NCBI RefSeq assembly: GCF_006547045.1
Contig: NZ_CP041242.1
Location: 2,056,001-2,120,000 of the forward strand
Length of the DNA stretch: 64,000 nucleotides
Direction: 5' to 3'
Source: Lysobacter alkalisoli
GTDB lineage: Bacteria > Pseudomonadota > Gammaproteobacteria > Xanthomonadales > Xanthomonadaceae
Shown here: one piece after another, positions 1-64,000 of the stretch
How positions within the stretch are numbered: position 1 is the first letter of the stretch
How the letters are laid out: each line of letters opens with the position of its first letter
The notes under the pieces: model-generated
The model's input: only the letters and a program-made list of their open reading frames with translations
Told to the model about the DNA's origin: nothing
The model's database searches: none
Made by a program: the position numbers and the translations under genes

Positions 1-70
1 GCACGGAGGGATGTGCCGGTGTCGGCGGGCGGGGTTGGCTAAACGGCGTCCTTGCCGCTTCTTCCATGGT

Positions 71-802
71 TCAGACCTCGTCCGGTGAGACTTCCCTGAG
101 TTTGCCTTCATGCAGCTCGAGCACACGATCGAGCTTGCGCGCCATGCTGCGCGCATGGGTCACCAACACCAGGCTGGTGCCCTGTTCTCGATTCAACGAC
201 AGCATCAGCTCGAATACGGTCGCTGCGGTCTTCTCGTCGAGGTTGCCGGTCGGCTCATCACCCAGTACGCAGGCCGGCTTGTTGACCAGCGCCCGGGCAA
301 CCGCAGCGCGCTGGCGTTCGCCACCCGACAGTTCACCGGGTTTGTGGTCGAGCCGGTGGCTGAGGCCGACGGATTCGAGCAGGCCCCGCGCCTGCGCTTC
401 GGCATCGTCATGTTCCATGCCTCCCAGCAGTACCGGCAACATCACGTTTTCCAGCGCGGTGAACTCGGGCAACAGGTGGTGGAACTGGTAGACGAAGCCG
501 AGCGCACGGTTACGCAGCTGGCCCCGCGCGGCGTCGGAAAGGCGACTCATCCTGTGTCCGTCGACGTACACTTCCCCCGCGGTCGGGACATCCAGCCCCC
601 CCAGCAGGTGCAACAGGGTGCTCTTGCCGGCACCGGACGCACCGAGGATCGCGACGGTCTCTCCGCGCGCCACTTCCAGGTGCAGATCATGAAACACGTG
701 CGTGCGCAGCGAGCCCTCGCTGTAGGTCTTGGCCAGGCCATCGCAATGGATGACGGCGGTGTTTCTGATGGAATCTCTGATGGAATCGGCAGGATTACTC
801 AT
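71..802 (-). CDS. lolD: Lipoprotein-releasing ABC transporter ATPase LolD
   Basis: This is the cytoplasmic ATPase of the Lol system, which extracts outer-membrane lipoproteins from the inner membrane and hands them to LolA. The 243-residue protein has a Walker A motif GASGAGKST at about residues 54-62, the ABC signature LSGGERQ at about 158-164 and Walker B ending in GDEPTGNLD at about 181-189, the layout of the LolD/MacB subfamily. The ATG overlaps the end of the upstream permease gene by 8 bp, so the two are translationally coupled. It is the last gene of the minus-strand run that starts with the MAPEG-like gene, and nothing recognisable follows in the remaining 70 bp of the window. Confidence 0.95.
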
Positions 803-2042
803 AACGCAGCGCCTCCGCCGGGGCCGTGCGTGCGGCGCGCCAGGCCGGGTACAGGGTCGCCAGGAAAGCCATCACCAGTGCAACACCGGTAATGAGGACG
901 ATGTCCATCGCCTGCATGTCCGTCGGCAGTCCGGTGATGTAGTACACGTCGGCCGATGGCAGCAGGTTGAAGCTGGTCATGCGCTCGATCCCGAGCAGGA
1001 TGTGCTCAAGGTTGAGTGTCAGCAGGATGCCTCCAATCACTCCAAGCACGGTACCAATGATGCCGATGATCGAGCCCTGCACCATGAATACCTTCATGAC
1101 CCCTTCCGGAGTCAGGCCCAGCGTGCGCAGGATCGCGATATCGGCCTGCTTGTCGGTGACCAGCATCACCTGTGAGGACACCAGGTTGAATGCGCCCAAC
1201 AGGATCAGCAGCGACAACAGCAGCCCGACCAGCGTCTTCTCAACCTTCAGTGCGTAGAACATGTTGGCGTTCTGGGTCGCCCAGTCACTGACGTTGTAGG
1301 GCCCCTCCAGTTTCAGCGCGAGGTCACGAGCGACGTCCCAGGCCCGGTCCATGTCGTGCAGGCGCAAGCGTACGCCGGTGACACCCTCCCCCATCCGCAA
1401 CAGGCGCTGCATGTCGTTCACATGGGCTACCGCCAGCCCCCTGTCGAATTCCTGGTGACCGATCTCGTAGGTTCCGGTCACGGTGAAGCGCTTCTGCTGG
1501 GCAACTGCACCAACCGGGGTACTTCGGATGTCGGAGGTGGTTACGATCACACTGTCACCGATGTCGACGCCGAGCCACATCGCCAGCTCTCGTCCAAGCA
1601 CGATGTTGAAGCTGCCCGGCGTCAACGAATCCAGCTCGCCGGCCACCATCTTGTCAGCAAGCACCGAGGTGGTGGCCTCGCGTTCCGGCAAGATACCGCG
1701 CACCATCGCCGGCTGGTTGCGCCTGCCCGACAACAATGCTTCCTTCTCGATGTACGGTGCAGCGCCGGCCACGCGCGGGTCTGCCAGTGCGGTATCGACC
1801 GCGTACTGCCAGTCCTGTAACGGTTCGCCATAGGCGCTGACCGTGGCATGGGCGACCATCTGCAGCATGCGATCGCGGATCTCGAGCTGGAAGCCGCTCA
1901 TCACCGCAAGCGTGGTGATCAATGCCATCACGCCCAGGCCGATACCGGCGATGGACGCGAACGAGATGAAGGATATGAAGCCATTGCGGCGTTTGGCACG
2001 CAGGTAGCGCAGGCCGATGGCGACGGAGATGGGTTTCAACAT
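795..2042 (-). CDS. lolC: Lipoprotein-releasing system permease, LolC/LolE family
   Basis: Inner-membrane permease that works with LolD to release lipoproteins. The 415-residue protein has the family's N-terminal membrane segment with [20 protein letters not shown] near residues 23-42, a periplasmic domain, and three C-terminal membrane helices ending [17 protein letters not shown]. LolC, LolE and the hybrid LolF are hard to tell apart by eye. Only one permease gene is visible next to lolD, so it may act as a homodimer (LolF-like), but a partner beyond the window edge cannot be excluded. It lies 6 bp downstream of ygfX and overlaps lolD by 8 bp. Confidence 0.92.
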
Positions 2043-2048
2043 AGCGGA

Positions 2049-2594
2049 CTATGGTGCCACCGATCCGGCCTCGCGGGCAGGTTCGGCACGCATCAATGCA
2101 AGCCGCAGTTCACGTCGAGTCGGGGCCGGCAGGGTGTCGGGCAGCCACAGCCGGCGCTGCATACGCCCTTCGGACTGCCGCCACGACATGAACCCCAGCG
2201 GCCCGCGCCAGACTAGCCGGAATGTCTCCACCGGGCGACCATCGATACGGATCGAGTCATTGCCAGTTACTACCAGTTCGAAACCGGGGCGGCGGAACTC
2301 CACCCAAGCCAGCCAGGAACCATACGCGAGGGCGGCGCCGGCCAGCGGCCAGGCCATCGTCGCCGGCAGGTCCGATTGCAGGGCGGAAAACGCCGCCAGC
2401 GCCCCAAGCAGGGCAAGGATCGCGACCAGGAATCGCGACGGCCTCCATGCGAATCTCCCCTCGCCGACCCAGTCGTCACCGCCACGAATGCAGGAGGCCG
2501 GGGATCCCCGTACTTGCGAGGATGACCCTCCCTGTGCCTCAACCGGCAGGCGGGAGGCTTCGGATCCTTTGTACAAGCGTGTCGAGTTCGGCAT
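2049..2594 (-). CDS. ygfX: YgfX/CptA-like membrane protein
   Basis: Small membrane protein that pairs with SdhE; in Escherichia coli YgfX is the membrane partner of SdhE (YgfY). The product has two predicted transmembrane helices (about residues 53-74 and 79-97) followed by a soluble tail with FELVVTGNDSIRIDG and a W/R-rich segment, the usual YgfX layout. At 181 residues it is about 45 longer than typical. The extra N-terminus comes from a start codon 56 bp inside sdhE. I see no better ATG or GTG, so the true start is uncertain and the first 45 residues or so may not be made. It is immediately followed by lolC. Confidence 0.72.
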   Translation of the reverse strand: MPNSTRLYKGSEASRLPVEAQGGSSSQVRGSPASCIRGGDDWVGEGRFAWRPSRFLVAILALLGALAAFSALQSDLPATMAWPLAGAALAYGSWLAWVEFRRPGFELVVTGNDSIRIDGRPVETFRLVWRGPLGFMSWRQSEGRMQRRLWLPDTLPAPTRRELRLALMRAEPAREAGSVAP

Positions 2595-2799
2595 CGGAAG
2601 GCGTTTCGTGGCCCATGAACCAGTGCCAGAGCCTATCGTCCTCGATGTCCAGCAGCCGTAGGAAAACCTCCCGCTCTACGGTCGGCGCTTCCCGCCATGC
2701 GCGATCGAGGTAGCGCTCGAACAACCGGTCGAGTTCGCGCATGCCGCGCCGGCAACGCCAGCGCAGACGGGACAGCTCGCGCTCGTCGGCTTCGTTCAC
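2539..2799 (-). CDS. sdhE: FAD assembly factor SdhE
   Basis: SdhE promotes covalent attachment of FAD to the flavoprotein subunit SdhA. The 86-residue product has the family's key motif RRGMRELD at about residues 17-24 (the RGxxE motif needed for flavinylation), the FERYLD segment and the C-terminal LWHWFMGHETP block. I place the start at a GTG at 2799, which overlaps the stop of the MAPEG-like gene as GTGA and gives the normal family length; a longer reading frame upstream is out of keeping with the family. It lies in the same minus-strand run as sdhA, separated from it by the terminator after sdhB. Confidence 0.9.
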   Translation of the reverse strand: MNEADERELSRLRWRCRRGMRELDRLFERYLDRAWREAPTVEREVFLRLLDIEDDRLWHWFMGHETPSDAELDTLVQRIRSLPPAG

Positions 2800-3215
2800 T
2801 TCAACAGCCCCCACACAAGTACGCCCCACAGCGCCCACAGCACCAGGCCGCCGACCAGATGGGCTTTGAAGCGATGCATGACCTTGTTGTAGGTGCAGTG
2901 GATCGCACTGTGCAGCACCCGCAGCGCGACGAACAGCCAGGCCAGCACCAGCACCGCGGTGGTCACCTCCCCGCTCAAGGCGGCCACGCACAACGCCAGG
3001 TAGAACAGCACCGGTAGCTCGAACAGGTTGCGGAAACTGTCGGCTGCGCGGCTGTCGGTCAACCGCGCCGTGGCCTGAGCCGAGGTCGCCACCGCCTGAG
3101 GGTGGATCCGCTCGCGCTTCATCTGCCCGATGCGCATGAAGTACATGCGGAACCAGACCACGCAGGTCAACGCGACCATTGCTACCGCGGGCCACCAGAT
3201 TGCCTTGTCGTCCAT
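2796..3215 (-). CDS. MAPEG-family membrane protein
   Basis: The 139-residue product has three to four hydrophobic helices and the segment FRNLFELPVLFY, which fits the MAPEG superfamily (membrane-associated proteins in eicosanoid and glutathione metabolism). Its substrate in bacteria is not known. I chose the ATG at 3215 because AAGGAG sits six bases before it; an ATG two codons upstream overlaps that ribosome site. It ends in a 4-bp overlap with sdhE, so the two are co-translated. The gene follows the sdhB terminator and therefore starts a separate transcript or depends on read-through. Confidence 0.8.
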   Translation of the reverse strand: MDDKAIWWPAVAMVALTCVVWFRMYFMRIGQMKRERIHPQAVATSAQATARLTDSRAADSFRNLFELPVLFYLALCVAALSGEVTTAVLVLAWLFVALRVLHSAIHCTYNKVMHRFKAHLVGGLVLWALWGVLVWGLLK

Positions 3216-3250
3216 CGTCATCTCCTTGTTGCCGTGGCGAAGCTTGCCGC

Positions 3251-3280
3251 AAAAAAGAAAGGGCGCGCTCGCGCACGCCC
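3251..3280 (-). terminator. Rho-independent terminator after sdhCDAB
   Basis: Read on the minus strand, the stem GGGCGTGC-GCGA-GCGCGCCC (one T-G wobble) is followed directly by TTTCTTTTTT. It lies 28 bp past the sdhB stop and separates the sdh operon from the downstream MAPEG/sdhE/ygfX/lol genes. Confidence 0.85.
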
Positions 3281-3307
3281 TCCCGGGATCGAATAGGCGG
3301 CGCCGAC

Positions 3308-4090
3308 TCAAACGCGACGCGCCAGCATCAGCTTCTTGATCTCGCCGATCGCCTGCGCCGGGTTCAATCCCTTCGGGCAGGTCCGCGCACAGTTCATGAT
3401 CGTGTGGCAGCGGTACAACTTGAACGGATCTTCCAGATCGTCCAGACGGGCTCCGGTGTCCTCGTCGCGTGAGTCCGCGATCCAGCGGTAGGCCTGCAGC
3501 AGGACCGCCGGGCCAAGGTAGCGGTCACCGTTCCACCAGTAGCTCGGGCAGCTGGTCGTGCAGCAGGCACACAGGATGCACTCGTACAGGCCGTCGAGCT
3601 TCTTGCGGTCCTCCGGCGACTGCAGGCGCTCGCGGTCGGATGGCGCCGGGCTCTGGGTGCGCAGCCACGGCTTGATCGACGCGTACTGGGCATAGAAATG
3701 GGTCAGGTCCGGGACCAGGTCCTTGACCACTTCCATGTGCGGCAGCGGATAGATCGGCACCTCGGCCTTGCCGCAGTCGCTGATCGCCTTGGTGCAGGCC
3801 AGCGTGTTGGTGCCGTCGATGTTCATCGCGCACGAACCGCAGATGCCTTCGCGGCAGGAGCGGCGGAAGGTCAGGGTCGGGTCGATCTCGTTCTTGATCT
3901 TGATCAGCGCGTCCAGGACCATCGGCCCGCACGCATCCAGGTCCACCTCGTAGGTGTCGGTGCGCGGGTTCAGGCCATCGTCCGGATTCCAGCGATAGAC
4001 CTTGAAGCTGCGGATGTTCTTGCCGCCGGCCGCCTTGTGGTGACGGCCCTTCTGGATCTGCGAGTTCTTCGGGAGGGTGAATTCGGCCAC
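3308..4090 (-). CDS. sdhB: Succinate dehydrogenase iron-sulfur subunit
   Basis: SdhB carries electrons from the FAD of SdhA to ubiquinone in complex II. The 260-residue protein has the [2Fe-2S] cysteines C79, C84, C87 and C99 (motif CREGICGSC...C), then [11 protein letters not shown] at 171-181 and [14 protein letters not shown] at 228-241 for the [4Fe-4S] and [3Fe-4S] clusters. It follows sdhA by 16 bp on the same strand and is the last gene before the terminator at 3251-3280. Confidence 0.98.
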
Positions 4091-4106
4091 GGGTGCTCGC
4101 TCCGGA

Positions 4107-5897
4107 TCAGTAAACGCGCTTCTTCGGCGGCACCACGTCGACGTCGTTGGTCAACGTATGCATGTGCACCGGGCGGTAGTCGATGGAAGTGGTGCCGTCC
4201 TCGGCCACCGAACACAGGGTGTGCTTGAGCCAGTTCGTGTCGTCGCGCTCGGGGAAGTCCTCGCGCGCGTGCGCGCCGCGCGACTCGGTGCGGTTCTCGG
4301 CCGAAACGATCGTCGCCAGCGCCTGGCCCAGCAGGTTGGACAGCTCGTAGGTCTCGATCAGGTCCGAGTTCCAGACCAGCGAACGGTCGCTGACCTTGAC
4401 GTCGGCGAACGAGGCATGGATCTCGCGGACCTTCTGCACGCCCTCGGACAGGGTCTCGCCGGTGCGGAACACCGCCGCGTTGGACTGCATGGCGCGCTGC
4501 ATCTTGTCGCGGATGACCGCAGTCGGTGTATCACCACTCGCATTGCGCAACTTGTCGAGGCGGGCCAGCGCGGCATCGCAGGCATCGCCGGCAAGGCGTG
4601 CCTGGGCACCGTCGGGCTTGACCGTCTCGGCGGCGCGGTTGGCCACTGCGCGGCCGAACACCACCAGGTCGAGCAGCGAGTTCGAACCCAGGCGGTTGGC
4701 GCCGTGCACCGACACGCACGCGGCCTCGCCGATCGCGTACAGCCCCGGGACCACCGCGTCCGGGTTGCCGCCCTTCAGCTGCACCACCTCGCCGTGGTAG
4801 TTGGTCGGGATGCCGCCCATGTTGTAGTGGACGGTCGGGATGACCGGGATCGGTTCCTTCTCGACGTCGACGCCGGCGAAGATGCGCGCCGACTCGGCGA
4901 TACCCGGCAGCTTCTCGTGGATGACCTCGGGGCCGAGGTGGGTCAGGTCGAGCAGGATGTGGTCCTTGTGCTCGCCGACGCCGCGGCCTTCGCGGATCTC
5001 GATCGTCATCGAGCGGCTGACCATGTCGCGCGGCGCCAGGTCCTTCACGCTCGGTGCGTAGCGCTCCATGAAGCGTTCGCCGTTGGAGTTGCGCAGGATG
5101 CCGCCCTCGCCTCGCACGCCCTCGGTGATCAGGCAGCCGGCGCCGTAAATGCCGGTCGGATGGAATTGCACGAACTCCATGTCCTGCATCGCCAGGCCGG
5201 CGCGCAGGACCATGCCGCCGCCGTCACCGGTGCAGGTATGGGCGGAGGTCGCGGAGAAGTAGGCGCGGCCATAGCCGCCGGTCGCCAGCACCGTGCCCTG
5301 GGCCTTGAACAGGTGCAGCTCGCCGGTGGACAGGTCGAGCGCGAGCACGCCGCGGCAGGCGCCGTCGGCATCCATGATCAGGTCGAGCGCGAAATACTCG
5401 ATGAAGAACTGCGCGTCGTGTGCCAGCGACTGCTGATACAGGGTGTGCAGGATCGCGTGGCCGGTGCGGTCGGCGGCGGCGCAGGTGCGCTGCGCCGGCG
5501 GGCCCTCGCCCATCTTCGTGGTCATGCCACCGAACGGGCGCTGGTAGATCTTGCCGTCCTCGGTGCGGGAGAACGGCACGCCATAGTGCTCGAGCTCGAT
5601 GATGGCCGGGATGGCCTCCTTGCACATGTATTCGATCGCGTCCTGGTCGCCCAGCCAGTCCGAACCCTTGACGGTATCGAAGAAGTGGTAGCGCCAGTCG
5701 TCCTCGCCCATGTTGGCGAGCGCGGCGGCCACGCCACCCTGGGCGGCGACGGTATGCGAGCGGGTCGGGAATACCTTGGTGATGCAGGCGGTCTTCAGGC
5801 CTTTCTGGGCCAGGCCGAAGGTCGCGCGCAGGCCGGCACCGCCGGCACCGACGACGACCATGTCGAAGGTGTGTTCGTGGATCTTGTAGGCAGGCAT
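4107..5897 (-). CDS. sdhA: Succinate dehydrogenase flavoprotein subunit
   Basis: Catalytic subunit that oxidises succinate to fumarate in the citric acid cycle and respiratory chain. The 596-residue protein has the dinucleotide-binding start [12 protein letters not shown] at about 14-25, and [10 protein letters not shown] at 46-55, whose histidine (H48) is the expected covalent FAD attachment site. [21 protein letters not shown] and [12 protein letters not shown] are typical of the family active site. It lies between sdhD (6 bp) and sdhB (16 bp). Its maturation factors SdhE and an SDHAF4-like protein are encoded at either end of the cluster. Confidence 0.98.
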
Positions 5898-5903
5898 GTC
5901 GGA

Positions 5904-6296
5904 TTACCCCAGCGCGATGCGGATGACGGCGAGCACGCTGGCGATGGCCGCGAGTGCACAGATGAAACGGATGGCAAGCTGCGAGGCCACCGCGAGGCCC
6001 GGCGTGTGCACGTAGTCCTCAATGACGACCTGCAGGCCGAGCTGGGCATGCCAGAACATCGACAGCAGGAACGCGACCAGGATCACCGCGTTGCAGGGAT
6101 TGGCGACGGCCGCGCGGACCGTGGCGTAGTCGGCACCGGCCAGGTGGACCAGCAGGCCGAGCACGTACAGGCCGAGGAACACCAGCGCCACCGCGGTGAT
6201 GCGCTGGACGATGAAGTGGTGGGTGCCATCCTTCGCCGACCCGAGCCCGCGCGCGGTCTTGAGCGGATTGCGCAGGCGATGGTTGTTGTTGCTCAT
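5904..6296 (-). CDS. sdhD: Succinate dehydrogenase membrane anchor subunit SdhD
   Basis: One of the two membrane anchors that bind haem b and ubiquinone. The start is the ATG at 6296, which overlaps the sdhC stop by 4 bp (ATGA) and gives 130 residues, normal for SdhD. A much longer open frame upstream is only a GC-rich extension. Three hydrophobic helices are visible, with HFIVQRITAVALV near residue 27 and the haem-region histidine in MFWHAQLGLQVVIEDYVH. Confidence 0.93.
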   Translation of the reverse strand: MSNNNHRLRNPLKTARGLGSAKDGTHHFIVQRITAVALVFLGLYVLGLLVHLAGADYATVRAAVANPCNAVILVAFLLSMFWHAQLGLQVVIEDYVHTPGLAVASQLAIRFICALAAIASVLAVIRIALG

Positions 6297-6688
6297 GCGC
6301 CACCCCGCTGGAGTATGGCGATGACCCAGACGATCGCGGTCAGGGCCAGGCTGCCGAACACGCTGACCCAGCCGCTGCGCACGAAGCTTGCGATCGGGTA
6401 GCCGTAACCCGCGTCCTGCACCAGATGGCGGATGCCGTTGAGCAGGTGGTAGGCGAACGCCCAGCTCCAGCCGAACAGGATCAGGAAACCCAATGGCGAG
6501 GTCGCGCAGGCAGTGACCTTGGCCCAGTGCTCGGGGCCGGCGGCCAGCGCCACCAGGGCTGCGGCAATCAACAGGCTGCCAATGGCGAGGATCACACCGG
6601 TGGCCCGATGCAGGATGGAGGTCACCATCTGTATCTGCCAGCGATAGACCTGCAGATGGGGTGACAGGGGGCGTTGGGGACTCGCCAT
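6293..6688 (-). CDS. sdhC: Succinate dehydrogenase cytochrome b556 subunit SdhC
   Basis: Membrane anchor of complex II. The 131-residue product begins RPLSPHLQVYRW, has SILHRATGVIL at the start of helix I, and HLLNGIRHL in helix II with the haem-ligating histidine, all hallmarks of SdhC. It heads the sdhCDAB order and overlaps sdhD by 4 bp. The 99 bp between it and the SDHAF4-like gene upstream could hold the operon promoter, but I see no convincing -35/-10 pair. Confidence 0.95.
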   Translation of the reverse strand: MASPQRPLSPHLQVYRWQIQMVTSILHRATGVILAIGSLLIAAALVALAAGPEHWAKVTACATSPLGFLILFGWSWAFAYHLLNGIRHLVQDAGYGYPIASFVRSGWVSVFGSLALTAIVWVIAILQRGGA

Positions 6689-6787
6689 GGGCGTAATGGC
6701 AATCTCGGCTGGGCGGCGCGGCCGCGTGGCGGGAAGGAACGTGTTCGCGGATGACCTGGTGATCTGGACGGGGCGCTGAGGACAGCG

Positions 6788-6952
6788 TCAGAAATCGATG
6801 CAGCGGCCGTTCTTTTCCCAATCGCCGTAGCGCGTGGGCTCCGGCCCTTCTCGTCCCCCGACCTCGGCCGCCTTGGCATCCCCGGTGACCGGTGCGCCGG
6901 CCGGAACCTCGGGCGTCTCGGAAGCGGGTTCGGGAGTCGTTTCGCCTATCAT
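6788..6952 (-). CDS. SDHAF4-like (DUF1674) succinate dehydrogenase assembly protein
   Basis: A 54-residue protein ending GREGPEPTRYGDWEKNGRCIDF (split here as GREGPEPTRYGDW and EKNGRCIDF), the diagnostic C-terminus of the DUF1674/SDHAF4 family. In mitochondria SDHAF4 binds flavinylated SdhA before it joins SdhB. The N-terminal half is a low-complexity acidic and proline-rich stretch, as in the family. The start is the ATG at 6952, the only one giving a normal length. It sits just upstream of sdhC on the same strand, so it is probably part of the sdh transcriptional unit. Its start codon is only 29 bp from the divergent ygfZ start. Confidence 0.82.
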   Translation of the reverse strand: MIGETTPEPASETPEVPAGAPVTGDAKAAEVGGREGPEPTRYGDWEKNGRCIDF

Positions 6953-6981
6953 CTCGGCGACGAAGCTTAATCCCGCACCCC

Positions 6982-7899
6982 ATGTCTGACAAGCCACAGG
7001 GCATTCCCGGCCCGTTTTTTGCACTGCCCGACCACGCTCTCGTACGCCTGCACGGGCGCGACGCGATCGCGTTCGCACAGGCCCAATTCATGAACGATGT
7101 CAACGCGTTGCAGGACGGACAGTGGCAATGGAGCGGCTGGCTGACGCCCAAGGGCCGCGTGGTCGCCCTGTTCGCCCTGATCCGTATCGATGCCGAAACA
7201 CTGTGGCTGTGCCTGCCCGATACCGCGCCCTCGACGCTGATCGAGGCACTGGAACGATTCGTATTCCGAAGCAAGCTCGTGCTCGACGTGCCGACCGGGC
7301 TGTCCGTATCGGGCGGTTTCGCGGCGCCCGTCGAAGCCGCCGGCAACCAGGCCGCGTGGCTGGCCGACGGCTCGCTGGAGGTCGACTCATTGGAGCTCGA
7401 CATGGGCGGCGAAGGCGGTCCGCGCTGCCTCCGTATCGGTCCCATGCCCGGCGAACCCGACCCACAGGCCGTCGCCCGCTGGCGGCAGGCCGACCTCGCC
7501 CACGGGCTGCCACGGCTGGAAGCCTCCCAGCTGGAACAATGGACGCCGCAGCAACTGTCGCTCGAACGCCTGAAGGCCTTCAGCGTCAAGAAGGGCTGCT
7601 ACCCGGGCCAGGAAATCGTCGCCCGCACCCACTACCTCGGCAAGGCCAAGCGCGGACTGGTACGTCTTCGCGCTGGAATCCCCCTCGTCCCTGGTGCAGG
7701 AGTCATCCAGGACGGGCGCAGTATCGGCAAAGTGGTATCTACAGCCGACAACGGATTTGAGCTACTCGCAATTCTGCCTCTGGATCGCAATGGAGCAATT
7801 CTCGATACAGGTGGCACCGCCCTAACCGAACTGCCACTGCAATCGGGACTTGATCGCACTGGTTCCAAAACCACATCAACGGCACCACAGGGCCGGTAA
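6982..7899 (+). CDS. ygfZ: Folate-binding protein YgfZ (Fe-S cluster maintenance)
   Basis: YgfZ/IBA57 proteins resemble the GcvT aminomethyltransferase, bind tetrahydrofolate and support synthesis or repair of certain Fe-S enzymes. The signature KGCYPGQE is present at residues 204-211 with the conserved cysteine C206, followed by IVARTHYLGKAKRGL. I use the ATG at 6982 (305 residues, typical); a longer upstream frame has no family similarity. It is divergent from the SDHAF4-like gene, a context that fits a role in complex II maturation. Confidence 0.93.
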   Translation: MSDKPQGIPGPFFALPDHALVRLHGRDAIAFAQAQFMNDVNALQDGQWQWSGWLTPKGRVVALFALIRIDAETLWLCLPDTAPSTLIEALERFVFRSKLVLDVPTGLSVSGGFAAPVEAAGNQAAWLADGSLEVDSLELDMGGEGGPRCLRIGPMPGEPDPQAVARWRQADLAHGLPRLEASQLEQWTPQQLSLERLKAFSVKKGCYPGQEIVARTHYLGKAKRGLVRLRAGIPLVPGAGVIQDGRSIGKVVSTADNGFELLAILPLDRNGAILDTGGTALTELPLQSGLDRTGSKTTSTAPQGR

Positions 7900-7916
7900 T
7901 TGCACCGTTACCGGCC
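7891..7916. terminator. Hairpin between convergent genes
   Basis: GGCCGGTAA and TTACCGGCC form a perfect 9-bp stem with an 8-base loop. It overlaps the ygfZ stop codon and precedes the end of the convergent secreted-protein gene. No T-run follows on either strand, so it is a weak terminator at best. Confidence 0.45.
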
Positions 7917-7932
7917 CCGATGAAGCACGAAC

Positions 7933-8835
7933 TCAGTGGTGATAGCGGATGACACCCCGGAGTGCGGCCGCCCCGCTTTCACAATGCTGCTCGAAACTCG
8001 CATTCAGCTTCGTTACCTCACCCTGTTCGTTGGTAACGATACTGGTGATGGTCAGCTCGCCGGAACTGTTGTTGCAACCCCGGCCGTTGCCACTGAAATC
8101 CAGCCCGGCACGAGATTCATCCGCAAAGCGCGCAGTCTCGTACGTACCCTTCCTGAGCTTCTGTCCGGTCGGGGGAGCGATGGTCGCCCACCAGTCGTCT
8201 CGCTGCCCCGAAGCCGCAAAGTGTAGGTAGGTATTGGTACCGCTGACGGTAAAAACACTTGTATCCCCAAAATAGGCCTTGTTTATGCCGCCGCCAATAT
8301 AATCACCTGGCTCACTGACGAGATGCAGGAACTTCGGGGAGGCGTTGTAGCGCACCAGTCCACTCAGTGCCGGAGCCGTCGCTTGCTCGCAGCGCTGCGT
8401 AAATCTGGCTTCAAGTGCAGTCACCTCTCCTTCCTCATTGGTCTCGATCTGACGAACGAAAACCGAGCCCCATGTCTCGTTACAACCGCGCCCATTGCCG
8501 CCTACATCGACACCAGGTGACAAGCCGGTCCGGAATGGCGCCCGCTCAGCGTGATAATAGCGCCCCGGGCGGAAAGTCTGCCCACTAGGGGCCGCCAGGT
8601 TGATGTGCCACCACGCCCCATCATTACCATCGACGACAAGCGTCAGGTATCCGGCATTCCCATGCAGCGTGAATCGTGCATTCCGGGCATCGTACTGCCC
8701 ATCCGTTCCCAGACCGATGTAATCGCCCTGCTGACTGGTGTACTTGAAAAGCGATTGCGCCTGCGCATCCCCTACTGGAAACGTTAGCGCGGCGACCATG
8801 ACAACTAGGCTACTGAAAACTTTAAACTTGGACAT
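7933..8835 (-). CDS. Secreted protein of unknown function with two tandem repeats
   Basis: The 300-residue protein has an N-terminal signal peptide (cleavage expected after VGDAQA, about residue 26) and consists of two copies of a repeat of about 138 residues. Matching landmarks are GDYIG at 37-41 and 177-181, WW at 75-76 and 215-216, GNGRGCN at 113-119 and 249-255, TNEEGEVT/TNEQGEVT at 132-139 and 268-275, and C149 and C285. Each repeat has two cysteines, which suggests one disulfide per repeat. I do not recognise the family. The gene is visibly less GC-rich than its neighbours, with codons rare elsewhere in the window, which may mean recent transfer. It is convergent with ygfZ. Confidence 0.75.
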   Translation of the reverse strand: MSKFKVFSSLVVMVAALTFPVGDAQAQSLFKYTSQQGDYIGLGTDGQYDARNARFTLHGNAGYLTLVVDGNDGAWWHINLAAPSGQTFRPGRYYHAERAPFRTGLSPGVDVGGNGRGCNETWGSVFVRQIETNEEGEVTALEARFTQRCEQATAPALSGLVRYNASPKFLHLVSEPGDYIGGGINKAYFGDTSVFTVSGTNTYLHFAASGQRDDWWATIAPPTGQKLRKGTYETARFADESRAGLDFSGNGRGCNNSSGELTITSIVTNEQGEVTKLNASFEQHCESGAAALRGVIRYHH

Positions 8836-9053
8836 ATCGATAGTTCCTTATCGAAATCGGAGTTCGCCGGCATCGAGCATCCGAAGCTGGCTCCTTAGCT
8901 ATGCCGTATGTGCTCACGGCAGGCACATTCTACGAAGCAACCAAGTCCGTGGACAGCCCCTTTCGGGACGGCCAACTGGCTCGAATCCGTGCAACCCCAA
9001 CATCCCGAGTCCGACTCGATGACCAAACAGCAATCGCGCGTCCTGTCCGTCTC

Positions 9054-9368
9054 ATGAAAGCGGCCAACGACCTCGACAACGCCTCCATCCCCGTCGATCC
9101 GGCTCTGGTCGATGCGATCCTGTCGACGCTGGCACGCGAGCCCGAAGGCAGCATGTCGCTGCCACGGCTGTGCAAGAAACTGGCCCTGCGCATGAGCGTA
9201 CTGATGCGCGCATTGGCGTGGCTGGGCGACAGCCCCATCGGTGGACGACCCGGGCCGGGTTGGGTCCGGATGGCGCGCGATGGTGGGCGCGACATCGCTG
9301 CGATCACAGCGGAAGGGTGGCACCACCTCGAGCACGCACCCCCTGCCCCACCGCATCCTGCGGACTGA
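9054..9368 (+). CDS. Conserved hypothetical protein, possible winged helix
   Basis: A 104-residue protein from the ATG at 9054. A longer upstream frame exists but its extra residues look non-coding. The core, VDAILSTLAREPEGSMSLPR followed by LCKKLALRMSVLMRALAWLG, looks like a helix-turn-helix or winged-helix fold, ending in GPGWVRMARDGGRDIAAITAEG. Similar small proteins are annotated as hypothetical in xanthomonads. The stop is 12 bp before the next gene, so the two are probably co-transcribed. No function is assigned. Confidence 0.6.
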   Translation: MKAANDLDNASIPVDPALVDAILSTLAREPEGSMSLPRLCKKLALRMSVLMRALAWLGDSPIGGRPGPGWVRMARDGGRDIAAITAEGWHHLEHAPPAPPHPAD

Positions 9369-9380
9369 TGGACACGGACG

Positions 9381-9890
9381 ATGACGATCAGGAAGCGCAA
9401 GCACAGATCCACGGAAGTCCAGACAGTACGCCCGGATTTCCCCGGGTACTTCATCTATCCGTTCTTCATGGTCCACATGCTTGCGTTCGGGCTGTCCGGA
9501 TTCCTGCTGGCCTACTCGAGCGACGCGCCCGACCTTGGTTTTCTCTACATGCATGGCGGACTCGCCATCGCGGTCTACCTGGCCTTCTACCTCACGCTGT
9601 TCGGGGTCGACGAGGTCAAATGGATGCTGATCAACGCCGAGCTCGGCATCCTCGGCATCTACAGCCAGATCGGCTGGATACTCGGGGTCTTCGACAAGAA
9701 GATCGAAGATTATCCGTGGTACGTGCACGTCGTCCCGTTCCTGTACTACGTGCTCTACACCTTCCTGCTGCGGCAGTTCCTGCTGGATGTCACACGGTCC
9801 AGGGACAATCCCCGGCGGCGCAGCCTGGTGGACTTCGGCTACGTCGGCCTCTCGCTGCTGGTGTACGGGTATCTGCTCTACCGCAACTGA
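9381..9890 (+). CDS. Hypothetical four-helix membrane protein
   Basis: The 169-residue product has a basic N-terminus, then about four hydrophobic helices (FFMVHMLAFGLSGFLLAY, LAIAVYLAFYLTLFG, ILGIYSQIGWILGVF and FLYYVLYTFLLRQFL), and a last hydrophobic stretch near the C-terminus. I do not recognise a family. It starts 12 bp after the preceding small gene, consistent with a two-gene unit. Confidence 0.65.
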   Translation: MTIRKRKHRSTEVQTVRPDFPGYFIYPFFMVHMLAFGLSGFLLAYSSDAPDLGFLYMHGGLAIAVYLAFYLTLFGVDEVKWMLINAELGILGIYSQIGWILGVFDKKIEDYPWYVHVVPFLYYVLYTFLLRQFLLDVTRSRDNPRRRSLVDFGYVGLSLLVYGYLLYRN

Positions 9891-10110
9891 GCAGACCATA
9901 AACAGGTCGCGTGACGCGACGTACTGCTCTGGGCGGTGTCGCGGTATCGATCCAAACAACCTTCCTCGCCGGGTTGTCCGCTTTTCAAATTCTGCTGCGT
10001 TTGACTCCTGTAACCGGCCTTTCGTCATTCGGGTTGGAGACATCGGCCGGTTTCTTCCCGTCCAGCCCGCTCTTCGAAATATCGGAGCAGTAGCTATCAG
10101 GAGCAGTGAA
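9891..10110 (+). other. Intergenic region upstream of secreted protease
   Basis: 220 bp without a gene. It contains a short perfect inverted repeat, GTCGCG-TGA-CGCGAC at 9906-9920, which could be a terminator stem or an operator. A ribosome site AGGAG lies shortly before the protease ATG at 10111. I see no convincing promoter. Confidence 0.35.
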
Positions 10111-11286
10111 ATGGAAGTTCATACGCATGATGCGAGTACTCGCAGCACAGATCGTTCAACCCTGCGGCTTGCGTTGTTGGCCGCGTTGATCCCCCTGACA
10201 ACGTCCGTCTTTGCCGGTGAAGCCCGCGAAACGCTGGTTCGCACTCCGGATGGTGAAGTTTTGCGCCTCGACGCCCCCAAGGGAGCACAGCAGAGCCTCC
10301 GCAAGGGACCGCAAGGGCATCCCTTCGCCACTGCAGAACAACGCAGGGCCACCAAGCCACTCGCCTGGGACGCGAGCATGGAGGCAGCGTCGGAAGCCAG
10401 CGATGCGCAGGAAGACCTGCCCCGAGGGCCCGCCGGCGCCGAAGCGGGCGGTGCGGCACCGCCGTTTGCGGACTATCTGGCACGCCAGCACTTCCCCCGG
10501 GCATGGGAGGTCATGGAAGCCATGGACGAAGACGAGAAGAAGGAGGCGCTGGATGATTACTCGATCGAGAGTGACGGCAGCTATCCGTATTACCGCTTCA
10601 CGGGCAATTACTACACCTCGCGCTGGAAGGTGCCGCCGTGGAACAAGGTCGGCAAGCTGTACTTCAAGAAGCCCAACGGCAGCAGCTCCTACTGCACCGC
10701 CAACGTTGCCAGCGGCAACTCGGTGATTCTGACCGCCGCACACTGCGTGTATACCCGCGGCCAGGGCTGGAACTCGAACTTCGTGTTCGTGCCGGCCGAT
10801 CGCTACGGAGAAGCCCCCTATGGCAGCTACGGCTGGACAATGGCCACCGTTTCTCCCAACTGGATCAGCAATGGCGGGCGCCGCTGGGATCTGGCGGCCA
10901 TCAAACTGGCCAACAACCCGTCGAGCGGGTTGCCGGTGACCAGCTATGTCGGCTGGCTGGGACGAAGCTGGAACCAGCCATACTCGGAGTACCACCTGTC
11001 GGTCGGCTACGCCAGCAACCTGAGCACCCAGTACACCCACGCCTGTTATGGCATGACCGGTTATTCCTCAGCCGAGGGCGCCGATGTGCTGGTGCAGGGC
11101 TGCGACATGACCTACGGCAGCAGTGGCGGCGGCTGGCTGCGCAACTACACGCACAACTCGCACAGTGGCAATCACGTCAACGCCGTAGTCAGTGGACCGC
11201 ACATCGGTAGCTTTGGCAGTGCCTACGTTGGCCCGCGCTTCAGCAGCAACAACCTGGTGCCCGTGTGTAACGCAATCGGGTGCTGA
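10111..11286 (+). CDS. Secreted trypsin-like serine protease (S1 family)
   Basis: The 391-residue protein starts at an ATG preceded by AGGAG and has a signal peptide (hydrophobic LALLAALIPLTTSVFA, about 19-35). A pro-region of about 130 residues precedes the protease domain. The S1 triad is visible: H211 in LTAAHCVY, D260 in RRWDLAAIKL, and S338 in YGSSGGGW. The active-site motif is GSSGG rather than the usual GDSGG; loss of the Asp before the serine occurs in some bacterial members such as glutamyl endopeptidases. Paired cysteines and the C-terminal NLVPVCNAIGC point to extracellular action. Confidence 0.9.
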   Translation: MEVHTHDASTRSTDRSTLRLALLAALIPLTTSVFAGEARETLVRTPDGEVLRLDAPKGAQQSLRKGPQGHPFATAEQRRATKPLAWDASMEAASEASDAQEDLPRGPAGAEAGGAAPPFADYLARQHFPRAWEVMEAMDEDEKKEALDDYSIESDGSYPYYRFTGNYYTSRWKVPPWNKVGKLYFKKPNGSSSYCTANVASGNSVILTAAHCVYTRGQGWNSNFVFVPADRYGEAPYGSYGWTMATVSPNWISNGGRRWDLAAIKLANNPSSGLPVTSYVGWLGRSWNQPYSEYHLSVGYASNLSTQYTHACYGMTGYSSAEGADVLVQGCDMTYGSSGGGWLRNYTHNSHSGNHVNAVVSGPHIGSFGSAYVGPRFSSNNLVPVCNAIGC

Positions 11287-11313
11287 CATTACCCGGCAAC
11301 ACGCTCAGGACTT

Positions 11314-11342
11314 GCCTCTCTCCTCCTTGCGGGGAGAGGGGC
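11314..11342. repeat. Imperfect GAGAGGGG hairpin repeat, copy 1
   Basis: GCCTCTCTC and the downstream GAGAGGGGC form a stem of about 9 bp with one wobble, in the gap between the protease and the dehydrogenase genes. It matches the perfect hairpin at 42302-42326, so it looks like a dispersed palindromic repeat rather than a gene-specific terminator. Confidence 0.55.
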
Positions 11343-11444
11343 ACTTTCCGTCGCATCCGGGCCCAGCAGCGCTCCCTGCAAGCCGTCCACGAAACGGGAA
11401 AGCTCCCGCCAAGCACGACAAGTACGAAATAGCGCTCTGGCTGA

Positions 11445-13736
11445 TCACTTCTCCAGGCTTGCGGCCGCCTCCACGATCGACTCTTCCGACGGAATCACCG
11501 CGAACGCCGCACCCGCCAGCGGCGTGTAGGTATCGGCGCCCACCACGCGGCGGAACGGCCGGCTGCCATAGCCGCCTTCGATGATCGCGGTGATGATGCC
11601 TTCGCCGACGCCGGCGCTGTGGCGGCCCTCGTCGACGATCAGGATGCGTTTGGCACTCGCCGCCTGCTCGCGGATGTACGACTCGTTGAGCGGTACCAGC
11701 CAACGCAGGTCGACGACGCGACACTTCCAGCCGTGCGTCTTCTCGATCGCGCGCGCGGCACGCAGGCTCATCGGCACGCCGTTGCCGTAGGTGAAGATCA
11801 CCAGATCGTCGTTGCCCTCGCCGTAGACACGCCCCTCGCCCAGCGGCATCGCCTCACCCGGCGACGGGAACGCGGTCAACCAGCCGCCGTCGCCCGCCTC
11901 GTACAAATCCTTGGCCATGTACAGGGCGATGGGCTCAAGGAACACCGACACCCGGCCGTCCACTTTCGACAACGCGGTCAACGTGCGCAGCATGGTCACC
12001 GCATCGTCGCCGCGCGACGGGCAGCCGACCACCAGCCCCGGGATGTCGCGCAGCGCGGTGATCGAGTTGTCGTTGTGGAAGTGGCCGCCGAAGCCGCGCT
12101 GGTAGCCGAGCCCGGCGATGCGCACCACCATCGGGTTGGCGAACTGGTTATTGCTGAAGAACTGCAGGCTGGCCGCCTCGCCGCGGATCTGGTCGCAGGC
12201 ATTGTGGAAGTAGGCCAGATACTGGATCTCCGGGATCGGCAGCATGCCCATGTTGGCGAAGCCCTGCGCCATGCCGAGGATCATCGTCTCGTCGAGCAGG
12301 GTATTGAACACACGGCGCGGGCCGAACGCCTTCTGCAGGCCCTTGGTCACCGTGTAGACGCCGCCCTTCTGCGCCACGTCCTCACCGAACAGCAGGGTGT
12401 CGGGGTACTTGGCGAAGGTGTCGTGCAGGGCGTTGTTGATCTGGATCGCGAGGTGGCGCGGCGGCTGGCTCTCCGGCAGCTTCGCCTCGCTGCCGAAGGC
12501 CTGCAGGCGGCGCTCGGCGTAGTCGATGCGCTCGGCTTCCGCCTTCACCTTGTCGGGTGAGTACGGCGCCAGCGGCGCGACGACCTCATCGAGTTTTTCC
12601 AGCTTCGGGCGGCGGTCGGCCTCCTCGGCGGCAGCGAAGCAGCGCTTGCGGGTCGATTCGTAGAGATCGAGCACCTCGTCCTTCGACATCAGACCCGACT
12701 CGAGCGCGATCGCCGCGGAACGCAACAGCGGATCGGCCGCCTCGACCGCGCAAAGTTCCGCGATCGAACGCCACTCGATCTCGAAGTCGGTGCCGGCATG
12801 ACCCATGATCCGGTTGGTGCGCAGGTGCAGGAAGGTCGGGCGGCGCGTGTTGCGGCAATGCTCGACCGCACGCTGCACGTCGCCATAGCCGGTCGCGAGA
12901 TCCAGGCCATCGGCGGTGAAATAATCCAGCCCGTCCATGTTGCGGAAGCGGTTGCCGATCCAGCCGCCCGGGGTCTTGACCGAAATGCCGATGCCGTTGT
13001 CCTCGCACACGAACAGCACCGGTGCCGGCAGCTTCTGGTAGGCGGTCCAGGCCGCGGCGTTGAACGCGGTCTGCGCGGTGGCGTGGTTGGACGAAGCATC
13101 GCCGAACGAACAGATCGCGATGCTGTCGTCGGGCACCGGCAACTCCACGCCCAGGCGCCTGCCGGCCTCGATCGCGACCGCGGTGCCCAGTGCCTTCGGC
13201 AGGTGCGAGGCGATGGTCGAGGTCTGCGGCAGCACCCACAACGGCTTGCTGCCCCAGACCTTGTGGCGCCCGCCACTGGCCGGGTCGTCCTTGCTGGCCG
13301 CGAACGACAGCGCCGAATCCATCACCGGATCACGCGGTTTACCATCCGTGCCAGGCAGCTTGCGGAACCGCTCGGCCATGAAGCCGCCGCTGCGGTAGTG
13401 CAGGAAGGCCGGATCGGTGTGGCGCGTGAGCCGCGCGACCATCGCGTTGCCCTCGTGGCCGGACGAACCGATGGTGTAGAAAACCTTGTTCTGCACCCGC
13501 AGCACGCGCGCCATCAGGTCGAGGTGGCGGCTGACCAGCTGCGATTCGAACAGCTCGCGAAAACCCCGTGCATCCAGCGCACTGCCCTCCAGGATGGCTT
13601 CGCCGTCGGCCGGGCGCGCATCGGCGCGACCGTCCCAGGCCTTCACGAACTCGCTGAAATTGACATCGCAGATCTCGGCACGGTTGAGGCCGCGCATGCG
13701 TGCCGGGATCGGATCGGGAACGGGCTTGAAGGTCAT
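11445..13736 (-). CDS. Branched-chain 2-oxoacid dehydrogenase E1, alpha and beta fused
   Basis: Thiamine-diphosphate enzyme that decarboxylates 2-oxoacids and passes the acyl group to a lipoyl E2, most likely in valine, leucine and isoleucine breakdown. Residues from about 60 to 400 are the E1-alpha part, with a ThDP motif starting CSFGDASSNHATAQTAF and ending VCEDNG. Residues from about 430 to 763 are E1-beta (LLFGEDVAQKGGVYTVTKGL, FNTLLDE, GFGGHFHNDNS, VVDLRWLVPLNE). Subunits that are usually separate are joined in one 763-residue chain. No E2 or lipoamide dehydrogenase gene lies beside it, so the partners are elsewhere. The specific substrate is inferred. Confidence 0.88.
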   Translation of the reverse strand: MTFKPVPDPIPARMRGLNRAEICDVNFSEFVKAWDGRADARPADGEAILEGSALDARGFRELFESQLVSRHLDLMARVLRVQNKVFYTIGSSGHEGNAMVARLTRHTDPAFLHYRSGGFMAERFRKLPGTDGKPRDPVMDSALSFAASKDDPASGGRHKVWGSKPLWVLPQTSTIASHLPKALGTAVAIEAGRRLGVELPVPDDSIAICSFGDASSNHATAQTAFNAAAWTAYQKLPAPVLFVCEDNGIGISVKTPGGWIGNRFRNMDGLDYFTADGLDLATGYGDVQRAVEHCRNTRRPTFLHLRTNRIMGHAGTDFEIEWRSIAELCAVEAADPLLRSAAIALESGLMSKDEVLDLYESTRKRCFAAAEEADRRPKLEKLDEVVAPLAPYSPDKVKAEAERIDYAERRLQAFGSEAKLPESQPPRHLAIQINNALHDTFAKYPDTLLFGEDVAQKGGVYTVTKGLQKAFGPRRVFNTLLDETMILGMAQGFANMGMLPIPEIQYLAYFHNACDQIRGEAASLQFFSNNQFANPMVVRIAGLGYQRGFGGHFHNDNSITALRDIPGLVVGCPSRGDDAVTMLRTLTALSKVDGRVSVFLEPIALYMAKDLYEAGDGGWLTAFPSPGEAMPLGEGRVYGEGNDDLVIFTYGNGVPMSLRAARAIEKTHGWKCRVVDLRWLVPLNESYIREQAASAKRILIVDEGRHSAGVGEGIITAIIEGGYGSRPFRRVVGADTYTPLAGAAFAVIPSEESIVEAAASLEK

Positions 13737-13848
13737 TTCGGTCTGGACAGGAGGCTGGGCGGAAGCCGGTCATTCTCCTATACCGCCGCGTTGCCCGCAC
13801 GTGCGCGGGACACCATTCGTGATGCACTGCTTGCGCGATGCGGCTCTC

Positions 13849-15339
13849 CTACCCGGCACACAGCCCACCGCCGGCCAGCGAAGCGGCAAGCGTCACCAGC
13901 ACGACGCCCACGATGTTCAGGACGATGCCGGCCCGCATCATCTGCCCGATGCTCACGTGGCCCGAGCCGAACACGATCGCGTTAGGCGGGGTGGCCACCG
14001 GTAGCATGAAGGCATAGCTGGCACCCAGTGCGATCGCGACCAGCAGCGGCATCACCGGCACGCCCAGCCCCAGCGCGACGGCGGCCAGCACCGGGGTGAA
14101 TGCAGTGGCCATCGCGGTGTTGCTGGTCAGCTCGGTGGCGAAGATCACCAGCACCGCCACCGCGAATATCACCAGCAGCATCGGCGCACCGGCCAGCCCG
14201 TACAGGCCGCTGGCAATGAAGCTGTCGACACCGTGCATGCCGATCGCAGCCGCCAGGGACAGTCCACCACCGAACAGCACCAGCACGCCCCAGGGCAGGC
14301 GCACGGCCGTTTCCCAGTCGAGCGCGGCACGGCTGCGCCCGCCCGGCGCACGTTCGCCGGGAAGCAGGAACAGCACCAGCGCGCCGGCCATGGCGATCAC
14401 CGCGTCGGTCAATCCCGGCAGCCCGAGCCAACTGACGAGTTGCGGCCGCAGGATCCACGCCATCGCGGTCAGCGAGAACACCACCAGCACCACCCGCTCG
14501 CCCCGCCCCATCGGCCCCAGGCCGTCCAGCATGGCCCCGATCCGCGCATCGCCCTGCGGCAGTGCTCGCATCCGGACCGGGAACGCCAGCCGGGTCAGGT
14601 ACAGCCAGGCCAGCCCCAGGAACACCAACATCACCGGCACGCCGAAGCGCATCCAGGCCAGCATGGTGATGTCGCAATCCAGCCGTTCGCGCGCATAGCT
14701 GGCAACCACCAGGTTCGGTGGCGAGCCGATCAACGTGGCCGAGCCGCCGATCGATGCCGCGTAGGCGATCGCCAGCATCAGACAGGTGGCGAACGGGCGC
14801 GCCTCGTGCTCGGGCACGTCGCTGTCGCGCAGCAACATGCCGATCACCGACACCCCCACCGGCAACAGGATGATCGTCGCCGCAGTATTGGAGATCCACA
14901 TGCTCAGAAAACCGGCGGCGATCATGAAGCCGGCCACCAGCCGCCGCGGTCCTGTACCGACCAGCAGCAGGATGCGCAGCGCCATGCGCCGATGCAGGCC
15001 CCAGCGCTCCATCGCCAGACCGAGCATGAAGCCGCCCATAAACAGGAAGATGATGTCGCTGGCGTAGGGCCGCACCGCCTCGGCCGGCGTGGTCAGCCCC
15101 AGCAACGGAAACAGCACCACCGGCAACAGCGCGGTGGCCGCCAGCGGCACCGCCTCGCCCAGCCACCACACGGCCATCCACACCGCCACGCCGGCGGTCA
15201 TGCGCCCTTCGACCGACAGGCCTCCAGCGGCCTCGTCCGGCACCAGCAGAAAGGCCAACAGCCCGAGCAGCGGACCGGACCAGCGCGCTACGCGCCGGTG
15301 CCAACCCGTTCCTGTCTGTATGTCCGCGCTGGACTGCAA
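13849..15339 (-). CDS. SLC13/DASS family anion:sodium symporter
   Basis: Polytopic 496-residue inner-membrane protein with about 12 hydrophobic helices. Two repeat-related ion-site motifs are visible: SIGGSATLIGSPPNLV near residue 200 and PVATPPNAIVFGSGHV near residue 450, matching the (G/A)TPPN sites of divalent anion:Na+ symporters. The substrate is probably a C4-dicarboxylate or similar anion, but this is inferred from the family. It stands alone between the E1 gene and a GST gene. Confidence 0.88.
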   Translation of the reverse strand: MQSSADIQTGTGWHRRVARWSGPLLGLLAFLLVPDEAAGGLSVEGRMTAGVAVWMAVWWLGEAVPLAATALLPVVLFPLLGLTTPAEAVRPYASDIIFLFMGGFMLGLAMERWGLHRRMALRILLLVGTGPRRLVAGFMIAAGFLSMWISNTAATIILLPVGVSVIGMLLRDSDVPEHEARPFATCLMLAIAYAASIGGSATLIGSPPNLVVASYARERLDCDITMLAWMRFGVPVMLVFLGLAWLYLTRLAFPVRMRALPQGDARIGAMLDGLGPMGRGERVVLVVFSLTAMAWILRPQLVSWLGLPGLTDAVIAMAGALVLFLLPGERAPGGRSRAALDWETAVRLPWGVLVLFGGGLSLAAAIGMHGVDSFIASGLYGLAGAPMLLVIFAVAVLVIFATELTSNTAMATAFTPVLAAVALGLGVPVMPLLVAIALGASYAFMLPVATPPNAIVFGSGHVSIGQMMRAGIVLNIVGVVLVTLAASLAGGGLCAG

Positions 15340-15427
15340 CCGGCACCTCCCTTCGACGCCGGATCGACCTTATCAGCAGGCTCCGGCCCGGGTCATGCTG
15401 CGTGGCGGGAATGCGGCGTGCGGCCGG

Positions 15428-16069
15428 TCAGCCCGATTCGTCGATGCGACGCATGGCCACCGTATCCGGGGCCGGCATCGGCACGAACCCCGGCGTCGAG
15501 CGGACCCGTTCCAGCCAGGCCTGGACGCACGGGAACTGATCCAGGCCGATCCCGCCATGCCCGGCGACATCGGTATAGGCGAACAGCGCGACGTCGGCGA
15601 TGCCGTACCGTGCGCCGGTGAACCAGTCGTGCGACTGCAGGTGACGCTCCATGACCGCCAACGCCATGCGGCCACGCTCCCGCAATACGGGCAGTTCGGC
15701 CCGGCGCGGGGAGTCGAGCGGCGTCCAGCCACAGATGAATCGTGCGACGGCGATATACGGTTCGTGGCTGTACTGCTCGAAGAACATCCAGCTCAGCGCC
15801 TGCGCACGTTGCCAGGGGTCGTCGGGCAGGTAACCGGTGCCCTCGGCCAGCCAGTGCAGGATCGCGTTCGACTCGACCAGCACGCGGCCGTCATCGAGCT
15901 CGATCATCGGCACCTTGCCGTTCGGGTTCTTCGCAATGAACCCGGGCGTGCGGGTGGAACCATCATCGGACCGGACCTCGACCCAGCGATATTCCCGGCC
16001 CAGCTGCTCCAGCAGCAGTCGCACCTTGTGGCAGTTGCCCGAAGGCGAGAAGCCATGGACGGTGATCAC
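15428..16069 (-). CDS. Glutathione S-transferase family protein
   Basis: The 213-residue product has the thioredoxin-like GST N-domain (HGFSPSGNCHKVRLLLEQLG, NPNGKVPMIELDDG, VESNAILHWLAEGTGYLP) and an all-helical C-domain with WFTGARYGIADVALFAYT. I place the start at a GTG at 16069, where it overlaps the GNAT gene's stop as GTGA; a longer frame upstream adds residues unlike a GST. A serine near residue 9 is the likely glutathione-activating residue. It is coupled to the upstream acetyltransferase gene. Confidence 0.88.
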   Translation of the reverse strand: MITVHGFSPSGNCHKVRLLLEQLGREYRWVEVRSDDGSTRTPGFIAKNPNGKVPMIELDDGRVLVESNAILHWLAEGTGYLPDDPWQRAQALSWMFFEQYSHEPYIAVARFICGWTPLDSPRRAELPVLRERGRMALAVMERHLQSHDWFTGARYGIADVALFAYTDVAGHGGIGLDQFPCVQAWLERVRSTPGFVPMPAPDTVAMRRIDESG

Positions 16070-16656
16070 GATGCCGCACCCGCGCGACGGGCCCGCCACT
16101 CCTCGCGGGTCTGCCCCCAAATGTCTACTTCATGCACGTCGAGCGGCGGCGGCAGGGTCCCCGGTCCCCGCGGGCGCGATCCCAACCGGCGCGCGACCGC
16201 CTGCGAGGCGGTGTTGGCCGGCGCGATGCAATGGATCACTTCGGTCCAGCCGAGATTGTCGAATGCCCAGTCGATCGCCGCGGTGCACGTCTCGGTGGCG
16301 TAACCCTTGCCCCAGGCGTCGGGATGGAACGAGTAGCCGACCTCGGTGCCGGGCCAGCCATCGGGCTGCCATGGACCGCCCTGCCCGACCCACAGGCCAC
16401 TGGCCTTCTCGACCACCGAGAACATCGCGAACCCCTGCAGCAACCAGGCGCCGGGCATCTGCAGGAAGCGCCGCCATGCATCGCCACGCAGCAGCGGGCC
16501 GCCGATATGCCGTGAACCGTCATGAGCGAAATGTTCGGCATAGCGCTCGAAGTCATCGATCCGCGGCACGCGCAGGATCAGGCGTTCGGTCTCGATGACC
16601 GGGCCGTCTTTGATCTCCAGTCCCACTTCGAAGTCTCCCTGTTTCCGCCCGGCCAT
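16066..16656 (-). CDS. GNAT family N-acetyltransferase
   Basis: A 196-residue RimJ/RimL-like acetyltransferase: IETERLILRVPRIDDFERYAEH at the N-terminus and the acetyl-CoA binding core GYSFHPDAWGKGYATETCTAAIDWAF, then the late motif HCIAPANTASQAVARRLG. The substrate cannot be read from sequence. It overlaps the GST gene by 4 bp and is 21 bp downstream of gcdH, so all three may form one unit. Confidence 0.88.
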   Translation of the reverse strand: MAGRKQGDFEVGLEIKDGPVIETERLILRVPRIDDFERYAEHFAHDGSRHIGGPLLRGDAWRRFLQMPGAWLLQGFAMFSVVEKASGLWVGQGGPWQPDGWPGTEVGYSFHPDAWGKGYATETCTAAIDWAFDNLGWTEVIHCIAPANTASQAVARRLGSRPRGPGTLPPPLDVHEVDIWGQTREEWRARRAGAAS

Positions 16657-16677
16657 ATGCCATGGCCAGGCCCCGGG

Positions 16678-17841
16678 TCAGAATGCGCTGATGCCGGTCA
16701 GCTCCCGGCCGATCACCAGTTGGTGCACGGTCTCGGTACCCTCGTACGTGATCACCGATTCCAGATTCAGCGCATGACGGATCGCGCTGTGCTCGGTGGT
16801 GATGCCGGCGCCGCCGAGCAGGTCGCGGCACTCGCGGGCGATGTCGATCGCCATCCGGCAATTGTTCCACTTGGCCAGCGACACCTGCTGCGGCTGCATG
16901 GTGCCGGCGTCCTTGAGGCGGCCGAGCTGCACGACCAGCAGCTGCGCCAGGGTGATCCGGCGGGCCATCTCGGCCAGCTTGATCTGCGCGCTCTGGGTCG
17001 CCGCCACCGGCCGGTCGAACAGGATGCGCTCCTTGGAATAGTTCAGCGCCTCGTCGAGGCAGGCGATGGCGGCACCGATCGGCCCCCAGGTGATGCCATA
17101 GCGTGCCTGGGTCAGGCAGCCCAGAGGTCCCTTCAGGCCCTTCACGTTGGGCAGGCGATTGGCCTCGGGCACACGCACGTTGTCGAAGTACAGTGCGCTG
17201 GTTACCGAAGCGCGCAGGCTCATCTTGTGTTTGATCTCCTGGGCGGCGAAACCGGCCATGCCCTTCTCGACGACAAAGCCCTGGATGCCGTCCTCGGTCT
17301 GCGCCCAGACGATCACGATATCGGCCAGGTTGCCGTTGGTGATCCACATCTTGGAGCCGTTGAGGACCCAGTCGTCGCCATCGCGCTTGGCATGGGTCTT
17401 CATGTTGGCCGGGTCGGAACCGCCGTGCGGCTCGGTCAGGCCGAAGCAGCCGATCACCTTGCCGGCGGCCATGTCGGGCAGCCAGCGCTGGCGTTGCTCT
17501 TCCGAGCCATATGCGTAGATCGGGTACATGCACAGCGAGGACTGCACGCTGACAAAGCTGCGGATGCCGGAATCGCCGCGTTCGAGCTCCTGGCAGATCA
17601 GGCCGTAGCTGACCGCGTTGAGGCCGGCGCAACCGTACTGCTCCGGCAGCGACGAACCCAGCAGGCCGAGTTCGGCGATCTCGCCGACCAGCTCCTTCGG
17701 GAACCGGCCTTCGTCGAAGCAGTCGCCGATGATCGGCAGCACGCGCTCGTCGGTGAAGCGCGCCACCGTGTCCTGCACCGCGCGCTCCTCTTCGGTCAAC
17801 AGGGAGCGGACGTCGTAAAGGTCGTACGGGTGCAGGGCCAT
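16678..17841 (-). CDS. gcdH: Glutaryl-CoA dehydrogenase
   Basis: FAD enzyme that oxidises and decarboxylates glutaryl-CoA to crotonyl-CoA in lysine and tryptophan catabolism. The 387-residue product has FGLTEPHGGSDPANMKT and WITNGNLADIVIVWAQ (flavin and substrate region) and ITYEGTETVHQLVIGRELTG, whose glutamate in YEGT is the expected catalytic base. The ATG at 17841 gives the family length; an in-frame extension upstream runs through the terminator region and is rejected. Electrons would pass to ETF. Confidence 0.9.
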   Translation of the reverse strand: MALHPYDLYDVRSLLTEEERAVQDTVARFTDERVLPIIGDCFDEGRFPKELVGEIAELGLLGSSLPEQYGCAGLNAVSYGLICQELERGDSGIRSFVSVQSSLCMYPIYAYGSEEQRQRWLPDMAAGKVIGCFGLTEPHGGSDPANMKTHAKRDGDDWVLNGSKMWITNGNLADIVIVWAQTEDGIQGFVVEKGMAGFAAQEIKHKMSLRASVTSALYFDNVRVPEANRLPNVKGLKGPLGCLTQARYGITWGPIGAAIACLDEALNYSKERILFDRPVAATQSAQIKLAEMARRITLAQLLVVQLGRLKDAGTMQPQQVSLAKWNNCRMAIDIARECRDLLGGAGITTEHSAIRHALNLESVITYEGTETVHQLVIGRELTGISAF

Positions 17842-17952
17842 GATGAACTCACGCGGTTGGGTAAACGGGCATTGTATCGATACCCGCTGCCCGCCGGCAC
17901 CCTGTCCCGCGCGCAAAAAACGCAGTACGGGGGCGCATCCAGGCAAACGAAA

Positions 17953-17974
17953 GGGGCCGGATCGCTCCGGCCCC
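17953..17974 (-). terminator. Rho-independent terminator
   Basis: GGGGCCGGA-TCGC-TCCGGCCCC forms a perfect 9-bp stem with a tetraloop. On the minus strand it is followed by TTTCGTTTG. It lies 32 bp past the stop of the glycine-zipper gene at 18007 and upstream of gcdH. Confidence 0.8.
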
Positions 17975-18006
17975 TCGGGATGACTGCATTGTCGCCGCCC
18001 CTGCGA

Positions 18007-18825
18007 TCAGCCGCGGCTGGCAGGCTCCGCGGCATCGGCGGTCTGGGTCACGACCTTGCCGTCGACGACCGGCAGGCGATCGCCCGGCTCTTCGTCCATG
18101 CGCACGGTGCGCTCCTGGCCCTCGAAACTGTAGGTCACGTCGTAGCCGACCACCACGTCCTCGTTGCCGAGCAGGATGCGCTCGCCCGGCTTGCTGTTCA
18201 TGCGCTTGGTGCCGGTCGAGCCGTCCGGCGCGCGGTAGGTCACGTCGTAGCCGGTCACGCGGGTGCTCTGCGAGGTGTCGGTCACGGTTCGGCACTGGCG
18301 GTCGACACGTTCGACGACTCTGTTGTCGGCGCTCTTTTGCTGGATGGCACGGCCCGCGAAAGCGCCGCCCACCGCGCCAGCGACCGTGGCGGCCTTTCGG
18401 CCGCTGCCACTGCCAACCTGATTACCCAGCGCACCGCCGACCACCGCACCGGCTACGGTGCCGGAAACGTTGTTCGGATCCTTGCGCGGAGCCTGCTCGT
18501 GCACGACCACATCCTCACAAACCTGGCGCGGAGTGTTGGTGGTGCTGGTCTCGCTGATCGGGCTGGTGCCGATCACGGCCGCATACAACTGCTGCTTCTC
18601 GGCTACCGGCTTGACCGAAACGACTTCGGCAAAATCGATCCGGCCGGTGTCCAGCGGAAGCGCGCCGTCGACTGCGGCATCAATGCCCGAATCAGCCATC
18701 GCGGGCTCCGCCTCGAGCATCGCCCCGGCGCCGCGATCGCTGCCGGTGAAACTGTTGTATGCCGCAACGGCAATGCCACCGACCAGCACGGATGCCAACG
18801 CGACCGCCAACATGCTCTTGTTCAT
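18007..18825 (-). CDS. Envelope protein with glycine-zipper 2TM domain
   Basis: The 272-residue protein starts at an ATG with a strong AGGAGG site. It has an N-terminal hydrophobic anchor or signal (MLAVALASVLVGGIAVAA) and a central glycine-zipper stretch (GTVAGAVVGGALGNQVGSG and AATVAGAVGGAFAGRAI) as in Rickettsia 17 kDa antigen/SlyB-type envelope proteins. A C-terminal half has repeated GYDVTY segments (about residues 200 and 231) and ends in a charged tail. Its job is probably structural or stress-related in the envelope; no specific function is known. A terminator follows it. Confidence 0.8.
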   Translation of the reverse strand: MNKSMLAVALASVLVGGIAVAAYNSFTGSDRGAGAMLEAEPAMADSGIDAAVDGALPLDTGRIDFAEVVSVKPVAEKQQLYAAVIGTSPISETSTTNTPRQVCEDVVVHEQAPRKDPNNVSGTVAGAVVGGALGNQVGSGSGRKAATVAGAVGGAFAGRAIQQKSADNRVVERVDRQCRTVTDTSQSTRVTGYDVTYRAPDGSTGTKRMNSKPGERILLGNEDVVVGYDVTYSFEGQERTVRMDEEPGDRLPVVDGKVVTQTADAAEPASRG

Positions 18826-18997
18826 CAGGACCTCCTTCGGCGGGATTCGGCCCGCGTGGTTGATGACTCGATTGCAGCACCACGAACCTGAACGGCCACC
18901 GATTTTCCTCACGTTTGCCTGATCGAAGGTGAATGGCGTTCAGAACACGTGATAGCGTTCTCGAATCCGGACACCATCCCGATCAAGCGAGCGTCCC

Positions 18998-19249
18998 ATG
19001 GCCAACCCCCTGCTGCTGCCGCTGATGAACTGGGCGCGAGGACTGCGCTACCCGACCCTGTTCAAGATCACCGCCATCCTGTTTGCGATCAGCGTGCTGG
19101 TGCCCGATCCGCTTCCGTTCATCGACGAACTGGTGCTCGGGCTCGGCACCCTGCTGCTGGCCAACTGGAAAAATCGCAACAGCAAGAGCCCGCCCCGCTC
19201 CAGCGGCAATACCATCGAAGGCGAGCCGCCCCGCCATATCGATCCCTGA
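18998..19249 (+). CDS. DUF6116 family small membrane protein
   Basis: An 83-residue protein with one or two hydrophobic segments (TLFKITAILFAISVLVPDPLP and FIDELVLGLGTLLLANWK). The block PDPLPFIDELVLGLGTLLLA is characteristic of the DUF6116 family. Function is unknown. The gene is divergent from the glycine-zipper gene (172 bp apart) and 21 bp upstream of the TatD-family gene, so the two are probably co-transcribed. Confidence 0.8.
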   Translation: MANPLLLPLMNWARGLRYPTLFKITAILFAISVLVPDPLPFIDELVLGLGTLLLANWKNRNSKSPPRSSGNTIEGEPPRHIDP

Positions 19250-19270
19250 GCGCCCACCCAGGGCTTCCGC

Positions 19271-20056
19271 GTGGCCATGTTGATCGACAGCCACTGTCAT
19301 CTCGACGCACCTGAATTCGACGCCGACCGGGATGCCGTCGTTGCCCGCGCACGTGCCGCCGGCGTGACCCGGCAGATCGTGCCGGCCATCACCGCCGGCA
19401 CCTGGCCGGCCCTGAAGGATGTCTGCGCACGCGACCCCGGCCTGCACCCGGCCTACGGCCTGCACCCGATGTACCTGGATGCGCACCGCCCCGAACACCT
19501 GTCCCGGTTGCGCGAGTGGATCGAACGCGAGCGGCCGGTCGCGGTCGGCGAATGCGGGCTGGATCATTTCGTAGCGGGCCTGGACCCGGAACTGCAGGCC
19601 CGCTATTTCGAAGGACAACTGCGACTGGCACGTGAATTCGAACTGCCGGTCATCATCCACGCCCGCCGCGCGGTGGACGCGGTGCTCGCCACCGTCCGCC
19701 GCTTCGCCCCGTTACGCGGCGTGGTCCACAGTTTCTCCGGCAGTTCCGAGCAGGCGCGTCGCCTGTTCGACCGGGGTTTCCTGATCGGCCTGGGCGGGCC
19801 GGTGACCTACGACCGCGCCAACCGCCTGCATAGTCTCGCGGCCAGCGTTCCACTCGAAAGCCTGCTGCTGGAAACCGACGCCCCCGACCAGCCCGATGCC
19901 GGTATCCGCGGCCAGCGCAACGAGCCGGGGCGGCTGCCACACATACTCGACGCCATCGCCACACTGCGCGACATGGACCCGGCCGAACTGGCGCGTGCGA
20001 CCACCGCCAATGCGGAACGCTTGTTCGGCCTATCCGCCGATGCAGGAACGGTATAG
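19271..20056 (+). CDS. TatD family metal-dependent hydrolase
   Basis: A 261-residue TIM-barrel hydrolase with the metal ligands DSHCHLD at the N-terminus, AYGLHP near residue 73, VGECGLD near 97 and IIHARRA near 123, and the late metal site LLLETDAPD near 201. TatD proteins are metal-dependent nucleases or deoxyribonucleases; the exact substrate here is not established. The start may be the GTG at 19271 or the ATG at 19277. Confidence 0.9.
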   Translation: MAMLIDSHCHLDAPEFDADRDAVVARARAAGVTRQIVPAITAGTWPALKDVCARDPGLHPAYGLHPMYLDAHRPEHLSRLREWIERERPVAVGECGLDHFVAGLDPELQARYFEGQLRLAREFELPVIIHARRAVDAVLATVRRFAPLRGVVHSFSGSSEQARRLFDRGFLIGLGGPVTYDRANRLHSLAASVPLESLLLETDAPDQPDAGIRGQRNEPGRLPHILDAIATLRDMDPAELARATTANAERLFGLSADAGTV

Positions 20057-20087
20057 GCCGCGATTGGCGACTGGCACCTCGCCCAGG

Positions 20088-20900
20088 CTACATCCGGGGC
20101 CGCTTCTTCAACAGTATTTCAATCGCCTTGCCGACCGCGGCAAAGGCGAAGGCGCCGGTGACATGCGTAGCGGCGCCAAGGCCGCCACCGCAGTCGAGCT
20201 TGAAGCCGGCCTCGCCATCAACCTTCGGGCGTACGCCACAGACGGTGCCATCCGCCTGCGGGTACTGCACGTTCTCCAGCGAGTACACCGCCGGCACGCT
20301 GAAGTAGCGGCCCGGGCTGCGCGGGAAGTTGAACTCGGCACGCAGTTTCTTGCGGATCAATGCCAGCATCGCATCGTGCTCGGTCCGCGAGAGATCGCGC
20401 ACGCGGACCTGGGTGGCGTCGGTGCGGCCGCCGGCCGAGCCGACCACCACCAGCGGCAACTTGTTGCGACGGCACCAGGCGATCAACTCGACCTTGCTGC
20501 GGAAGCTGTCGCAGGCATCGAGCACCAGGTCGAAACCGCCGCCCAGCAGTTCGACGACATTGCCCGCGGTCAGGAAGCTCGGCACCGCATCGATCGTCGA
20601 CAGCGGGTTGATCGCCCGGCAACGATCAGCCATCGCCTCGACCTTGGCCCGACCGTAGTGACCATCCAGCGCCGGCAACTGGCGGTTGGTATTGGAGACG
20701 CACAGGTCGTCGGCATCGATCAGGGTCAGCTGGCCAATGCCGGTGCGGGCCAGCGCCTCGACCGCCCACGAACCGACTCCGCCCATGCCGACCACAGCCA
20801 CCCGACAAGCAGCGAAGCGCTCAAGCGCACCACGGCCGTAAAGGCGATCGATGCCGGCGAAGCGTTCATGCCAGAGGGGGTCGAGAGTGGTCGTGTCCAT
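20088..20900 (-). CDS. tcdA: tRNA threonylcarbamoyladenosine dehydratase TcdA
   Basis: E1-like enzyme that uses ATP to cyclise t6A at tRNA position 37. The 270-residue protein has the nucleotide-binding loop VVGMGGVGSWAVEALARTG at about 36-54, LIDADDLCVSNTNRQ at about 60-74, DACDSFRSKVELI, and the C-terminal VTGAFAFAAVGKAIEILLK anchor-like helix. It is also known as CsdL/YgdL. It is convergent with the TatD-family gene and divergent from the cytochrome c'-like gene, with 82 bp between starts. Confidence 0.93.
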   Translation of the reverse strand: MDTTTLDPLWHERFAGIDRLYGRGALERFAACRVAVVGMGGVGSWAVEALARTGIGQLTLIDADDLCVSNTNRQLPALDGHYGRAKVEAMADRCRAINPLSTIDAVPSFLTAGNVVELLGGGFDLVLDACDSFRSKVELIAWCRRNKLPLVVVGSAGGRTDATQVRVRDLSRTEHDAMLALIRKKLRAEFNFPRSPGRYFSVPAVYSLENVQYPQADGTVCGVRPKVDGEAGFKLDCGGGLGAATHVTGAFAFAAVGKAIEILLKKRPRM

Positions 20901-20982
20901 GGCGATAGTCTAGCCGCGCCGGGCACATCGACCGCACGCACGTGCATGCTATCGTTCGCGCAGACATCCAGGAGGCCAGGCA

Positions 20983-21438
20983 ATGACCGATACCCAGCCC
21001 AGCACAGCCGGCAAGGCAAAGCCTTTCAGCAACGCATCCAAGTACCTTTTCATGTTGATTCTCGGCCTGGTGCTGGGCGTGGTCGCGACGGTGATGTTGC
21101 TGCGCGCACTGGAAGCCCGCAAGGATCGTTTCCACGAGAGCGTGATGCATGTGCAGCAATGGCACCTGGACCGGTTGCGGGCGAGCGTCGAGCAGAACCG
21201 TTGCAGTGCAACCGACACCCTGCCCCACCTGCGCACCCTGCGCGAGATGGCGAACGACCTGGAACCGGCCTTCCCCGACCTTCGCGACGACAAGCGCTTC
21301 GCGAAGGCCGCCAGCGGCATGCGCGCGACGCTCGACAGCGCATTGGCCAACCCGCCGTTGAATTGCGCCGGTGTCGATGCCCTGACCAAGGACGTGGGCG
21401 GCGCCTGCAAGGCATGCCACCAGGACTTCCGCGGCTGA
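20983..21438 (+). CDS. Membrane-anchored cytochrome c'-like protein
   Basis: The 151-residue protein has one N-terminal membrane helix (YLFMLILGLVLGVVATVMLL) and a helical periplasmic domain ending in CKACHQDFR. This CXXCH haem site at 142-146, almost at the C-terminus, is typical of cytochrome c'/c-556 four-helix bundles. It lacks a cleavable signal peptide, so it is probably tethered to the inner membrane. Its redox partner is unknown. Confidence 0.75.
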   Translation: MTDTQPSTAGKAKPFSNASKYLFMLILGLVLGVVATVMLLRALEARKDRFHESVMHVQQWHLDRLRASVEQNRCSATDTLPHLRTLREMANDLEPAFPDLRDDKRFAKAASGMRATLDSALANPPLNCAGVDALTKDVGGACKACHQDFRG

Positions 21439-21571
21439 ATGTTGCAGCAGCCAGGTATCCGGACGAACCCATCCTGAACGGATCCTGCCGGATTCTCAGA
21501 GGGTTCACGGTGGAGCTTCTAGCGTGCAAGAGGCGGCAAACGCCGCCTTCCATTCGACGCAGGAGATTGGC

Positions 21572-22063
21572 ATGAACGGGATCGACACCAACTGCCCGAA
21601 AAAGCTTCGACTTGTTGGCATCGGCGCCGCCTGCATGCTTGCAGTCGCGGGCGCAGGCTGCGCCACTTCGGGCTACGGATCGGGCGCGGCCGGCTATGGC
21701 AGCCCGGCGTCCGGCTATGACGCCCGCTGTTACGACTGCGGCGTGATCACCCGGATCGAGCCGGTCCGGACCCAACGAGCACCCACCGCGACCGGCGCGG
21801 TGATCGGCGGCCTGGTCGGTGCCGCGGCCGGTCGCGAACTGGCCGACGACGAGAGCAAGGGCCGTCGCAACACGGCGACAGTCGCTGGTGCTGCAGCCGG
21901 TGCCGTCGCCGGCAACGCCATCCAGAACGCGGTGCAGACCCAGTACAACGTCCATGTCCGCATGGACGACGGGCGCACCACGGTCGTCACGGTGCCCAAC
22001 GTAGTCGGCATGAGCGAGGGTTCTCGCGTGCGCGTCAGAGATGGTCGCATCCATGCACGTTGA
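21572..22063 (+). CDS. SlyB-like glycine-zipper outer-membrane protein
   Basis: The 163-residue product starts at an ATG preceded by AGGAGA. It has a signal sequence ending LAVAGAGC, a weak lipobox with Gly at -3, so lipid modification is likely but not certain. A glycine-zipper region (ATGAVIGGLVGAAAGRELA and TVAGAAAGAVAGNAIQNAV) precedes a basic C-terminus with VRMDDGRTTVVTVPN. This matches the SlyB/17 kDa surface antigen layout; SlyB helps outer-membrane integrity in Escherichia coli. It shares a bidirectional terminator with the convergent cold-shock gene. Confidence 0.85.
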   Translation: MNGIDTNCPKKLRLVGIGAACMLAVAGAGCATSGYGSGAAGYGSPASGYDARCYDCGVITRIEPVRTQRAPTATGAVIGGLVGAAAGRELADDESKGRRNTATVAGAAAGAVAGNAIQNAVQTQYNVHVRMDDGRTTVVTVPNVVGMSEGSRVRVRDGRIHAR

Positions 22064-22083
22064 ACGCACTGATCCGGCTTGAA

Positions 22084-22126
22084 GCCAAAGAAAAACCCGG
22101 CCTCACGGCCGGGTTTTTCTTTGGCT
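22084..22126. terminator. Bidirectional rho-independent terminator
   Basis: AAAAACCCGGCC-TCAC-GGCCGGGTTTTT is a perfect stem flanked by further pairing GCCAAAG/CTTTGGC. A T-run follows on both strands, so it ends both the SlyB-like gene and the convergent cold-shock gene. Confidence 0.92.
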
Positions 22127-22145
22127 CCGAATGACAGGAACCCGA

Positions 22146-22355
22146 TTACAACGGCTCGACCGCGTCGGCCTGCAGGCCCTTCTGGCCCTGGACGACAGTG
22201 AAGGAGACCTGCTGGCCTTCCTTCAGGCTCTTGAAGCCATCGGTCTGGATCGCGCGGAAGTGCACGAACACATCCTCGCCATTCTCGCGGCTGATGAAGC
22301 CGAAGCCCTTCGCATCGTTGAACCACTTCACGGTACCGGTTTCACGGCTCGACAT
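22146..22355 (-). CDS. Cold-shock protein (CspA family)
   Basis: A 69-residue single-stranded nucleic-acid binding protein. It has the RNP1 motif KGFGFI at residues 16-21 and RNP2 VFVHF at 29-33 within a five-strand OB fold. The ATG at 22355 with GGGAG eight bases upstream gives the standard length; the longer upstream frame is its 5' leader. Roughly 250 bp without a gene precede it, room for the long structured leader seen on many csp mRNAs, though I cannot fold it here. Confidence 0.95.
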
Positions 22356-22621
22356 TGACTTGCTCCCTGGAACGTTGGTCTGGACATCGCTTTCGCGAAG
22401 TGCTGGTTGCAAGCAGGAAGTGAGGTGCATCGATGTAGCGGATCATCGGATCAACCGCATCGGGCCACGGTTCACGGTGACCCTGGCAAGCGCAGCGTCC
22501 GCAACTTACCCCGCAGCATGTGAAAATGCAATCCACGTTCAACATGCCGGATATTGCAGGGTGTTCGGCTCCGGTCGCGTGCATGATCGGTGCCGCAGAC
22601 CCTCCCCATGGACTACATCGA

Positions 22622-23107
22622 ATGGACCTTCAGAACCTTTACTACATGATCGCGGGCGTCCTGATCCTGGTCGGAATCGCCGGCGTCATCCTGCCCGCCT
22701 TGCCCGGCATCCCGCTGGTATTCATTGGCATGCTGCTGGCGGCCTGGGCGGGCGATTTCCAGCACGTAGGCTGGTTCCCGCTGCTATTGCTCGGCCTGCT
22801 CACCTTGTTGTCGCTGCTGGTGGACTTCGCCGCGACCGCACTCGGCGCCAAGCGCGTCGGCGCGAGCAGGCTCGCGATCATCGGTGCGGTCATCGGCACG
22901 TTCGCCGGGCTTCTGTACGGCCTCGTCGGCATCTTCATCGGCCCCTTCATCGGTGCGCTGGCCGGTGAATTGATCCACAGTCGCAAGGCCGGCCATGCCG
23001 CCCGGGTCGGGCTCGGCACCTGGATCGGGATCATCGTCGGCGCGGTGTTCAAGCTCGGACTGGCCTTCGCGATGGTCGGGCTTTTCGTCATCGCGTTGCT
23101 GTTCTGA
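22622..23107 (+). CDS. DUF456 family membrane protein
   Basis: A 161-residue protein with about five hydrophobic helices and many small residues: MIAGVLILVGIAGVILPALP GIPLVFIG, then LLTLLSLLVDFAATALGAKR and glycine-rich AIIGAVIGTFAGLLYGLVG. This is the DUF456 pattern. The function is unknown. A longer upstream frame is rejected because it lacks membrane character. It ends 24 bp before pldA. Confidence 0.85.
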   Translation: MDLQNLYYMIAGVLILVGIAGVILPALPGIPLVFIGMLLAAWAGDFQHVGWFPLLLLGLLTLLSLLVDFAATALGAKRVGASRLAIIGAVIGTFAGLLYGLVGIFIGPFIGALAGELIHSRKAGHAARVGLGTWIGIIVGAVFKLGLAFAMVGLFVIALLF

Positions 23108-23131
23108 TCGAGACTCCTGCAGGAATCAGCC

Positions 23132-24289
23132 ATGCTCCAATTTCACATGCCCCAGTCACACATGCTCCAGCCGCGAATACTCCTCATCGGCCTGTTCCTG
23201 GTTCCGGCTGTCGGCCTTGCCCAGCAACCGGCTTCCGCCGAAGCCTGCATGCAAGTCGAGGCCGACGCCGAGCGCCTTGCCTGCTACGACGCGTTCCATC
23301 GACGCCAGGCACGCAGCGTACGCGATGCAGATGTGGCTGCGCGCGAGGCGCGGGCGATCCAGGAAAACCTGGAAATCGCCGAGAAAGTCATCTCCGACAC
23401 AGCCCCGTACACGCGTGGCGGCGAGCTCTACCCGAACGAGGACCCGCTGCGGGTGGCCCTGGCCAATGCCGGCAAGGGTTCACTGCTGGACAGCCGCTGG
23501 GAGCTGGCCCGCGACTCCAAGCTGGGCGCGTTCAATTTCCGCGCCTACAAACCGACCTACCTGCTGCCGGCATTCTGGACCAGCAAGATCAACGATATGC
23601 CGCATTCGCCCAACCCGGACAACACCGTGACCACGCCGCTGGGGCTGCAGGACATGGAGGCCAAGTTCCAGCTCAGCTTCAAGATGAAGGCCTGGGAAAA
23701 CATCTTCGGCGACAACGGCGACCTCTGGTTGGGCTATACACAGAGTTCGCGCTGGCAGGTCTACAGCCCGGAGATATCGCGCCCGTTCCGGGAGACCAAT
23801 TACGAACCGGAGGCGACCCTGATGTTCCGCACCCGCTACGACCTGCTGGGCTGGAACGGACGGATGACCGGCATCAGCCTCAATCACCAGTCCAACGGAC
23901 GCGCCGACCCGTTGTCACGCAGCTGGAACAGGGTCATCGCCACGATCGGTCTCGACCGGGACAACTGGTCGCTGGTGCTGCGCCCGTGGTGGCGCGTTTC
24001 CGAGAAGGCCGAGGACGACGACAACTCCGACATCGCGGACTACATGGGGCGAGGCGATGCGACATTGGTCCATGTGCGCGGCGGCCACCAGTTCTCGCTG
24101 ACCGGTCGCCACTCGCTGCGCAGCGGCGATCGCTCGCGCGGCTCGCTGCAATTCGATTGGGGTTTTCCGATCAACAACAGCCTGCGCGGCCACCTGCAGG
24201 TGTTCGATGGCTACGGCGAAAGCATGATCGACTACAACCACCGCGCGACCTATATCGGCCTGGGCGTGTCGATGCTCGAATGGTATTGA
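23132..24289 (+). CDS. pldA: Outer-membrane phospholipase A1
   Basis: PldA hydrolyses phospholipids that reach the outer leaflet of the outer membrane. The 385-residue protein has a signal peptide (ILLIGLFLVPAVGLAQ), an N-terminal extension with two cysteines, and a 12-strand barrel. The active site NHQSNGR is present with H252 and S254, followed by the catalytic-region asparagine in SWNRVI; calcium-site residues lie in the later strands. The C-terminus ends in the aromatic pattern LEWY expected for barrel assembly. Three in-frame ATGs lie close together, so the start may be slightly later. Confidence 0.93.
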   Translation: MLQFHMPQSHMLQPRILLIGLFLVPAVGLAQQPASAEACMQVEADAERLACYDAFHRRQARSVRDADVAAREARAIQENLEIAEKVISDTAPYTRGGELYPNEDPLRVALANAGKGSLLDSRWELARDSKLGAFNFRAYKPTYLLPAFWTSKINDMPHSPNPDNTVTTPLGLQDMEAKFQLSFKMKAWENIFGDNGDLWLGYTQSSRWQVYSPEISRPFRETNYEPEATLMFRTRYDLLGWNGRMTGISLNHQSNGRADPLSRSWNRVIATIGLDRDNWSLVLRPWWRVSEKAEDDDNSDIADYMGRGDATLVHVRGGHQFSLTGRHSLRSGDRSRGSLQFDWGFPINNSLRGHLQVFDGYGESMIDYNHRATYIGLGVSMLEWY

Positions 24290-24394
24290 TGGTTGTGTGG
24301 CGGGTGTGGCCACATTGTGCGGGGCAACCTGGGCGATCATGGTTTTCGACTACGGCATCATGTTCCACGGCCGCATATTCAAGGAGGTGAGTAG

Positions 24395-25351
24395 ATGAAG
24401 ATGCGACGCATCCTGTCCCTCGATGGCGGCGGCATCCGTGGCCTGGTGAGCTGCCAGTGGCTGGCCGGCGTCGAGGACGCCCTCGCCCAGGCCGGCAAGC
24501 CCGGCCTGACCAAGCACTTCGACCTGCTGGCGGGCAGTTCCACCGGAGCCATGATCGCCTGTGGACTGGCGATCGGTCTCAGCCCGGCCCAGTTGGCCGA
24601 GCTGTACCGCAAGCAGCGCAACGAGATATTCCCGGGCATGGCACAACGGCTGTGGTCGCGGGCCGGACGGCTGTTTACCCAGGGCGTGTCGGCTCCGCGC
24701 TACGACGGCAAGGGCCTGGAGAAAACGCTCAAGAGGGTCTTTGGCGACATCACGCTCGGCAAGGCGAAGAAGCCCTTGCTGATCACCAGCTACGACACCA
24801 TCTCCCGCGCACCGGTGGTGTTCAAGAGCTTCAAGCCCGAACACGCCGACCTGCCGATGTGGGAAGTCTGCCGGGCATCGACCGCTGCGCCGACCTATTT
24901 TCCGGCCCACGGCATGACAATCGAAAGACGGAAGCGTTCCTTGATAGACGGCGGCGTGGTCGCCAACAACCCGACCGCCTGCGCGATCGCCGAGGCAATG
25001 CGCAAGGATCGCCAGGTCGGCGATACCCATGACCTGGTCGTGCTGTCGATCGGCACAGGCGAACGCAATCGTCCGATCGATCTGAAATCGGCGCGCGAAT
25101 GGGGAGCCCTGGAATGGGCCGTGCCGATCATCGACGTGCTGTTCGACGGCAACACCGACGCGGTCGACTACATCGCCCGCCACATTGTCGGCGACGGCTA
25201 CTTCCGCATGCAGACCGAGCTGACGCCGGGGCTGGACGACCTGGACGACGTCAGTGCGACCAATATCGCCGGGCTCGATGCGATGGCGAACAACTACCTG
25301 TTGCGAGCGGATACGCGCAAGATGCTGAAGCGGTTGACGGAAAAGCTCTGA
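24395..25351 (+). CDS. Patatin-like phospholipase
   Basis: A 318-residue cytosolic acyl hydrolase of the patatin family. It shows the oxyanion loop DGGGIRG at residues 10-16, the nucleophile motif GSSTG at 47-51 with Ser49, and the catalytic Asp in DGGVVANNP (D185). No signal peptide is visible. A strong ribosome site, AAGGAGGT, precedes the ATG. It follows pldA by about 100 bp on the same strand, an association of two phospholipid-degrading enzymes. Confidence 0.9.
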   Translation: MKMRRILSLDGGGIRGLVSCQWLAGVEDALAQAGKPGLTKHFDLLAGSSTGAMIACGLAIGLSPAQLAELYRKQRNEIFPGMAQRLWSRAGRLFTQGVSAPRYDGKGLEKTLKRVFGDITLGKAKKPLLITSYDTISRAPVVFKSFKPEHADLPMWEVCRASTAAPTYFPAHGMTIERRKRSLIDGGVVANNPTACAIAEAMRKDRQVGDTHDLVVLSIGTGERNRPIDLKSAREWGALEWAVPIIDVLFDGNTDAVDYIARHIVGDGYFRMQTELTPGLDDLDDVSATNIAGLDAMANNYLLRADTRKMLKRLTEKL

Positions 25352-25352
25352 C

Positions 25353-25988
25353 CTACGTCCAGTCGGTCAGCCCTTCGCGCGCGTAGACCTCGCGGAAGGA
25401 TGGCAGCGCCTTCATCCGCCCGGCATGCGCCAGCAGCGCCGGCCAGGTGTCGGTTGGCTTCGGCATGTTGCGCGACCAGCGCATCAGCATGGTGAACACG
25501 AAGTCGACCGCGGACATCGAATCGCCAAGCAGGTACGGCCCGCTGGCAGCGAGGTGGCCGTCGACCTGCTGCCAGGCGAACTCGATCGCCTCGCATGCCC
25601 GCGCCTTGACCGACTCGGCGTTCTCATCCCCAGCCACCTCGTTCGAGTAGAACCAGGCACGGTAGGCGGGCATCAGGGTATAAGCGCCGAAGAACATCCA
25701 GCGGTAGTAGGCTGCACGTTCCGGCGTGCCCACTTCGGGTGCAAGTCCGGCCTGAGGGTGCAGGTCGGCCAGGTGCATCGCGATCGCAGTGGATTCCGTC
25801 AACACTTGCCCATCGACCACCAACGTCGGCACCCGGCCTTGCGGATTGAGTTTCAGGTACTCGGGCGCCTTCTGTTCGCGCTTGTCGAAGTCGAGCATCC
25901 GCAGCTCGTGCTCGATGCCCAACTCGATCAGCAGCCAGTGAACGACAAGGGAAGCGGTGCTCTGGGAGCCGTAAAGGGTGACGGACAT
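25353..25988 (-). CDS. Glutathione S-transferase family protein
   Basis: A 211-residue GST with N-domain LYGSQSTASLVVHWLLIELG and LNPQGRVPTLVVDGQVLTES and a C-domain with YLLGDSMSAVDFVFTMLMRW. The ATG at 25988 is preceded by AGGAG; longer frames upstream overlap fumarase and are rejected. Substrate unknown. It is convergent with the patatin gene, with stop codons one base apart. Confidence 0.88.
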   Translation of the reverse strand: MSVTLYGSQSTASLVVHWLLIELGIEHELRMLDFDKREQKAPEYLKLNPQGRVPTLVVDGQVLTESTAIAMHLADLHPQAGLAPEVGTPERAAYYRWMFFGAYTLMPAYRAWFYSNEVAGDENAESVKARACEAIEFAWQQVDGHLAASGPYLLGDSMSAVDFVFTMLMRWSRNMPKPTDTWPALLAHAGRMKALPSFREVYAREGLTDWT

Positions 25989-26017
25989 GCGCGGGTTCTC
26001 CTGAGGCCTGGAATCGC

Positions 26018-26039
26018 CATTCCCGCTTTCGCGGGAGTG
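26018..26039. repeat. REP-like palindrome
   Basis: CATTCCCGC-TTTC-GCGGGAGTG-like sequence, with TCCCGC (26021-26026) and GCGGGA (26031-26036) as the stem. This resembles the widely dispersed repeat built on CATTCCCGCGAAAGCGGGAATC. It lies between fumarase and the GST gene without a T-run. Confidence 0.55.
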
Positions 26040-26059
26040 ACAGACGAGAAGCGGAACGA

Positions 26060-27628
26060 CTACGCCGGTTCGACCACTACCGGAATCTTGCCGATCTTCG
26101 CTTGCCACTCGCGCGGACCGGTCCGGTGCACCGACTCGCCGGTCGAATCGACCGCCACGGTCACCGGCATGTCCTTGACCTCGAACTCGTAGATCGCCTC
26201 CATGCCCAGGTCTTCGAAAGCCAGCACCTTCGACGCCTTGATCGCCTTGGACACCAGGTAGGCCGAGCCGCCGACCGCCATCAGGTAGACCGCCCTGTTG
26301 TCGCGGATCGCCTCGATAGCCGTCGGGCCGCGCTCGGCCTTGCCGACCATGCCCAGCAGGCCGGTCTGCTCCAGCATCTGGCGGGTGAACTTGTCCATGC
26401 GGGTGGCGGTGGTCGGGCCGGCCGGGCCGACGACCTCCTCGCGCACCGGATCGACCGGGCCGACGTAGTAGATGAAGCGGTTGGTGAAGTCGACCGGCAG
26501 CGTCTCGCCCTTGTCGAGCATGTCGACCATGCGCTTGTGCGCGGCGTCGCGGCCGGTCAGCAGCTTGCCGTTGAGCAGGATCACCTCGCCCGGCTTGAAG
26601 CTGGCGACTTCTTCCCTGGTGATCGTGTCGAGGTCGACCCGGCGCGCGTTCTGCGGGTTGTAGGTCAGCTTCGGCCAGTCCTCCAGCGACGGCGGGTCGA
26701 GTGCGACCGGACCACTGCCGTCGAGGGTGAAGTGCGCATGGCGGGTCGCGGCGCAGTTCGGAATCATCGCCACCGGCAGGTTGGCGGCGTGGGTCGGGTA
26801 GTCCTTGACCTTGATGTCGAGCACGGTGGTCAGGCCACCCAGGCCCTGCGCGCCGATGCCGAGCGCGTTGACCTTCTCGTACAACTCCAGGCGCAGCTCC
26901 TCGGCGCGGTTGGACGGGCCGCGCGCGATCAGGTCCTGGATGTCGATCGGCTCCATCAACGACTCCTTGGCCAGCAGCATCGCCTTCTCGGCGGTGCCGC
27001 CGATGCCGATGCCGAGCATGCCCGGCGGGCACCAACCTGCGCCCATGGTCGGCACCGTCTTCAGCACCCAGTCGACGATCGAGTCGGACGGGTTGAGCAT
27101 CGCGAACTTCGACTTCGCCTCCGAGCCGCCGCCCTTGGCGGCGACGATCACATCGACGGTGTTGCCCGGCACGACCTTGACGTTGACCACCGCCGGGGTG
27201 TTGTCCTTGGTGTTCCGGCGCTTGCCGGCCGGATCGGCCAGCACGCTGGCGCGCAGCTTGTTGTCCGGATGGTTGTAGGCGCGGCGCACGCCCTCGTTGA
27301 CCATGTCCTCCACGCCCATCGTCGCGTCGTCCCAGCGCACGTCCATGCCGATCTCGAGGAACACTGTGACGATGCCGGTGTCCTGGCAGATCGGGCGATG
27401 GCCCTCGGCGCACATGCGCGAGTTGATCAGGATCTGCGCCATCGCGTCCTTGGCCGCCAGCGACTCCTCGCGCTCGTAAGCGGCGGCGAGGTTCTTGATG
27501 TAGTCGACCGGGTGGTAGTAGCTGATGTACTGCAGCGCGTCGGCGACGGACTGGATCAGGTCGTCCTGGCGAATCGACACGGGCTGGCGTACGGCGAATG
27601 CGTCGGGGGCGGTCGGGATTGCGGACAC
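26060..27628 (-). CDS. Fumarate hydratase, class I (Fe-S dependent)
   Basis: Interconverts fumarate and malate in the citric acid cycle using an oxygen-sensitive [4Fe-4S] cluster. The single-chain protein carries CQDTG in the N-terminal half, GAGWCPPGMLGIGIGGTAEKA, and the C-terminal swivel domain with GPVDPVREEVVGPAGPTTATRMD and AYLVSKAIKASKV. I use a GTG at 27628 (522 residues) because a -10-like GCTAGAAT on the minus strand at 27667-27660 lies between it and a GTG further upstream. The N-terminus is still uncertain. Confidence 0.92.
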   Translation of the reverse strand: MSAIPTAPDAFAVRQPVSIRQDDLIQSVADALQYISYYHPVDYIKNLAAAYEREESLAAKDAMAQILINSRMCAEGHRPICQDTGIVTVFLEIGMDVRWDDATMGVEDMVNEGVRRAYNHPDNKLRASVLADPAGKRRNTKDNTPAVVNVKVVPGNTVDVIVAAKGGGSEAKSKFAMLNPSDSIVDWVLKTVPTMGAGWCPPGMLGIGIGGTAEKAMLLAKESLMEPIDIQDLIARGPSNRAEELRLELYEKVNALGIGAQGLGGLTTVLDIKVKDYPTHAANLPVAMIPNCAATRHAHFTLDGSGPVALDPPSLEDWPKLTYNPQNARRVDLDTITREEVASFKPGEVILLNGKLLTGRDAAHKRMVDMLDKGETLPVDFTNRFIYYVGPVDPVREEVVGPAGPTTATRMDKFTRQMLEQTGLLGMVGKAERGPTAIEAIRDNRAVYLMAVGGSAYLVSKAIKASKVLAFEDLGMEAIYEFEVKDMPVTVAVDSTGESVHRTGPREWQAKIGKIPVVVEPA

Positions 27629-27659
27629 GGCGGGCAATGGCTGGCAGTGGAAACTGCAT

Positions 27660-27667
27660 ATTCTAGC
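27660..27667 (-). promoter_or_regulatory. Candidate -10 element for fumarase
   Basis: On the minus strand the sequence reads GCTAGAAT, giving a TAGAAT -10 hexamer. It lies about 31 bp before the chosen GTG start. No clear -35 is visible. It is weak evidence but helps decide the start. Confidence 0.35.
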
Positions 27668-27833
27668 CACCGCGGGCCGTCATTGCCCCGCCGTGGGTGC
27701 GACGAAGCGTGCGATTCCCGCGACGAAACGAAATGCCGCGGCGGCGGGCCCGCGCTAGCATGGGGTCCCTGCGTCCCGCCCGAATGCCCATGGCCATCGC
27801 CATCCCCGCCCGCTGGGGCTCTCGCACAGACAG

Positions 27834-28880
27834 TTGTTCTGGGTCCTGCACCTGGGCGGCTGGCTGGCCTATATGGGCCTGGGCTACCTGACGGCGCTTG
27901 CCTACGGCAAGCCCGGCGGCTACGCGATGATCCACCTGGCCACAGGAGTGACCGGCGCGGCCGCCACACTGGGGCTGCGCTACCTGCTGCGTGCCTGCCG
28001 GGGTCGTCCACCCGTACTGCAACTGGCGATCATGGTGCTGCCCATCCTCGCCAGCTCGGCGCTGATGGAGCGGGCCGGCCGCCACATCAAGCTCGAGTTC
28101 TGCCCGGGCTGCACGCCGGAGAACACGCTGATGGTGTTCTCCTATGCGTTGAGCAACATCTATGTCGTCCTGGCCTGGGTCGGGCTGTACCTGGGGATCA
28201 CCTACTACCGTCAGTCCCAGGACGAGACCCGGCGCGCCCTCGCCGCCCGCGCCATGGCGCACCAGGCCCAGCTGAAGATGCTGCGCTACCAGCTCAACCC
28301 GCACTTCCTGTTCAACACCCTCAACGCGATCTCCACGCTGGTGCTGGACCGCGACAACGCCACCGCCAACCGGATGGTGCAGAGCCTGTCGTCGTTCCTG
28401 CGTCACTCGCTGGACAGCGATCCGATGCAGCGCGTGACCCTGCGCCAGGAAATGGACGCACTGGACCTGTACCTGGACATCGAGAAGGTCCGCTTCGCCG
28501 AGCGGCTGCGGGTCGAGATCGTGGTCGACGAGGAGTGCTGGCGCGCGCTCATGCCCAGCCTGCTGCTGCAGCCTCTGGTGGAGAACGCAATCAAGTACGC
28601 GGTCGCGAAACAGGTCGAAGGCGGCCTGCTGCGGATCGAGGCGCATCGCGAAGGCGACCGGCTCTCGCTGCGGGTGGTCGACGATGGTCCGGGCTGCCTG
28701 GCGCTCGAGGGCGAGACCCTGCCGGCGGGCACCGGCGTCGGCCTGCGCAACACGCGCGAGCGGCTCAAGGTGCTGTACGGCGACGCCGGCAACCTGTGCG
28801 TGCGCAACCTGGCGGGCGGGCTCGAGGTCCGCCTGCACCTGCCATTCGAGACATCGACCTCGGCCAGGAACGACGGGTGA
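27834..28880 (+). CDS. LytS-type sensor histidine kinase, start probably frameshifted
   Basis: Membrane sensor kinase of the HisKA_7TM-less LytS/AlgZ group, paired with the LytTR regulator just downstream. Four hydrophobic helices precede the kinase core, which has LNPHFLFNTLNAIS with the phospho-acceptor H157, the N-box VENAIKYAV, DDGPG and GTGVGLRNTRERL. The loop between helices contains FCPGC, a CXXC pair that might sense redox or metal. The open frame has no ATG or GTG start, only TTG at 27834 (or CTG at 27813). One extra G in the G4 run at 27815-27818 would join it to an ATG at 27784 with a natural N-terminus. See the finding on homopolymers. Confidence 0.88.
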   Translation: MFWVLHLGGWLAYMGLGYLTALAYGKPGGYAMIHLATGVTGAAATLGLRYLLRACRGRPPVLQLAIMVLPILASSALMERAGRHIKLEFCPGCTPENTLMVFSYALSNIYVVLAWVGLYLGITYYRQSQDETRRALAARAMAHQAQLKMLRYQLNPHFLFNTLNAISTLVLDRDNATANRMVQSLSSFLRHSLDSDPMQRVTLRQEMDALDLYLDIEKVRFAERLRVEIVVDEECWRALMPSLLLQPLVENAIKYAVAKQVEGGLLRIEAHREGDRLSLRVVDDGPGCLALEGETLPAGTGVGLRNTRERLKVLYGDAGNLCVRNLAGGLEVRLHLPFETSTSARNDG

Positions 28881-28881
28881 C

Positions 28882-29769
28882 ATGACAATGGACGACTCGA
28901 TTGCGAACGACAGCCGAAGCCCGGCACGGAAATCCCCCGGGCGTACGCCCGATGCTCCGATGCGAGCCCCGATCCGGACGCTGATCGTCGACGACGAACC
29001 GCTGGCCCGCCGTGGGCTCGAGCTCCGCCTGGCCGCCCATGACGATGTCGAGATCGTCGGGCAGTGCGGCGACGGAGCCACCGCGATCGCGAAGGTCCAC
29101 AAGCTGCAACCCGAACTCATATTCCTGGACGTGCAGATGCCCGGCACTGACGGGTTCTCGACGCTTCGCCACATTCCCGCCGCGGAAATGCCGCTGGTGA
29201 TCTTCGTCACCGCCTACGACCACTATGCGATCCAGGCATTCGAGGCCTCGGCCGTCGACTACCTGCTCAAGCCGGTCGACGACGAACGCCTGCGACAGTC
29301 CCTGGAACGGGTCCGCCAAGTGCGCGAGCAGCGCACCGCCAGCGCCAACTGCTCCCAGCTGCTGGAGTTGCTGGGCGGGCTCAGCGGCCGCGCACCACTG
29401 GAACTGGACGAGGCCCTGCAACCCGATGCGCTCGAACAGCTGCAGCGCGACGACAGGCTCTCGGTCCGGGATGGACAGCGCACACTGCGTGTCCCGCTCC
29501 ACAACATCCGCTGGATCGACGCCGCCGGCGACTACATGTGCATCCACACCGACGACGACACCCTGGTGCTGCGCGCGACCATGCGCGAACTGGAGCGGCA
29601 GCTCGACCCGCAACGCTTCCCGCGCATCCATCGCTCGACGATCGTCAATGCACGGCGCGTCGCCGAAACCCGCCCACACACCAACGGCGAAAGCTTCCTG
29701 CGTCTGGACTGCGGTCAGGAGCTGAAGCTGTCGCGAAGCTATCGCGACCGGCTGTCCCTTTTGCAATGA
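28882..29769 (+). CDS. LytTR family response regulator
   Basis: The 295-residue protein has a receiver domain (acidic pocket D37-D38, phosphorylated Asp in FLDVQMPG at D83, conserved K in LLKPVDDERL) and a C-terminal LytTR DNA-binding domain (VPLHNIRWIDAAGDYMCIHT, FPRIHRSTIVNARRV, LKLSRSYRDRL). The ATG at 28882 lies one base after the kinase stop. LytTR regulators often act on adjacent genes, so the RND pump that follows is a plausible target. Confidence 0.93.
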   Translation: MTMDDSIANDSRSPARKSPGRTPDAPMRAPIRTLIVDDEPLARRGLELRLAAHDDVEIVGQCGDGATAIAKVHKLQPELIFLDVQMPGTDGFSTLRHIPAAEMPLVIFVTAYDHYAIQAFEASAVDYLLKPVDDERLRQSLERVRQVREQRTASANCSQLLELLGGLSGRAPLELDEALQPDALEQLQRDDRLSVRDGQRTLRVPLHNIRWIDAAGDYMCIHTDDDTLVLRATMRELERQLDPQRFPRIHRSTIVNARRVAETRPHTNGESFLRLDCGQELKLSRSYRDRLSLLQ

Positions 29770-29918
29770 GCGCCCACCACAATGAGCCGCGTCCGCCACG
29801 CGGTCCGCACAACGCTTCGTCGCAGCCTGCACACCTTTCACCGCAAGCCATGACCATCGGACCATAGGGACCGGTTCCGACTCGCGCATCGTGTTCGCGA
29901 CCCCACGCGGACACACCG

Positions 29919-32900
29919 ATGAAACTCACCGAAGTCTCGCTGCGCAATCCCGCCGCCGTGGCCGCGGCGGTCTGCATGGTCTGCGTGTTCGGCCTGATCA
30001 GCCTGTTCGACCTGCCGCTGCAGCTGTTCCCGGACATCGAGCGGCCGCAGATGAACATCCAGACGTCGTGGCGCTCGGCGTCGCCGCAAGAAATCGAGTC
30101 GGAGATCATCGAGCCGATCGAAACCGTGATGCGCGGCCTGCCGGGGCTCGAGGAAATCTCCTCGAACATCAGCTCCGGGGGAAGCTGGATCAATATGACC
30201 TTCGCCGTTGGCAGCGATATGGACGCCACCCTGGTGGAGGTGCTGTCGCGGATGAACCGGCTCCCGCCCCTGCCCCGCGACGCCGATCCGCCGGTCATCC
30301 TCTCCGGCGGCTTCAGCGCCGGCGACACCCTCACCTTCTTGTTCGTGCAGAAATTGCCCGGCACGCCGGGAAGCGTGGACGATCTCCGTCAGCTCATCGA
30401 GGACCGCATCGCGCCGCGGCTTGCGGCGATTGACGGCGTCGCCGGCGTCGACGTCAGAGGTGCCGATGCCGATGAGCTGACCATCGCCGTGGACCCACGG
30501 CGCGCCGCGGCGCTCGGCATCCAGATACCCGAGATCGCGGCGCTGGCGGCACAGGCCACGGACGTTTCCGGCGGCACGGTCGAGGCCGGCCGCCGCGAGT
30601 ACGTGCTGCGATTCGCCGGCCGGTATTCCCCCGAGGCGCTGGGAGACCTGATCCTGGCCTGGCGCGACGGCCGCCCGGTGCGCCTGTCCGATGTCGCCGA
30701 AATCACGGTCCAGCCGTCCCGGCGCGGCAGCGTGTCATACCAGAACGGCAATCCCGCGATCGGACTGCGAATCCTGCGCGCGAACGGCGCCAACGTACTC
30801 GCGACGCTGGACGAAGTGACACGAACCATCGACGAGCTGCGCGAGACCGAGTTGCAACCGCAAGGACTCGACATCCGCCAGAGCTTCGATTCCGGGGTGT
30901 TCATCCGGCGTGCGATCAGCCTGCTGTCCGGCAGCCTGGTGGCCGGCCTGGTCCTGGCGGTGGGCTGCCTGTGGTGGTTCCTTCGCGATGCCAGGGCCAC
31001 GGTACTGATCGCCTGCGCCATCCCGATCTCGATCCTGGGCACCTTCATCGTGCTGAAGCTGACCGGCCACAGCCTCAACGTGATCTCGCTGGCCGGACTC
31101 GCATTTGCGGTCGGCATGGTCATGGACGCGGCCGTGGTCGTGGCCGAGAACATCGTCCGCCTCCGCGAGGCCGGGGTGCCGCCACTGCGGGCCGCGCTCG
31201 ACGGCACACGCCAGGTCGGTGGCGCGCTGATGGCGTCCACGCTGACCACGGTGGCGGTGTTCCTGCCGGTGATCTTCATGGAGGACGTGGAAGGCCAGCT
31301 GTTCGCGGACCTGGCGCTGACGATCTCGATCGCCGTGGGCATCTCGCTGCTGGTCGCCCTCACCGTCCTGCCCGCGGCCGCCGGCACCTGGCTGCGTCGC
31401 GGAACCGGTCGCGGCGATGCCGGCCGGTGGGAGCGGTTCAGCCGGCGGGCGCTCGCGGCCACGGTCACCCGCCGGCGCCAGTTCGGCTGGATCGCCGGGC
31501 TGGTGGTGGCCCCGATCGTGCTGACCGCGCTGTTGATGCCGCGCATCGACTACCTGCCGCCGGTGCAGCGCGCCGCCGCGGATGCCGATATCAGTCTGCC
31601 GCCCGGCATGAGCCGGCAACGCGCCGACCGCGAAATCGCACCGCTGCTGCTCGAACGCATGCGGCCCTACATGGATGGCGACCGGCAGCCGAAGCTGAGC
31701 AACTGGTATCTCAACTTCTGGGACGGCGGATCGGCCTCGCTCGGTGCCCGCACCGAGGATCCGGAGCGGGTCGACGAGTTCCTCAGGGTCCTGCGTGAGG
31801 AGATCATCGTCGATCTCCCGGACACCCAGGCCTCGGTCTTCCGCGGACCGCTGTTCGGCGGCTTCGGCGGCTCGGCCCGTGCGATCGCCATCCATCTTCA
31901 GCATCCCGATGCCGACGCACTGCTCGAGGCCGCAGAGATCGGCCGCCAGCGGCTGGAACAGCACTTCCCCGGGGGTCGGGCGCGTACCTGGCCCAACACC
32001 GCCGCCGCCACGCCGGAGCTGAGGCTCAGCCCCGATGACCGCCGCCTGGCCGAAGTGGGCTGGCGCCGCAGCGACCTTGCATCGGCGATCCGCACGCTTG
32101 GCGACGGTCAATGGCTGGGCGAGCAGTTCGACGGCGACCGGCGGCTGCCGATCATCCTGCGCGGGCAGGAGGAGCCGAGCCTTGAATCGCTGCGTTCGGC
32201 GCCGCTGGCAACGCCGTTCGGCGGCACGGTCCAGCTGGGCGAGCTGGCCCGGATCGACACCGTGCTGGCCCCTGCCCAGCTGCGCCGCATCGATGGCCGC
32301 CGCACGGTCAGCCTGACCGTCGACCCGCCTGACGAAATGTCGCTGCAGGAAGCGCTCGAGCGGGTCGACCGGGACATCGTGCCGGCGTTGCGCGCCGCAA
32401 TGCCCACCGATGCGGGTGTGCGGGTGGCCGGCAGCGCGGACCGACTTGGCGAGGTGGTCCGCACGATGAGCGGCAATTTCGCGATGGCCCTGCTCGTGCT
32501 CTTCATGCTGATGGCCGCCATGTTCCGTTCGTTGCGGGACAGCGGCTACGTCATGGCGACGCTGCCGATGGCCGTGCTGGGCGGCGTACTCGGCCTGCAG
32601 GTTCTCAACCTGGTGTCGGGGCAGAACCTGGACCTGCTGTCGATGATCGGCTTCATCATGCTGCTGGGCATCGTCATCAACAACGCCATCCTGCTCGTCG
32701 CCCGGACCCGCGAGGCGCAGGCCGAAGGACTGGGGTTGGACGACGCACTGCAGCAGGCGTTGAGCCAACGCCTGCGTCCGATCCTGATCGCCGCGCTGAC
32801 CGGGGTGATGGGCGCGCTGCCGATGGCCATCAACCCCGGCCCGGGCGCGGCGATCTACCGCGGCATGGCCGTGGTGACGGTGGGCGGCATCGCCCTGAGC

Positions 32901-33017
32901 CTGCTGTTCACGGTGCTGCTGATCCCCGCCCTGCTACGCCTGCTCGAATCCCGCCGCCTGCCCCTGACCGAGACGCCGTTGGCAGCGGCCGACGCCTCCC
33001 TGGCCTCCCCCCAATGA
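29919..33017 (+). CDS. RND efflux pump inner-membrane subunit
   Basis: A 1032-residue AcrB/MdtB-like proton-driven exporter: 12 helices in two repeats and two large periplasmic loops. Helix 4 reads GLAFAVGMVMDAAVVVAEN, keeping only one Asp where AcrB has two adjacent ones. Helix 10 reads MLLGIVINNAILLVARTRE, with Asn in place of the AcrB lysine. These changes resemble those in metal-type (CzcA) and other RND families, so the substrate class is open. The adaptor gene follows 25 bp later, the reverse of the common adaptor-first order, and no outer-membrane factor gene is nearby. Confidence 0.92.
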   Translation: MKLTEVSLRNPAAVAAAVCMVCVFGLISLFDLPLQLFPDIERPQMNIQTSWRSASPQEIESEIIEPIETVMRGLPGLEEISSNISSGGSWINMTFAVGSDMDATLVEVLSRMNRLPPLPRDADPPVILSGGFSAGDTLTFLFVQKLPGTPGSVDDLRQLIEDRIAPRLAAIDGVAGVDVRGADADELTIAVDPRRAAALGIQIPEIAALAAQATDVSGGTVEAGRREYVLRFAGRYSPEALGDLILAWRDGRPVRLSDVAEITVQPSRRGSVSYQNGNPAIGLRILRANGANVLATLDEVTRTIDELRETELQPQGLDIRQSFDSGVFIRRAISLLSGSLVAGLVLAVGCLWWFLRDARATVLIACAIPISILGTFIVLKLTGHSLNVISLAGLAFAVGMVMDAAVVVAENIVRLREAGVPPLRAALDGTRQVGGALMASTLTTVAVFLPVIFMEDVEGQLFADLALTISIAVGISLLVALTVLPAAAGTWLRRGTGRGDAGRWERFSRRALAATVTRRRQFGWIAGLVVAPIVLTALLMPRIDYLPPVQRAAADADISLPPGMSRQRADREIAPLLLERMRPYMDGDRQPKLSNWYLNFWDGGSASLGARTEDPERVDEFLRVLREEIIVDLPDTQASVFRGPLFGGFGGSARAIAIHLQHPDADALLEAAEIGRQRLEQHFPGGRARTWPNTAAATPELRLSPDDRRLAEVGWRRSDLASAIRTLGDGQWLGEQFDGDRRLPIILRGQEEPSLESLRSAPLATPFGGTVQLGELARIDTVLAPAQLRRIDGRRTVSLTVDPPDEMSLQEALERVDRDIVPALRAAMPTDAGVRVAGSADRLGEVVRTMSGNFAMALLVLFMLMAAMFRSLRDSGYVMATLPMAVLGGVLGLQVLNLVSGQNLDLLSMIGFIMLLGIVINNAILLVARTREAQAEGLGLDDALQQALSQRLRPILIAALTGVMGALPMAINPGPGAAIYRGMAVVTVGGIALSLLFTVLLIPALLRLLESRRLPLTETPLAAADASLASPQ

Positions 33018-33042
33018 CCACGTCCGAGTGGAGCACTCCCGC

Positions 33043-34212
33043 ATGAAGCCTCCCCACATGAAGCATCCCCGAGTGAAGCACGCCATGCCCCGATTGACGA
33101 AAGTCCTGATCGCCGCCGCCGTTCTCGCCTCGGCGCTGACGCTCTACGCATTCCGGGGCACCGACACGCCCGCCGACGCCTCCGCAGCGACTGCACCGAA
33201 CCGGGACACCGCTGCTTCCTCGCCGGCCGTGGTGCAGGTCGCTCCTGCGGTCGATACCGAGTTCGCCCCACTCCACCATGCCACCGGCAGCGTCATCAGC
33301 CGGCGCGATGCGCAGGTGGCCAGCGAGCAGGACGGTCGCGTGGTCCGGGTCGCCGACGTCGGACAGCATGTCGCGACCGGCGAGCCGCTCGCCGTCCTGG
33401 ACGACACGACACTGGGACTCAGGGAGCAGGAGTTCCGGGCCGAGCTGGCCCGCATCGACACCCTGCTCGAGCAGGCCCGGCGTCAGGAACGGCGTTATGC
33501 GCAGCTCGCCGATGCACAGAACATCGCCCGCGCACAATACGAACAGATGCGTGCCGATCGCGACGTGCTGGTCCAGGAGCGTGCCCGTGCCGCCGCGCTG
33601 TTGGCGCAGACCCGGCACCAGCGCACGCAGATGATCGTCCGCGCACCCTTTGGCGGAGTGGTGGTGGAGCAGCGTGCGCAGGTCGGTGAATTCCTGGCAC
33701 GCGGCGCTCCCGTCGCGCGGCTCGTCGATACGGAGGGACTGGAGATCCGGGCGCGCGCACCGGTGACGATGGCGGCACGGCTGTTCGTCGGCAGCCCGGT
33801 CCGGATCAGTGCCGAAGGGCTGCCCTCGCGCAGCCATGAGATCACCGCGATCGTACCGGTCGGTGACGAGCTCTCCCGTCAGATCGAGATCCGCATCGCG
33901 CTCGACGATATGCCGCTCGCGGTCGGCAGTGCGGTCGAACTTGCCATCCCCAGTGCATCGCCCCGGAAGGTACTGGCGGTGCCCCGCGATGCGTTGCTGC
34001 TGCGGCGCGAAGGCAACTACGTGCTGCGCGTCGACTCGGACCAGCGGGCCCGGCGGATCCCGGTGGAGCTGGGCGAGGAGATCGACGGTCTGGTGGAGGT
34101 CGATGGCCCGCTGGGGTCGGGTGACCTGCTGGTGGTCATGGGTGGCGAACGCCTCGAGCCCGGCCAGCCCGTGCGGGTCGAACCTGAAATGGCGGTGGCG
34201 ACATCACGTTGA
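33043..34212 (+). CDS. RND pump periplasmic adaptor (membrane fusion protein)
   Basis: Periplasmic adaptor linking the RND pump to an outer-membrane channel. It has an N-terminal membrane anchor (VLIAAAVLASALTLYAF), a lipoyl half-motif ISRRDAQVASEQDGRVVRV near residue 90, an alpha-hairpin (LARIDTLLEQARRQERRYAQL onwards), the return lipoyl half MIVRAPFGGVVVEQRAQVGEF, and beta-barrel and proximal domains. I chose the ATG at 33043, nine bases after GGAG; a GTG five codons earlier and later ATGs are alternatives. The five-prime end is a run of ATG/GTG-Lys repeats (MKPP..MKHP..VKHA). Confidence 0.9.
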   Translation: MKPPHMKHPRVKHAMPRLTKVLIAAAVLASALTLYAFRGTDTPADASAATAPNRDTAASSPAVVQVAPAVDTEFAPLHHATGSVISRRDAQVASEQDGRVVRVADVGQHVATGEPLAVLDDTTLGLREQEFRAELARIDTLLEQARRQERRYAQLADAQNIARAQYEQMRADRDVLVQERARAAALLAQTRHQRTQMIVRAPFGGVVVEQRAQVGEFLARGAPVARLVDTEGLEIRARAPVTMAARLFVGSPVRISAEGLPSRSHEITAIVPVGDELSRQIEIRIALDDMPLAVGSAVELAIPSASPRKVLAVPRDALLLRREGNYVLRVDSDQRARRIPVELGEEIDGLVEVDGPLGSGDLLVVMGGERLEPGQPVRVEPEMAVATSR

Positions 34213-34267
34213 TCAGATATCACCTCAACACTTCATCCCAACACATTATTTCAACAGGGAAAAGTTC

Positions 34268-34735
34268 ATGAATTCGATCAGATCGCTCATGTTCGCGTAC
34301 GTGCTGGCCACGCTGGCACTGATCACAGGCCCGGTCACGGCCCGGGCGGCCGACCTGACACCCGGACAGATGGAACACCTCGTGCGTGCGGTGACCGCAG
34401 CACAGAACCGCTCCACCGCGCCCGGCGTTACCGTCGCGGATGTCGATCGCCTGTTCGCCCTGTACGCCCCCGGCTTCATCTACGAGCATCCGGGAATGGA
34501 TGATGTCTACACACGCGAACAGCTGTATGGGAACCATGTGCGGGCCGTGCGCGACGGCCGCTTCGAACGCGATGCCAGCGGTCCGGACAACGCGGATGGC
34601 TACCAGATCGAGGCGCTGATGTATGGCACCAATGCAGTCGCCGTGCAGCGCCGTCGACGCGACGTGTCCAGAATGGCGGTGTTCGAGTTCGAGGACGGCA
34701 AGGTGTCGCGGATCAGGGAGTACTGGAACTACTGA
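34268..34735 (+). CDS. Secreted NTF2/SnoaL-like protein
   Basis: A 155-residue protein with a signal peptide cleaved near TARAA (about residue 28). It then has the NTF2-like pattern: an N-terminal helix with VTAAQNRSTAPG, FALYAPGFIYEHPGMDDVYTREQLYGNH, and a C-terminal sheet FEDGKVSRIREYWNY. Such cone-shaped proteins bind small molecules or act as enzymes, and the substrate here is unknown. It follows the RND adaptor by 55 bp, with an AGGGAAAAG-type ribosome site, so it may belong to the efflux operon. Confidence 0.75.
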   Translation: MNSIRSLMFAYVLATLALITGPVTARAADLTPGQMEHLVRAVTAAQNRSTAPGVTVADVDRLFALYAPGFIYEHPGMDDVYTREQLYGNHVRAVRDGRFERDASGPDNADGYQIEALMYGTNAVAVQRRRRDVSRMAVFEFEDGKVSRIREYWNY

Positions 34736-34851
34736 CCGGCCGCGGTTCACGGCGAGTTGCTGTGGGCATCCATTGAGAACGGTACACCGGGCGAACAGGC
34801 GCCCGCGGGTTTCCATCGCGTTCCGGGCCGCAAGCGCCCAGAATCGTCGCC

Positions 34852-35490
34852 ATGGATACCTTCGTGCTCACCCTCGACCTGATCGGCACCTTCGTCTTCG
34901 CGCTCAGCGGCGCGATGATGGGCGTGCGCCGCCAACTGGACCTGTTCGGCGTGCTGGTGCTGGCCTTCGCCACCGCCAGTGCCGGCGGCATCCTGCGCGA
35001 CCTGCTGATCGGGGCGGTACCGCCTGCGGCGCTCAGCGACTGGCGCTACCCGGCGATCTGGATCAGCGCCGGACTGATCGCGTTCGCCTGGAGCCCGCGG
35101 ATCGAGCGCCTGCGGCATCCGGTACGGGTATTCGACGCGCTCGGGCTGGCGGTGTTCGCCGTGGCCGGTACCGACAAGGCGCTCGAAGCCGGCATCGGCC
35201 CGTTGATGGCGCCCTGCCTCGGCATGCTGTCCGGCATCGGTGGAGGCATGCTCCGCGACGTGCTGCTGGCGCAGGTACCGCTGGTGCTGCGCGCGGAGCT
35301 GTATGCCGTGGCCGCGCTGGCCGGCGCCGGCGTGGTCGCGATCGGCGACGTGCTCGGCCTGCCCGGCCAGGCGACCGCGGTGGCCGGCGCCCTGCTCTGC
35401 TTCGGCCTGCGCATCGCCGCGCTGCGGTATGGCTGGCATCTGCCGATCGCCCTGCAGGCGCCGCGCAGCCCGGACGAACCTCCTGCCTGA
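34852..35490 (+). CDS. TRIC/YicG (UPF0126) family membrane channel
   Basis: A 212-residue membrane protein with seven helices in two UPF0126 repeats. Each repeat has the glycine-rich signature: GGILRDLLIG near residue 45 and GGGMLRDVLLAQVPLVLR near 128. Bacterial TRIC homologues form trimeric cation channels, and YicG has been linked to glycine uptake in Escherichia coli; which applies here is unknown. The stop lies inside a 9-bp tandem repeat. Confidence 0.87.
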   Translation: MDTFVLTLDLIGTFVFALSGAMMGVRRQLDLFGVLVLAFATASAGGILRDLLIGAVPPAALSDWRYPAIWISAGLIAFAWSPRIERLRHPVRVFDALGLAVFAVAGTDKALEAGIGPLMAPCLGMLSGIGGGMLRDVLLAQVPLVLRAELYAVAALAGAGVVAIGDVLGLPGQATAVAGALLCFGLRIAALRYGWHLPIALQAPRSPDEPPA

Positions 35491-35525
35491 CCCGCCTGAC
35501 CGACCTGACCGACCTGACTGGCCTG
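35485..35525. repeat. 9-bp tandem repeat, about 4.5 copies
   Basis: Copies start at 35485, 35494, 35503, 35512 and 35521 with consensus (G/A)CCTGACCG. It overlaps the end of the TRIC gene and stops nine bases before the ECF41 promoter motif. Confidence 0.8.
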
Positions 35526-35533
35526 TATCGGGC

Positions 35534-35560
35534 TGTCACGGCCACGCCACCTGTCCCGTC
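35534..35560 (+). promoter_or_regulatory. ECF41-type promoter of the sigma-factor gene
   Basis: TGTCACG, a 16-bp spacer and CGTC, matching the published ECF41 promoter elements (TGTCACA and CGTC). It ends nine bases before the sigma-factor ATG. The same arrangement precedes the AhpD-like gene, indicating positive autoregulation. Confidence 0.78.
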
Positions 35561-35568
35561 CTGGCTAC

Positions 35569-36438
35569 ATGAGCACTGATACTTTCGAAACCCATCGCCC
35601 GCGCCTGTTCGCGCTGGCCTACAAGCTGCTGGGCAGCCGCAGCGATGCCGAGGACGTGGTCCAGGATGCCTGGCTGCGCTGGTCGCAGGCCGAGCACGAG
35701 GGGATTCGCGATCCCGAGGCCTGGCTGATCACGGCGACCACCCGGCTTGGCATCGACCGCCTGCGCCTGGTCCGCCACCAGCGCGAAACCTATCCCGGGC
35801 CGTGGCTGCCGGAGCCGCTGCAAGTCGATGTCGACACCGCGCTCACGCCCGAGCACGGCGCCGAACTGGCCGACCAGGTCTCGTTGGCGTTCCTGACGCT
35901 GCTCGAACGACTCGGACCCGACGAGCGGGCCGCGTTCCTGCTGAAGGAGACCTTCGACTACGACTACGGCCGGATCGCGCAACTGCTCGGACACAGCGAG
36001 GCCAACTGCCGGCAGATGGTGCACCGTGCACGCACGCGATTGCGGGCGGAACGGCCGCGCTTCACGGTCGCATCCGGCCAGCACCGGCGCCTGCTGGAAC
36101 GCTTCATGCACGCGACGCAGGCCGGCGACCAGGCCGCGATCATGCAGCTGCTCGACGCGAACGCCCGCCTGGTCACCGACGGTGGCGGCAAGGTCACCGC
36201 GGTCATCCGCCCGCTGGTCGGCGCCGAGCGCATCGCACGCCTGTTCTGGGCCGTCGCACGCCGGTTCGGGGACGGGACCGAAGGCCGCATCGGTCGGGTC
36301 AACGGCGAACCCGCGCTGCTGCGCTGGCGCGGGGGCCGGCTGTTCTCGATCACCACGATCACGATCGACGGCGGCCGCATCACCCAGGTACTGACGGTGA
36401 TGAATCCGGACAAGCTGCACGGGCTGCTGAACGCCTGA
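35569..36438 (+). CDS. ECF sigma factor, ECF41 group (SigJ-like)
   Basis: Extracytoplasmic-function sigma factor with a fused C-terminal SnoaL-like control domain instead of a separate anti-sigma factor. The 289-residue protein has sigma region 2 (YKLLGSRSDAEDVVQDAWLRW), the linker motif GPWLPEPL near residue 78, region 4 (LGPDERAAFLLKETFDYDY), then the C-domain with DGGGK at about 204-208 and NPDKL near 279-283. The linker and these C-terminal motifs are hallmarks of ECF41. Its own promoter motif lies just upstream and a CMD/AhpD-type gene is downstream, the classic ECF41 pairing. Confidence 0.94.
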   Translation: MSTDTFETHRPRLFALAYKLLGSRSDAEDVVQDAWLRWSQAEHEGIRDPEAWLITATTRLGIDRLRLVRHQRETYPGPWLPEPLQVDVDTALTPEHGAELADQVSLAFLTLLERLGPDERAAFLLKETFDYDYGRIAQLLGHSEANCRQMVHRARTRLRAERPRFTVASGQHRRLLERFMHATQAGDQAAIMQLLDANARLVTDGGGKVTAVIRPLVGAERIARLFWAVARRFGDGTEGRIGRVNGEPALLRWRGGRLFSITTITIDGGRITQVLTVMNPDKLHGLLNA

Positions 36439-36471
36439 GTCCGGCAGGGCGATGGGCTATCGATCGGCGGC

Positions 36472-36498
36472 TGTCACGCCACGACGCCCTGCCCCGTC
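36472..36498 (+). promoter_or_regulatory. ECF41-type promoter of the AhpD-like gene
   Basis: TGTCACG-N16-CGTC, identical in both elements and spacing to the motif at 35534-35560, with the shared flanks GGC before and CCT-like bases after. It lies about 58 bp before the ATG of the AhpD-like gene. Confidence 0.8.
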
Positions 36499-36555
36499 CT
36501 TCCCATACAACGGCCATGGTGGCCGCCTTAAGACAAAATGCCGGAGAAGACGACA

Positions 36556-37026
36556 ATGCAAGCCCCCCACATCGACTACACCGTCCACGCGCCGAAGGCG
36601 TTCCAGCAACTGGTTCAGCTGAGCGGACAACTGTACAAGGGTCCGCTGGGCTTGAGCCTGGTCGAGCTGGTCTCGCTGCGCGTATCGCAGCTCAACGGGT
36701 GCGTGTTCTGCCTCGACATGCACACCGAAGCCTTGCGCAAGGCAGGCGTGGCACAGCGCAAGCTCGACACCGTCGCCGCCTGGCGCGAAAGCCCGTTGTT
36801 CGACGACCGTGAACGCGCTGCGTTGGCCTGGGCGGAAGCCCTGAACGACCTGGGACAGGCCGCGATCCCCGATCAGGCGCTGCAACGGTTGCAGGCGCAC
36901 TTCGACGAGCGCGAGGTATCCGAGCTGACCTTCGCCGTGGCCGCGATCCGGGCCTGGAACATGCTCAACGTCGGCCTGCGCAAACCACTGCCGGACGTGC
37001 CCTACTCGGCCGATACCGGGGCGTGA
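36556..37026 (+). CDS. AhpD/carboxymuconolactone decarboxylase family protein
   Basis: A 156-residue helical protein with the redox motif CVFCLDMHTEAL (CXXC followed by His two residues later), as in AhpD-like alkylhydroperoxidases. The ATG at 36556 follows GGAG by nine bases; another ATG at 36538 lacks such a site. CMD-fold proteins are the commonest partners of ECF41 sigma factors, and the upstream promoter motif places it under this one. Likely role: defence against peroxides or a related redox reaction, substrate unknown. Confidence 0.9.
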   Translation: MQAPHIDYTVHAPKAFQQLVQLSGQLYKGPLGLSLVELVSLRVSQLNGCVFCLDMHTEALRKAGVAQRKLDTVAAWRESPLFDDRERAALAWAEALNDLGQAAIPDQALQRLQAHFDEREVSELTFAVAAIRAWNMLNVGLRKPLPDVPYSADTGA

Positions 37027-37083
37027 GGAGCAGGAACCGGCTCGTGACGGCACGGCTCCAGCAGGCTGTCTTTCCGCAATCTG

Positions 37084-38207
37084 CTAGGGCATCGGGGCGG
37101 CGGCACCGGGGCTCCGGCGCTGGAACAGATCCCGATAAGGGTCGCGGAAAGCGTCACGGGCACCTCTGTCGGCGGGCCGGCTCTTCAGCGACCTGGCCAT
37201 GGCCCATTGGCGGCCGGCTTCGCGCTCATTGCCCATCAGGGCATGGACGCGGGCCAGACCGAGGTGGAACTGTGGTTCGCCGCGATGCAGGCGGATCGCG
37301 CGGCGATAGGCGTCGAGGGCGGCTTCATGGTCGCCCCGCCGCTCGTGCTGCAGACCGACGACGAAGTTGCGGTAAGGATCGCGCCGCTCCATCCGCGCCA
37401 ATCGGCGCTCATAGCGGGCCGCCTTGCCGGCCTCGCCGTGATGTCTGTACAGATTGACCAGGTTGGACAGTGCTGCCGGGTGTTGCGGGGCGGTATCGAG
37501 CACGGCCAGATAGGCCTGCTCCGCCGCAACGATGTCGCCGAGGCGGTTTCGGGCCACGCCGATATTGTTCATGCCCGGCACGAAACCCGGCTCCAGCTCG
37601 ATCGCGGCATCGAAATGACGGAGCGCGGCAGCCATCTCGTCGCGTTCGAGCAGCTCGACACCACGGTTGTTGATGAAGTGCGCCAGCGCGCGACGGTCGC
37701 TGATCTCCCGCGGCGGGTTGCGACTGAGCGTGAGCCCGGGCTCGAAATCGACGGTGTAGTGCCGCCCCCGACATCGACGCCGGCATTGACGTGTCCGGCA
37801 TGGATGACGACGTTGCTGTCCAGGCTGCCGGGCCAGACCAGCACATCGTCGGTTTCCTGCATGTGGGCATCGAAACCCACCCGACGCGCCAACACCACGA
37901 AGGCCAGAGTGAAGGACAGGCAGTTGCCGCGTCGGTCGTGCAGGGTCTCGGCGACGGAGCGAGTGGCTTCGTTGTCGTACTCGAAGGCCAGTCCGTCGGA
38001 GGCGAACATCCACTCAACCAGTCGCTCGAGCCGCCTGACCGGTTTCGGTTCCGCCGCCACCTGTTCCTGCAGCGGCGCGTGCAGCTCCGCCGGCACGGCG
38101 GTGACCTGCTCCCAGTCCGACAGCACCGGCACCGGAGGCGGCGCAGGCAGGTCGAGCGTGGACAGCGCCAGTGCCGCCGCCATCGTCCAGGTCAACATGA
38201 TGCGCAC
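37084..38207 (-). pseudogene. Transglutaminase-like/TPR protein, interrupted by a frameshift
   Basis: Two overlapping frames encode consecutive parts of one secreted protein. The first (from the ATG at 38207) has a signal peptide and a transglutaminase-like core with RGNCLSFTLAFVVLARRVGF and later HAGHVNAGVDVGGG. The second continues HYTVDFEPGLTLSRN and then about four TPR repeats (FINNRGVELLERDEMAAALR, FVPGMNNIGVARNRLGDIVA and so on). The frames meet at a C5 run at 37765-37769 (G5 on the coding strand). One more G would give VDVGGRHYTVDF in a single frame of about 375 residues. Marked as broken, but a homopolymer error is likelier than true decay. Confidence 0.8.
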
Positions 38208-38307
38208 TCCTTCCCGCGATCGCGGGCCGGATGACCATGGCTTGAGTCTACTCCTGCCCGGGCAGGTATCCTCGCGCAGTCACGGCCCGTGACGCCCGGG
38301 AGCCGAG

Positions 38308-40182
38308 ATGCCCCACCCACGCCACTCCACTCCGCTGACAGATGGCCCGCGCCCGAGCCTGCGCGAGCGCTTCAACGCGCTGCGCAACCTGCCACCGTTC
38401 CTGCGCCAGATCTGGGCGACCAGCCCGGGGCTGACCGTGATGACGCTGGCATTGCGGCTGCTGCGGGCACTGATCCCGGTGGCGATGCTCTACATTGGCA
38501 AGCTGATCATCGACGAGGTGGTGCGGCTGGTCGGTGTCGGGGTGGCAACCGGATCGCTGGCCGATGCCCTGGGCAGCCACCAGTACGACCACCTGTTCTG
38601 GCTGCTGGTGGCCGAGTTCGCACTGGCGATCGGTTCGGACCTGATCGGTCGGCTGGTCAGCTACGGCGACTCGATGCTGTCGGAGCTGTTCACCAACGCC
38701 ACCAGCATCCGGTTGATGGAGCATGCGGCGAACCTGGACCTGGAGGATTTCGAGGATCCGGACCTGCAGGACAAGCTCGACCGCGCCCGCCGCCAGACCA
38801 TGGGTCGGGCCAACCTGATGAGCCAGTTGTTCGGCCAGGTGCAGGACATGATCACCGTGGCCAGCTTCGCCGTCGGCCTGCTGGTCTACGCACCGTGGCT
38901 GATCGTGCTGCTGGCGATCGCGCTGGTGCCGGCCTTCGTCGGCGAGGCGCACTTCAACGCGCTGGGCTACTCGTTGAACTTCGCCTGGACACCGGAGCGG
39001 CGCCAGCTCGAATACGTGCGCCAGATGGGTGCCAGCGTGGAGACGGCCAAGGAGGTGAAGATCTTCAACCTCCACACCTTCCTGATCGCGCGCTATCGCG
39101 AACTGGCGGAAAAATTCTTCCGCGCCAACCGGACGCTGGCGCGCAAACGCGCGCTCTGGGGCACGCTGCTGGCGGCACTGGGCACGCTGGGCTACTACGC
39201 CGCCTATGCCTACATCGCCTGGCGCACGGTACGCGGCGATTTCTCGATCGGCGACCTGACCTTCCTGTCCGGCAGTTTCCTGCGCCTGCGGCAGCTGTTG
39301 GAGGGGCTGCTGGTCGGCTTCTCGCAGGTCGCCGGGCAGGCGCTGTACCTGGACGACCTGTTCTCCTTCTTCGAGATCGAGCCGGAGATCGCCAGCCCGG
39401 CCGAACCGCGCGACGTGCCGGTACCGATCCACGATGGCTTCGTGTTCGAGAACGTCGGCTTCCGCTATCCGGGCTCGGAACAGTGGGCGCTGCGCGGGCT
39501 GGATTTCGAGCTGCACGCGGGCGAGGTGCTGGCCCTGGTCGGCGAGAACGGCGCCGGCAAGACCACCCTGGTCAAGCTGCTGGCACGGCTGTACGACCCC
39601 GACGAGGGCCGGATCCTGCTCGATGGGCACGACCTGCGCGAATACGACCTCGACCAGTTGCGGGCGAACATCGGGGTGATTTTCCAGGACTTCGTGCGCT
39701 ACCACCTGACCGCCGGCGAGAACATCGGCGTCGGCCGGGTCGAGGCGATGCACGACGACGCCCGTGTCCGCGAAGCCGCGCGCCGGGGCATGGCCGACGA
39801 AGTGGTCGCCGCCCTCCCCGGCGGCTACGACCAGTTGATCGGCCGGCGCTTCCGTAGCGGCGTCGACCTGTCCGGCGGCCAGTGGCAGAAGATCGCGATC
39901 GCCCGCGCCTACATGCGCGACGCGCAGGTGATGATCCTCGACGAGCCGACCGCGGCGCTGGATGCGCGCAGCGAGTTCGAGGTGTTCCAGCGCTTCAAGG
40001 AGCTGAGCGACCGCCGCACCGCGGTGCTGATCTCGCACCGCTTCAGCAGCGTGCGCATGGCCGACCGCATCCTGGTGCTGTCCGGCGGCCGGCTGGAGGC
40101 CAGCGGCACCCACGATGAGCTGATGGCCGACGGCGGGCGATACGCCGAGCTGTTCGAGCTGCAGGCGGCGGGGTATCGGTGA
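38308..40182 (+). CDS. ABC exporter, fused permease and ATPase
   Basis: A 624-residue half-transporter: about six membrane helices within residues 20-340, then an ATPase domain with Walker A GENGAGKTT at 412-420, VIFQDF Q-loop, signature LSGGQ near 521-526, and Walker B VMILDEPTAALDA. It would act as a homodimer. The family exports lipids, peptides or drugs, and the substrate cannot be read here. It is divergent from the frameshifted TPR gene. Confidence 0.92.
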   Translation: MPHPRHSTPLTDGPRPSLRERFNALRNLPPFLRQIWATSPGLTVMTLALRLLRALIPVAMLYIGKLIIDEVVRLVGVGVATGSLADALGSHQYDHLFWLLVAEFALAIGSDLIGRLVSYGDSMLSELFTNATSIRLMEHAANLDLEDFEDPDLQDKLDRARRQTMGRANLMSQLFGQVQDMITVASFAVGLLVYAPWLIVLLAIALVPAFVGEAHFNALGYSLNFAWTPERRQLEYVRQMGASVETAKEVKIFNLHTFLIARYRELAEKFFRANRTLARKRALWGTLLAALGTLGYYAAYAYIAWRTVRGDFSIGDLTFLSGSFLRLRQLLEGLLVGFSQVAGQALYLDDLFSFFEIEPEIASPAEPRDVPVPIHDGFVFENVGFRYPGSEQWALRGLDFELHAGEVLALVGENGAGKTTLVKLLARLYDPDEGRILLDGHDLREYDLDQLRANIGVIFQDFVRYHLTAGENIGVGRVEAMHDDARVREAARRGMADEVVAALPGGYDQLIGRRFRSGVDLSGGQWQKIAIARAYMRDAQVMILDEPTAALDARSEFEVFQRFKELSDRRTAVLISHRFSSVRMADRILVLSGGRLEASGTHDELMADGGRYAELFELQAAGYR

Positions 40183-40245
40183 CCGGCAGCGGGTGCCTGC
40201 GCATTCGCGTAAAATTGGCAACTTCGATCCATACCCCACCCCCAC

Positions 40246-41055
40246 ATGTCCGCAGCCTTCGGCACCGAAACCGTGCTGGACGTCCGTCACTGGACGGACG
40301 ACTACTTCAGCTTCACCACCACCCGCGACGACGGCTTCCGTTTCGACAACGGCCAGTTCGTGATGATCGGCCTGCAGATCCCGCAGGCAGACGGCACCAG
40401 CAAGCCGCTGTTGCGCGCGTACTCCATCGCCAGCGCGAGTTGGGAGGAGCAACTGGAGTTCTTCAGCATCAAGGTGCCGGACGGTCCGCTGACCTCGCGG
40501 CTGAAGGAGATCAAGCCTGGCGACACCGTGCTGATCGGCCGCAAACCCACCGGCACCCTGCTGATCCACGACCTGCACCCGGGCCGCAACCTGTACCTGC
40601 TCGGCACCGGTACCGGTTTCGCGCCTTGGCTGTCGATCGTCAAGGATCCGGAAACCTACGAGCGCTTCGAGCGGGTCATCCTCTGCCATGGCGTGCGCCA
40701 CGCGCAGGACCTGGCCTACCGCGACTACATCGTCAACGAGCTGCCGCACCATGAGTTCCTGGGCGAAACCATCCGCGAGAAACTGCTCTACTACCCGGCT
40801 GTGACTCGCGAGCCGTTCGAGTTCAACGGCAACGACCATCGCGGCCGCATGACCGACCTGATGGCCACCGGCCAGATGATGCAGCACCTCGGCATCGAGC
40901 CGCTGGATCCGGAACACGACCGCGCGATGGTCTGTGGCAGTCCGGCGATGCTGGCCGACTTCCGCACCCTGCTCGATGGCCGTGGCTTTACCGCCGCACC
41001 ACGCATCGGCACGCCGGGGCAGTACGTGTTCGAACGCGCGTTCGTCGAAAAGTAG
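40246..41055 (+). CDS. fpr: Ferredoxin--NADP+ reductase
   Basis: FAD flavoenzyme that exchanges electrons between NADPH and ferredoxin or flavodoxin. The 269-residue protein has the FAD motif RAYSIAS at 57-63, the NADP region LLGTGTGFAPWLSIVKD, VILCHGVRHAQDLAY, MVCGSPAML, and the C-terminal YVFERAFVEK with the aromatic residue internal, as in bacterial FPRs of subclass I. A TAAAAT hexamer at 40210-40215 may be its -10. Confidence 0.95.
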   Translation: MSAAFGTETVLDVRHWTDDYFSFTTTRDDGFRFDNGQFVMIGLQIPQADGTSKPLLRAYSIASASWEEQLEFFSIKVPDGPLTSRLKEIKPGDTVLIGRKPTGTLLIHDLHPGRNLYLLGTGTGFAPWLSIVKDPETYERFERVILCHGVRHAQDLAYRDYIVNELPHHEFLGETIREKLLYYPAVTREPFEFNGNDHRGRMTDLMATGQMMQHLGIEPLDPEHDRAMVCGSPAMLADFRTLLDGRGFTAAPRIGTPGQYVFERAFVEK

Positions 41056-41140
41056 GATGGGCAGAGCGTAGCGATACCCATCATCGTGTGATCCCGGCCG
41101 TTGCCCCGATGGGCTTCGCCTTCGGCTCTACCCGCCCTAC
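41052..41140. repeat. Inverted-repeat intergenic element
   Basis: The left end starts GTAGGATGGGCAGAGCGTAG and the right end finishes GGCTCTACCCGCCCTAC, an imperfect inverted repeat about 31 bp long with a short centre. It overlaps the fpr stop codon. Elements of this GTAGG(A/G)TGGG...CCC(A/G)CCCTAC form are dispersed between genes in many gammaproteobacteria. It may act as a transcript end or a small non-autonomous mobile element. Confidence 0.65.
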
Positions 41141-41303
41141 ACTTCAGCGGACACACCAAAGGGGGGAAACCGCATTCGGAACGCACCCTGCCCGGCATCA
41201 TCGATGAACTCCTGTCGCTGTTGCCGGACGCGGTCAAGAACCGGCCGGCCGCCGGCCGATGAGCGCGGCGTAGAATCGACATGAGTCCCGAGAAAGCAGA
41301 ACG

Positions 41304-41726
41304 ATGAAGATCCTGGTCCCCGTCGACGGCAGTGCGATCAGCCTGCGTGCCGCCCGTTTTGCCATCAAGCTCGGCAAGCAGCTGAACAAGCCGGCGCGCA
41401 TCACTCTGCTGTCGGTCAACCTGCCGCTGTTCCCGGGCGTGGAGCGCAAGATCGGCACGACCGCCGTGCGCCGCCACTATGCCGAGAACCATGAGCAGAT
41501 GCTCGCCGAGGCGCGCAAGGTGCTTGCGCGGTCCGGGCTGGAGACCAGCGAACGGACCGAAATCGGTGATCCGGCCGAGATGATCCTCGACGTCGCCGCC
41601 AAGGAGCACTGCAACCTGATCGTGATGGGCTCGCACGGCCGCAGCATGGTCAAGGGGCTGCTGCTGGGCTCAGTGTCGAGCAAGGTGATCGCCCAGGGCA
41701 AGGTGCCGGTGACGATCGTGCGCTGA
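41304..41726 (+). CDS. Universal stress protein (UspA family)
   Basis: A 140-residue single-domain Usp with the N-terminal strand KILVPVDGS and the ATP-binding motif GSHGRSMVKGLLLGSVSSKVI, so it is an ATP-binding type. It is convergent with the glutathione peroxidase gene, 19 bp apart. A TAGAAT hexamer at 41271-41276 could be its -10. Confidence 0.93.
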   Translation: MKILVPVDGSAISLRAARFAIKLGKQLNKPARITLLSVNLPLFPGVERKIGTTAVRRHYAENHEQMLAEARKVLARSGLETSERTEIGDPAEMILDVAAKEHCNLIVMGSHGRSMVKGLLLGSVSSKVIAQGKVPVTIVR

Positions 41727-41745
41727 GTGCGCCTGTCGAGCGCTC

Positions 41746-42228
41746 TCAGCCCAGTGCGGCCTCGATGTCGGCGGCCAGCGAGTCGGGCTTGTCGGTCGGC
41801 GCATAGCGCTTGACGACCCGGCCGTCGCGACCGACCAGGAACTTGCTGAAGTTCCATTTGATCGCGTCGATGCCGAGGAAGCCGCCCTTCTCATCCTTCA
41901 GCCATTTCCACAGCGGATGGGCTGCATCGCCGTTGACGTTGATCTTGGCGAACATCGGAAAGCTGACGTCGTAGGTCAGTGAACAGAAATCCTTGATCTC
42001 GGCCTCGCTGCCCGGCTCCTGGTGACCGAACTGGTCGCAGGGGAAGCCGAGCACGACCAGACCGCGATCGCGGTAGTCGTGCCAGAGCTGTTCGAGCCCG
42101 GTGTACTGCGGGGTGAAGCCGCACTTCGAGGCGACGTTGACCACCAGCAGGACCTTGCCGCGGTAGCTGTCGAGCGCGACCTCGCTGCCGTCGATGTCGG
42201 TGGCGGTGAAATCATAGGCGGTGGTCAT
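41746..42228 (-). CDS. Glutathione/thioredoxin peroxidase (GPx family)
   Basis: A 160-residue peroxidase with the catalytic Cys in NVASKCGFTPQY, the second conserved motif LGFPCDQFGHQEPG (whose Cys serves as resolving residue in thioredoxin-dependent members) and the WNFSKFLVGRDG block that completes the active-site tetrad. It is probably thioredoxin-dependent, like most bacterial GPx. It reduces hydrogen peroxide and organic peroxides in the cytoplasm or periplasm; no signal peptide is visible. Confidence 0.93.
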   Translation of the reverse strand: MTTAYDFTATDIDGSEVALDSYRGKVLLVVNVASKCGFTPQYTGLEQLWHDYRDRGLVVLGFPCDQFGHQEPGSEAEIKDFCSLTYDVSFPMFAKINVNGDAAHPLWKWLKDEKGGFLGIDAIKWNFSKFLVGRDGRVVKRYAPTDKPDSLAADIEAALG

Positions 42229-42301
42229 GCGCTTGCTCCAGGCGATGGAGCCTCATTGTAGGCGCAGGTTGCCCGAGGCATGCCTCCGTGCCTGAATCCT
42301 C

Positions 42302-42326
42302 GCCCCTCTCCGGTCGGGAGAGGGGC
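42302..42326. repeat. GCCCCTCTCC hairpin repeat, copy 2
   Basis: GCCCCTCTCC (42302-42311) and GGAGAGGGGC (42317-42326) form a perfect 10-bp stem around a five-base loop. It lies 15 bp beyond the stop of the TonB-receptor gene and matches the imperfect copy at 11314-11342. No T-run follows on the minus strand. Confidence 0.65.
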
Positions 42327-42340
42327 TTGCACAGGATCGG

Positions 42341-44656
42341 TCAGAACGACGCCTTGAACTCCACGCCCACCAGCCGCGGCTCGTTGATGAAGCCGGTCAG
42401 GTTGTTGAAGTCGATGCCGCCCACGGCCTCCACCTTGTCGAGGATGTTGCGGCCGTACACGGCGACGTCGTACCTGCCATGGCCCCAGTTGTAGCCGAGC
42501 CGCAGGCCGCCTTCGAGCAGCGGCTTGCCGGTGAACTCCTCCGACTCGTAGAGGAAGAAGTTGACCTCGCTGCGGTAGGCCCAATCGGTGTAGACATAGA
42601 ACTCGCTGCCGGCAGCCAGCGGCAGGCCCCAGCGCGCGGTCAGGTTATGGCTCCACTTCGGCGCCTGCGGCAGCGGATTGCCGTTGATGAGGTAATTGCC
42701 GGTCGGCTGGCCCTCTTCGTCCAGCTCCGGGTCGTTGGTCACGGTGCAGGCGGCACAGCCAGCGACGCTGAGGTCGCTGTCCTTGATCTCGGTGTCGTTG
42801 TAGCTGCTGCCCAGGGTCACCAGCAGGTTGTCGGTCAGCCAGGCCTGGAAGTCGAGTTCGAAGCCCTGGCCGACGCTCTTCTTCGCATTGAGCAGGATGT
42901 TGGCATTGCCCGTGCTGCCACCCACCGCGGTGAGCTGCTGGTCCTTGACCTCGTAGTAGAAGACGCTGGCATTCAGGCGTGCACGGCGATCCCACAGGTC
43001 GGCCTTGATGCCGGCATCGAACGAGGTCGAGGTTTCCGGATCGGCCACCGACTTGGCATTGAACGCGCCCGCGGACTGGATGCTGCTGCCGCGGTAGCCG
43101 GTGGCAACGCGGGCATAGAGGTTCACGTCGTCGCTGAGGCGCCAGGTACCGGAGAGGTCCCAGCTGAGCTTGTTGTCCTTGGGCGCGGCCGACAGGTCGC
43201 CGTCAGGCTCCTGCGCGGCCAGCTGCGCCAGCGTGCACTTCTCCAGCAGGACGCACGGGACGAAGCCGGTGTTCCAGTAGTCCCTGACTGTCAGCTTCTT
43301 CTCGTCCCAGGTGTAGCGCAGGCCGGCGCGCAGCTGGAAGTCGGGGGTGACCTCCCAGGTCCCCGCGGTGAACACCGCCCACGAGTCGTTGGTCTGGCGG
43401 ATGCGCTGGTAACCGTCCTGCGCACCGCCGGCCAGCGAGTCGTAGCTGAAGCTTTCGACGTCGTAGGCCTCCCTGAAGTAGAACAGGCCGGCCTGCCAGT
43501 CGAAAGCGGTGCCGGTGTTCGACTCGATACGAAATTCCTGGGTCCACTGCGAGTGGTCAGGGATGCCGTCGGCGGTCTCGGACGCGAACGGGATCTCGCC
43601 CGGGCCGGAATCGGGCAGGAACGAGGCACCGAAGCCGCCGTCGATGTCGCCACGGCTGTAGGTCTCCACCGACTCGTAGCCGGTGATCGAATGCAACGAG
43701 TAGTCGCCGAAGTCCCAGCGCAGGCGGGCGCTGGCGCCATGGCTGTCCAGCTCGGAGTGGTTGAGGCCGTCGATCGAGACCTTGTCCGGATCGAAACCGT
43801 CGACCAGGTCATTGGTGCCGGGCTTGAAGATGTTGGCGCGGAACAGGCGCGCGGTGCCGTTGAGGTGACGCGCATGGGCATTGAACAGAGCCTCGAAGCC
43901 ATCGCCCTCGTACAGGAACTGCACGCGCCCGGCGGATTCGTCGTAGCCCTCCAGGCCGTCGTTCGGGCCCGGGTAGGTGTTTTCGACCCAATCGTCGCGG
44001 CGCTGGAACATGGCCGATGCACGTGCCGACCAGCGCTCGCTGAGACCGCCGCCGATCGCACCCTCGAAATTGATCATGTCGTCGCTGCCGTACCCCAGCT
44101 TGCCGTAACCGTTCAGCTCCTGCGACGGGCGCACCGAGTCGAACTTGACCACGCCGGCCGGACTGTTGCGGCCGAACAGCGAACCCTGCGGACCGCGCAG
44201 CACCTCGACCTGCTCCAGGTCGAACACCGGGAAGCCCTTCAGGATCGGGTTCTCCTGCACCACGTCGTCATAGACCAGCGACACCGGCTGCGAGGTGTTG
44301 AGGCGGAAGTCGGTATTGCCGTAGCCGCGGATGTAGAAGCGCGGGAAGGCGCGGCCGAACGAGGACTCGATGTTGAGGCTCGGCACGCGGCCGGACAGGA
44401 AACGCACGTCGCCGCCGCCCGAGCCGAGCACGTCCAGTTGCTCCGGGTTGATGGCGGTGATCGACATCGGCACCTCCTGCGCGTTCTCGACCTTGCGCTG
44501 GGCGGTCACCATCAACGTGTCGAGGGTCTTGGCGTCGCTGTCGGAGGCGCTTCCAGCGGTGTCCTGGGCAAGGGCGGCGGCCGGCAGCATCGCGACGGCA
44601 ATGGCGGCTGCGAGCGCGCGACGGGCAAAAGCGGGCGTGGCGGAATAGGTGGTCAT
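42341..44656 (-). CDS. TonB-dependent outer-membrane receptor
   Basis: A 771-residue receptor: signal peptide ending AAALAQ, a TonB-box-like LDTLMVTAQR near residue 45, a plug domain with QVEVLRGPQGSLFGRNSPAGVVKF, and a 22-strand barrel ending in the C-terminal pattern LVGVEFKASF. The ATG at 44656 starts the signal peptide directly. No neighbouring gene hints at the ligand (siderophore, vitamin or glycan). An inverted repeat pair lies in its upstream region. Confidence 0.92.
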   Translation of the reverse strand: MTTYSATPAFARRALAAAIAVAMLPAAALAQDTAGSASDSDAKTLDTLMVTAQRKVENAQEVPMSITAINPEQLDVLGSGGGDVRFLSGRVPSLNIESSFGRAFPRFYIRGYGNTDFRLNTSQPVSLVYDDVVQENPILKGFPVFDLEQVEVLRGPQGSLFGRNSPAGVVKFDSVRPSQELNGYGKLGYGSDDMINFEGAIGGGLSERWSARASAMFQRRDDWVENTYPGPNDGLEGYDESAGRVQFLYEGDGFEALFNAHARHLNGTARLFRANIFKPGTNDLVDGFDPDKVSIDGLNHSELDSHGASARLRWDFGDYSLHSITGYESVETYSRGDIDGGFGASFLPDSGPGEIPFASETADGIPDHSQWTQEFRIESNTGTAFDWQAGLFYFREAYDVESFSYDSLAGGAQDGYQRIRQTNDSWAVFTAGTWEVTPDFQLRAGLRYTWDEKKLTVRDYWNTGFVPCVLLEKCTLAQLAAQEPDGDLSAAPKDNKLSWDLSGTWRLSDDVNLYARVATGYRGSSIQSAGAFNAKSVADPETSTSFDAGIKADLWDRRARLNASVFYYEVKDQQLTAVGGSTGNANILLNAKKSVGQGFELDFQAWLTDNLLVTLGSSYNDTEIKDSDLSVAGCAACTVTNDPELDEEGQPTGNYLINGNPLPQAPKWSHNLTARWGLPLAAGSEFYVYTDWAYRSEVNFFLYESEEFTGKPLLEGGLRLGYNWGHGRYDVAVYGRNILDKVEAVGGIDFNNLTGFINEPRLVGVEFKASF

Positions 44657-44688
44657 GGGGGCTCTCGGCAAGTGGGTATCCGACTCAT

Positions 44689-44760
44689 CGTCCCTGCGAA
44701 CACGGGGAACCATGGACTTTGCTCAATACGCCCATGGGTTCCCGCCTGTGCGGAAACGAC
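44689..44760. repeat. Inverted pair of REP-like sequences
   Basis: The arm CGTCCCTGCGAACACGGGGA (44689-44708, continuing AACCATGG) and the arm CATGGGTTCCCGCC...GGAAACGAC (about 44733-44760) are imperfect reverse complements separated by about 17 bp. The half-unit resembles the single palindrome at 26018-26039. It sits 33 bp upstream of the receptor start. Confidence 0.55.
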
Positions 44761-44953
44761 AACCTGTGGGTCATGCGGCCGTCCCCTGACGGCCTGGCGC
44801 GATCTTGCGCACCATGGCGGGTCGCTTTGCGGGGAAATGTTACAACACCGTTAAGCAGAACGTACCCATGCGAATGCCCGCTGCCCGCCTGCACGGCCAT
44901 GGCTTTCGTCATGGGTGGCCCCGGGGCCCATCGGTTAGGCTTGAGGATTCCTG

Positions 44954-47206
44954 ATGACGAGGTCCTGTCCGATGAAACATCCTCTTGCGTTGGCCTTGGC
45001 CATGGCGCTGACAGCCACCGCTGCCCTTCCCGCCCATGCCCAGTCCGCCAACACCGGTGCCACCCAGTCTCAAACCAATATGGACCAAGCCGCCAATCCT
45101 TTCTCCGCTCCAAGTCCGCTGCCGCTGCACTACCCGCAGTTCGACAGGATCAAGGACAGCGACTTCGGCCCGGCCTTCGACGAGGGCATGGCACGGCACC
45201 TCAAGGAGATCGAGGCCATCGCAGGCAACCCCGAACCGCCGAGCTTCGAGAACACCATCGTCGCGATGGAGAAGAGCGGCGACGTGCTCGGCCGCGCCGT
45301 CTCGGTGTTCTTCAACCTGGTCGGTACCGACACCAACGACACCCGCAACAAGCTGCGCGCCGAGTACGCGCCGAAGTTCGCCGCCCACCAGGACGCGATC
45401 AGCCTCAACGGCAAGCTGTTCGAGCGCGTCGCCACGCTCCATGAACAACGCGACCAGCTCGGCCTCGACGCCGAGGGCGTGCGCCTGATCGAGCGCTACC
45501 ACACCCGTTTCATCCGTGCCGGCGCCCAGCTCAGCGACGCCGACAAGACCAAACTGAAGGAAATGAACGCCGAGATGGCATCGCTCGGCACCCAGTTCAC
45601 CGACAACGTTCTGAGCGAGGTCAATGCTTCGGCCGTGGTTGTCGACGACGCGACCGAGCTCGACGGCCTGACCGAATCGCAGATCGCCACCGCCGCGCGC
45701 ATCGCCAAGGAACGCGACCTGGACGGCAAGTACGTCATCACCCTGCTCAACACCACCGGCCAGCCGCCGCTGTCGCAGCTGACCAACCGCGCATTGCGCC
45801 AGCGCATCCACGAGGCCTCCGTGGCGCGCGGCAGCCGCGGAGGCGAGTTCGATACCACCGCCATCGTCTCGCGGATGATGAAGTTGCGCGCCGAGCGCGC
45901 CAAGCTGCTCGGCTACCCGAACCACGCCGCCTACGGCCTGGAGGACCAGACTGCCAGAACCCCGGAAGCGGTCAATGCGATGCTCGGCCAGCTGGCCCCG
46001 GCAGCGGTCGCAAATGCCAAGCGCGAGGCCGCCGACCTGCAGGCGATGATCGACAAGGAACAGGCCGCCAAGGGCGAGCCCTCGTTCAAGCTCGAGCCGT
46101 GGGACTGGGCCTTCTACAGCGAGAAGGTCCGCGCCGAGAAGTACGCCTTCGACGAATCGCAGCTCAAGCCGTACTTCGAGATGAAGAACGTGCTGGAGAA
46201 CGGCGTGTTCTTCGCCGCCGGCAAGCTCTACGGGCTGACGTTCAAGGAGCGTAGCGACCTGCCGAAGTACCACCCGGACACCTGGACCTACGACGTGTTC
46301 AACGAGGACGGATCGCAGCTGGCGATCTTCATCTTCGATCCGTACGCGCGCGACTCCAAGCGTGGCGGCGCGTGGATGAACTCCTACGTCTCGCAGTCGG
46401 GCCTGACCGGCTACAAGCCGGTGGTCGCCAACCACCAGAACATCCCCAAGCCGCCGGAAGGCGAGCCGACCCTGCTGACCTGGGATGAGGTGACCACCAT
46501 GTTCCACGAGTTCGGCCATGCCCTGCACGGCATGTTCTCGGACGTGGAGTACCCGTTCTTCAGCGGCACCAGCGTGCCGCGCGACTTCGTCGAGTATCCC
46601 TCGCAGGTCAATGAGATGTGGGCCGACTGGCCGGAGATTCTTGCCAACTACGCCAAGCATCACAAGACCGGCGAACCGCTGCCGCAGGCACTGCTGGACA
46701 AGGTGATGGCGGCCTCGCTGTTCAACGAAGGCTTCCGCACCACCGAGTACCTGGGCGCAGCGATGCTCGACCAGCGCTGGCACCAGATCACCGCCGACCA
46801 GGTGCCCGATGCCGATGGGGTGATGGCGTTCGAAGCCACCGCTCTGGCTGCCGACGGCATCGACTTCAAGCCGGTGCCGCCGCGCTACCGCACGCCCTAC
46901 TTCAGCCACATCATGGGCGGCTACTCGGCCGGCTACTACGCCTACATCTGGTCCGAGGTGCTGGACGCCAACAGCGTGCAGTGGTTCAAGGAAAACGGCG
47001 GCCTGACCCGCGCCAATGGCGACCACTTCCGCAAGACCCTGCTCTCGCAGGGCGGCAGCCAGGACGCGATGAAGATCTTCCGCGACTTCGCCGGTCACGA
47101 TCCGAAGATCGAGCCGCTGCTGGAGAAGCGTGGTCTGGTGCCGATGGCCGACGACAGCGCCCCACCCCAGTCCCAAGGGGAACTGGAAGGTGCGACCGAG
47201 GAGTAA
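44954..47206 (+). CDS. dcp: M3 family peptidyl-dipeptidase (Dcp-like)
   Basis: Zinc metallopeptidase that removes C-terminal dipeptides from peptides. It has a signal peptide (LALALAMALTATAALPAHAQ), so it is periplasmic. The thimet-family zinc motif HEFGHALHGMFSD is followed by the third ligand region PSQVNEMWADWP and by GGYSAGYYAYIWSEVLD. The ATG at 44954 has GAGG seven bases upstream; an ATG six codons later is an alternative. A strong terminator follows. Confidence 0.93.
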   Translation: MTRSCPMKHPLALALAMALTATAALPAHAQSANTGATQSQTNMDQAANPFSAPSPLPLHYPQFDRIKDSDFGPAFDEGMARHLKEIEAIAGNPEPPSFENTIVAMEKSGDVLGRAVSVFFNLVGTDTNDTRNKLRAEYAPKFAAHQDAISLNGKLFERVATLHEQRDQLGLDAEGVRLIERYHTRFIRAGAQLSDADKTKLKEMNAEMASLGTQFTDNVLSEVNASAVVVDDATELDGLTESQIATAARIAKERDLDGKYVITLLNTTGQPPLSQLTNRALRQRIHEASVARGSRGGEFDTTAIVSRMMKLRAERAKLLGYPNHAAYGLEDQTARTPEAVNAMLGQLAPAAVANAKREAADLQAMIDKEQAAKGEPSFKLEPWDWAFYSEKVRAEKYAFDESQLKPYFEMKNVLENGVFFAAGKLYGLTFKERSDLPKYHPDTWTYDVFNEDGSQLAIFIFDPYARDSKRGGAWMNSYVSQSGLTGYKPVVANHQNIPKPPEGEPTLLTWDEVTTMFHEFGHALHGMFSDVEYPFFSGTSVPRDFVEYPSQVNEMWADWPEILANYAKHHKTGEPLPQALLDKVMAASLFNEGFRTTEYLGAAMLDQRWHQITADQVPDADGVMAFEATALAADGIDFKPVPPRYRTPYFSHIMGGYSAGYYAYIWSEVLDANSVQWFKENGGLTRANGDHFRKTLLSQGGSQDAMKIFRDFAGHDPKIEPLLEKRGLVPMADDSAPPQSQGELEGATEE

Positions 47207-47237
47207 TCGGCCTCTACCCGACCGCTGCAATACCCAG

Positions 47238-47268
47238 CGCCGCCCGGATTCGTCCGGGCGGCGTTTTT
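47238..47268 (+). terminator. Rho-independent terminator after dcp
   Basis: CGCCGCCCGGA-TTCG-TCCGGGCGGCG is a perfect 11-bp stem with a stable TTCG tetraloop, directly followed by TTTTT. It lies 31 bp after the dcp stop. Confidence 0.93.
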
Positions 47269-47306
47269 CGTGATCCCGGGGCATGGCGCAGCCGCTCAAG
47301 CCGACT

Positions 47307-47314
47307 GCTAGCAT
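47307..47314 (+). promoter_or_regulatory. Candidate -10 element of the sirtuin gene
   Basis: GCTAGCAT gives a TAGCAT hexamer ending eight bases before the ATG at 47322. If used, transcription would start at or within a base or two of the ATG, giving a leaderless mRNA. No Shine-Dalgarno site is visible, which fits that. No clear -35. Confidence 0.35.
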
Positions 47315-47321
47315 TCGCGAC

Positions 47322-48179
47322 ATGTCTGCCGTGCTCCCGGACCTGCCCGATGCGACCGATGCCACGCATGCCCTCGGCGAATGGCTGCAAAGGCATGCCC
47401 GCCTGCTGGTCCTGACCGGCGCCGGCTGCAGCACCAATTCCGGCATCCCCGACTACCGTGACGCCAATGGCGAATGGAAGCGGCAACCGCCGATCACCTT
47501 CCAGGCATTCACCGGCGACCCGCTGGCGCGCGCCCGCTACTGGGCACGCAGCCATGTCGGCTGGCCGGTGATGGGCCATGCCAGGCCGAACCCCGCACAC
47601 CACGCCCTGGTCCGGCTGGAAGCACAAGGCGGCATCGAGCTGCTGGTGACCCAGAACGTCGACGGTCTGCATCAGCGCGCCGGCAGCCGGGCCGTGGTCG
47701 ACCTGCACGGACGGATCGACACGGTCGTGTGCCTCGGCTGCGATCTGCGCCTCGGCCGCGCCGACGTGCAGGCCATGCTGGATTCCCTGAACCCCGATTG
47801 GCGCGGACTGCACGCCACCACCGCGCCGGATGGCGACGCCGACCTCGACGGCCTCGACTTCGGTCGCTACCGGATACCCGATTGTCCCGCCTGCGGTGGA
47901 CTGCTCAAGCCCGACGTGGTGTTCTTCGGCGAAAGTGTGCCGCGCGAGCGCGTGGAGGCAGTCAGGGCCGCCCTCACCCGTGCAGATGCGATGCTGGTCG
48001 TCGGCTCGTCGCTGATGGTCTACTCGGGCTACCGTTTCGCCCGCGCCGCCCGCGAGCTGGGCCTGCCGCTGGCCATCCTCACTCGCGGTGTCACCCGTGC
48101 GGACAATCTGGCGACGTTGAAGATCGAGGACGACGCGACCCTCGTGTTGCCGGCGGCGACGGGGACTTCGTTCTCCTGA
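47322..48179 (+). CDS. Sir2 family NAD-dependent protein deacylase
   Basis: A 285-residue sirtuin: NAD loop GAGCSTNSGIPDYR at about 33-46, TQNVDGLHQRAGS, the catalytic His in DLHGRID, two zinc CXXC pairs (CLGC and CPAC), KPDVVFFGESVP, and GSSLMVYSGYRF. It removes acyl groups from lysine with NAD as co-substrate. I use the ATG at 47322; a start 13 codons upstream would lie almost on the dcp terminator. Confidence 0.92.
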   Translation: MSAVLPDLPDATDATHALGEWLQRHARLLVLTGAGCSTNSGIPDYRDANGEWKRQPPITFQAFTGDPLARARYWARSHVGWPVMGHARPNPAHHALVRLEAQGGIELLVTQNVDGLHQRAGSRAVVDLHGRIDTVVCLGCDLRLGRADVQAMLDSLNPDWRGLHATTAPDGDADLDGLDFGRYRIPDCPACGGLLKPDVVFFGESVPRERVEAVRAALTRADAMLVVGSSLMVYSGYRFARAARELGLPLAILTRGVTRADNLATLKIEDDATLVLPAATGTSFS

Positions 48180-48197
48180 TCCCTCCCTCCCCTTCCC

Positions 48198-48231
48198 GGC
48201 GGCGATACGGCCTCCCTGCCGCATCGCCGCC
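48198..48231. terminator. Hairpin between convergent genes
   Basis: GGCGGCGAT and ATCGCCGCC form a perfect 9-bp stem around a 16-base loop with some inner pairing. It is placed between the sirtuin stop and the end of the convergent phosphodiesterase gene. The following sequence is only weakly T-rich. Confidence 0.5.
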
Positions 48232-48255
48232 CCGCTTTCCCGCAATGTCGTCCGG

Positions 48256-49593
48256 TCAGTGCCCGCCGCGCGGCGGAGGCGCCAGGCGATTGGCTTCGAG
48301 AAACAGTTCGCGCGCCTTCACCCCCAGGTCGGGCTGATCGATGAAGAAACCGTTGACGCCAAGCCCGTACAGCTGCAGCGCTTCGGCCGTCACCGACGAC
48401 ACCTGGCCATTCGGCGACTGCGCAAGGTAGTTCTCTTCCGCGCGCAAGGTATACGGGTGCACCAGCAGGCCCTGCTCCAGCGCATCGGACAGCATCGGGT
48501 GCACCAGAGCGGTGCTGCGGGTGGTGACCTGCGCTTCGCCGTCGCCATCGGCGTCGATCGGCGGGTCCAGCGGCAGGCGCGGCATCAGGTTGCCCTTCCA
48601 CGGGCCGACGCCACTGGCATAGTTCGCCTTCATCCACGCCAGCGCCGGCGCGGTGGTCAGGTCGCCGTAGCGCGTGTCGACGGTAAGCCCGCCGTCCACC
48701 ACCGTGCCAAGGCCACCGTAGATCGCGCCCAGGTCATTGCCCTGGGAAAAGTTGTAGTGCAGGTCGTAGGGCATCGCGCCATCGAAATCGTCATAGAGCT
48801 GGACCAGCGGGAAATCGACACCGGCTCCCGGCATGACGACCTTCTCCAGCTCGATCAGGTTCTCGACCTCGAAGCTCTGGATGAACACCCGGTCCGGATC
48901 GGTGAAACCTTCCGCGACCAGGGTCTCGACGATCTTCGCGCCCAGCGAGATGTTGATCGGGGTGCCGTCCAGATGGACGCCTTCGCTGGCGAAGTACGTC
49001 GGGTGCTTGGTCTCCGGGTACACGCCGATGCGGCGCTTGCCGCGGCTCTCGCGCTTGGCCAGCTGGACCACCTCGGCAAAGGTCGGTACCGGATACAGGC
49101 CGTCGTAGCGGGTGTTGCCCGGGCGGATGCCGGGGATGCGCTCCTTCGCCCGCAGCGTGCGCAGTTCGGCGAGGGTGAAGTCCTCGGTGAACCAGCCGGT
49201 CATCTCCCGGCCGTCGATGACCTTGGTGGTCTTTCGGTTGGCGAACTCGGGTCGGCTGGCGACGTCGGTGGTGCCGGAGATCTCGTTCTCGTGGCGGGCG
49301 ACCAGCACGCCGTCCTTCGTTGCGACCAGGTCGGGCTCGATGAAGTCCGCACCCTGCCGGATCGCGAGGCGGTAGGCCTCCAAGGTATGTTCGGGGCGAT
49401 AGCCGCTGGCGCCGCGGTGGGCGATGACGATCAGGTTGCCGTTGTCGTGGCGATCGTGGCCCTGCGCATGCGGTCCGCTCATGGCTGCCTCATGCGCGAC
49501 GGCCAGCGGAGCCAACAGCAATGCCGTGCCGGCAAGGGCCATGCGGGTGAAGATCGCGCGGGCGGGATACGCGCGGCGGGAACTCGTGTCCAT
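48256..49593 (-). CDS. Periplasmic glycerophosphodiester phosphodiesterase (GlpQ-like)
   Basis: Hydrolyses glycerophosphodiesters to glycerol 3-phosphate and an alcohol. The 445-residue protein has a signal peptide (MALAGTALLLAPLAVAHEA), then the GDPD catalytic motif AHRGASGYRPEHTLEAYRLA, metal ligands in FIEPDLVATKDGVLVARHE, and GVYPETKHP. It is longer than Escherichia coli GlpQ (about 358). The ATG at 49593 follows GGAGG by seven bases; a TTG just before it is ignored. Confidence 0.92.
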   Translation of the reverse strand: MDTSSRRAYPARAIFTRMALAGTALLLAPLAVAHEAAMSGPHAQGHDRHDNGNLIVIAHRGASGYRPEHTLEAYRLAIRQGADFIEPDLVATKDGVLVARHENEISGTTDVASRPEFANRKTTKVIDGREMTGWFTEDFTLAELRTLRAKERIPGIRPGNTRYDGLYPVPTFAEVVQLAKRESRGKRRIGVYPETKHPTYFASEGVHLDGTPINISLGAKIVETLVAEGFTDPDRVFIQSFEVENLIELEKVVMPGAGVDFPLVQLYDDFDGAMPYDLHYNFSQGNDLGAIYGGLGTVVDGGLTVDTRYGDLTTAPALAWMKANYASGVGPWKGNLMPRLPLDPPIDADGDGEAQVTTRSTALVHPMLSDALEQGLLVHPYTLRAEENYLAQSPNGQVSSVTAEALQLYGLGVNGFFIDQPDLGVKARELFLEANRLAPPPRGGH

Positions 49594-49759
49594 CAAGCTG
49601 CCTCCAATGGCAAGACCGCATCGCGGCCGGGGATAGTCGATGTGTCGACTCCCCCTGTCCGTCAGTCGACGGGCCCAGATTGATGAACGCTGGTTTCGAC
49701 CACGTTACCGGAACACGCCAGTTGCATGACCTTGTGACCGATGTCAGTCCCACGTCATG

Positions 49760-50884
49760 TCAACGCGGCGCGACGTAGCCGCCGGGCACGCCCCCGGGTG
49801 ACAGCATGATCTGCCAGAGCTGCGCCTTGCGGGTGCGGAAGGTCGCCATCGAGCCGGCCAGGTAGAAACGCCACATGCGACGGAAACGTTCGTCGTAGCG
49901 GGCATCGAGCCCGTCCCATGCCGCCTCCACGTTTGCCCGCCAGGCCTGCAGGGTGCGGTCGTAGTCGGTGCCGAAGTTGTGCCAGTCCTCGATCACGAAC
50001 CGTCCCTCGGCGGCCGCGGCGATCTGCGCAGCCGATGGCAGCATCGAGTTGGGGAAGATGTAGCGGGCGATCCACGGATCGGTCGCGCGCCGCGACTCGT
50101 TGCTGCCGATGGTGTGCAGCAGGCACAACCCGTCCGCGGACAGGCAGCGCCGGACCCCCTCCATGAAAGTCGCATAGTTGGCATGGCCGACGTGTTCGAA
50201 CATGCCGATCGAGAGGATGCGATCGAAGCGCTCGTCGACATCACGGTAGTCCTGCAGGCGGATTTCCACCGGCAGGCCCTTGCACAGCTCCCGCGCGAAC
50301 GCGGCCTGCTCCTGCGAGATGGTGATGCCGACACCAGCCACCCCATAACGCTCGGCCGCGAACTTCAACGTTTCGCCCCAGCCGCAGCCGACGTCCAGCA
50401 AGCGCATGCCCGGGCGCAGGCCGAGTTTGCGGCAGGCCAGGTCGAGCTTGGCCTCCTGCGCGGCGTCGAGGTCGCCGGCATCGCGCCAGTAGCCGCAGCT
50501 GTAAACCAGCCACTTGCCGAGCATGGCCTGGTAGAGGTCGTTGCCAAGGTCGTAGTGACGGCGCCCGACCTCGCGGCTGCGGCGCCGGGTCTGCAGGTTG
50601 AACCAGCGCGCGCGCAGGTGGTCGACCGCGGCCTGCCAGCCCCTTACCCTGCGGTCGAGCCGCGCCTTCATCAGCCGGGCGATGAAACCGTCGAGCGAGC
50701 CCACGTCCCACCAGCCATCCATGTAGGACTCGCCCAGTCCCAGCGAGCCCTGCGACAGCACCCGCGCATAGAAGCGCTCGTCATGGATCCGGGGGTCGGT
50801 TTCGTTCGGACCGTCCACCTGCACCCCGGCCCCGGCCAGCAGGCCCAATACCTTGCGCTTGATCGGGGAAGACATTCCGGCCAT
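49760..50884 (-). CDS. Cyclopropane-fatty-acyl-phospholipid synthase family methyltransferase
   Basis: SAM-dependent enzyme that methylenates unsaturated fatty-acyl chains in membrane phospholipids, or a close relative. The 374-residue protein has an N-terminal lipid-binding part with GLGESYMDGWWDV, the SAM site LLDVGCGWGETLKFAAERYG, ITISQEQAAFA, and LSIGMFEHVGHANY. The ATG at 50884 has GAGG five bases before it; an ATG three codons later is an alternative. No desaturase or SAM-related gene is adjacent. Confidence 0.9.
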   Translation of the reverse strand: MAGMSSPIKRKVLGLLAGAGVQVDGPNETDPRIHDERFYARVLSQGSLGLGESYMDGWWDVGSLDGFIARLMKARLDRRVRGWQAAVDHLRARWFNLQTRRRSREVGRRHYDLGNDLYQAMLGKWLVYSCGYWRDAGDLDAAQEAKLDLACRKLGLRPGMRLLDVGCGWGETLKFAAERYGVAGVGITISQEQAAFARELCKGLPVEIRLQDYRDVDERFDRILSIGMFEHVGHANYATFMEGVRRCLSADGLCLLHTIGSNESRRATDPWIARYIFPNSMLPSAAQIAAAAEGRFVIEDWHNFGTDYDRTLQAWRANVEAAWDGLDARYDERFRRMWRFYLAGSMATFRTRKAQLWQIMLSPGGVPGGYVAPR

Positions 50885-50986
50885 GACCACCTCGGCTTGC
50901 GACAAGATCGATTGCCGTCCAACTCTCCCGGCCCGGCCACGTGCGGTCAAGATCAGTGCAATGGCCATCGCACCGGATGGGCGATC

Positions 50987-51829
50987 CTACAGATCGGCGA
51001 ACAGCTTCCGGTACTCCGGCACGATGTGTGGCAACAGGAGCTCCGTTGGCAGCTCCACGACCTGCTCGCCGTCCGAATAGGGCCCGACCTGATAGGGCGG
51101 GAACACGAAACGGATCGCGGTCACGCGGCCGTCCGCTCCGGTGACAGGTTCGAACTCGCTGTAATTCTCCGCTTCCGGCCCGGTGCCGTCGTCGATCATG
51201 CGGCCGGCATCGCGCATCATCCGGCTGCGCTCCGCCGGCTCAAGGTCATCGGCATCCAGCCGCTGCGACAGTGCCGTGTGCAATCGCTCGCGCACCATCG
51301 AGGACACCGCGTCCCAGCCCTCGCCCTCCGCAATCAGGTCGGCAGCCCGCAACCGTCTGTTCTCGCCGGGCAGCCAGACGAAACGGGCCAGCAGTGGCGA
51401 ACCATGAGCGCCGCCGGTGTAGCTGCTGCCATCGGCGGCGATCGCGAACACCAGCGGAGTATCCGTCACCTGGGTGAAGGTCAGCGACAGGTCGTACATC
51501 GAGCCTGTCTCTTCCGGCGACCGCGCCGCCACCGCCTGCATCAGGTCCGCGCGCGCATCGTCGGCATAGCGCTTCAGCTCCGCCGCCAGACCGGGGTACT
51601 TCATCGCCGAGGGCGGGAAGCTGATCCCGATGACATAGTCGGCAGTGACTTCCGAGACGTCGTTCAGTTCGACCGGCCCCTCGTCTAGCGGGGCTTCCCC
51701 AGGCTCCGGCGACACGGCCCCCGGTGCACCGGCGGCCGCTGGCGTCTCGGGCGCCTTGCCGCGGTCACAAGCGACCACAGCAGCCAGCATCAGGGAGAGG
51801 ACGATCAGGAGACGGGGAGAGTTGTGCAT
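50987..51829 (-). CDS. DUF3298/RsiV-like lipoprotein
   Basis: A 280-residue exported lipoprotein: lipobox region SLMLAAVVAC places the lipidated Cys near residue 21, then a Pro/Ala linker. The globular part has ISFPPSAMKYPGLAAELKRY, FAIAADGSSYTGGAHGSPLLARFVWLPGENRRL, and the C-terminal RFVFPPYQVGPYSDGEQVVELP, which matches the DUF4163-DUF3298 architecture of RsiV and PdaC-like proteins. No lysozyme sensing or deacetylase part is seen. Several ATGs compete for the start; I chose the one nearest the signal. Confidence 0.8.
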   Translation of the reverse strand: MHNSPRLLIVLSLMLAAVVACDRGKAPETPAAAGAPGAVSPEPGEAPLDEGPVELNDVSEVTADYVIGISFPPSAMKYPGLAAELKRYADDARADLMQAVAARSPEETGSMYDLSLTFTQVTDTPLVFAIAADGSSYTGGAHGSPLLARFVWLPGENRRLRAADLIAEGEGWDAVSSMVRERLHTALSQRLDADDLEPAERSRMMRDAGRMIDDGTGPEAENYSEFEPVTGADGRVTAIRFVFPPYQVGPYSDGEQVVELPTELLLPHIVPEYRKLFADL

Positions 51830-51924
51830 ATCAGGCATCACAGGGGAGTCGATTCGCATACGTTATCGACCCGATTGTGATGCAGGCATCACGAAAACGG
51901 TGCGAACCTGCCGGCCGGCCCGCC

Positions 51925-52218
51925 TCAGACCAGGAGCGAGGCGTACTCCGGGCGCCGTTTGGACCAGGCCTCGGCGTATGAGCACTGGGTGCGAACCTTC
52001 AGCCCCGCTTCGCGGGCGTATTCGAAGGCGGCACGGACCAGGCGGCTGGCGATGCCGCGCCCGCCAATGGGCTCCGGCACCCAGGTGTGGGTCACGACCA
52101 TCGTCCGGCCATCCATCTGGTAGTCCAGGTAGGCCTTGGCACCATCGACCGTGGTGGCGAAACGATGGACGGCGACGTCATGGTGTATCTCAGGCGTGGG
52201 GGATTCTTGTTCGGTCAT
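51925..52218 (-). CDS. Small GNAT-fold acetyltransferase (COG2388 type)
   Basis: A 97-residue protein with the short GNAT pattern of the COG2388/YjdJ group: HHDVAVHRFATTVDGAKAYL, then VVTHTWVPEPIGGRGIASRL (acetyl-CoA pyrophosphate loop) and AREAGLKVRTQCSYAEAW. The ATG at 52218 follows AAGGAG by seven bases. A longer upstream frame is rejected. Substrate unknown. Confidence 0.88.
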   Translation of the reverse strand: MTEQESPTPEIHHDVAVHRFATTVDGAKAYLDYQMDGRTMVVTHTWVPEPIGGRGIASRLVRAAFEYAREAGLKVRTQCSYAEAWSKRRPEYASLLV

Positions 52219-52542
52219 GCAGCAACTCCTTGGGTCGAAACGCCCGTAAGCCGGGGCCCCTTCGGACATGCCATTGGCAGCGGGGGGCACGAAGCCGGCC
52301 ATTCGGAACAGGTGCCGGTTGCCCGGCGGCCGTGCCCCAAGTATGGCCGGATCACGAAAAAACGCATCCCCCATATCCCGTATGCCTGAAGCCAGCCAAA
52401 GGCCGCCGTCTGGCCTGGGACACGACCACAAATGACATATCACGTCACATTTCGTGGCCGATCCGCATCACAAGAAACGTTGTCTAGGCTGGCACGGTAT
52501 ATGCGTGGCTTCGCATTGCCGCCGAATGAGGGGGAACCCGCG
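52219..52542 (+). other. 324-bp region without a recognised gene
   Basis: Between divergent starts. Apart from a sigma-54-like element at 52489-52505, I see a GC-rich imperfect palindrome around 52290-52330 and an otherwise AT-richer stretch near 52430-52460. No ORF here has coding character. Confidence 0.4.
52489..52505 (+). promoter_or_regulatory. Candidate sigma-54 promoter
   Basis: CTGGCACGGTATATGCG fits the -24/-12 consensus YTGGCACGrNNNTTGCW closely: the GG (52491-52492) and GC (52503-52504) are separated by the required 10 bp. Only the first T of TTGC and the final W differ. It would start RNA about 25 bp before the ATG at 52543. Confidence 0.45.
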
Positions 52543-52740
52543 ATGACCAGCAACCAGATTGCCCTGATCCGCTCCGCCAGCGACTCGATCCTGATCGACC
52601 GCCTGTTCGCCATGGCCCGCAGCGAAAGCGCAGACAACGACGAACTCGCCATCATCGACGCCGAGGTCTACGAGCGCTTTGCCAGTTCCTACGAGCAGCC
52701 GCTCGACGAAATGGCCGCCGGGAACCACCTGATCGCCTAG
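52543..52740 (+). CDS. Small hypothetical protein
   Basis: A 65-residue soluble, acidic protein starting at an ATG with a GAGGGGG ribosome site. It looks fully helical (IALIRSASDSILIDRLFAMA, IIDAEVYERFASSYEQPLDE). No family recognised. A possible sigma-54 promoter lies upstream. It is convergent with the rhomboid gene. An extended start upstream is rejected since it would precede the promoter and the ribosome site. Confidence 0.6.
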   Translation: MTSNQIALIRSASDSILIDRLFAMARSESADNDELAIIDAEVYERFASSYEQPLDEMAAGNHLIA

Positions 52741-52762
52741 CCGGTGGGGCCTGCAGTCGCGT

Positions 52763-53368
52763 CTACCTGAACGACGGGTTGGCCAGCTGCGCCAGGAAAT
52801 GGCTGCCCACCCGCGGCTCCATCAGCAGCATGAACAGTACGCCGTAGATCGCGCCGGACAGGTGCGCGCTGTGGTTGACGTTATCGCCGCCGCGCCGGTC
52901 CATCCAGAACGAGTACGCGACATAGGCCACCGCATAGACGATCGCCGGCATCGGCAGGAAGAACACGAAGATCAACGACCACGGCGACAGCAGGATGAAG
53001 GCGAACAGCACCGCCGATACCGCACCCGACGCGCCCAGGCTGCGATAGTGCGGATCATGCCGGTGGCGCAGGTAGGTCGGTAGGATCGAGATCACGATCG
53101 CCGACAGGTAGAACAGCACGAAGCCGACCGGCCCGATCCACTGCGACATCACCTGCTCGATCAGGCGGCCGAAGAAGAACAGCGTGATCATGTTGAACAG
53201 CAGGTGCTGCCAGTCGGCATGGATGAAGCCATAGGTGACCAGCCGGTCGTACTGGCGATGGCGATCGATCGCCGGCGGCCACAGGATCATCCGCTCCAAC
53301 AGCCGCGGTTTCTCGAACGCCTGCCAGGACACCAGCACGGTGATCGCGATCAAAACGTAGGTCAGCAT
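52763..53368 (-). CDS. Rhomboid family intramembrane serine protease
   Basis: A 201-residue membrane protein with six helices. The catalytic dyad is visible: S114 in GASGAVSAV and H169 in NVNHSAHLSGAIYG. The HADWQHLLFNM segment with the conserved His and Asn (about 50-59) is also present. Rhomboids cut membrane-anchored proteins; the substrate here is unknown. Confidence 0.92.
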   Translation of the reverse strand: MLTYVLIAITVLVSWQAFEKPRLLERMILWPPAIDRHRQYDRLVTYGFIHADWQHLLFNMITLFFFGRLIEQVMSQWIGPVGFVLFYLSAIVISILPTYLRHRHDPHYRSLGASGAVSAVLFAFILLSPWSLIFVFFLPMPAIVYAVAYVAYSFWMDRRGGDNVNHSAHLSGAIYGVLFMLLMEPRVGSHFLAQLANPSFR

Positions 53369-53488
53369 CGGTTCTCGCTATCGGATCGGTGGGCTACGGT
53401 TCTGCCCTTCGCACCCGGAAAGCCGGAAGGAGCCAGGACATGAAGCGGCAAGCCTACCCGATGCTGCCGGGCGATGGGATGGCGATGC

Positions 53489-54265
53489 CTATTCGGCCTC
53501 GACCGCCACGCTGCCTGGCACCTCTTCCACCTCCAGCTCGTAGCGGAAGTTCTGCATCATTTCGCGCGGGCCGTGGCGGTAGCCGGCGGCGATTGCGAGC
53601 TGGTAACTCCCTGGGGGCAGCGGCTTGAGCATCAGCCAGTAACCGTCGCTGGCCGCCGGTCCGGGCTGGCCCGGGCCGCCCGCGAAACAGCCACCGGATG
53701 CGACCCGCATGCGGGCGAGTTCACCCAGCGGGCGTCCATCGATCAGCACCAGACCGGACATGACGTGGTCGGCCGCCTCGGCGGCGATGCGCTGCATGTC
53801 GTCGCAGGAACGGCGTCCGTCCGGTGAACCCGGCGGCGGTTGCTCGCCCTCCAGCCAGTTGATCACGGGAACCAGCAGGTACTTGTCGGCCGGGACCCGG
53901 CACTTGCGGACCGCATCGAACCGGCCATCGGTGCCGGCCAGGAACCACACCGGCCCGTCCTGGTGCAGTCCGCACTGGCTGCCGTCGCGTGCCTCGAAAG
54001 GCCGCTCGCCGGTCGGGAACCGGCCTGCCCACTGCCACCACCGGATCGTCCACTCGGCCTGGCTTTCGCCCGCCACGTCGATCACCCCGGGCAACCAGTA
54101 GCCATCGAGCGTTCTCGCCTCGGGCTCGGCCGCGGGGGCTTCGTTCGCATCGATCAGTCCCAGTTCCTTGCCGGCATCCTGGATCTCCCGGCAACCGGCC
54201 ATCAGCACGACGCCCGCAAGGCACGCCATGCCGAGCATCCACCTGCAGCGCGCAGTCGGCACCAT
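53489..54265 (-). CDS. Lipoprotein of unknown function, Trp/Cys-rich
   Basis: A 258-residue protein with lipobox LAGVVLMAGC near residue 24. The body has WWQWAGRFPTGERPF, GSQCGLHQDGPVWFLAGTDG, KCRVPADKYLLVPVINWLEG, and SCDDMQRIAAEA. I have the impression of a widespread uncharacterised secreted family with the pattern W.W..., CG..Q.GPVWFL.G, C.VP....L.PV.N, but cannot name a domain. The ATG at 54265 follows AAGGGGGG. The C-terminal part (PLPPGSYQLAIAAGYRHGPR) suggests a beta-sandwich. Confidence 0.72.
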   Translation of the reverse strand: MVPTARCRWMLGMACLAGVVLMAGCREIQDAGKELGLIDANEAPAAEPEARTLDGYWLPGVIDVAGESQAEWTIRWWQWAGRFPTGERPFEARDGSQCGLHQDGPVWFLAGTDGRFDAVRKCRVPADKYLLVPVINWLEGEQPPPGSPDGRRSCDDMQRIAAEAADHVMSGLVLIDGRPLGELARMRVASGGCFAGGPGQPGPAASDGYWLMLKPLPPGSYQLAIAAGYRHGPREMMQNFRYELEVEEVPGSVAVEAE

Positions 54266-54511
54266 GTCAGCCCCCCTTCTCATCGACGCTGTCCCCCTGA
54301 TGGGACCTGATCATCGCACGACAGCCCGCGACGGGGTTGGATGCCTGCCTCCATTTGAAAAGGAGATCACGGTTTGATTCGGGTCGTCAGCTGCGGATGC
54401 GGATCGGACTGCTGACAGTATCTGTCGGCAGGATCGTGTTTCCGGCCGGGATCGGTGCAGAGCCTCCGCTACCATGTGGCGCTTCACCGACTCGCAGAAC
54501 AGAGCCGCACG

Positions 54512-56317
54512 ATGAACCCCGTCCGCCCGACCGCCCTTCTCCTCGCCCTGTCGCTTGCCGCCACCCTGGCCGGCCCGCGGGCCGTAACTGCCAGCGAGCT
54601 GACCACCGTCTCCGAACGCAGCGGGTTCATGAAGACCGGGCGCTACGACGAGGTGATCGCGCTGTGCGATGCGTTCGCTGCCCGCTATCCGGACGCGGTG
54701 CGCTGCGAGACCTTCGGCACCACGCCGGAGGGGCGGCCGATGAAGCTGCTGGTGGTTTCGCGGATGGGCGCTTTCACACCGGAAGCGGCCCGTAGCAAGG
54801 GCCTGCCGGTGACCCTGATCCAGGGCGGCATCCATGCCGGCGAAATCGATGGCAAGGACGCCGGCTTCCTGGCGCTGCGCGAACTCCTCGATGGCGACGA
54901 CGCAACCGGGATGCAGGAGGGCATCCTTGAAAACCAGGTAATGCTGTTCGTGCCGGTGTTCAACGTCGACGGCCACGAGCGCTTCAAGGCCTGGAACCGG
55001 CCCAACCAGCGCGGCCCGGAGGAGATGGGCTGGCGCACCACCGCGCAGAACTACAACCTCAATCGCGACTACGCCAAGGCCGACACCCCCGAGATGCGCG
55101 CCCTGCTGGCGCTGTACAACGCCTGGGACCCGCTCGCCTACATCGACCTGCACGCCACCGATGGCGCCCAGTTCGAACACGACATCTCGATCATGGTCGA
55201 ACCGCTCAATGCCGGCGACCAGGCCCTGCGCGAAGTCGGCCGCAGCTTCCGCGACGGCGTGATCGCAAGCCTGGCCGAACACGGCTCGCTGCCGCTGCCG
55301 TTCTATCCGTCCTTCGTCGAATACGACAACCCGGCCTCCGGCTTCGAGGACGGTGTTGCGCCGCCACGTTTCTCGCACGGCTACGCACTGACCCGCAACC
55401 GGCTCGGCATGCTGGTCGAGACACACTCCTGGCGCACCTATCCCGAGCGCGTGCGCTCGACCCGCAACACCATCATTGCCGTGCTGGAGATGATCGCCAC
55501 GCATGGCCGTGAATGGCAGGCCGTCGCCCGGGCCGCCGATGGCCGGGCCGTTGCCCTGCCCGGCCATCCGGTGCCGCTGGACTACAAGGCCACCGACAAG
55601 GCCCGCACGATCGAGTTCCGCGGTTACGCGTATACGCGCACGCCATCCGAGGTCTCCGGTGCGCTGATGACACGCTACGACGAATCCGTCCCGCAGGTGT
55701 GGAAGGTGCCGTTGCGCGACGAGATCGTGCCCGGCCGCGTGATCGCTGCCCCGCGTGCCGGCTATATCGTTCCGGCCGCGCATGCGGACCGGATAGCGGA
55801 ACGGCTGTCCGTGCACGGGTTGCGCTTCTCGCGCATCGGCACGGCACTTTCCGGGATGGAAGTGGAAACCTTCCGCGCCACGTCGAGCCGCTTCGCCGGG
55901 CAGTCGCTCGAAGGCAGCCAGCGGCTCGACATCGAAGGCGAATGGAAACCCGAGACCCGCGACATCGCCGCCGGTGCGCTGTTCGTGCCCGCCGCCCAGG
56001 CCGGCATGCGCCTGGTGATGGCGCTGCTGGAGCCACAGGCACCGGATTCGCTGGCGGCCTGGGGGCTGTTCAACAACGCCTTCGAGCGCAAGGAGTACAT
56101 GGAGGACTATGTCGCCGAGGAGGTCGCCCGCGAAATGCTGGCCAACGACCCGGCTGTCCGCGCCGAATTCGAGCAGCGTCTGCGCGATGACGAGAGCTTC
56201 GCGGGGGATCCGCGCGCACGGCTGGAATTCTTCTATCGCCGCCATGAATCCTGGGACGACCGTTTCGGCCTGTATCCGGTGATGCGGGTCGACCACCAGC
56301 CGGGCACCGCACGATAA
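54512..56317 (+). CDS. M14 family zinc carboxypeptidase
   Basis: A 601-residue secreted peptidase: signal peptide (TALLLALSLAATLAG), catalytic domain with zinc ligands H108 and E111 in GGIHAGEIDG, third ligand H214 in YIDLHATDG, RDYAKADTPEM loop, and the general-base Glu E303 in MLVETHSWRTYPERV. A C-terminal domain of about 250 residues of unknown role follows. Longer than classic carboxypeptidases (about 300), like other M14 proteins of gliding or soil bacteria. Confidence 0.9.
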   Translation: MNPVRPTALLLALSLAATLAGPRAVTASELTTVSERSGFMKTGRYDEVIALCDAFAARYPDAVRCETFGTTPEGRPMKLLVVSRMGAFTPEAARSKGLPVTLIQGGIHAGEIDGKDAGFLALRELLDGDDATGMQEGILENQVMLFVPVFNVDGHERFKAWNRPNQRGPEEMGWRTTAQNYNLNRDYAKADTPEMRALLALYNAWDPLAYIDLHATDGAQFEHDISIMVEPLNAGDQALREVGRSFRDGVIASLAEHGSLPLPFYPSFVEYDNPASGFEDGVAPPRFSHGYALTRNRLGMLVETHSWRTYPERVRSTRNTIIAVLEMIATHGREWQAVARAADGRAVALPGHPVPLDYKATDKARTIEFRGYAYTRTPSEVSGALMTRYDESVPQVWKVPLRDEIVPGRVIAAPRAGYIVPAAHADRIAERLSVHGLRFSRIGTALSGMEVETFRATSSRFAGQSLEGSQRLDIEGEWKPETRDIAAGALFVPAAQAGMRLVMALLEPQAPDSLAAWGLFNNAFERKEYMEDYVAEEVAREMLANDPAVRAEFEQRLRDDESFAGDPRARLEFFYRRHESWDDRFGLYPVMRVDHQPGTAR

Positions 56318-56382
56318 CGCGACCACAACAATTCCCGCGGGATACTGGCGCGCCAGCCACATACCCATCTCCTGGAGCCTCC

Positions 56383-57441
56383 ATGTCCCGCCTTCATGTC
56401 GCTACCCTGCCCGCCTCACTGCTTTGCGCGACTCTGCTTTGCGCGATGCTCGCCGCCTGCGGGTCGGGCACGCCGACCGGCAACGCCGGCGATACGCCGG
56501 AGACAACCGAAGCCACAAGCGCCAGCATCACCGGCACCGTGGTCTATCGCGAGCGGATGATGCTGCCGCCCGGCTCGCGGCTGCAGGTCCAGCTGGTCGA
56601 CACCCTGCTGGCCGACACACCGCGGGCGGTCGTGGCCGAAACCACGGTCGAGGATGCCGGCGCCTCGCCCATTGCCTTCACGCTCGACTACGACCCGGCA
56701 AGCATCCGCGACAACGGCATGTACGGCCTGCATGCCTCGCTGTACGGCCCCGACAACCGCCTGATGTTCGTGACCGACACCCGCCATGCGGTGGCACCGG
56801 GCAGCGAGGCCCCGGTGGAGCTGTTGATGCGGCAGGTCCCGGCGGGCGAGGTCGCGACGCCGTCCGGACCGTCGGCCGACATCCGGCGCAGCCATTGGCA
56901 GTGCGGCGAACTGCGCGTGGACAGCAGCTTCGACCCGGCGATCGATGCGACGACACTGTCCTGGTCGGGCCGCACCCTGGTGCTGCCGCAGACGGTGACC
57001 GCCTCCGGCGAGCGCTATGCCGACGAGCATGGCAACGAATTCCGCAGCAAGGGCGATTCCGCGATGCTGACGCTGTCGGGTCGTCCGCAGGTGCAATGCA
57101 CCTCCGCGGACTCGCCCTCGCCCTGGACGGAGGCGGCCGAACGCGGGATCGCCTTCCGCGCTGCCGGCAACGAGCCGGGCTGGTGGGTCGAGGTCGGCAG
57201 CGGTGCGGCACCGGCAATGAATGCCGTGCTCGACTATGGCGAACGCAGCCTGGAGATCGCCCGCGCCCAGCCGGGCGGCAACGGGTATTCCGGCTCCACC
57301 GCCGATGGCGTCGCCGTCAGGCTGTCGATAGAGCGCCGCGCCTGCGAGGACGGCATGAGCGGCGAGGCCTTCGACGCCCGCGCCGAACTCAGGGTGGGCG
57401 ACAACACCTATACCGGTTGCGGAGCGTTCCTGCGGGATTGA
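56383..57441 (+). CDS. Lipoprotein with YbaY, MliC-like and COG3650 domains
   Basis: A 352-residue lipoprotein (lipobox LAAC, Cys26). Residues 45-155 match YbaY (SITGTVVYRERMMLPPGSRL, YDPASIRDNGMYGLHASLY). About 165-245 resemble the lysozyme inhibitor MliC (HWQCGELRVDSSFD, SASGERYAD-like TASGERYADEHGNEF, VQCT with a Cys pair). About 250-352 resemble COG3650 (GIAFRAAGNEPGWWVEVGSG, CEDGMSGEAFDARAELRVG). If the middle domain works it would protect peptidoglycan from C-type lysozyme. It follows the M14 gene by 65 bp. Confidence 0.8.
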   Translation: MSRLHVATLPASLLCATLLCAMLAACGSGTPTGNAGDTPETTEATSASITGTVVYRERMMLPPGSRLQVQLVDTLLADTPRAVVAETTVEDAGASPIAFTLDYDPASIRDNGMYGLHASLYGPDNRLMFVTDTRHAVAPGSEAPVELLMRQVPAGEVATPSGPSADIRRSHWQCGELRVDSSFDPAIDATTLSWSGRTLVLPQTVTASGERYADEHGNEFRSKGDSAMLTLSGRPQVQCTSADSPSPWTEAAERGIAFRAAGNEPGWWVEVGSGAAPAMNAVLDYGERSLEIARAQPGGNGYSGSTADGVAVRLSIERRACEDGMSGEAFDARAELRVGDNTYTGCGAFLRD

Positions 57442-57470
57442 TCGGCGCCAGCCTGGCCAGGCCGACAGGC

Positions 57471-58058
57471 TCAGTCGCGCAGCGTCCAGCGCCCCAGCTC
57501 GGTGTAGGCGAATTGTTGCCGCATGTCGCTCTGCAGCAGGCTGAAGGCGGCAACGCGCCAGGCGACCGGCAACGGGAGCGCGGTGTCGGGCCAACGACGC
57601 GCCGCATCACGGACCACGGTCACATGCGGTGTCAGTTGTTTCCCTGAAAGCGTGCGTATCGATTCGCGGGCCAGCGCCAGGCCCAATCCATCCCACAGTG
57701 CCCGCAGCCCGTCGGGCATGACAGCGCACCCCAGCCAGCACGGTGCCGAGCGGATCGGAAAACTGCCGGCCCGGTCGAGCACCAGGTCGAAGGCCGGAAT
57801 CCGGATACGCTCCGCTGCCCTGCATGCCGCGTCGACGACCCGGCGACAGTCTTCCGGATGCTCGCCGAGGAATTGCAGGGTCAGGTGATAACGATGCGGC
57901 TGGATCCTGCGTCCGCCGCTGTCGAACCCGGCATCCAGGCGCCGGGCCACGGCATCGATACCGGCACGGACGGCAGCCTCCGGCCAGAGGGCGAAAAACA
58001 GGCGATAGCGCGGGGTGCTGTCGGTCCGGTCGAAACCGGCGAGATCGAGTTGCTGCAT
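57471..58058 (-). CDS. thpR: RNA 2',3'-cyclic phosphodiesterase ThpR
   Basis: A 195-residue 2H phosphoesterase. The two HxTx motifs are HLTL at 58-61 and HVTV at 145-148, inside YHLTLQFLG and TPHVTVVRDA, the diagnostic pair of LigT/ThpR. It opens 2',3'-cyclic phosphates to 2'-phosphates. It is convergent with the lipoprotein gene. Confidence 0.92.
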   Translation of the reverse strand: MQQLDLAGFDRTDSTPRYRLFFALWPEAAVRAGIDAVARRLDAGFDSGGRRIQPHRYHLTLQFLGEHPEDCRRVVDAACRAAERIRIPAFDLVLDRAGSFPIRSAPCWLGCAVMPDGLRALWDGLGLALARESIRTLSGKQLTPHVTVVRDAARRWPDTALPLPVAWRVAAFSLLQSDMRQQFAYTELGRWTLRD

Positions 58059-58224
58059 GCCGACAGTCTAGAACCTGTCGAAACCGTCGGTGACGCCACG
58101 GCTCCCTGGCAGCGCAACCCGAAGCCGCCCCGATATCACGGCGCGACGGATCGCACGGCTCCTTTGCCGACGGTTGATCCCGATCAAGCCCGCACCCGCG
58201 ATCACGTGATCCGATGGCCACGCC

Positions 58225-58293
58225 TTGACACCCCGGACGGTCGGGACAAAGATTGGACCAGTTGGTCCAACCAGTCAGTAAGACCAATCGGTC
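58225..58293 (+). promoter_or_regulatory. Promoter and TetR-type operators
   Basis: TTGACA (58225-58230) is followed 17 bp later by AAAGAT, a poor -10. Overlapping the expected RNA start is the palindrome TTGGACCA-GT-TGGTCCAA (58253-58270). A second, related site GACCAATCGGTC lies at 58282-58293. Both are just upstream of tetR, pointing to autoregulation. A further perfect palindrome GATCACGTGATC is at 58200-58211. Confidence 0.65.
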
Positions 58294-58311
58294 AAGACCA
58301 CGAGACAGCCC

Positions 58312-58932
58312 ATGCCCCGCCCCCGCTTCCACAAACTCGACCTCCAGCGCCGCGAACAGATCCTCGAGATCGCCGGCGAGGAGTTCGCCACGCACGGCTA
58401 CGACCAGGCGTCGCTCAACCGCATCATCGAACGCCTGGGGCTGAGCAAGGGCCAGTTCTATTACTACTTCGACGACAAGATCGACCTGTTCCAGGCGGTC
58501 ATGGACTGGGCCTGGGCGCTCGGCGTGCCGGAGGAGATCGGCGACTTCAGCCACCTGCAGGCCGATACCTTCTGGCCCACCCTGGAGCGGCTGTCGGAAC
58601 GTTCACGCGCGCTGCTGCGCGAGCGGCCATGGTACGTCGGCGTCTGGCGCCCGCTGTACCACCCGCCGGCCGATCCGCGGGCACGCCAGGTCGCGCAGGA
58701 AAAGATCGAGCAGGTCGACGCGATCCGCATCACCTTCATGCGCCACGGGCAGAAGATCGGCTGCATCCGCGACGACATGCCCGGGGACCTGCTGATGACC
58801 GCGATCTTCAGCCTGCGCGCGGCCATCGACCGCTGGTTCGTCGACCACTGGGATGAACTGACGGCCGAGCAGCGCGACACCCTGCCGCGGCTGATGCTGG
58901 ACATGTTCCGGCGCATGTTCGAAGAGCCGTGA
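58312..58932 (+). CDS. TetR family regulator of the adjoining ABC exporter
   Basis: A 206-residue repressor with the N-terminal HTH in [29 protein letters not shown] and a C-terminal all-helical ligand domain (FLPVDLF-type helix 4, then [19 protein letters not shown]). It is the first gene of a four-gene run, 4 bp before the ATPase gene, and two palindromic operators lie upstream, so it probably represses the whole operon until its inducer binds. The inducer is unknown. Confidence 0.92.
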
Positions 58933-58936
58933 TGCC

Positions 58937-59656
58937 ATGTCCCCCGAGCAAGCCACCGCCGCATTCGAGGTCGAGGGCCTCAGCAAGGTCTACACCATGG
59001 GCGAGGTCCGGGTGCAGGCACTGGACGATGTCGACCTCAGCCTGCGCGACGGCGATTTCGTGGTCCTGCTCGGGGCCTCGGGCTCGGGCAAATCGACCCT
59101 GCTCAACCTGCTCGGCGGACTCGACACCCCAAGCAGCGGCCGCATCCTCTACCGCGGCGAGGTGCTCGATGCCGACGACGAGACCGCCCTGACCCGCTAT
59201 CGCCGCCACCATGTCGGCTTCGTGTTCCAGTTCTACAACCTGATCCCGAGCCTGACCGCACGCGAGAACGTGGCCCTGGTGACCGAGATCGTCGACAACC
59301 CGCTCCCGCCCGAGGAGGCGCTGGCGCTGGTCGGCCTCGAGCACCGGCTCGACCACTTTCCCTCGCAGCTTTCCGGCGGCGAGCAGCAACGCGTGGCGAT
59401 CGCGCGCGCGGTGGCCAAGCGCCCGGCGGTGCTGCTATGCGACGAACCGACCGGCGCGCTCGACCTGGCCACCGGCGTGGTGGTGCTCAAGGCGCTGGCG
59501 CAGGTCAACGTGGAAATGGGCACCACGACCCTGGTGATCACCCACAACGCATCGATCGCCGACATGGCCGACGTCGTGCTGCACATGGCCGACGGCCGGA
59601 TCGTTTCCTCCGAGCGCAACACGCGCAAGCGCTCGCCCGACGAGTTGAAGTGGTGA
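58937..59656 (+). CDS. ABC exporter ATPase (MacB/LolD subfamily)
   Basis: A 239-residue ATPase with Walker [10 protein letters not shown] at 46-54, Q-loop [11 protein letters not shown], signature LSGGEQQR at about 145-152 and Walker [12 protein letters not shown]. It belongs to the macrolide-exporter-like group. The permease gene follows 4 bp later. Confidence 0.94.
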
Positions 59657-59660
59657 GGCC

Positions 59661-62030
59661 GTGCGCATTTCGGCCCTGAACCGCAAGCTGCTGCGCGACC
59701 TGTGGGCGATGGCGGGCCAGGTACTGGCGATCGCGCTGGTGCTGGCCGCCGGCATGGCCATGTGGGTGATGTACCTGTCGAACTTCCAGTCGCTGCAGCG
59801 CAGCCAGCAGTCGTACTACGAGAACCAGCGCTTCGCCGACGTGTTCGCTTCGCTCAAGCGGGCGCCCGGGTCGCTGGCCGACCGCATCGCCGACATCCCG
59901 GGCGTGGTGCGCGCCGAAACGCGGGTGGTGGCGGACGTGGTGCTCGACGTGCCCGGCCTGCAGGAACCGGCCAGCGGCAGGTTGATCTCGGTGCCCGCGG
60001 ACCGGCGCCCGGCGCTGAACGACCTGTACCTGCGCGAAGGCCGCTGGATCTCGCCCGGCCGTCCTGACGAAGTGCTGGCCAGCGAGGCTTTCACCCAGGC
60101 ACATGGCTTCCACGTTGGCGACCGCTTCGCGGCGATCATCAACGGCCGCAAGCGCACGCTCGACATCGTCGGCATCGTACTGTCGCCGGAGTACGTCTAC
60201 AGCATCCGCCCCGGGGAACTGGTCCCGGACGATCGCCTGTTCGGCGTGTTCTGGATGGAGCGGCGCGCGCTGGCCAACGCCTTCGACATGGAAGGCGGCT
60301 TCAACGACGTCGTCCTGAAGCTGGCGCCGCAGGCACAACCTGACGACGTGATCGCGCGGCTGGACACGCTGCTGGAACGCTACGGTGGCCTCGGCGCGAT
60401 CCCGCGCGCGCTGCAGCCCTCGCACTGGACCCTGGAGTCCGAACTGCAGCAGTTGCGCAGCATGGGTATCGCGGTGCCGGCGATCTTCCTGCTGGTGACC
60501 GCCTTCGTCCTCAACGTCGCCCTCAGCCGCGCGCTGGCGCTGCAGCGGCCCCAGTTGGCCGCGCTCAAGGCATTGGGGTATCGCAACGACGAACTGGCCT
60601 GGCATTACCTGAAATGGGCGCTGGCGATCGCGACGCTCGGCGCGTTGCTGGGCGTGGCCGCCGGCGCCTGGCTCGGCGCGGGCATGACCGACCTCTACGC
60701 GCAGTATTTCAGCTTCCCGCAGACCGACTACCGGGTTTCGCCGGGGGTGGTGCTGGGCGCGATCGCGGTCAGCCTGCTCACGGCGATGGCCGGGGCGTAT
60801 TCGTCGGTGCGCCGCTCGGTCCGCATCCCGCCGGCCGAGGCGATGCGGCCCGAGCCACCCGCGCGCTACCGGCGCAGCATCATCGAGCAACCCGGGCTGC
60901 GCCAGCGGCTGGGCATGGCGATGCGCATGATCCTGCGCAACCTGGAACGGCAGCCGCTGCGTGCGCTGGCTTCGATCACCGGCATCGCGTTCGCCGCCGG
61001 TATCCTGCTGTTCGGGTTCTCGCTGATCGCTTCGACCGAGCGCCTGATCTCGCTGCAGTTCTCGGTCGCCGAGCGGCAGGACGTCACGGTCAACTTCGTC
61101 GAGCCCGCCTCATCCTCCGCCCACCACGCACTTGCGCGGCTGCCCGGCGTCCTCGCGGTGGAACCCCAGCGCACGGTCCCGGCACGCCTGCGCGCCGGCT
61201 TCCGGCACCGGGACCTGGCGATCACCGGGCTGTCCCCGGATGCCCGGCTGCGCCGCATCGTCGACATGGACGGCAAGGCGGTGGCGTTGCCGCCCGATGG
61301 CCTGGTGCTGTCGACGATGCTGGCGCGCGTGCTCGACGTCGTCCCGGGCGACCGCGTGGCGCTGGAGGTCCTGCAGGGCCACCGGCCGCAGCTGGAAGCG
61401 ACCGTCGCCGCGCTGGTCGATGACTCGCTGGGCCTGTCGGCCTACATGGACATCGATGCGGTGCGCCGCATGATGCGCGAAGGCGGCACCCTGTCCGGCG
61501 CGGCGATGAAGATCGACCTCGCGCAGGAGCAGGCCCTGTCGCAGGTGCTGAAGTCGCTGCCGAGCATTGCCGGGGTCGCGATCAAGCGCACCGTGATCGA
61601 GAACTTCCGCGAGACGATGTCGCAGAACATCGGCCTGATGATCACCATCAACGTGCTGTTCGCCGGCATCATCGCCTTCGGCGTGATCTACAACGCCGCG
61701 CGCGTGTCGCTGTCCGAGCGCTCGCGCGAGCTGGCCAGCCTGCGCGTGCTCGGCTTCACCCTCGCCGAGATCTCGCTGATCCTGCTGGGCGAGCTGGTGA
61801 TCCTGACCGCGGTCGCGTTGCCGTTCGGCGCCGTGCTTGGCCATGGCATGGCGCAGGCGATGGTGAAGTCGATCGAAAGCGAGGTCTACCGCTTCCCGCT
61901 GGCCACCACCCCGGCCACCATCGCCTGGTCGGCGCTGGTGGTCATCGCCGCCGCCACCGTATCCGGCCTGATCGTGCGACGCCGCCTCGACCGGCTCGAT
62001 CTGGTCGGCGTCCTGAAAACCCGGGAATGA
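59661..62030 (+). CDS. ABC exporter permease with two FtsX domains
   Basis: A 789-residue permease: N-terminal helix ([20 protein letters not shown]), a periplasmic MacB-like domain, an FtsX domain around 260-380 ([20 protein letters not shown]), a second periplasmic domain, and a second FtsX domain at the C-terminus ([37 protein letters not shown]). The GTG start sits 4 bp after the ATPase stop. The duplicated architecture resembles DevC-like and SalY-like exporters. Confidence 0.92.
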
Positions 62031-62049
62031 ACCACGAGGAGTCATCACG

Positions 62050-63339
62050 ATGCCGCGTCCTGGAGCAATGTTCCAAAGGATTCCCGCTTTCCTCCGCCGC
62101 TTCGGATTCCTGAAGAAGCGCAGCGTCTGGCTGGGCGGCGCCGTCGTGCTCGCCCTGCTGCTCGTCGCGCTGTGGCCGAGCTCGACCGAGGTCGACCTCG
62201 CCACCGTGACCACCGGCGAGTTGCAGGTGACCGTCGACGAGGAAGGCGAAACGCGGGTGCGCGAGCGCTACATGGTGTCGGCCCCGGTGGCCGGCGAGAT
62301 CCGCCGCATCGAGCTGGAGCCGGGCGATGCGGTCGAGGCCGGGCGCACGGTCGTGGCCCGGCTTCGCCCGTCCGCGCCGGTGCCACTGGACATGCGCGTG
62401 CGCGCCGAGGCCGAAGCCGCGATACCGGCCGCCGAAGCCGCACTCGCACGCGCCGAGGCCGAGCGTGCACGCGCGGCGACGGTGGCCACGCGCGCGCAGC
62501 AACAGTACGAACGACTGCATGCGCTGCAGGACAGCGGTGCCATCGCACGCGACGCGATCGATGCACAGGAAGCCGAAGCGAAGGCTGCACGCGATGCCCT
62601 GCTGTCGGCGGGACACTCGGTCGACCAGGCACGGCATGAACTCGCCGCGGTGCGCGCCCGGCTGATCCACCAAAGCACGGTCACCGAAGAAGCGGCCGCG
62701 CAAGAGCCCGAAAACGCCTCGTCCGCCCGTGGCGGCACCGACCTGCTAGTCTACGCGCCAGCGGATGGCGTGGTCCTGCGGCGCCTGCGCGAGAGCCGCG
62801 GCGTGGTCCAGGCCGGTGCCGACCTGCTGGAGATCGGAGATGCGCGCCGGCTGGAGATCGTCTCCGACCTGCTGTCGTCCGAAGCGGTGCGGGTGTCGCC
62901 GGGCGACGCGGTGCTGATCGAGCAGTGGGGCGGCAGCGACACCCTGCGCGGACGGGTGAGGCGCATCGAACCGGCCGGTTTCCTCAAGGTCTCCGCGCTC
63001 GGTGTCGAGGAGCAACGGGTCAACGTGATCAGCGATTTCGAGGACCCGGTCGAGGCGCGCGAAGCCCTTGGCGATGCCTACCGCGTCGAAGTCCGGATCG
63101 TGGTCTGGCACAAGGCCGAGGCGACCCGACTGCCGGTCGGCAGCCTGTTCCGGGAAGACGGCGACTGGGCGGTGTTCGTCGCCGACGCCGGACGTGCGCG
63201 CCTGCGCAAGGTGGCCGTGGGCGCACGCAACAGCCGCGAGGCGGAGGTGCTGGACGGCCTGGACGCCGGCGAACGGGTGGTGCTCTACCCGGCCGACGAC
63301 CTGCGCGACGGTGCACGCATCCGGCCACGCGGAAACTGA
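62050..63339 (+). CDS. HlyD-type membrane fusion protein
   Basis: A 429-residue periplasmic adaptor: N-terminal helix (VWLGGAVVLALLLVALWPS), lipoyl half VDEEGETRVRERYMVSAPVA, a coiled-coil hairpin rich in Ala/Glu/Arg (residues 110-215), lipoyl half LLVYAPADGVVLRRLRESRG, and barrel domains ending VLYPADDLRDGARIRPRGN. It completes the TetR-ATPase-permease-adaptor operon. No outer-membrane channel gene is adjacent, so a shared TolC-like protein is expected. Confidence 0.92.
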   Translation: MPRPGAMFQRIPAFLRRFGFLKKRSVWLGGAVVLALLLVALWPSSTEVDLATVTTGELQVTVDEEGETRVRERYMVSAPVAGEIRRIELEPGDAVEAGRTVVARLRPSAPVPLDMRVRAEAEAAIPAAEAALARAEAERARAATVATRAQQQYERLHALQDSGAIARDAIDAQEAEAKAARDALLSAGHSVDQARHELAAVRARLIHQSTVTEEAAAQEPENASSARGGTDLLVYAPADGVVLRRLRESRGVVQAGADLLEIGDARRLEIVSDLLSSEAVRVSPGDAVLIEQWGGSDTLRGRVRRIEPAGFLKVSALGVEEQRVNVISDFEDPVEAREALGDAYRVEVRIVVWHKAEATRLPVGSLFREDGDWAVFVADAGRARLRKVAVGARNSREAEVLDGLDAGERVVLYPADDLRDGARIRPRGN

Positions 63340-63412
63340 TGGCACGGCTGGCTGCCCCGCGCTCGATCATTGGCACGGACCGCGCTAGTTCACTGCAAAT
63401 CCGGCCCAGTGA

Positions 63413-64000
63413 TCAGGCGCCGGCATCTTCCAGTTCGGCCCAACGCGCATAGGCGGTGTCGAGCGCGGCCTGGGTCTCGCCGAGCTCGGCGGTATGAGCC
63501 GTGACGGTCGCCGGATCCTGCTGGAAGAACGACGGATCGTTCATCGCTTCGGTCAGTTCGGACAACCGGGTTTCCAGTTGTTCGATCCGGACCGGCAGCT
63601 GCTCCAGCTCACGCGCGTCCTTATAGCTGAGCTTGCGGCGGGCGGGTGTCGGCGTCGGAGGCGAAACCGGTTCGGCTGCCCGCCTGCCACGCTCCGGTTC
63701 GGGTTTCGGCTTCGACCGTTGCCGCTCCCAATCGCTGTAGCCGCCGATGTATTCGCCGACGCGGCCCGCCCCTTCCATCACCAGGGTCGAGGTGACCACG
63801 TTGTCGAGGAAATCGCGATCGTGGCTGACCAGCAGCAAGGTGCCGGGATAGTCGGCCAGCATCTCCTCCAGCAACTCCAGCGTCTCGACGTCGAGGTCGT
63901 TGGTCGGTTCGTCCATCACCAGCAGGTTGGACGGCTGCGCGAACAGCCTGGCCAGCAGCAGGCGGTTGCGCTCGCCGCCGGACAGGCGGGTGATCGGCGC
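63413..64000 (-). CDS. uup: ABC-F ATPase Uup, C-terminal part (cut by window edge)
   Basis: The frame enters from the right edge with ITRLSGGERNRLLLARLFAQ, then LLVMDEPTNDLDVETLELLE and VSHDRDFLDNVVTSTLVMEG, so it is the second ATPase domain of an ABC-F protein. The tail with a Pro/Arg linker and a coiled coil (ELEQLPVRIEQLETRLSELTEAMN) is typical of Uup. ABC-F proteins act on ribosomes or, for Uup, on DNA recombination intermediates. The start is outside the window. Confidence 0.9.
   Translation of the reverse strand, partial: APITRLSGGERNRLLLARLFAQPSNLLVMDEPTNDLDVETLELLEEMLADYPGTLLLVSHDRDFLDNVVTSTLVMEGAGRVGEYIGGYSDWERQRSKPKPEPERGRRAAEPVSPPTPTPARRKLSYKDARELEQLPVRIEQLETRLSELTEAMNDPSFFQQDPATVTAHTAELGETQAALDTAYARWAELEDAGA

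Follow-up and report, generated by a model that had tools for sequence, protein, structure and literature searches.

The window analysed here is a stretch of 64,000 nt of the Lysobacter alkalisoli genome, which is a single contig of 3.86 Mb. On its plus strand a sigma factor gene (35569..36438, 289 aa) is followed by the gene of a CMD/AhpD-like protein (36556..37026, 156 aa), here called the partner. The sigma protein carries the sigma2 and sigma4 regions (Sigma70_r2, 2.9e-14; Sigma70_r4_2, 2.6e-13), a WLPEP linker at residues 79-83 that is invariant across 11 aligned sequences, the motifs DGGGK and NPDKL, and a C-terminal extension of about 100 residues with a SnoaL_2-like domain whose match (E=6.6e-5, 23.9 bits) falls just below the Pfam curated cut-off of 27. 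It scores 342 bits with the NCBIfam model SigX4 (cut-off 323) and 321 with the SigJ subfamily model (cut-off 271), and PDB 5xe7 (SigJ) aligns to residues 3-285 with E=4e-53. Judged from its sequence the gene product is an ECF41 (SigJ-type) sigma factor, and the ECF41 identity given in the initial annotation is borne out by both models, the 5xe7 match, the linker and the SnoaL-like domain. The window offers no in-frame alternative to the start codon ahead of the conserved sigma2 region.

The partner contains the pattern E-x11-CVFC-x3-H, which we liken to AhpD in the roles of its residues. It matches PF02627 (CMD, 3e-22) and ahpD_dom (61 bits, cut-off 27.8), and its closest solved structures are PA0269 and relatives (PDB 2ijc, 4.6e-37; 2o4d, which is PA0269, 6.7e-37). 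From these matches and the CVFC motif the partner is classed as a CxxC protein of the AhpD/CMD family, as had been proposed. The further label "thiol peroxidase-like" stands as far as the CMD/AhpD-like family and its CxxC motif are concerned, and beyond that it is a family-level guess. The AhpD subfamily proper was considered and set aside, as the full AhpD model gave 29 with a cut-off of 192, and we do not claim membership. A Shine-Dalgarno-like GGAG can be read on the plus strand at 36543..36546, 9 nt ahead of the ATG at 36556; an in-frame upstream ATG at 36538 is possible, by eye without a ribosome-binding site. In one relative (L012) two tandem CMD-type genes follow the sigma gene, with CxxC motifs at 2579 and 3118.

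No anti-sigma gene adjoins the sigma gene among the scanned neighbours, which were the CMD gene, a glycine-transporter family protein and an ABC transporter. On the minus strand, at 37084-38207, two overlapping frames read, as judged from the translations, like one transglutaminase-like/TPR protein broken by a frame change that could be natural or a sequence error. Upstream of the locus, genes for an RND efflux pump and a membrane-fusion protein are likewise read from translations at 29919-34212, and at 35486-35521, between the upstream gene end and the sigma promoter, short repeats of the CCTGACCGA type follow one another in tandem with a period of 9 nt.

Directly upstream of each of the two genes, where such promoters would be expected, lies the motif TGTCACG-N16-CGTC. 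For the sigma gene it spans 35534..35560 on the plus strand (-35 TGTCACG at 35534-35540, -10 CGTC at 35557-35560), and for the partner 36472..36498 on the same strand (-35 at 36472-36478, -10 at 36495-36498). The sequence confirms what the initial annotation had described, in that both elements, the 16-nt spacing and the preceding GGC are identical in the two copies. The seventh -35 base is G where the ECF41 consensus has A, and the rest of the motif is exact. Taken by itself the motif could occur by chance in the window, as 0.66 matches are expected with a gap of 14-18 nt and at least two were found in 14 of 100 shuffles; if one mismatch is tolerated, 6 matches are seen in the window where 7.1 would be expected. 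A chance origin is disfavoured by the placement of the pair before these genes, by the genome-wide scores and by conservation in the close clade.

For the conservation counts, 149 and 395 genomes were searched, and the loci of relatives were fetched from the matches listed, together with 80 named loci. We define the close clade by sigma proteins at least 58% identical, giving 118 loci with 108 distinct upstreams, window included; L029, which is partial, and L074, a duplicate of L010, were excluded, and identical upstreams or leaders were counted once. The sigma-gene motif is present in 106/108 distinct loci, the partner follows on the same strand at a distance of no more than 900 nt in 103/108, its promoter is found in 102 of these 103, and both promoters occur together in 100/108. 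The search let the first base be T or G; T stands there in 105 of the 106 sigma promoters, and CGTC is present in every one. The spacer is 16 throughout, within a scan range of 15-17 for the sigma promoter and of 16 only for the partner promoter. G as the seventh -35 base is the majority choice in this clade (74/106 sigma promoters, 81/102 partner promoters). In the two upstreams that lack the motif (L179 and L226) CGTCAC replaces TGTCAC, and by eye the ATG still stands 9 nt past CGTC.

The genome-wide search that had been suggested for this motif was run on the exact core, with no mismatch in it, and found TGTCAC-N17-CGTC 8 times (4 per strand) against 3 for a backwards control. We scored these matches with a matrix built on 186 distinct promoters from other loci (training median 25.7 bits, fifth percentile 17.4). 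The two locus promoters reach 23.8 and 29.5 bits, while the other six stay at or below 16.9, so only the locus pair scores like the promoters of relatives. As additional targets these six were rejected; each also lies inside at least one stop-to-stop frame of more than 200 aa, which is itself no proof of a gene. One of them (G000:C1:2391455-2391481, L006) lies 11 nt upstream of an ATG that could plausibly start a multi-pass membrane protein, and is treated as chance because the motif was not found upstream of the sole other orthologue (E<=1e-30, 40 genomes). The scan agrees with a regulon of two transcripts, short of proof. Homology, conservation and the scan together uphold the assignment to TGTCACA/CGTC-type ECF41 promoters and support the proposed two-transcript autoregulated locus; that both genes are transcribed by this same sigma factor we infer from the ECF41 precedent.

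The sigma ATG stands 78 nt past the end of the same-strand gene upstream, and a simple scan finds no terminator-like site between the two genes. The sigma gene might then be expressed mainly by read-through, with its own motif weak or vestigial. The retention of the sigma promoter in 106/108 distinct close-clade loci speaks against this, as does a sigma ATG that mostly lacks a ribosome-binding site, and we consider read-through highly improbable as the main source of the sigma mRNA.

If the sigma gene is transcribed from its own promoter, the position of that promoter may bear on translation. In the rpoE9 operon of S. meliloti an ECF41 transcription start has been mapped 9 nt after CGTC, according to the available text of the source (PMC3616915). 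In the window CGTC ends at 35560, so that the A of the sigma ATG, at 35569, occupies position +9. On the strength of this published distance and the conserved spacing, we predict with good confidence that the sigma mRNA is leaderless and starts on the A of its own ATG. Among the 106 distinct loci the nearest ATG comes 10 nt past CGTC in 69 and 9 nt past it in 26; in the remaining 11 the distance is 31-34 nt (7 loci), 15 nt (3) or 45 nt (1). Four of the 11 exceptions have a second in-frame ATG at 9 nt, so that an ATG at 9-10 nt is available in 99/106, window included. For the 69 loci at 10 nt a leaderless mRNA would need a +10 start, as otherwise it would carry a one-base leader. The seven exceptions at 31-34 nt are close-clade loci, six of them in one genus, and show little Shine-Dalgarno character where scored.

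The bases around the two start codons differ too. C precedes the sigma ATG in 91/95, a pyrimidine-purine start context, against 62/102 for the partner ATG, and an anti-Shine-Dalgarno duplex of -4 kcal/mol or better is found at 7/95 sigma ATGs against 70/102 partner ATGs. Folded over their first 32 nt, the predicted leaderless sigma mRNAs have a median of -2.0 kcal/mol (70 distinct), compared to -10.5 for internal stretches of the same genes; this low structure is largely base composition, as shuffles reach -2.7 kcal/mol.

Outside the close clade the spacing is less uniform. In a distant branch containing Dyella, 14/19 motif-bearing upstreams of that identity range place a leader of 24-33 nt ahead of the sigma gene, and the branch mostly retains the partner hairpin described below; the leaderless and hairpin features are thus separable. 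Outside the order the sigma-gene motif was found in 13/67 distinct upstreams, and by the nearest-start rule a start lies at 9-10 nt in 4/13 (Delftia, Massilia and two Nonomuraea), with an alternative in-frame start at that distance in two more of the 13. A Streptosporangium GTG at 9 nt falls outside the nearest-start count, and the 9-10 nt spacing is seen in several actinobacteria as well. On a tree of 83 rows, where any in-frame ATG, GTG or TTG at 9-10 nt earned the leaderless label, this label needs 7 changes, at least 5 of them forced by the starred branches, so it is clustered and not of single origin there. Within the close clade of this tree it is near-universal, the leadered exceptions being L020 and 5/6 rows of one genus. 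Five further sequences (L238, L242, L246, L254 and L263) are distant ECF41 paralogues, with a start codon (GTG in L238) 9-10 nt past TGTCACAAT-type promoters, and for three of them the genome carries a close-clade copy too; no partner-gene match was found within roughly 2.5 kb around these five loci.

Applying the same published +9 distance to the partner promoter, with support from base composition, places the predicted transcription start at 36507 on the plus strand, an A in the window. We collected partner leaders from 133 loci, of which 129 have a motif match, giving 115 distinct leaders, 98 of them from the close clade; of the four leaders that lack the motif two (L024, L030) show a variant -35 by eye and two (L105, L131) none. 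Past CGTC the leaders have G at +9 in 104/115, A at +10 in 97/115 and A at +11 in 106/115. The partner promoter overlaps the sigma gene end in 75/115 distinct leaders, and in 74 of these 75 transcription is predicted to start within the sigma stop codon or two bases beyond, so the overlap could explain part of the base bias at +9 to +11. Among the non-overlapping leaders +9 is G in 30/40. The window is unlike the 75 overlapping cases, its partner promoter sitting in a short intergenic stretch.

The predicted partner mRNA of the window would read ACAA, then CGGCCA-TGG-TGGCCG, then GGAG, then the ATG at 36556. The second element is a predicted 5'-terminal RNA hairpin (36511..36525, plus strand), with four unpaired nt ahead of it at the predicted end of the mRNA. 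Of the collected leaders 107 have a stem of at least 5 pairs, and in 104 of these it begins between +11 and +15; stems of this length are frequent in shuffles too (mean 61/115, largest 76). More specific is the core GGCC-N4-7-GGYC, found in 99/115 leaders, compared to 2.4 on average and at most 7 in shuffles that preserve base composition and not dinucleotide composition. The loop letters vary (TGG, TCG, CGG, CCG and CTG, for example).

For the hairpin alignment a pairing filter retained 110/115 leaders; 4 more were removed because of their register, and collapsing the duplicates left 85 distinct sequences. Pairing is seen in 91.5% of cells against 86.8% when shuffled (0/500 as high), and changes on both sides of a pair in 26 cells against 7.4 (0/500 as high; slid registers reach 13 at most), although the rows were registered by a pairing-maximising script and the sequences are related, so that pair counts are inflated. 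Two-sided changes touch 5/7 pairs compared to 2.9 in shuffles (9/500 as high), and for two of five covariation measures a small number of shuffles did as well (9 and 5 of 500). Over their first 32 nt the predicted partner mRNAs have a median folding energy of -14.4 kcal/mol against -8.7 shuffled, and 107/108 beat their own shuffles, which like those of the leaders keep base and not dinucleotide composition. The minimum-energy folds from the predicted start leave 3 unpaired 5' bases in 65/108 and 4 in 22/108. Over its whole 96 nt the window leader is no more stable than shuffles (z +1.13). The partner mRNA is predicted to enter a GGCC-loop-GGCC hairpin 3-4 nt past its start.

It may be that the locus is an ordinary two-promoter ECF41 locus, in which the promoters are real, the 5' ends have no special role and the short spacing is due to compact upstream DNA. 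Loci with ECF and COE genes in tandem and both promoters are indeed already reported in the available text of Wecke 2012 (PMC3426412), and the leadered branch does without leaderless starts. Against this account stand the 9-10 nt spacing in 95/106 loci, the near-fixed C before an ATG that mostly has no ribosome-binding site, and a hairpin that persists while its letters change, and we regard it as unlikely.

The GGCC palindrome past the partner promoter might also be read as DNA, namely as an operator for a dimeric repressor or activator that adds a second control layer. It is near-perfect and positioned where a repressor would block initiation. The outer positions nevertheless swap identity and still pair (at one pair GC 52, AU 12, GU 4, CG 2), two inner pairs include one-sided G-U pairs (GU 8 and GU 4) that would be disfavoured in a DNA half-site, and no convincing second copy appeared among the 6 own-genome hits of a hairpin model that were inspected, of 60 others listed. 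An operator is on these grounds quite unlikely, less so than read-through but more so than an ordinary locus.

At gathering thresholds Rfam finds nothing in the window, and a genome-wide hairpin family was rejected, the palindrome by itself showing no enrichment (134, with 185 for a control pattern, on each strand). With the hairpin model R1 the partner leader ranks first in its own genome (30.6 bits), its reverse strand scores 27.1 and the rest follow from 24.6 down, 150 of 8400 candidates having been scored. The model is unspecific, as 39/40 genomes match at E<=0.1, and below the top scores it therefore cannot separate members from chance. No ECF41 promoter was found in the 75 nt before 15 other hits inspected (6 in the own genome, 9 in relatives); several of these hits lie within coding frames by eye, and at least one (L291) may be intergenic.

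What the hairpin does as RNA can be discussed in two ways. In E. coli a stem-loop at the 5' terminus of an mRNA can stabilise it, and we tentatively suggest, as somewhat short of an even chance, that the partner hairpin is such a stabiliser. The RppH-type pyrophosphohydrolase of B. subtilis requires two unpaired bases at the 5' end, with a preference for three or more, as far as the available text goes (PMC3997798), and by analogy the three unpaired 5' bases on many predicted partner mRNAs may still admit an enzyme of this type. The hairpin may instead be a regulatory RNA element, protein-binding, serving as ribosome standby or temperature-sensitive. A GGAG-type ribosome-binding site lies a few nt behind it in many of the leaders listed, which would suit such a role, but the variable loop letters leave no conserved recognition loop, and we see this as a possible though rather unlikely function.

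Taking the stabiliser reading, we propose the following course of events. The fused SnoaL-like domain would permit sigma activity in response to a signal, and the sigma factor would direct RNA polymerase to two near-identical promoters, its own and that of the CxxC AhpD-like partner. The sigma transcript would begin at the A of its own AUG and be translated as a leaderless mRNA, and the partner transcript would begin 3-4 nt ahead of a GC-rich hairpin with a ribosome-binding site close behind. The hairpin might shield the partner mRNA from 5'-end-dependent decay and so give a high, stable output, and the leaderless sigma mRNA might stay low or be conditionally translated, keeping the positive loop from running away. 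This asymmetry in stability between the two mRNAs is our hypothesis. We moderately favour the view that we are dealing with a small, autoregulated ECF41 switch with opposite 5' ends, whose likely purpose would be asymmetry between regulator and effector. The wider proposition for Lysobacteraceae ECF41 we hold as evenly balanced: one signal and near-identical promoters would yield a leaderless sigma mRNA and a hairpin-capped effector mRNA, and the ratio of regulator to effector would be set post-transcriptionally, hard-wired by the distance from -10 to ATG and possibly dependent on stress-altered ribosomes.

The conserved rule for a predicted leaderless start and hairpin can be read from the sequence and gives a concrete, readily tested handle on the balance in ECF41 loops. 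It suggests that promoter position by itself can impose the mode of translation. If true, the locus would be a clean natural case for asking whether leaderless translation damps an autoregulatory loop.

The kind of locus, ECF41 with a COE gene and both promoters, is already known, and the leaderless spacing and the hairpin are what appears to be new. Neither feature was found in the ECF41 and leaderless literature, among the matches listed and judged by title and the start of the abstract, with subscription papers and supplements outside this scope. The available text of Wecke 2012 makes no mention of them (PMC3426412), and the sole paper found with both ECF41 and leaderless does not, in the text available, call the rpoE9 operon leaderless (PMC3616915). 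As outlined in its accessible part, Wecke 2012 describes ECF41, a widespread ECF group, as about 400 proteins from 10 phyla, with a COE neighbour (carboxymuconolactone decarboxylase, oxidoreductase or epimerase), the promoter TGTCACA-N16-CGTC and a single-target regulon; no reproducible growth phenotype and no difference with the oxidative-stress compounds tried were reported there (PMC3426412).

The present locus shares with those ECF41 systems the sigma2 and sigma4 regions, the WLPEP linker, the C-terminal extension, the CxxC CMD neighbour and the promoter type, as far as they are described in that text, and differs in a -35 that ends in G. Both promoters are found in 100/108 close-clade loci here, compared to 20% of the >ECF> >COE> loci of Wecke 2012, with 53 in the table, according to the same available text (PMC3426412). 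By sequence comparison the sigma factor resembles SigJ of Mycobacterium tuberculosis (PDB 5xe7) over nearly its whole length and in domain order. S. meliloti RpoE9, also an ECF41 factor, has one CMD target and TGTCACA-N16-CGTC as well, but there, in the available texts, the CMD gene comes first and both genes are taken as one operon (PMC3616915, PMC6180224). A sigma-factor mRNA apparently cited as leaderless is that of sigJ in Streptomyces coelicolor, which differs in being, according to a cited title in the accessible text, under sigma H control (PMC3160421). The partner hairpin resembles the 5' stem-loop stabilisers of the ompA-leader type in its placement a few nt from the 5' end of the mRNA, and differs from them in being a predicted structure that belongs to one sigma-driven gene.
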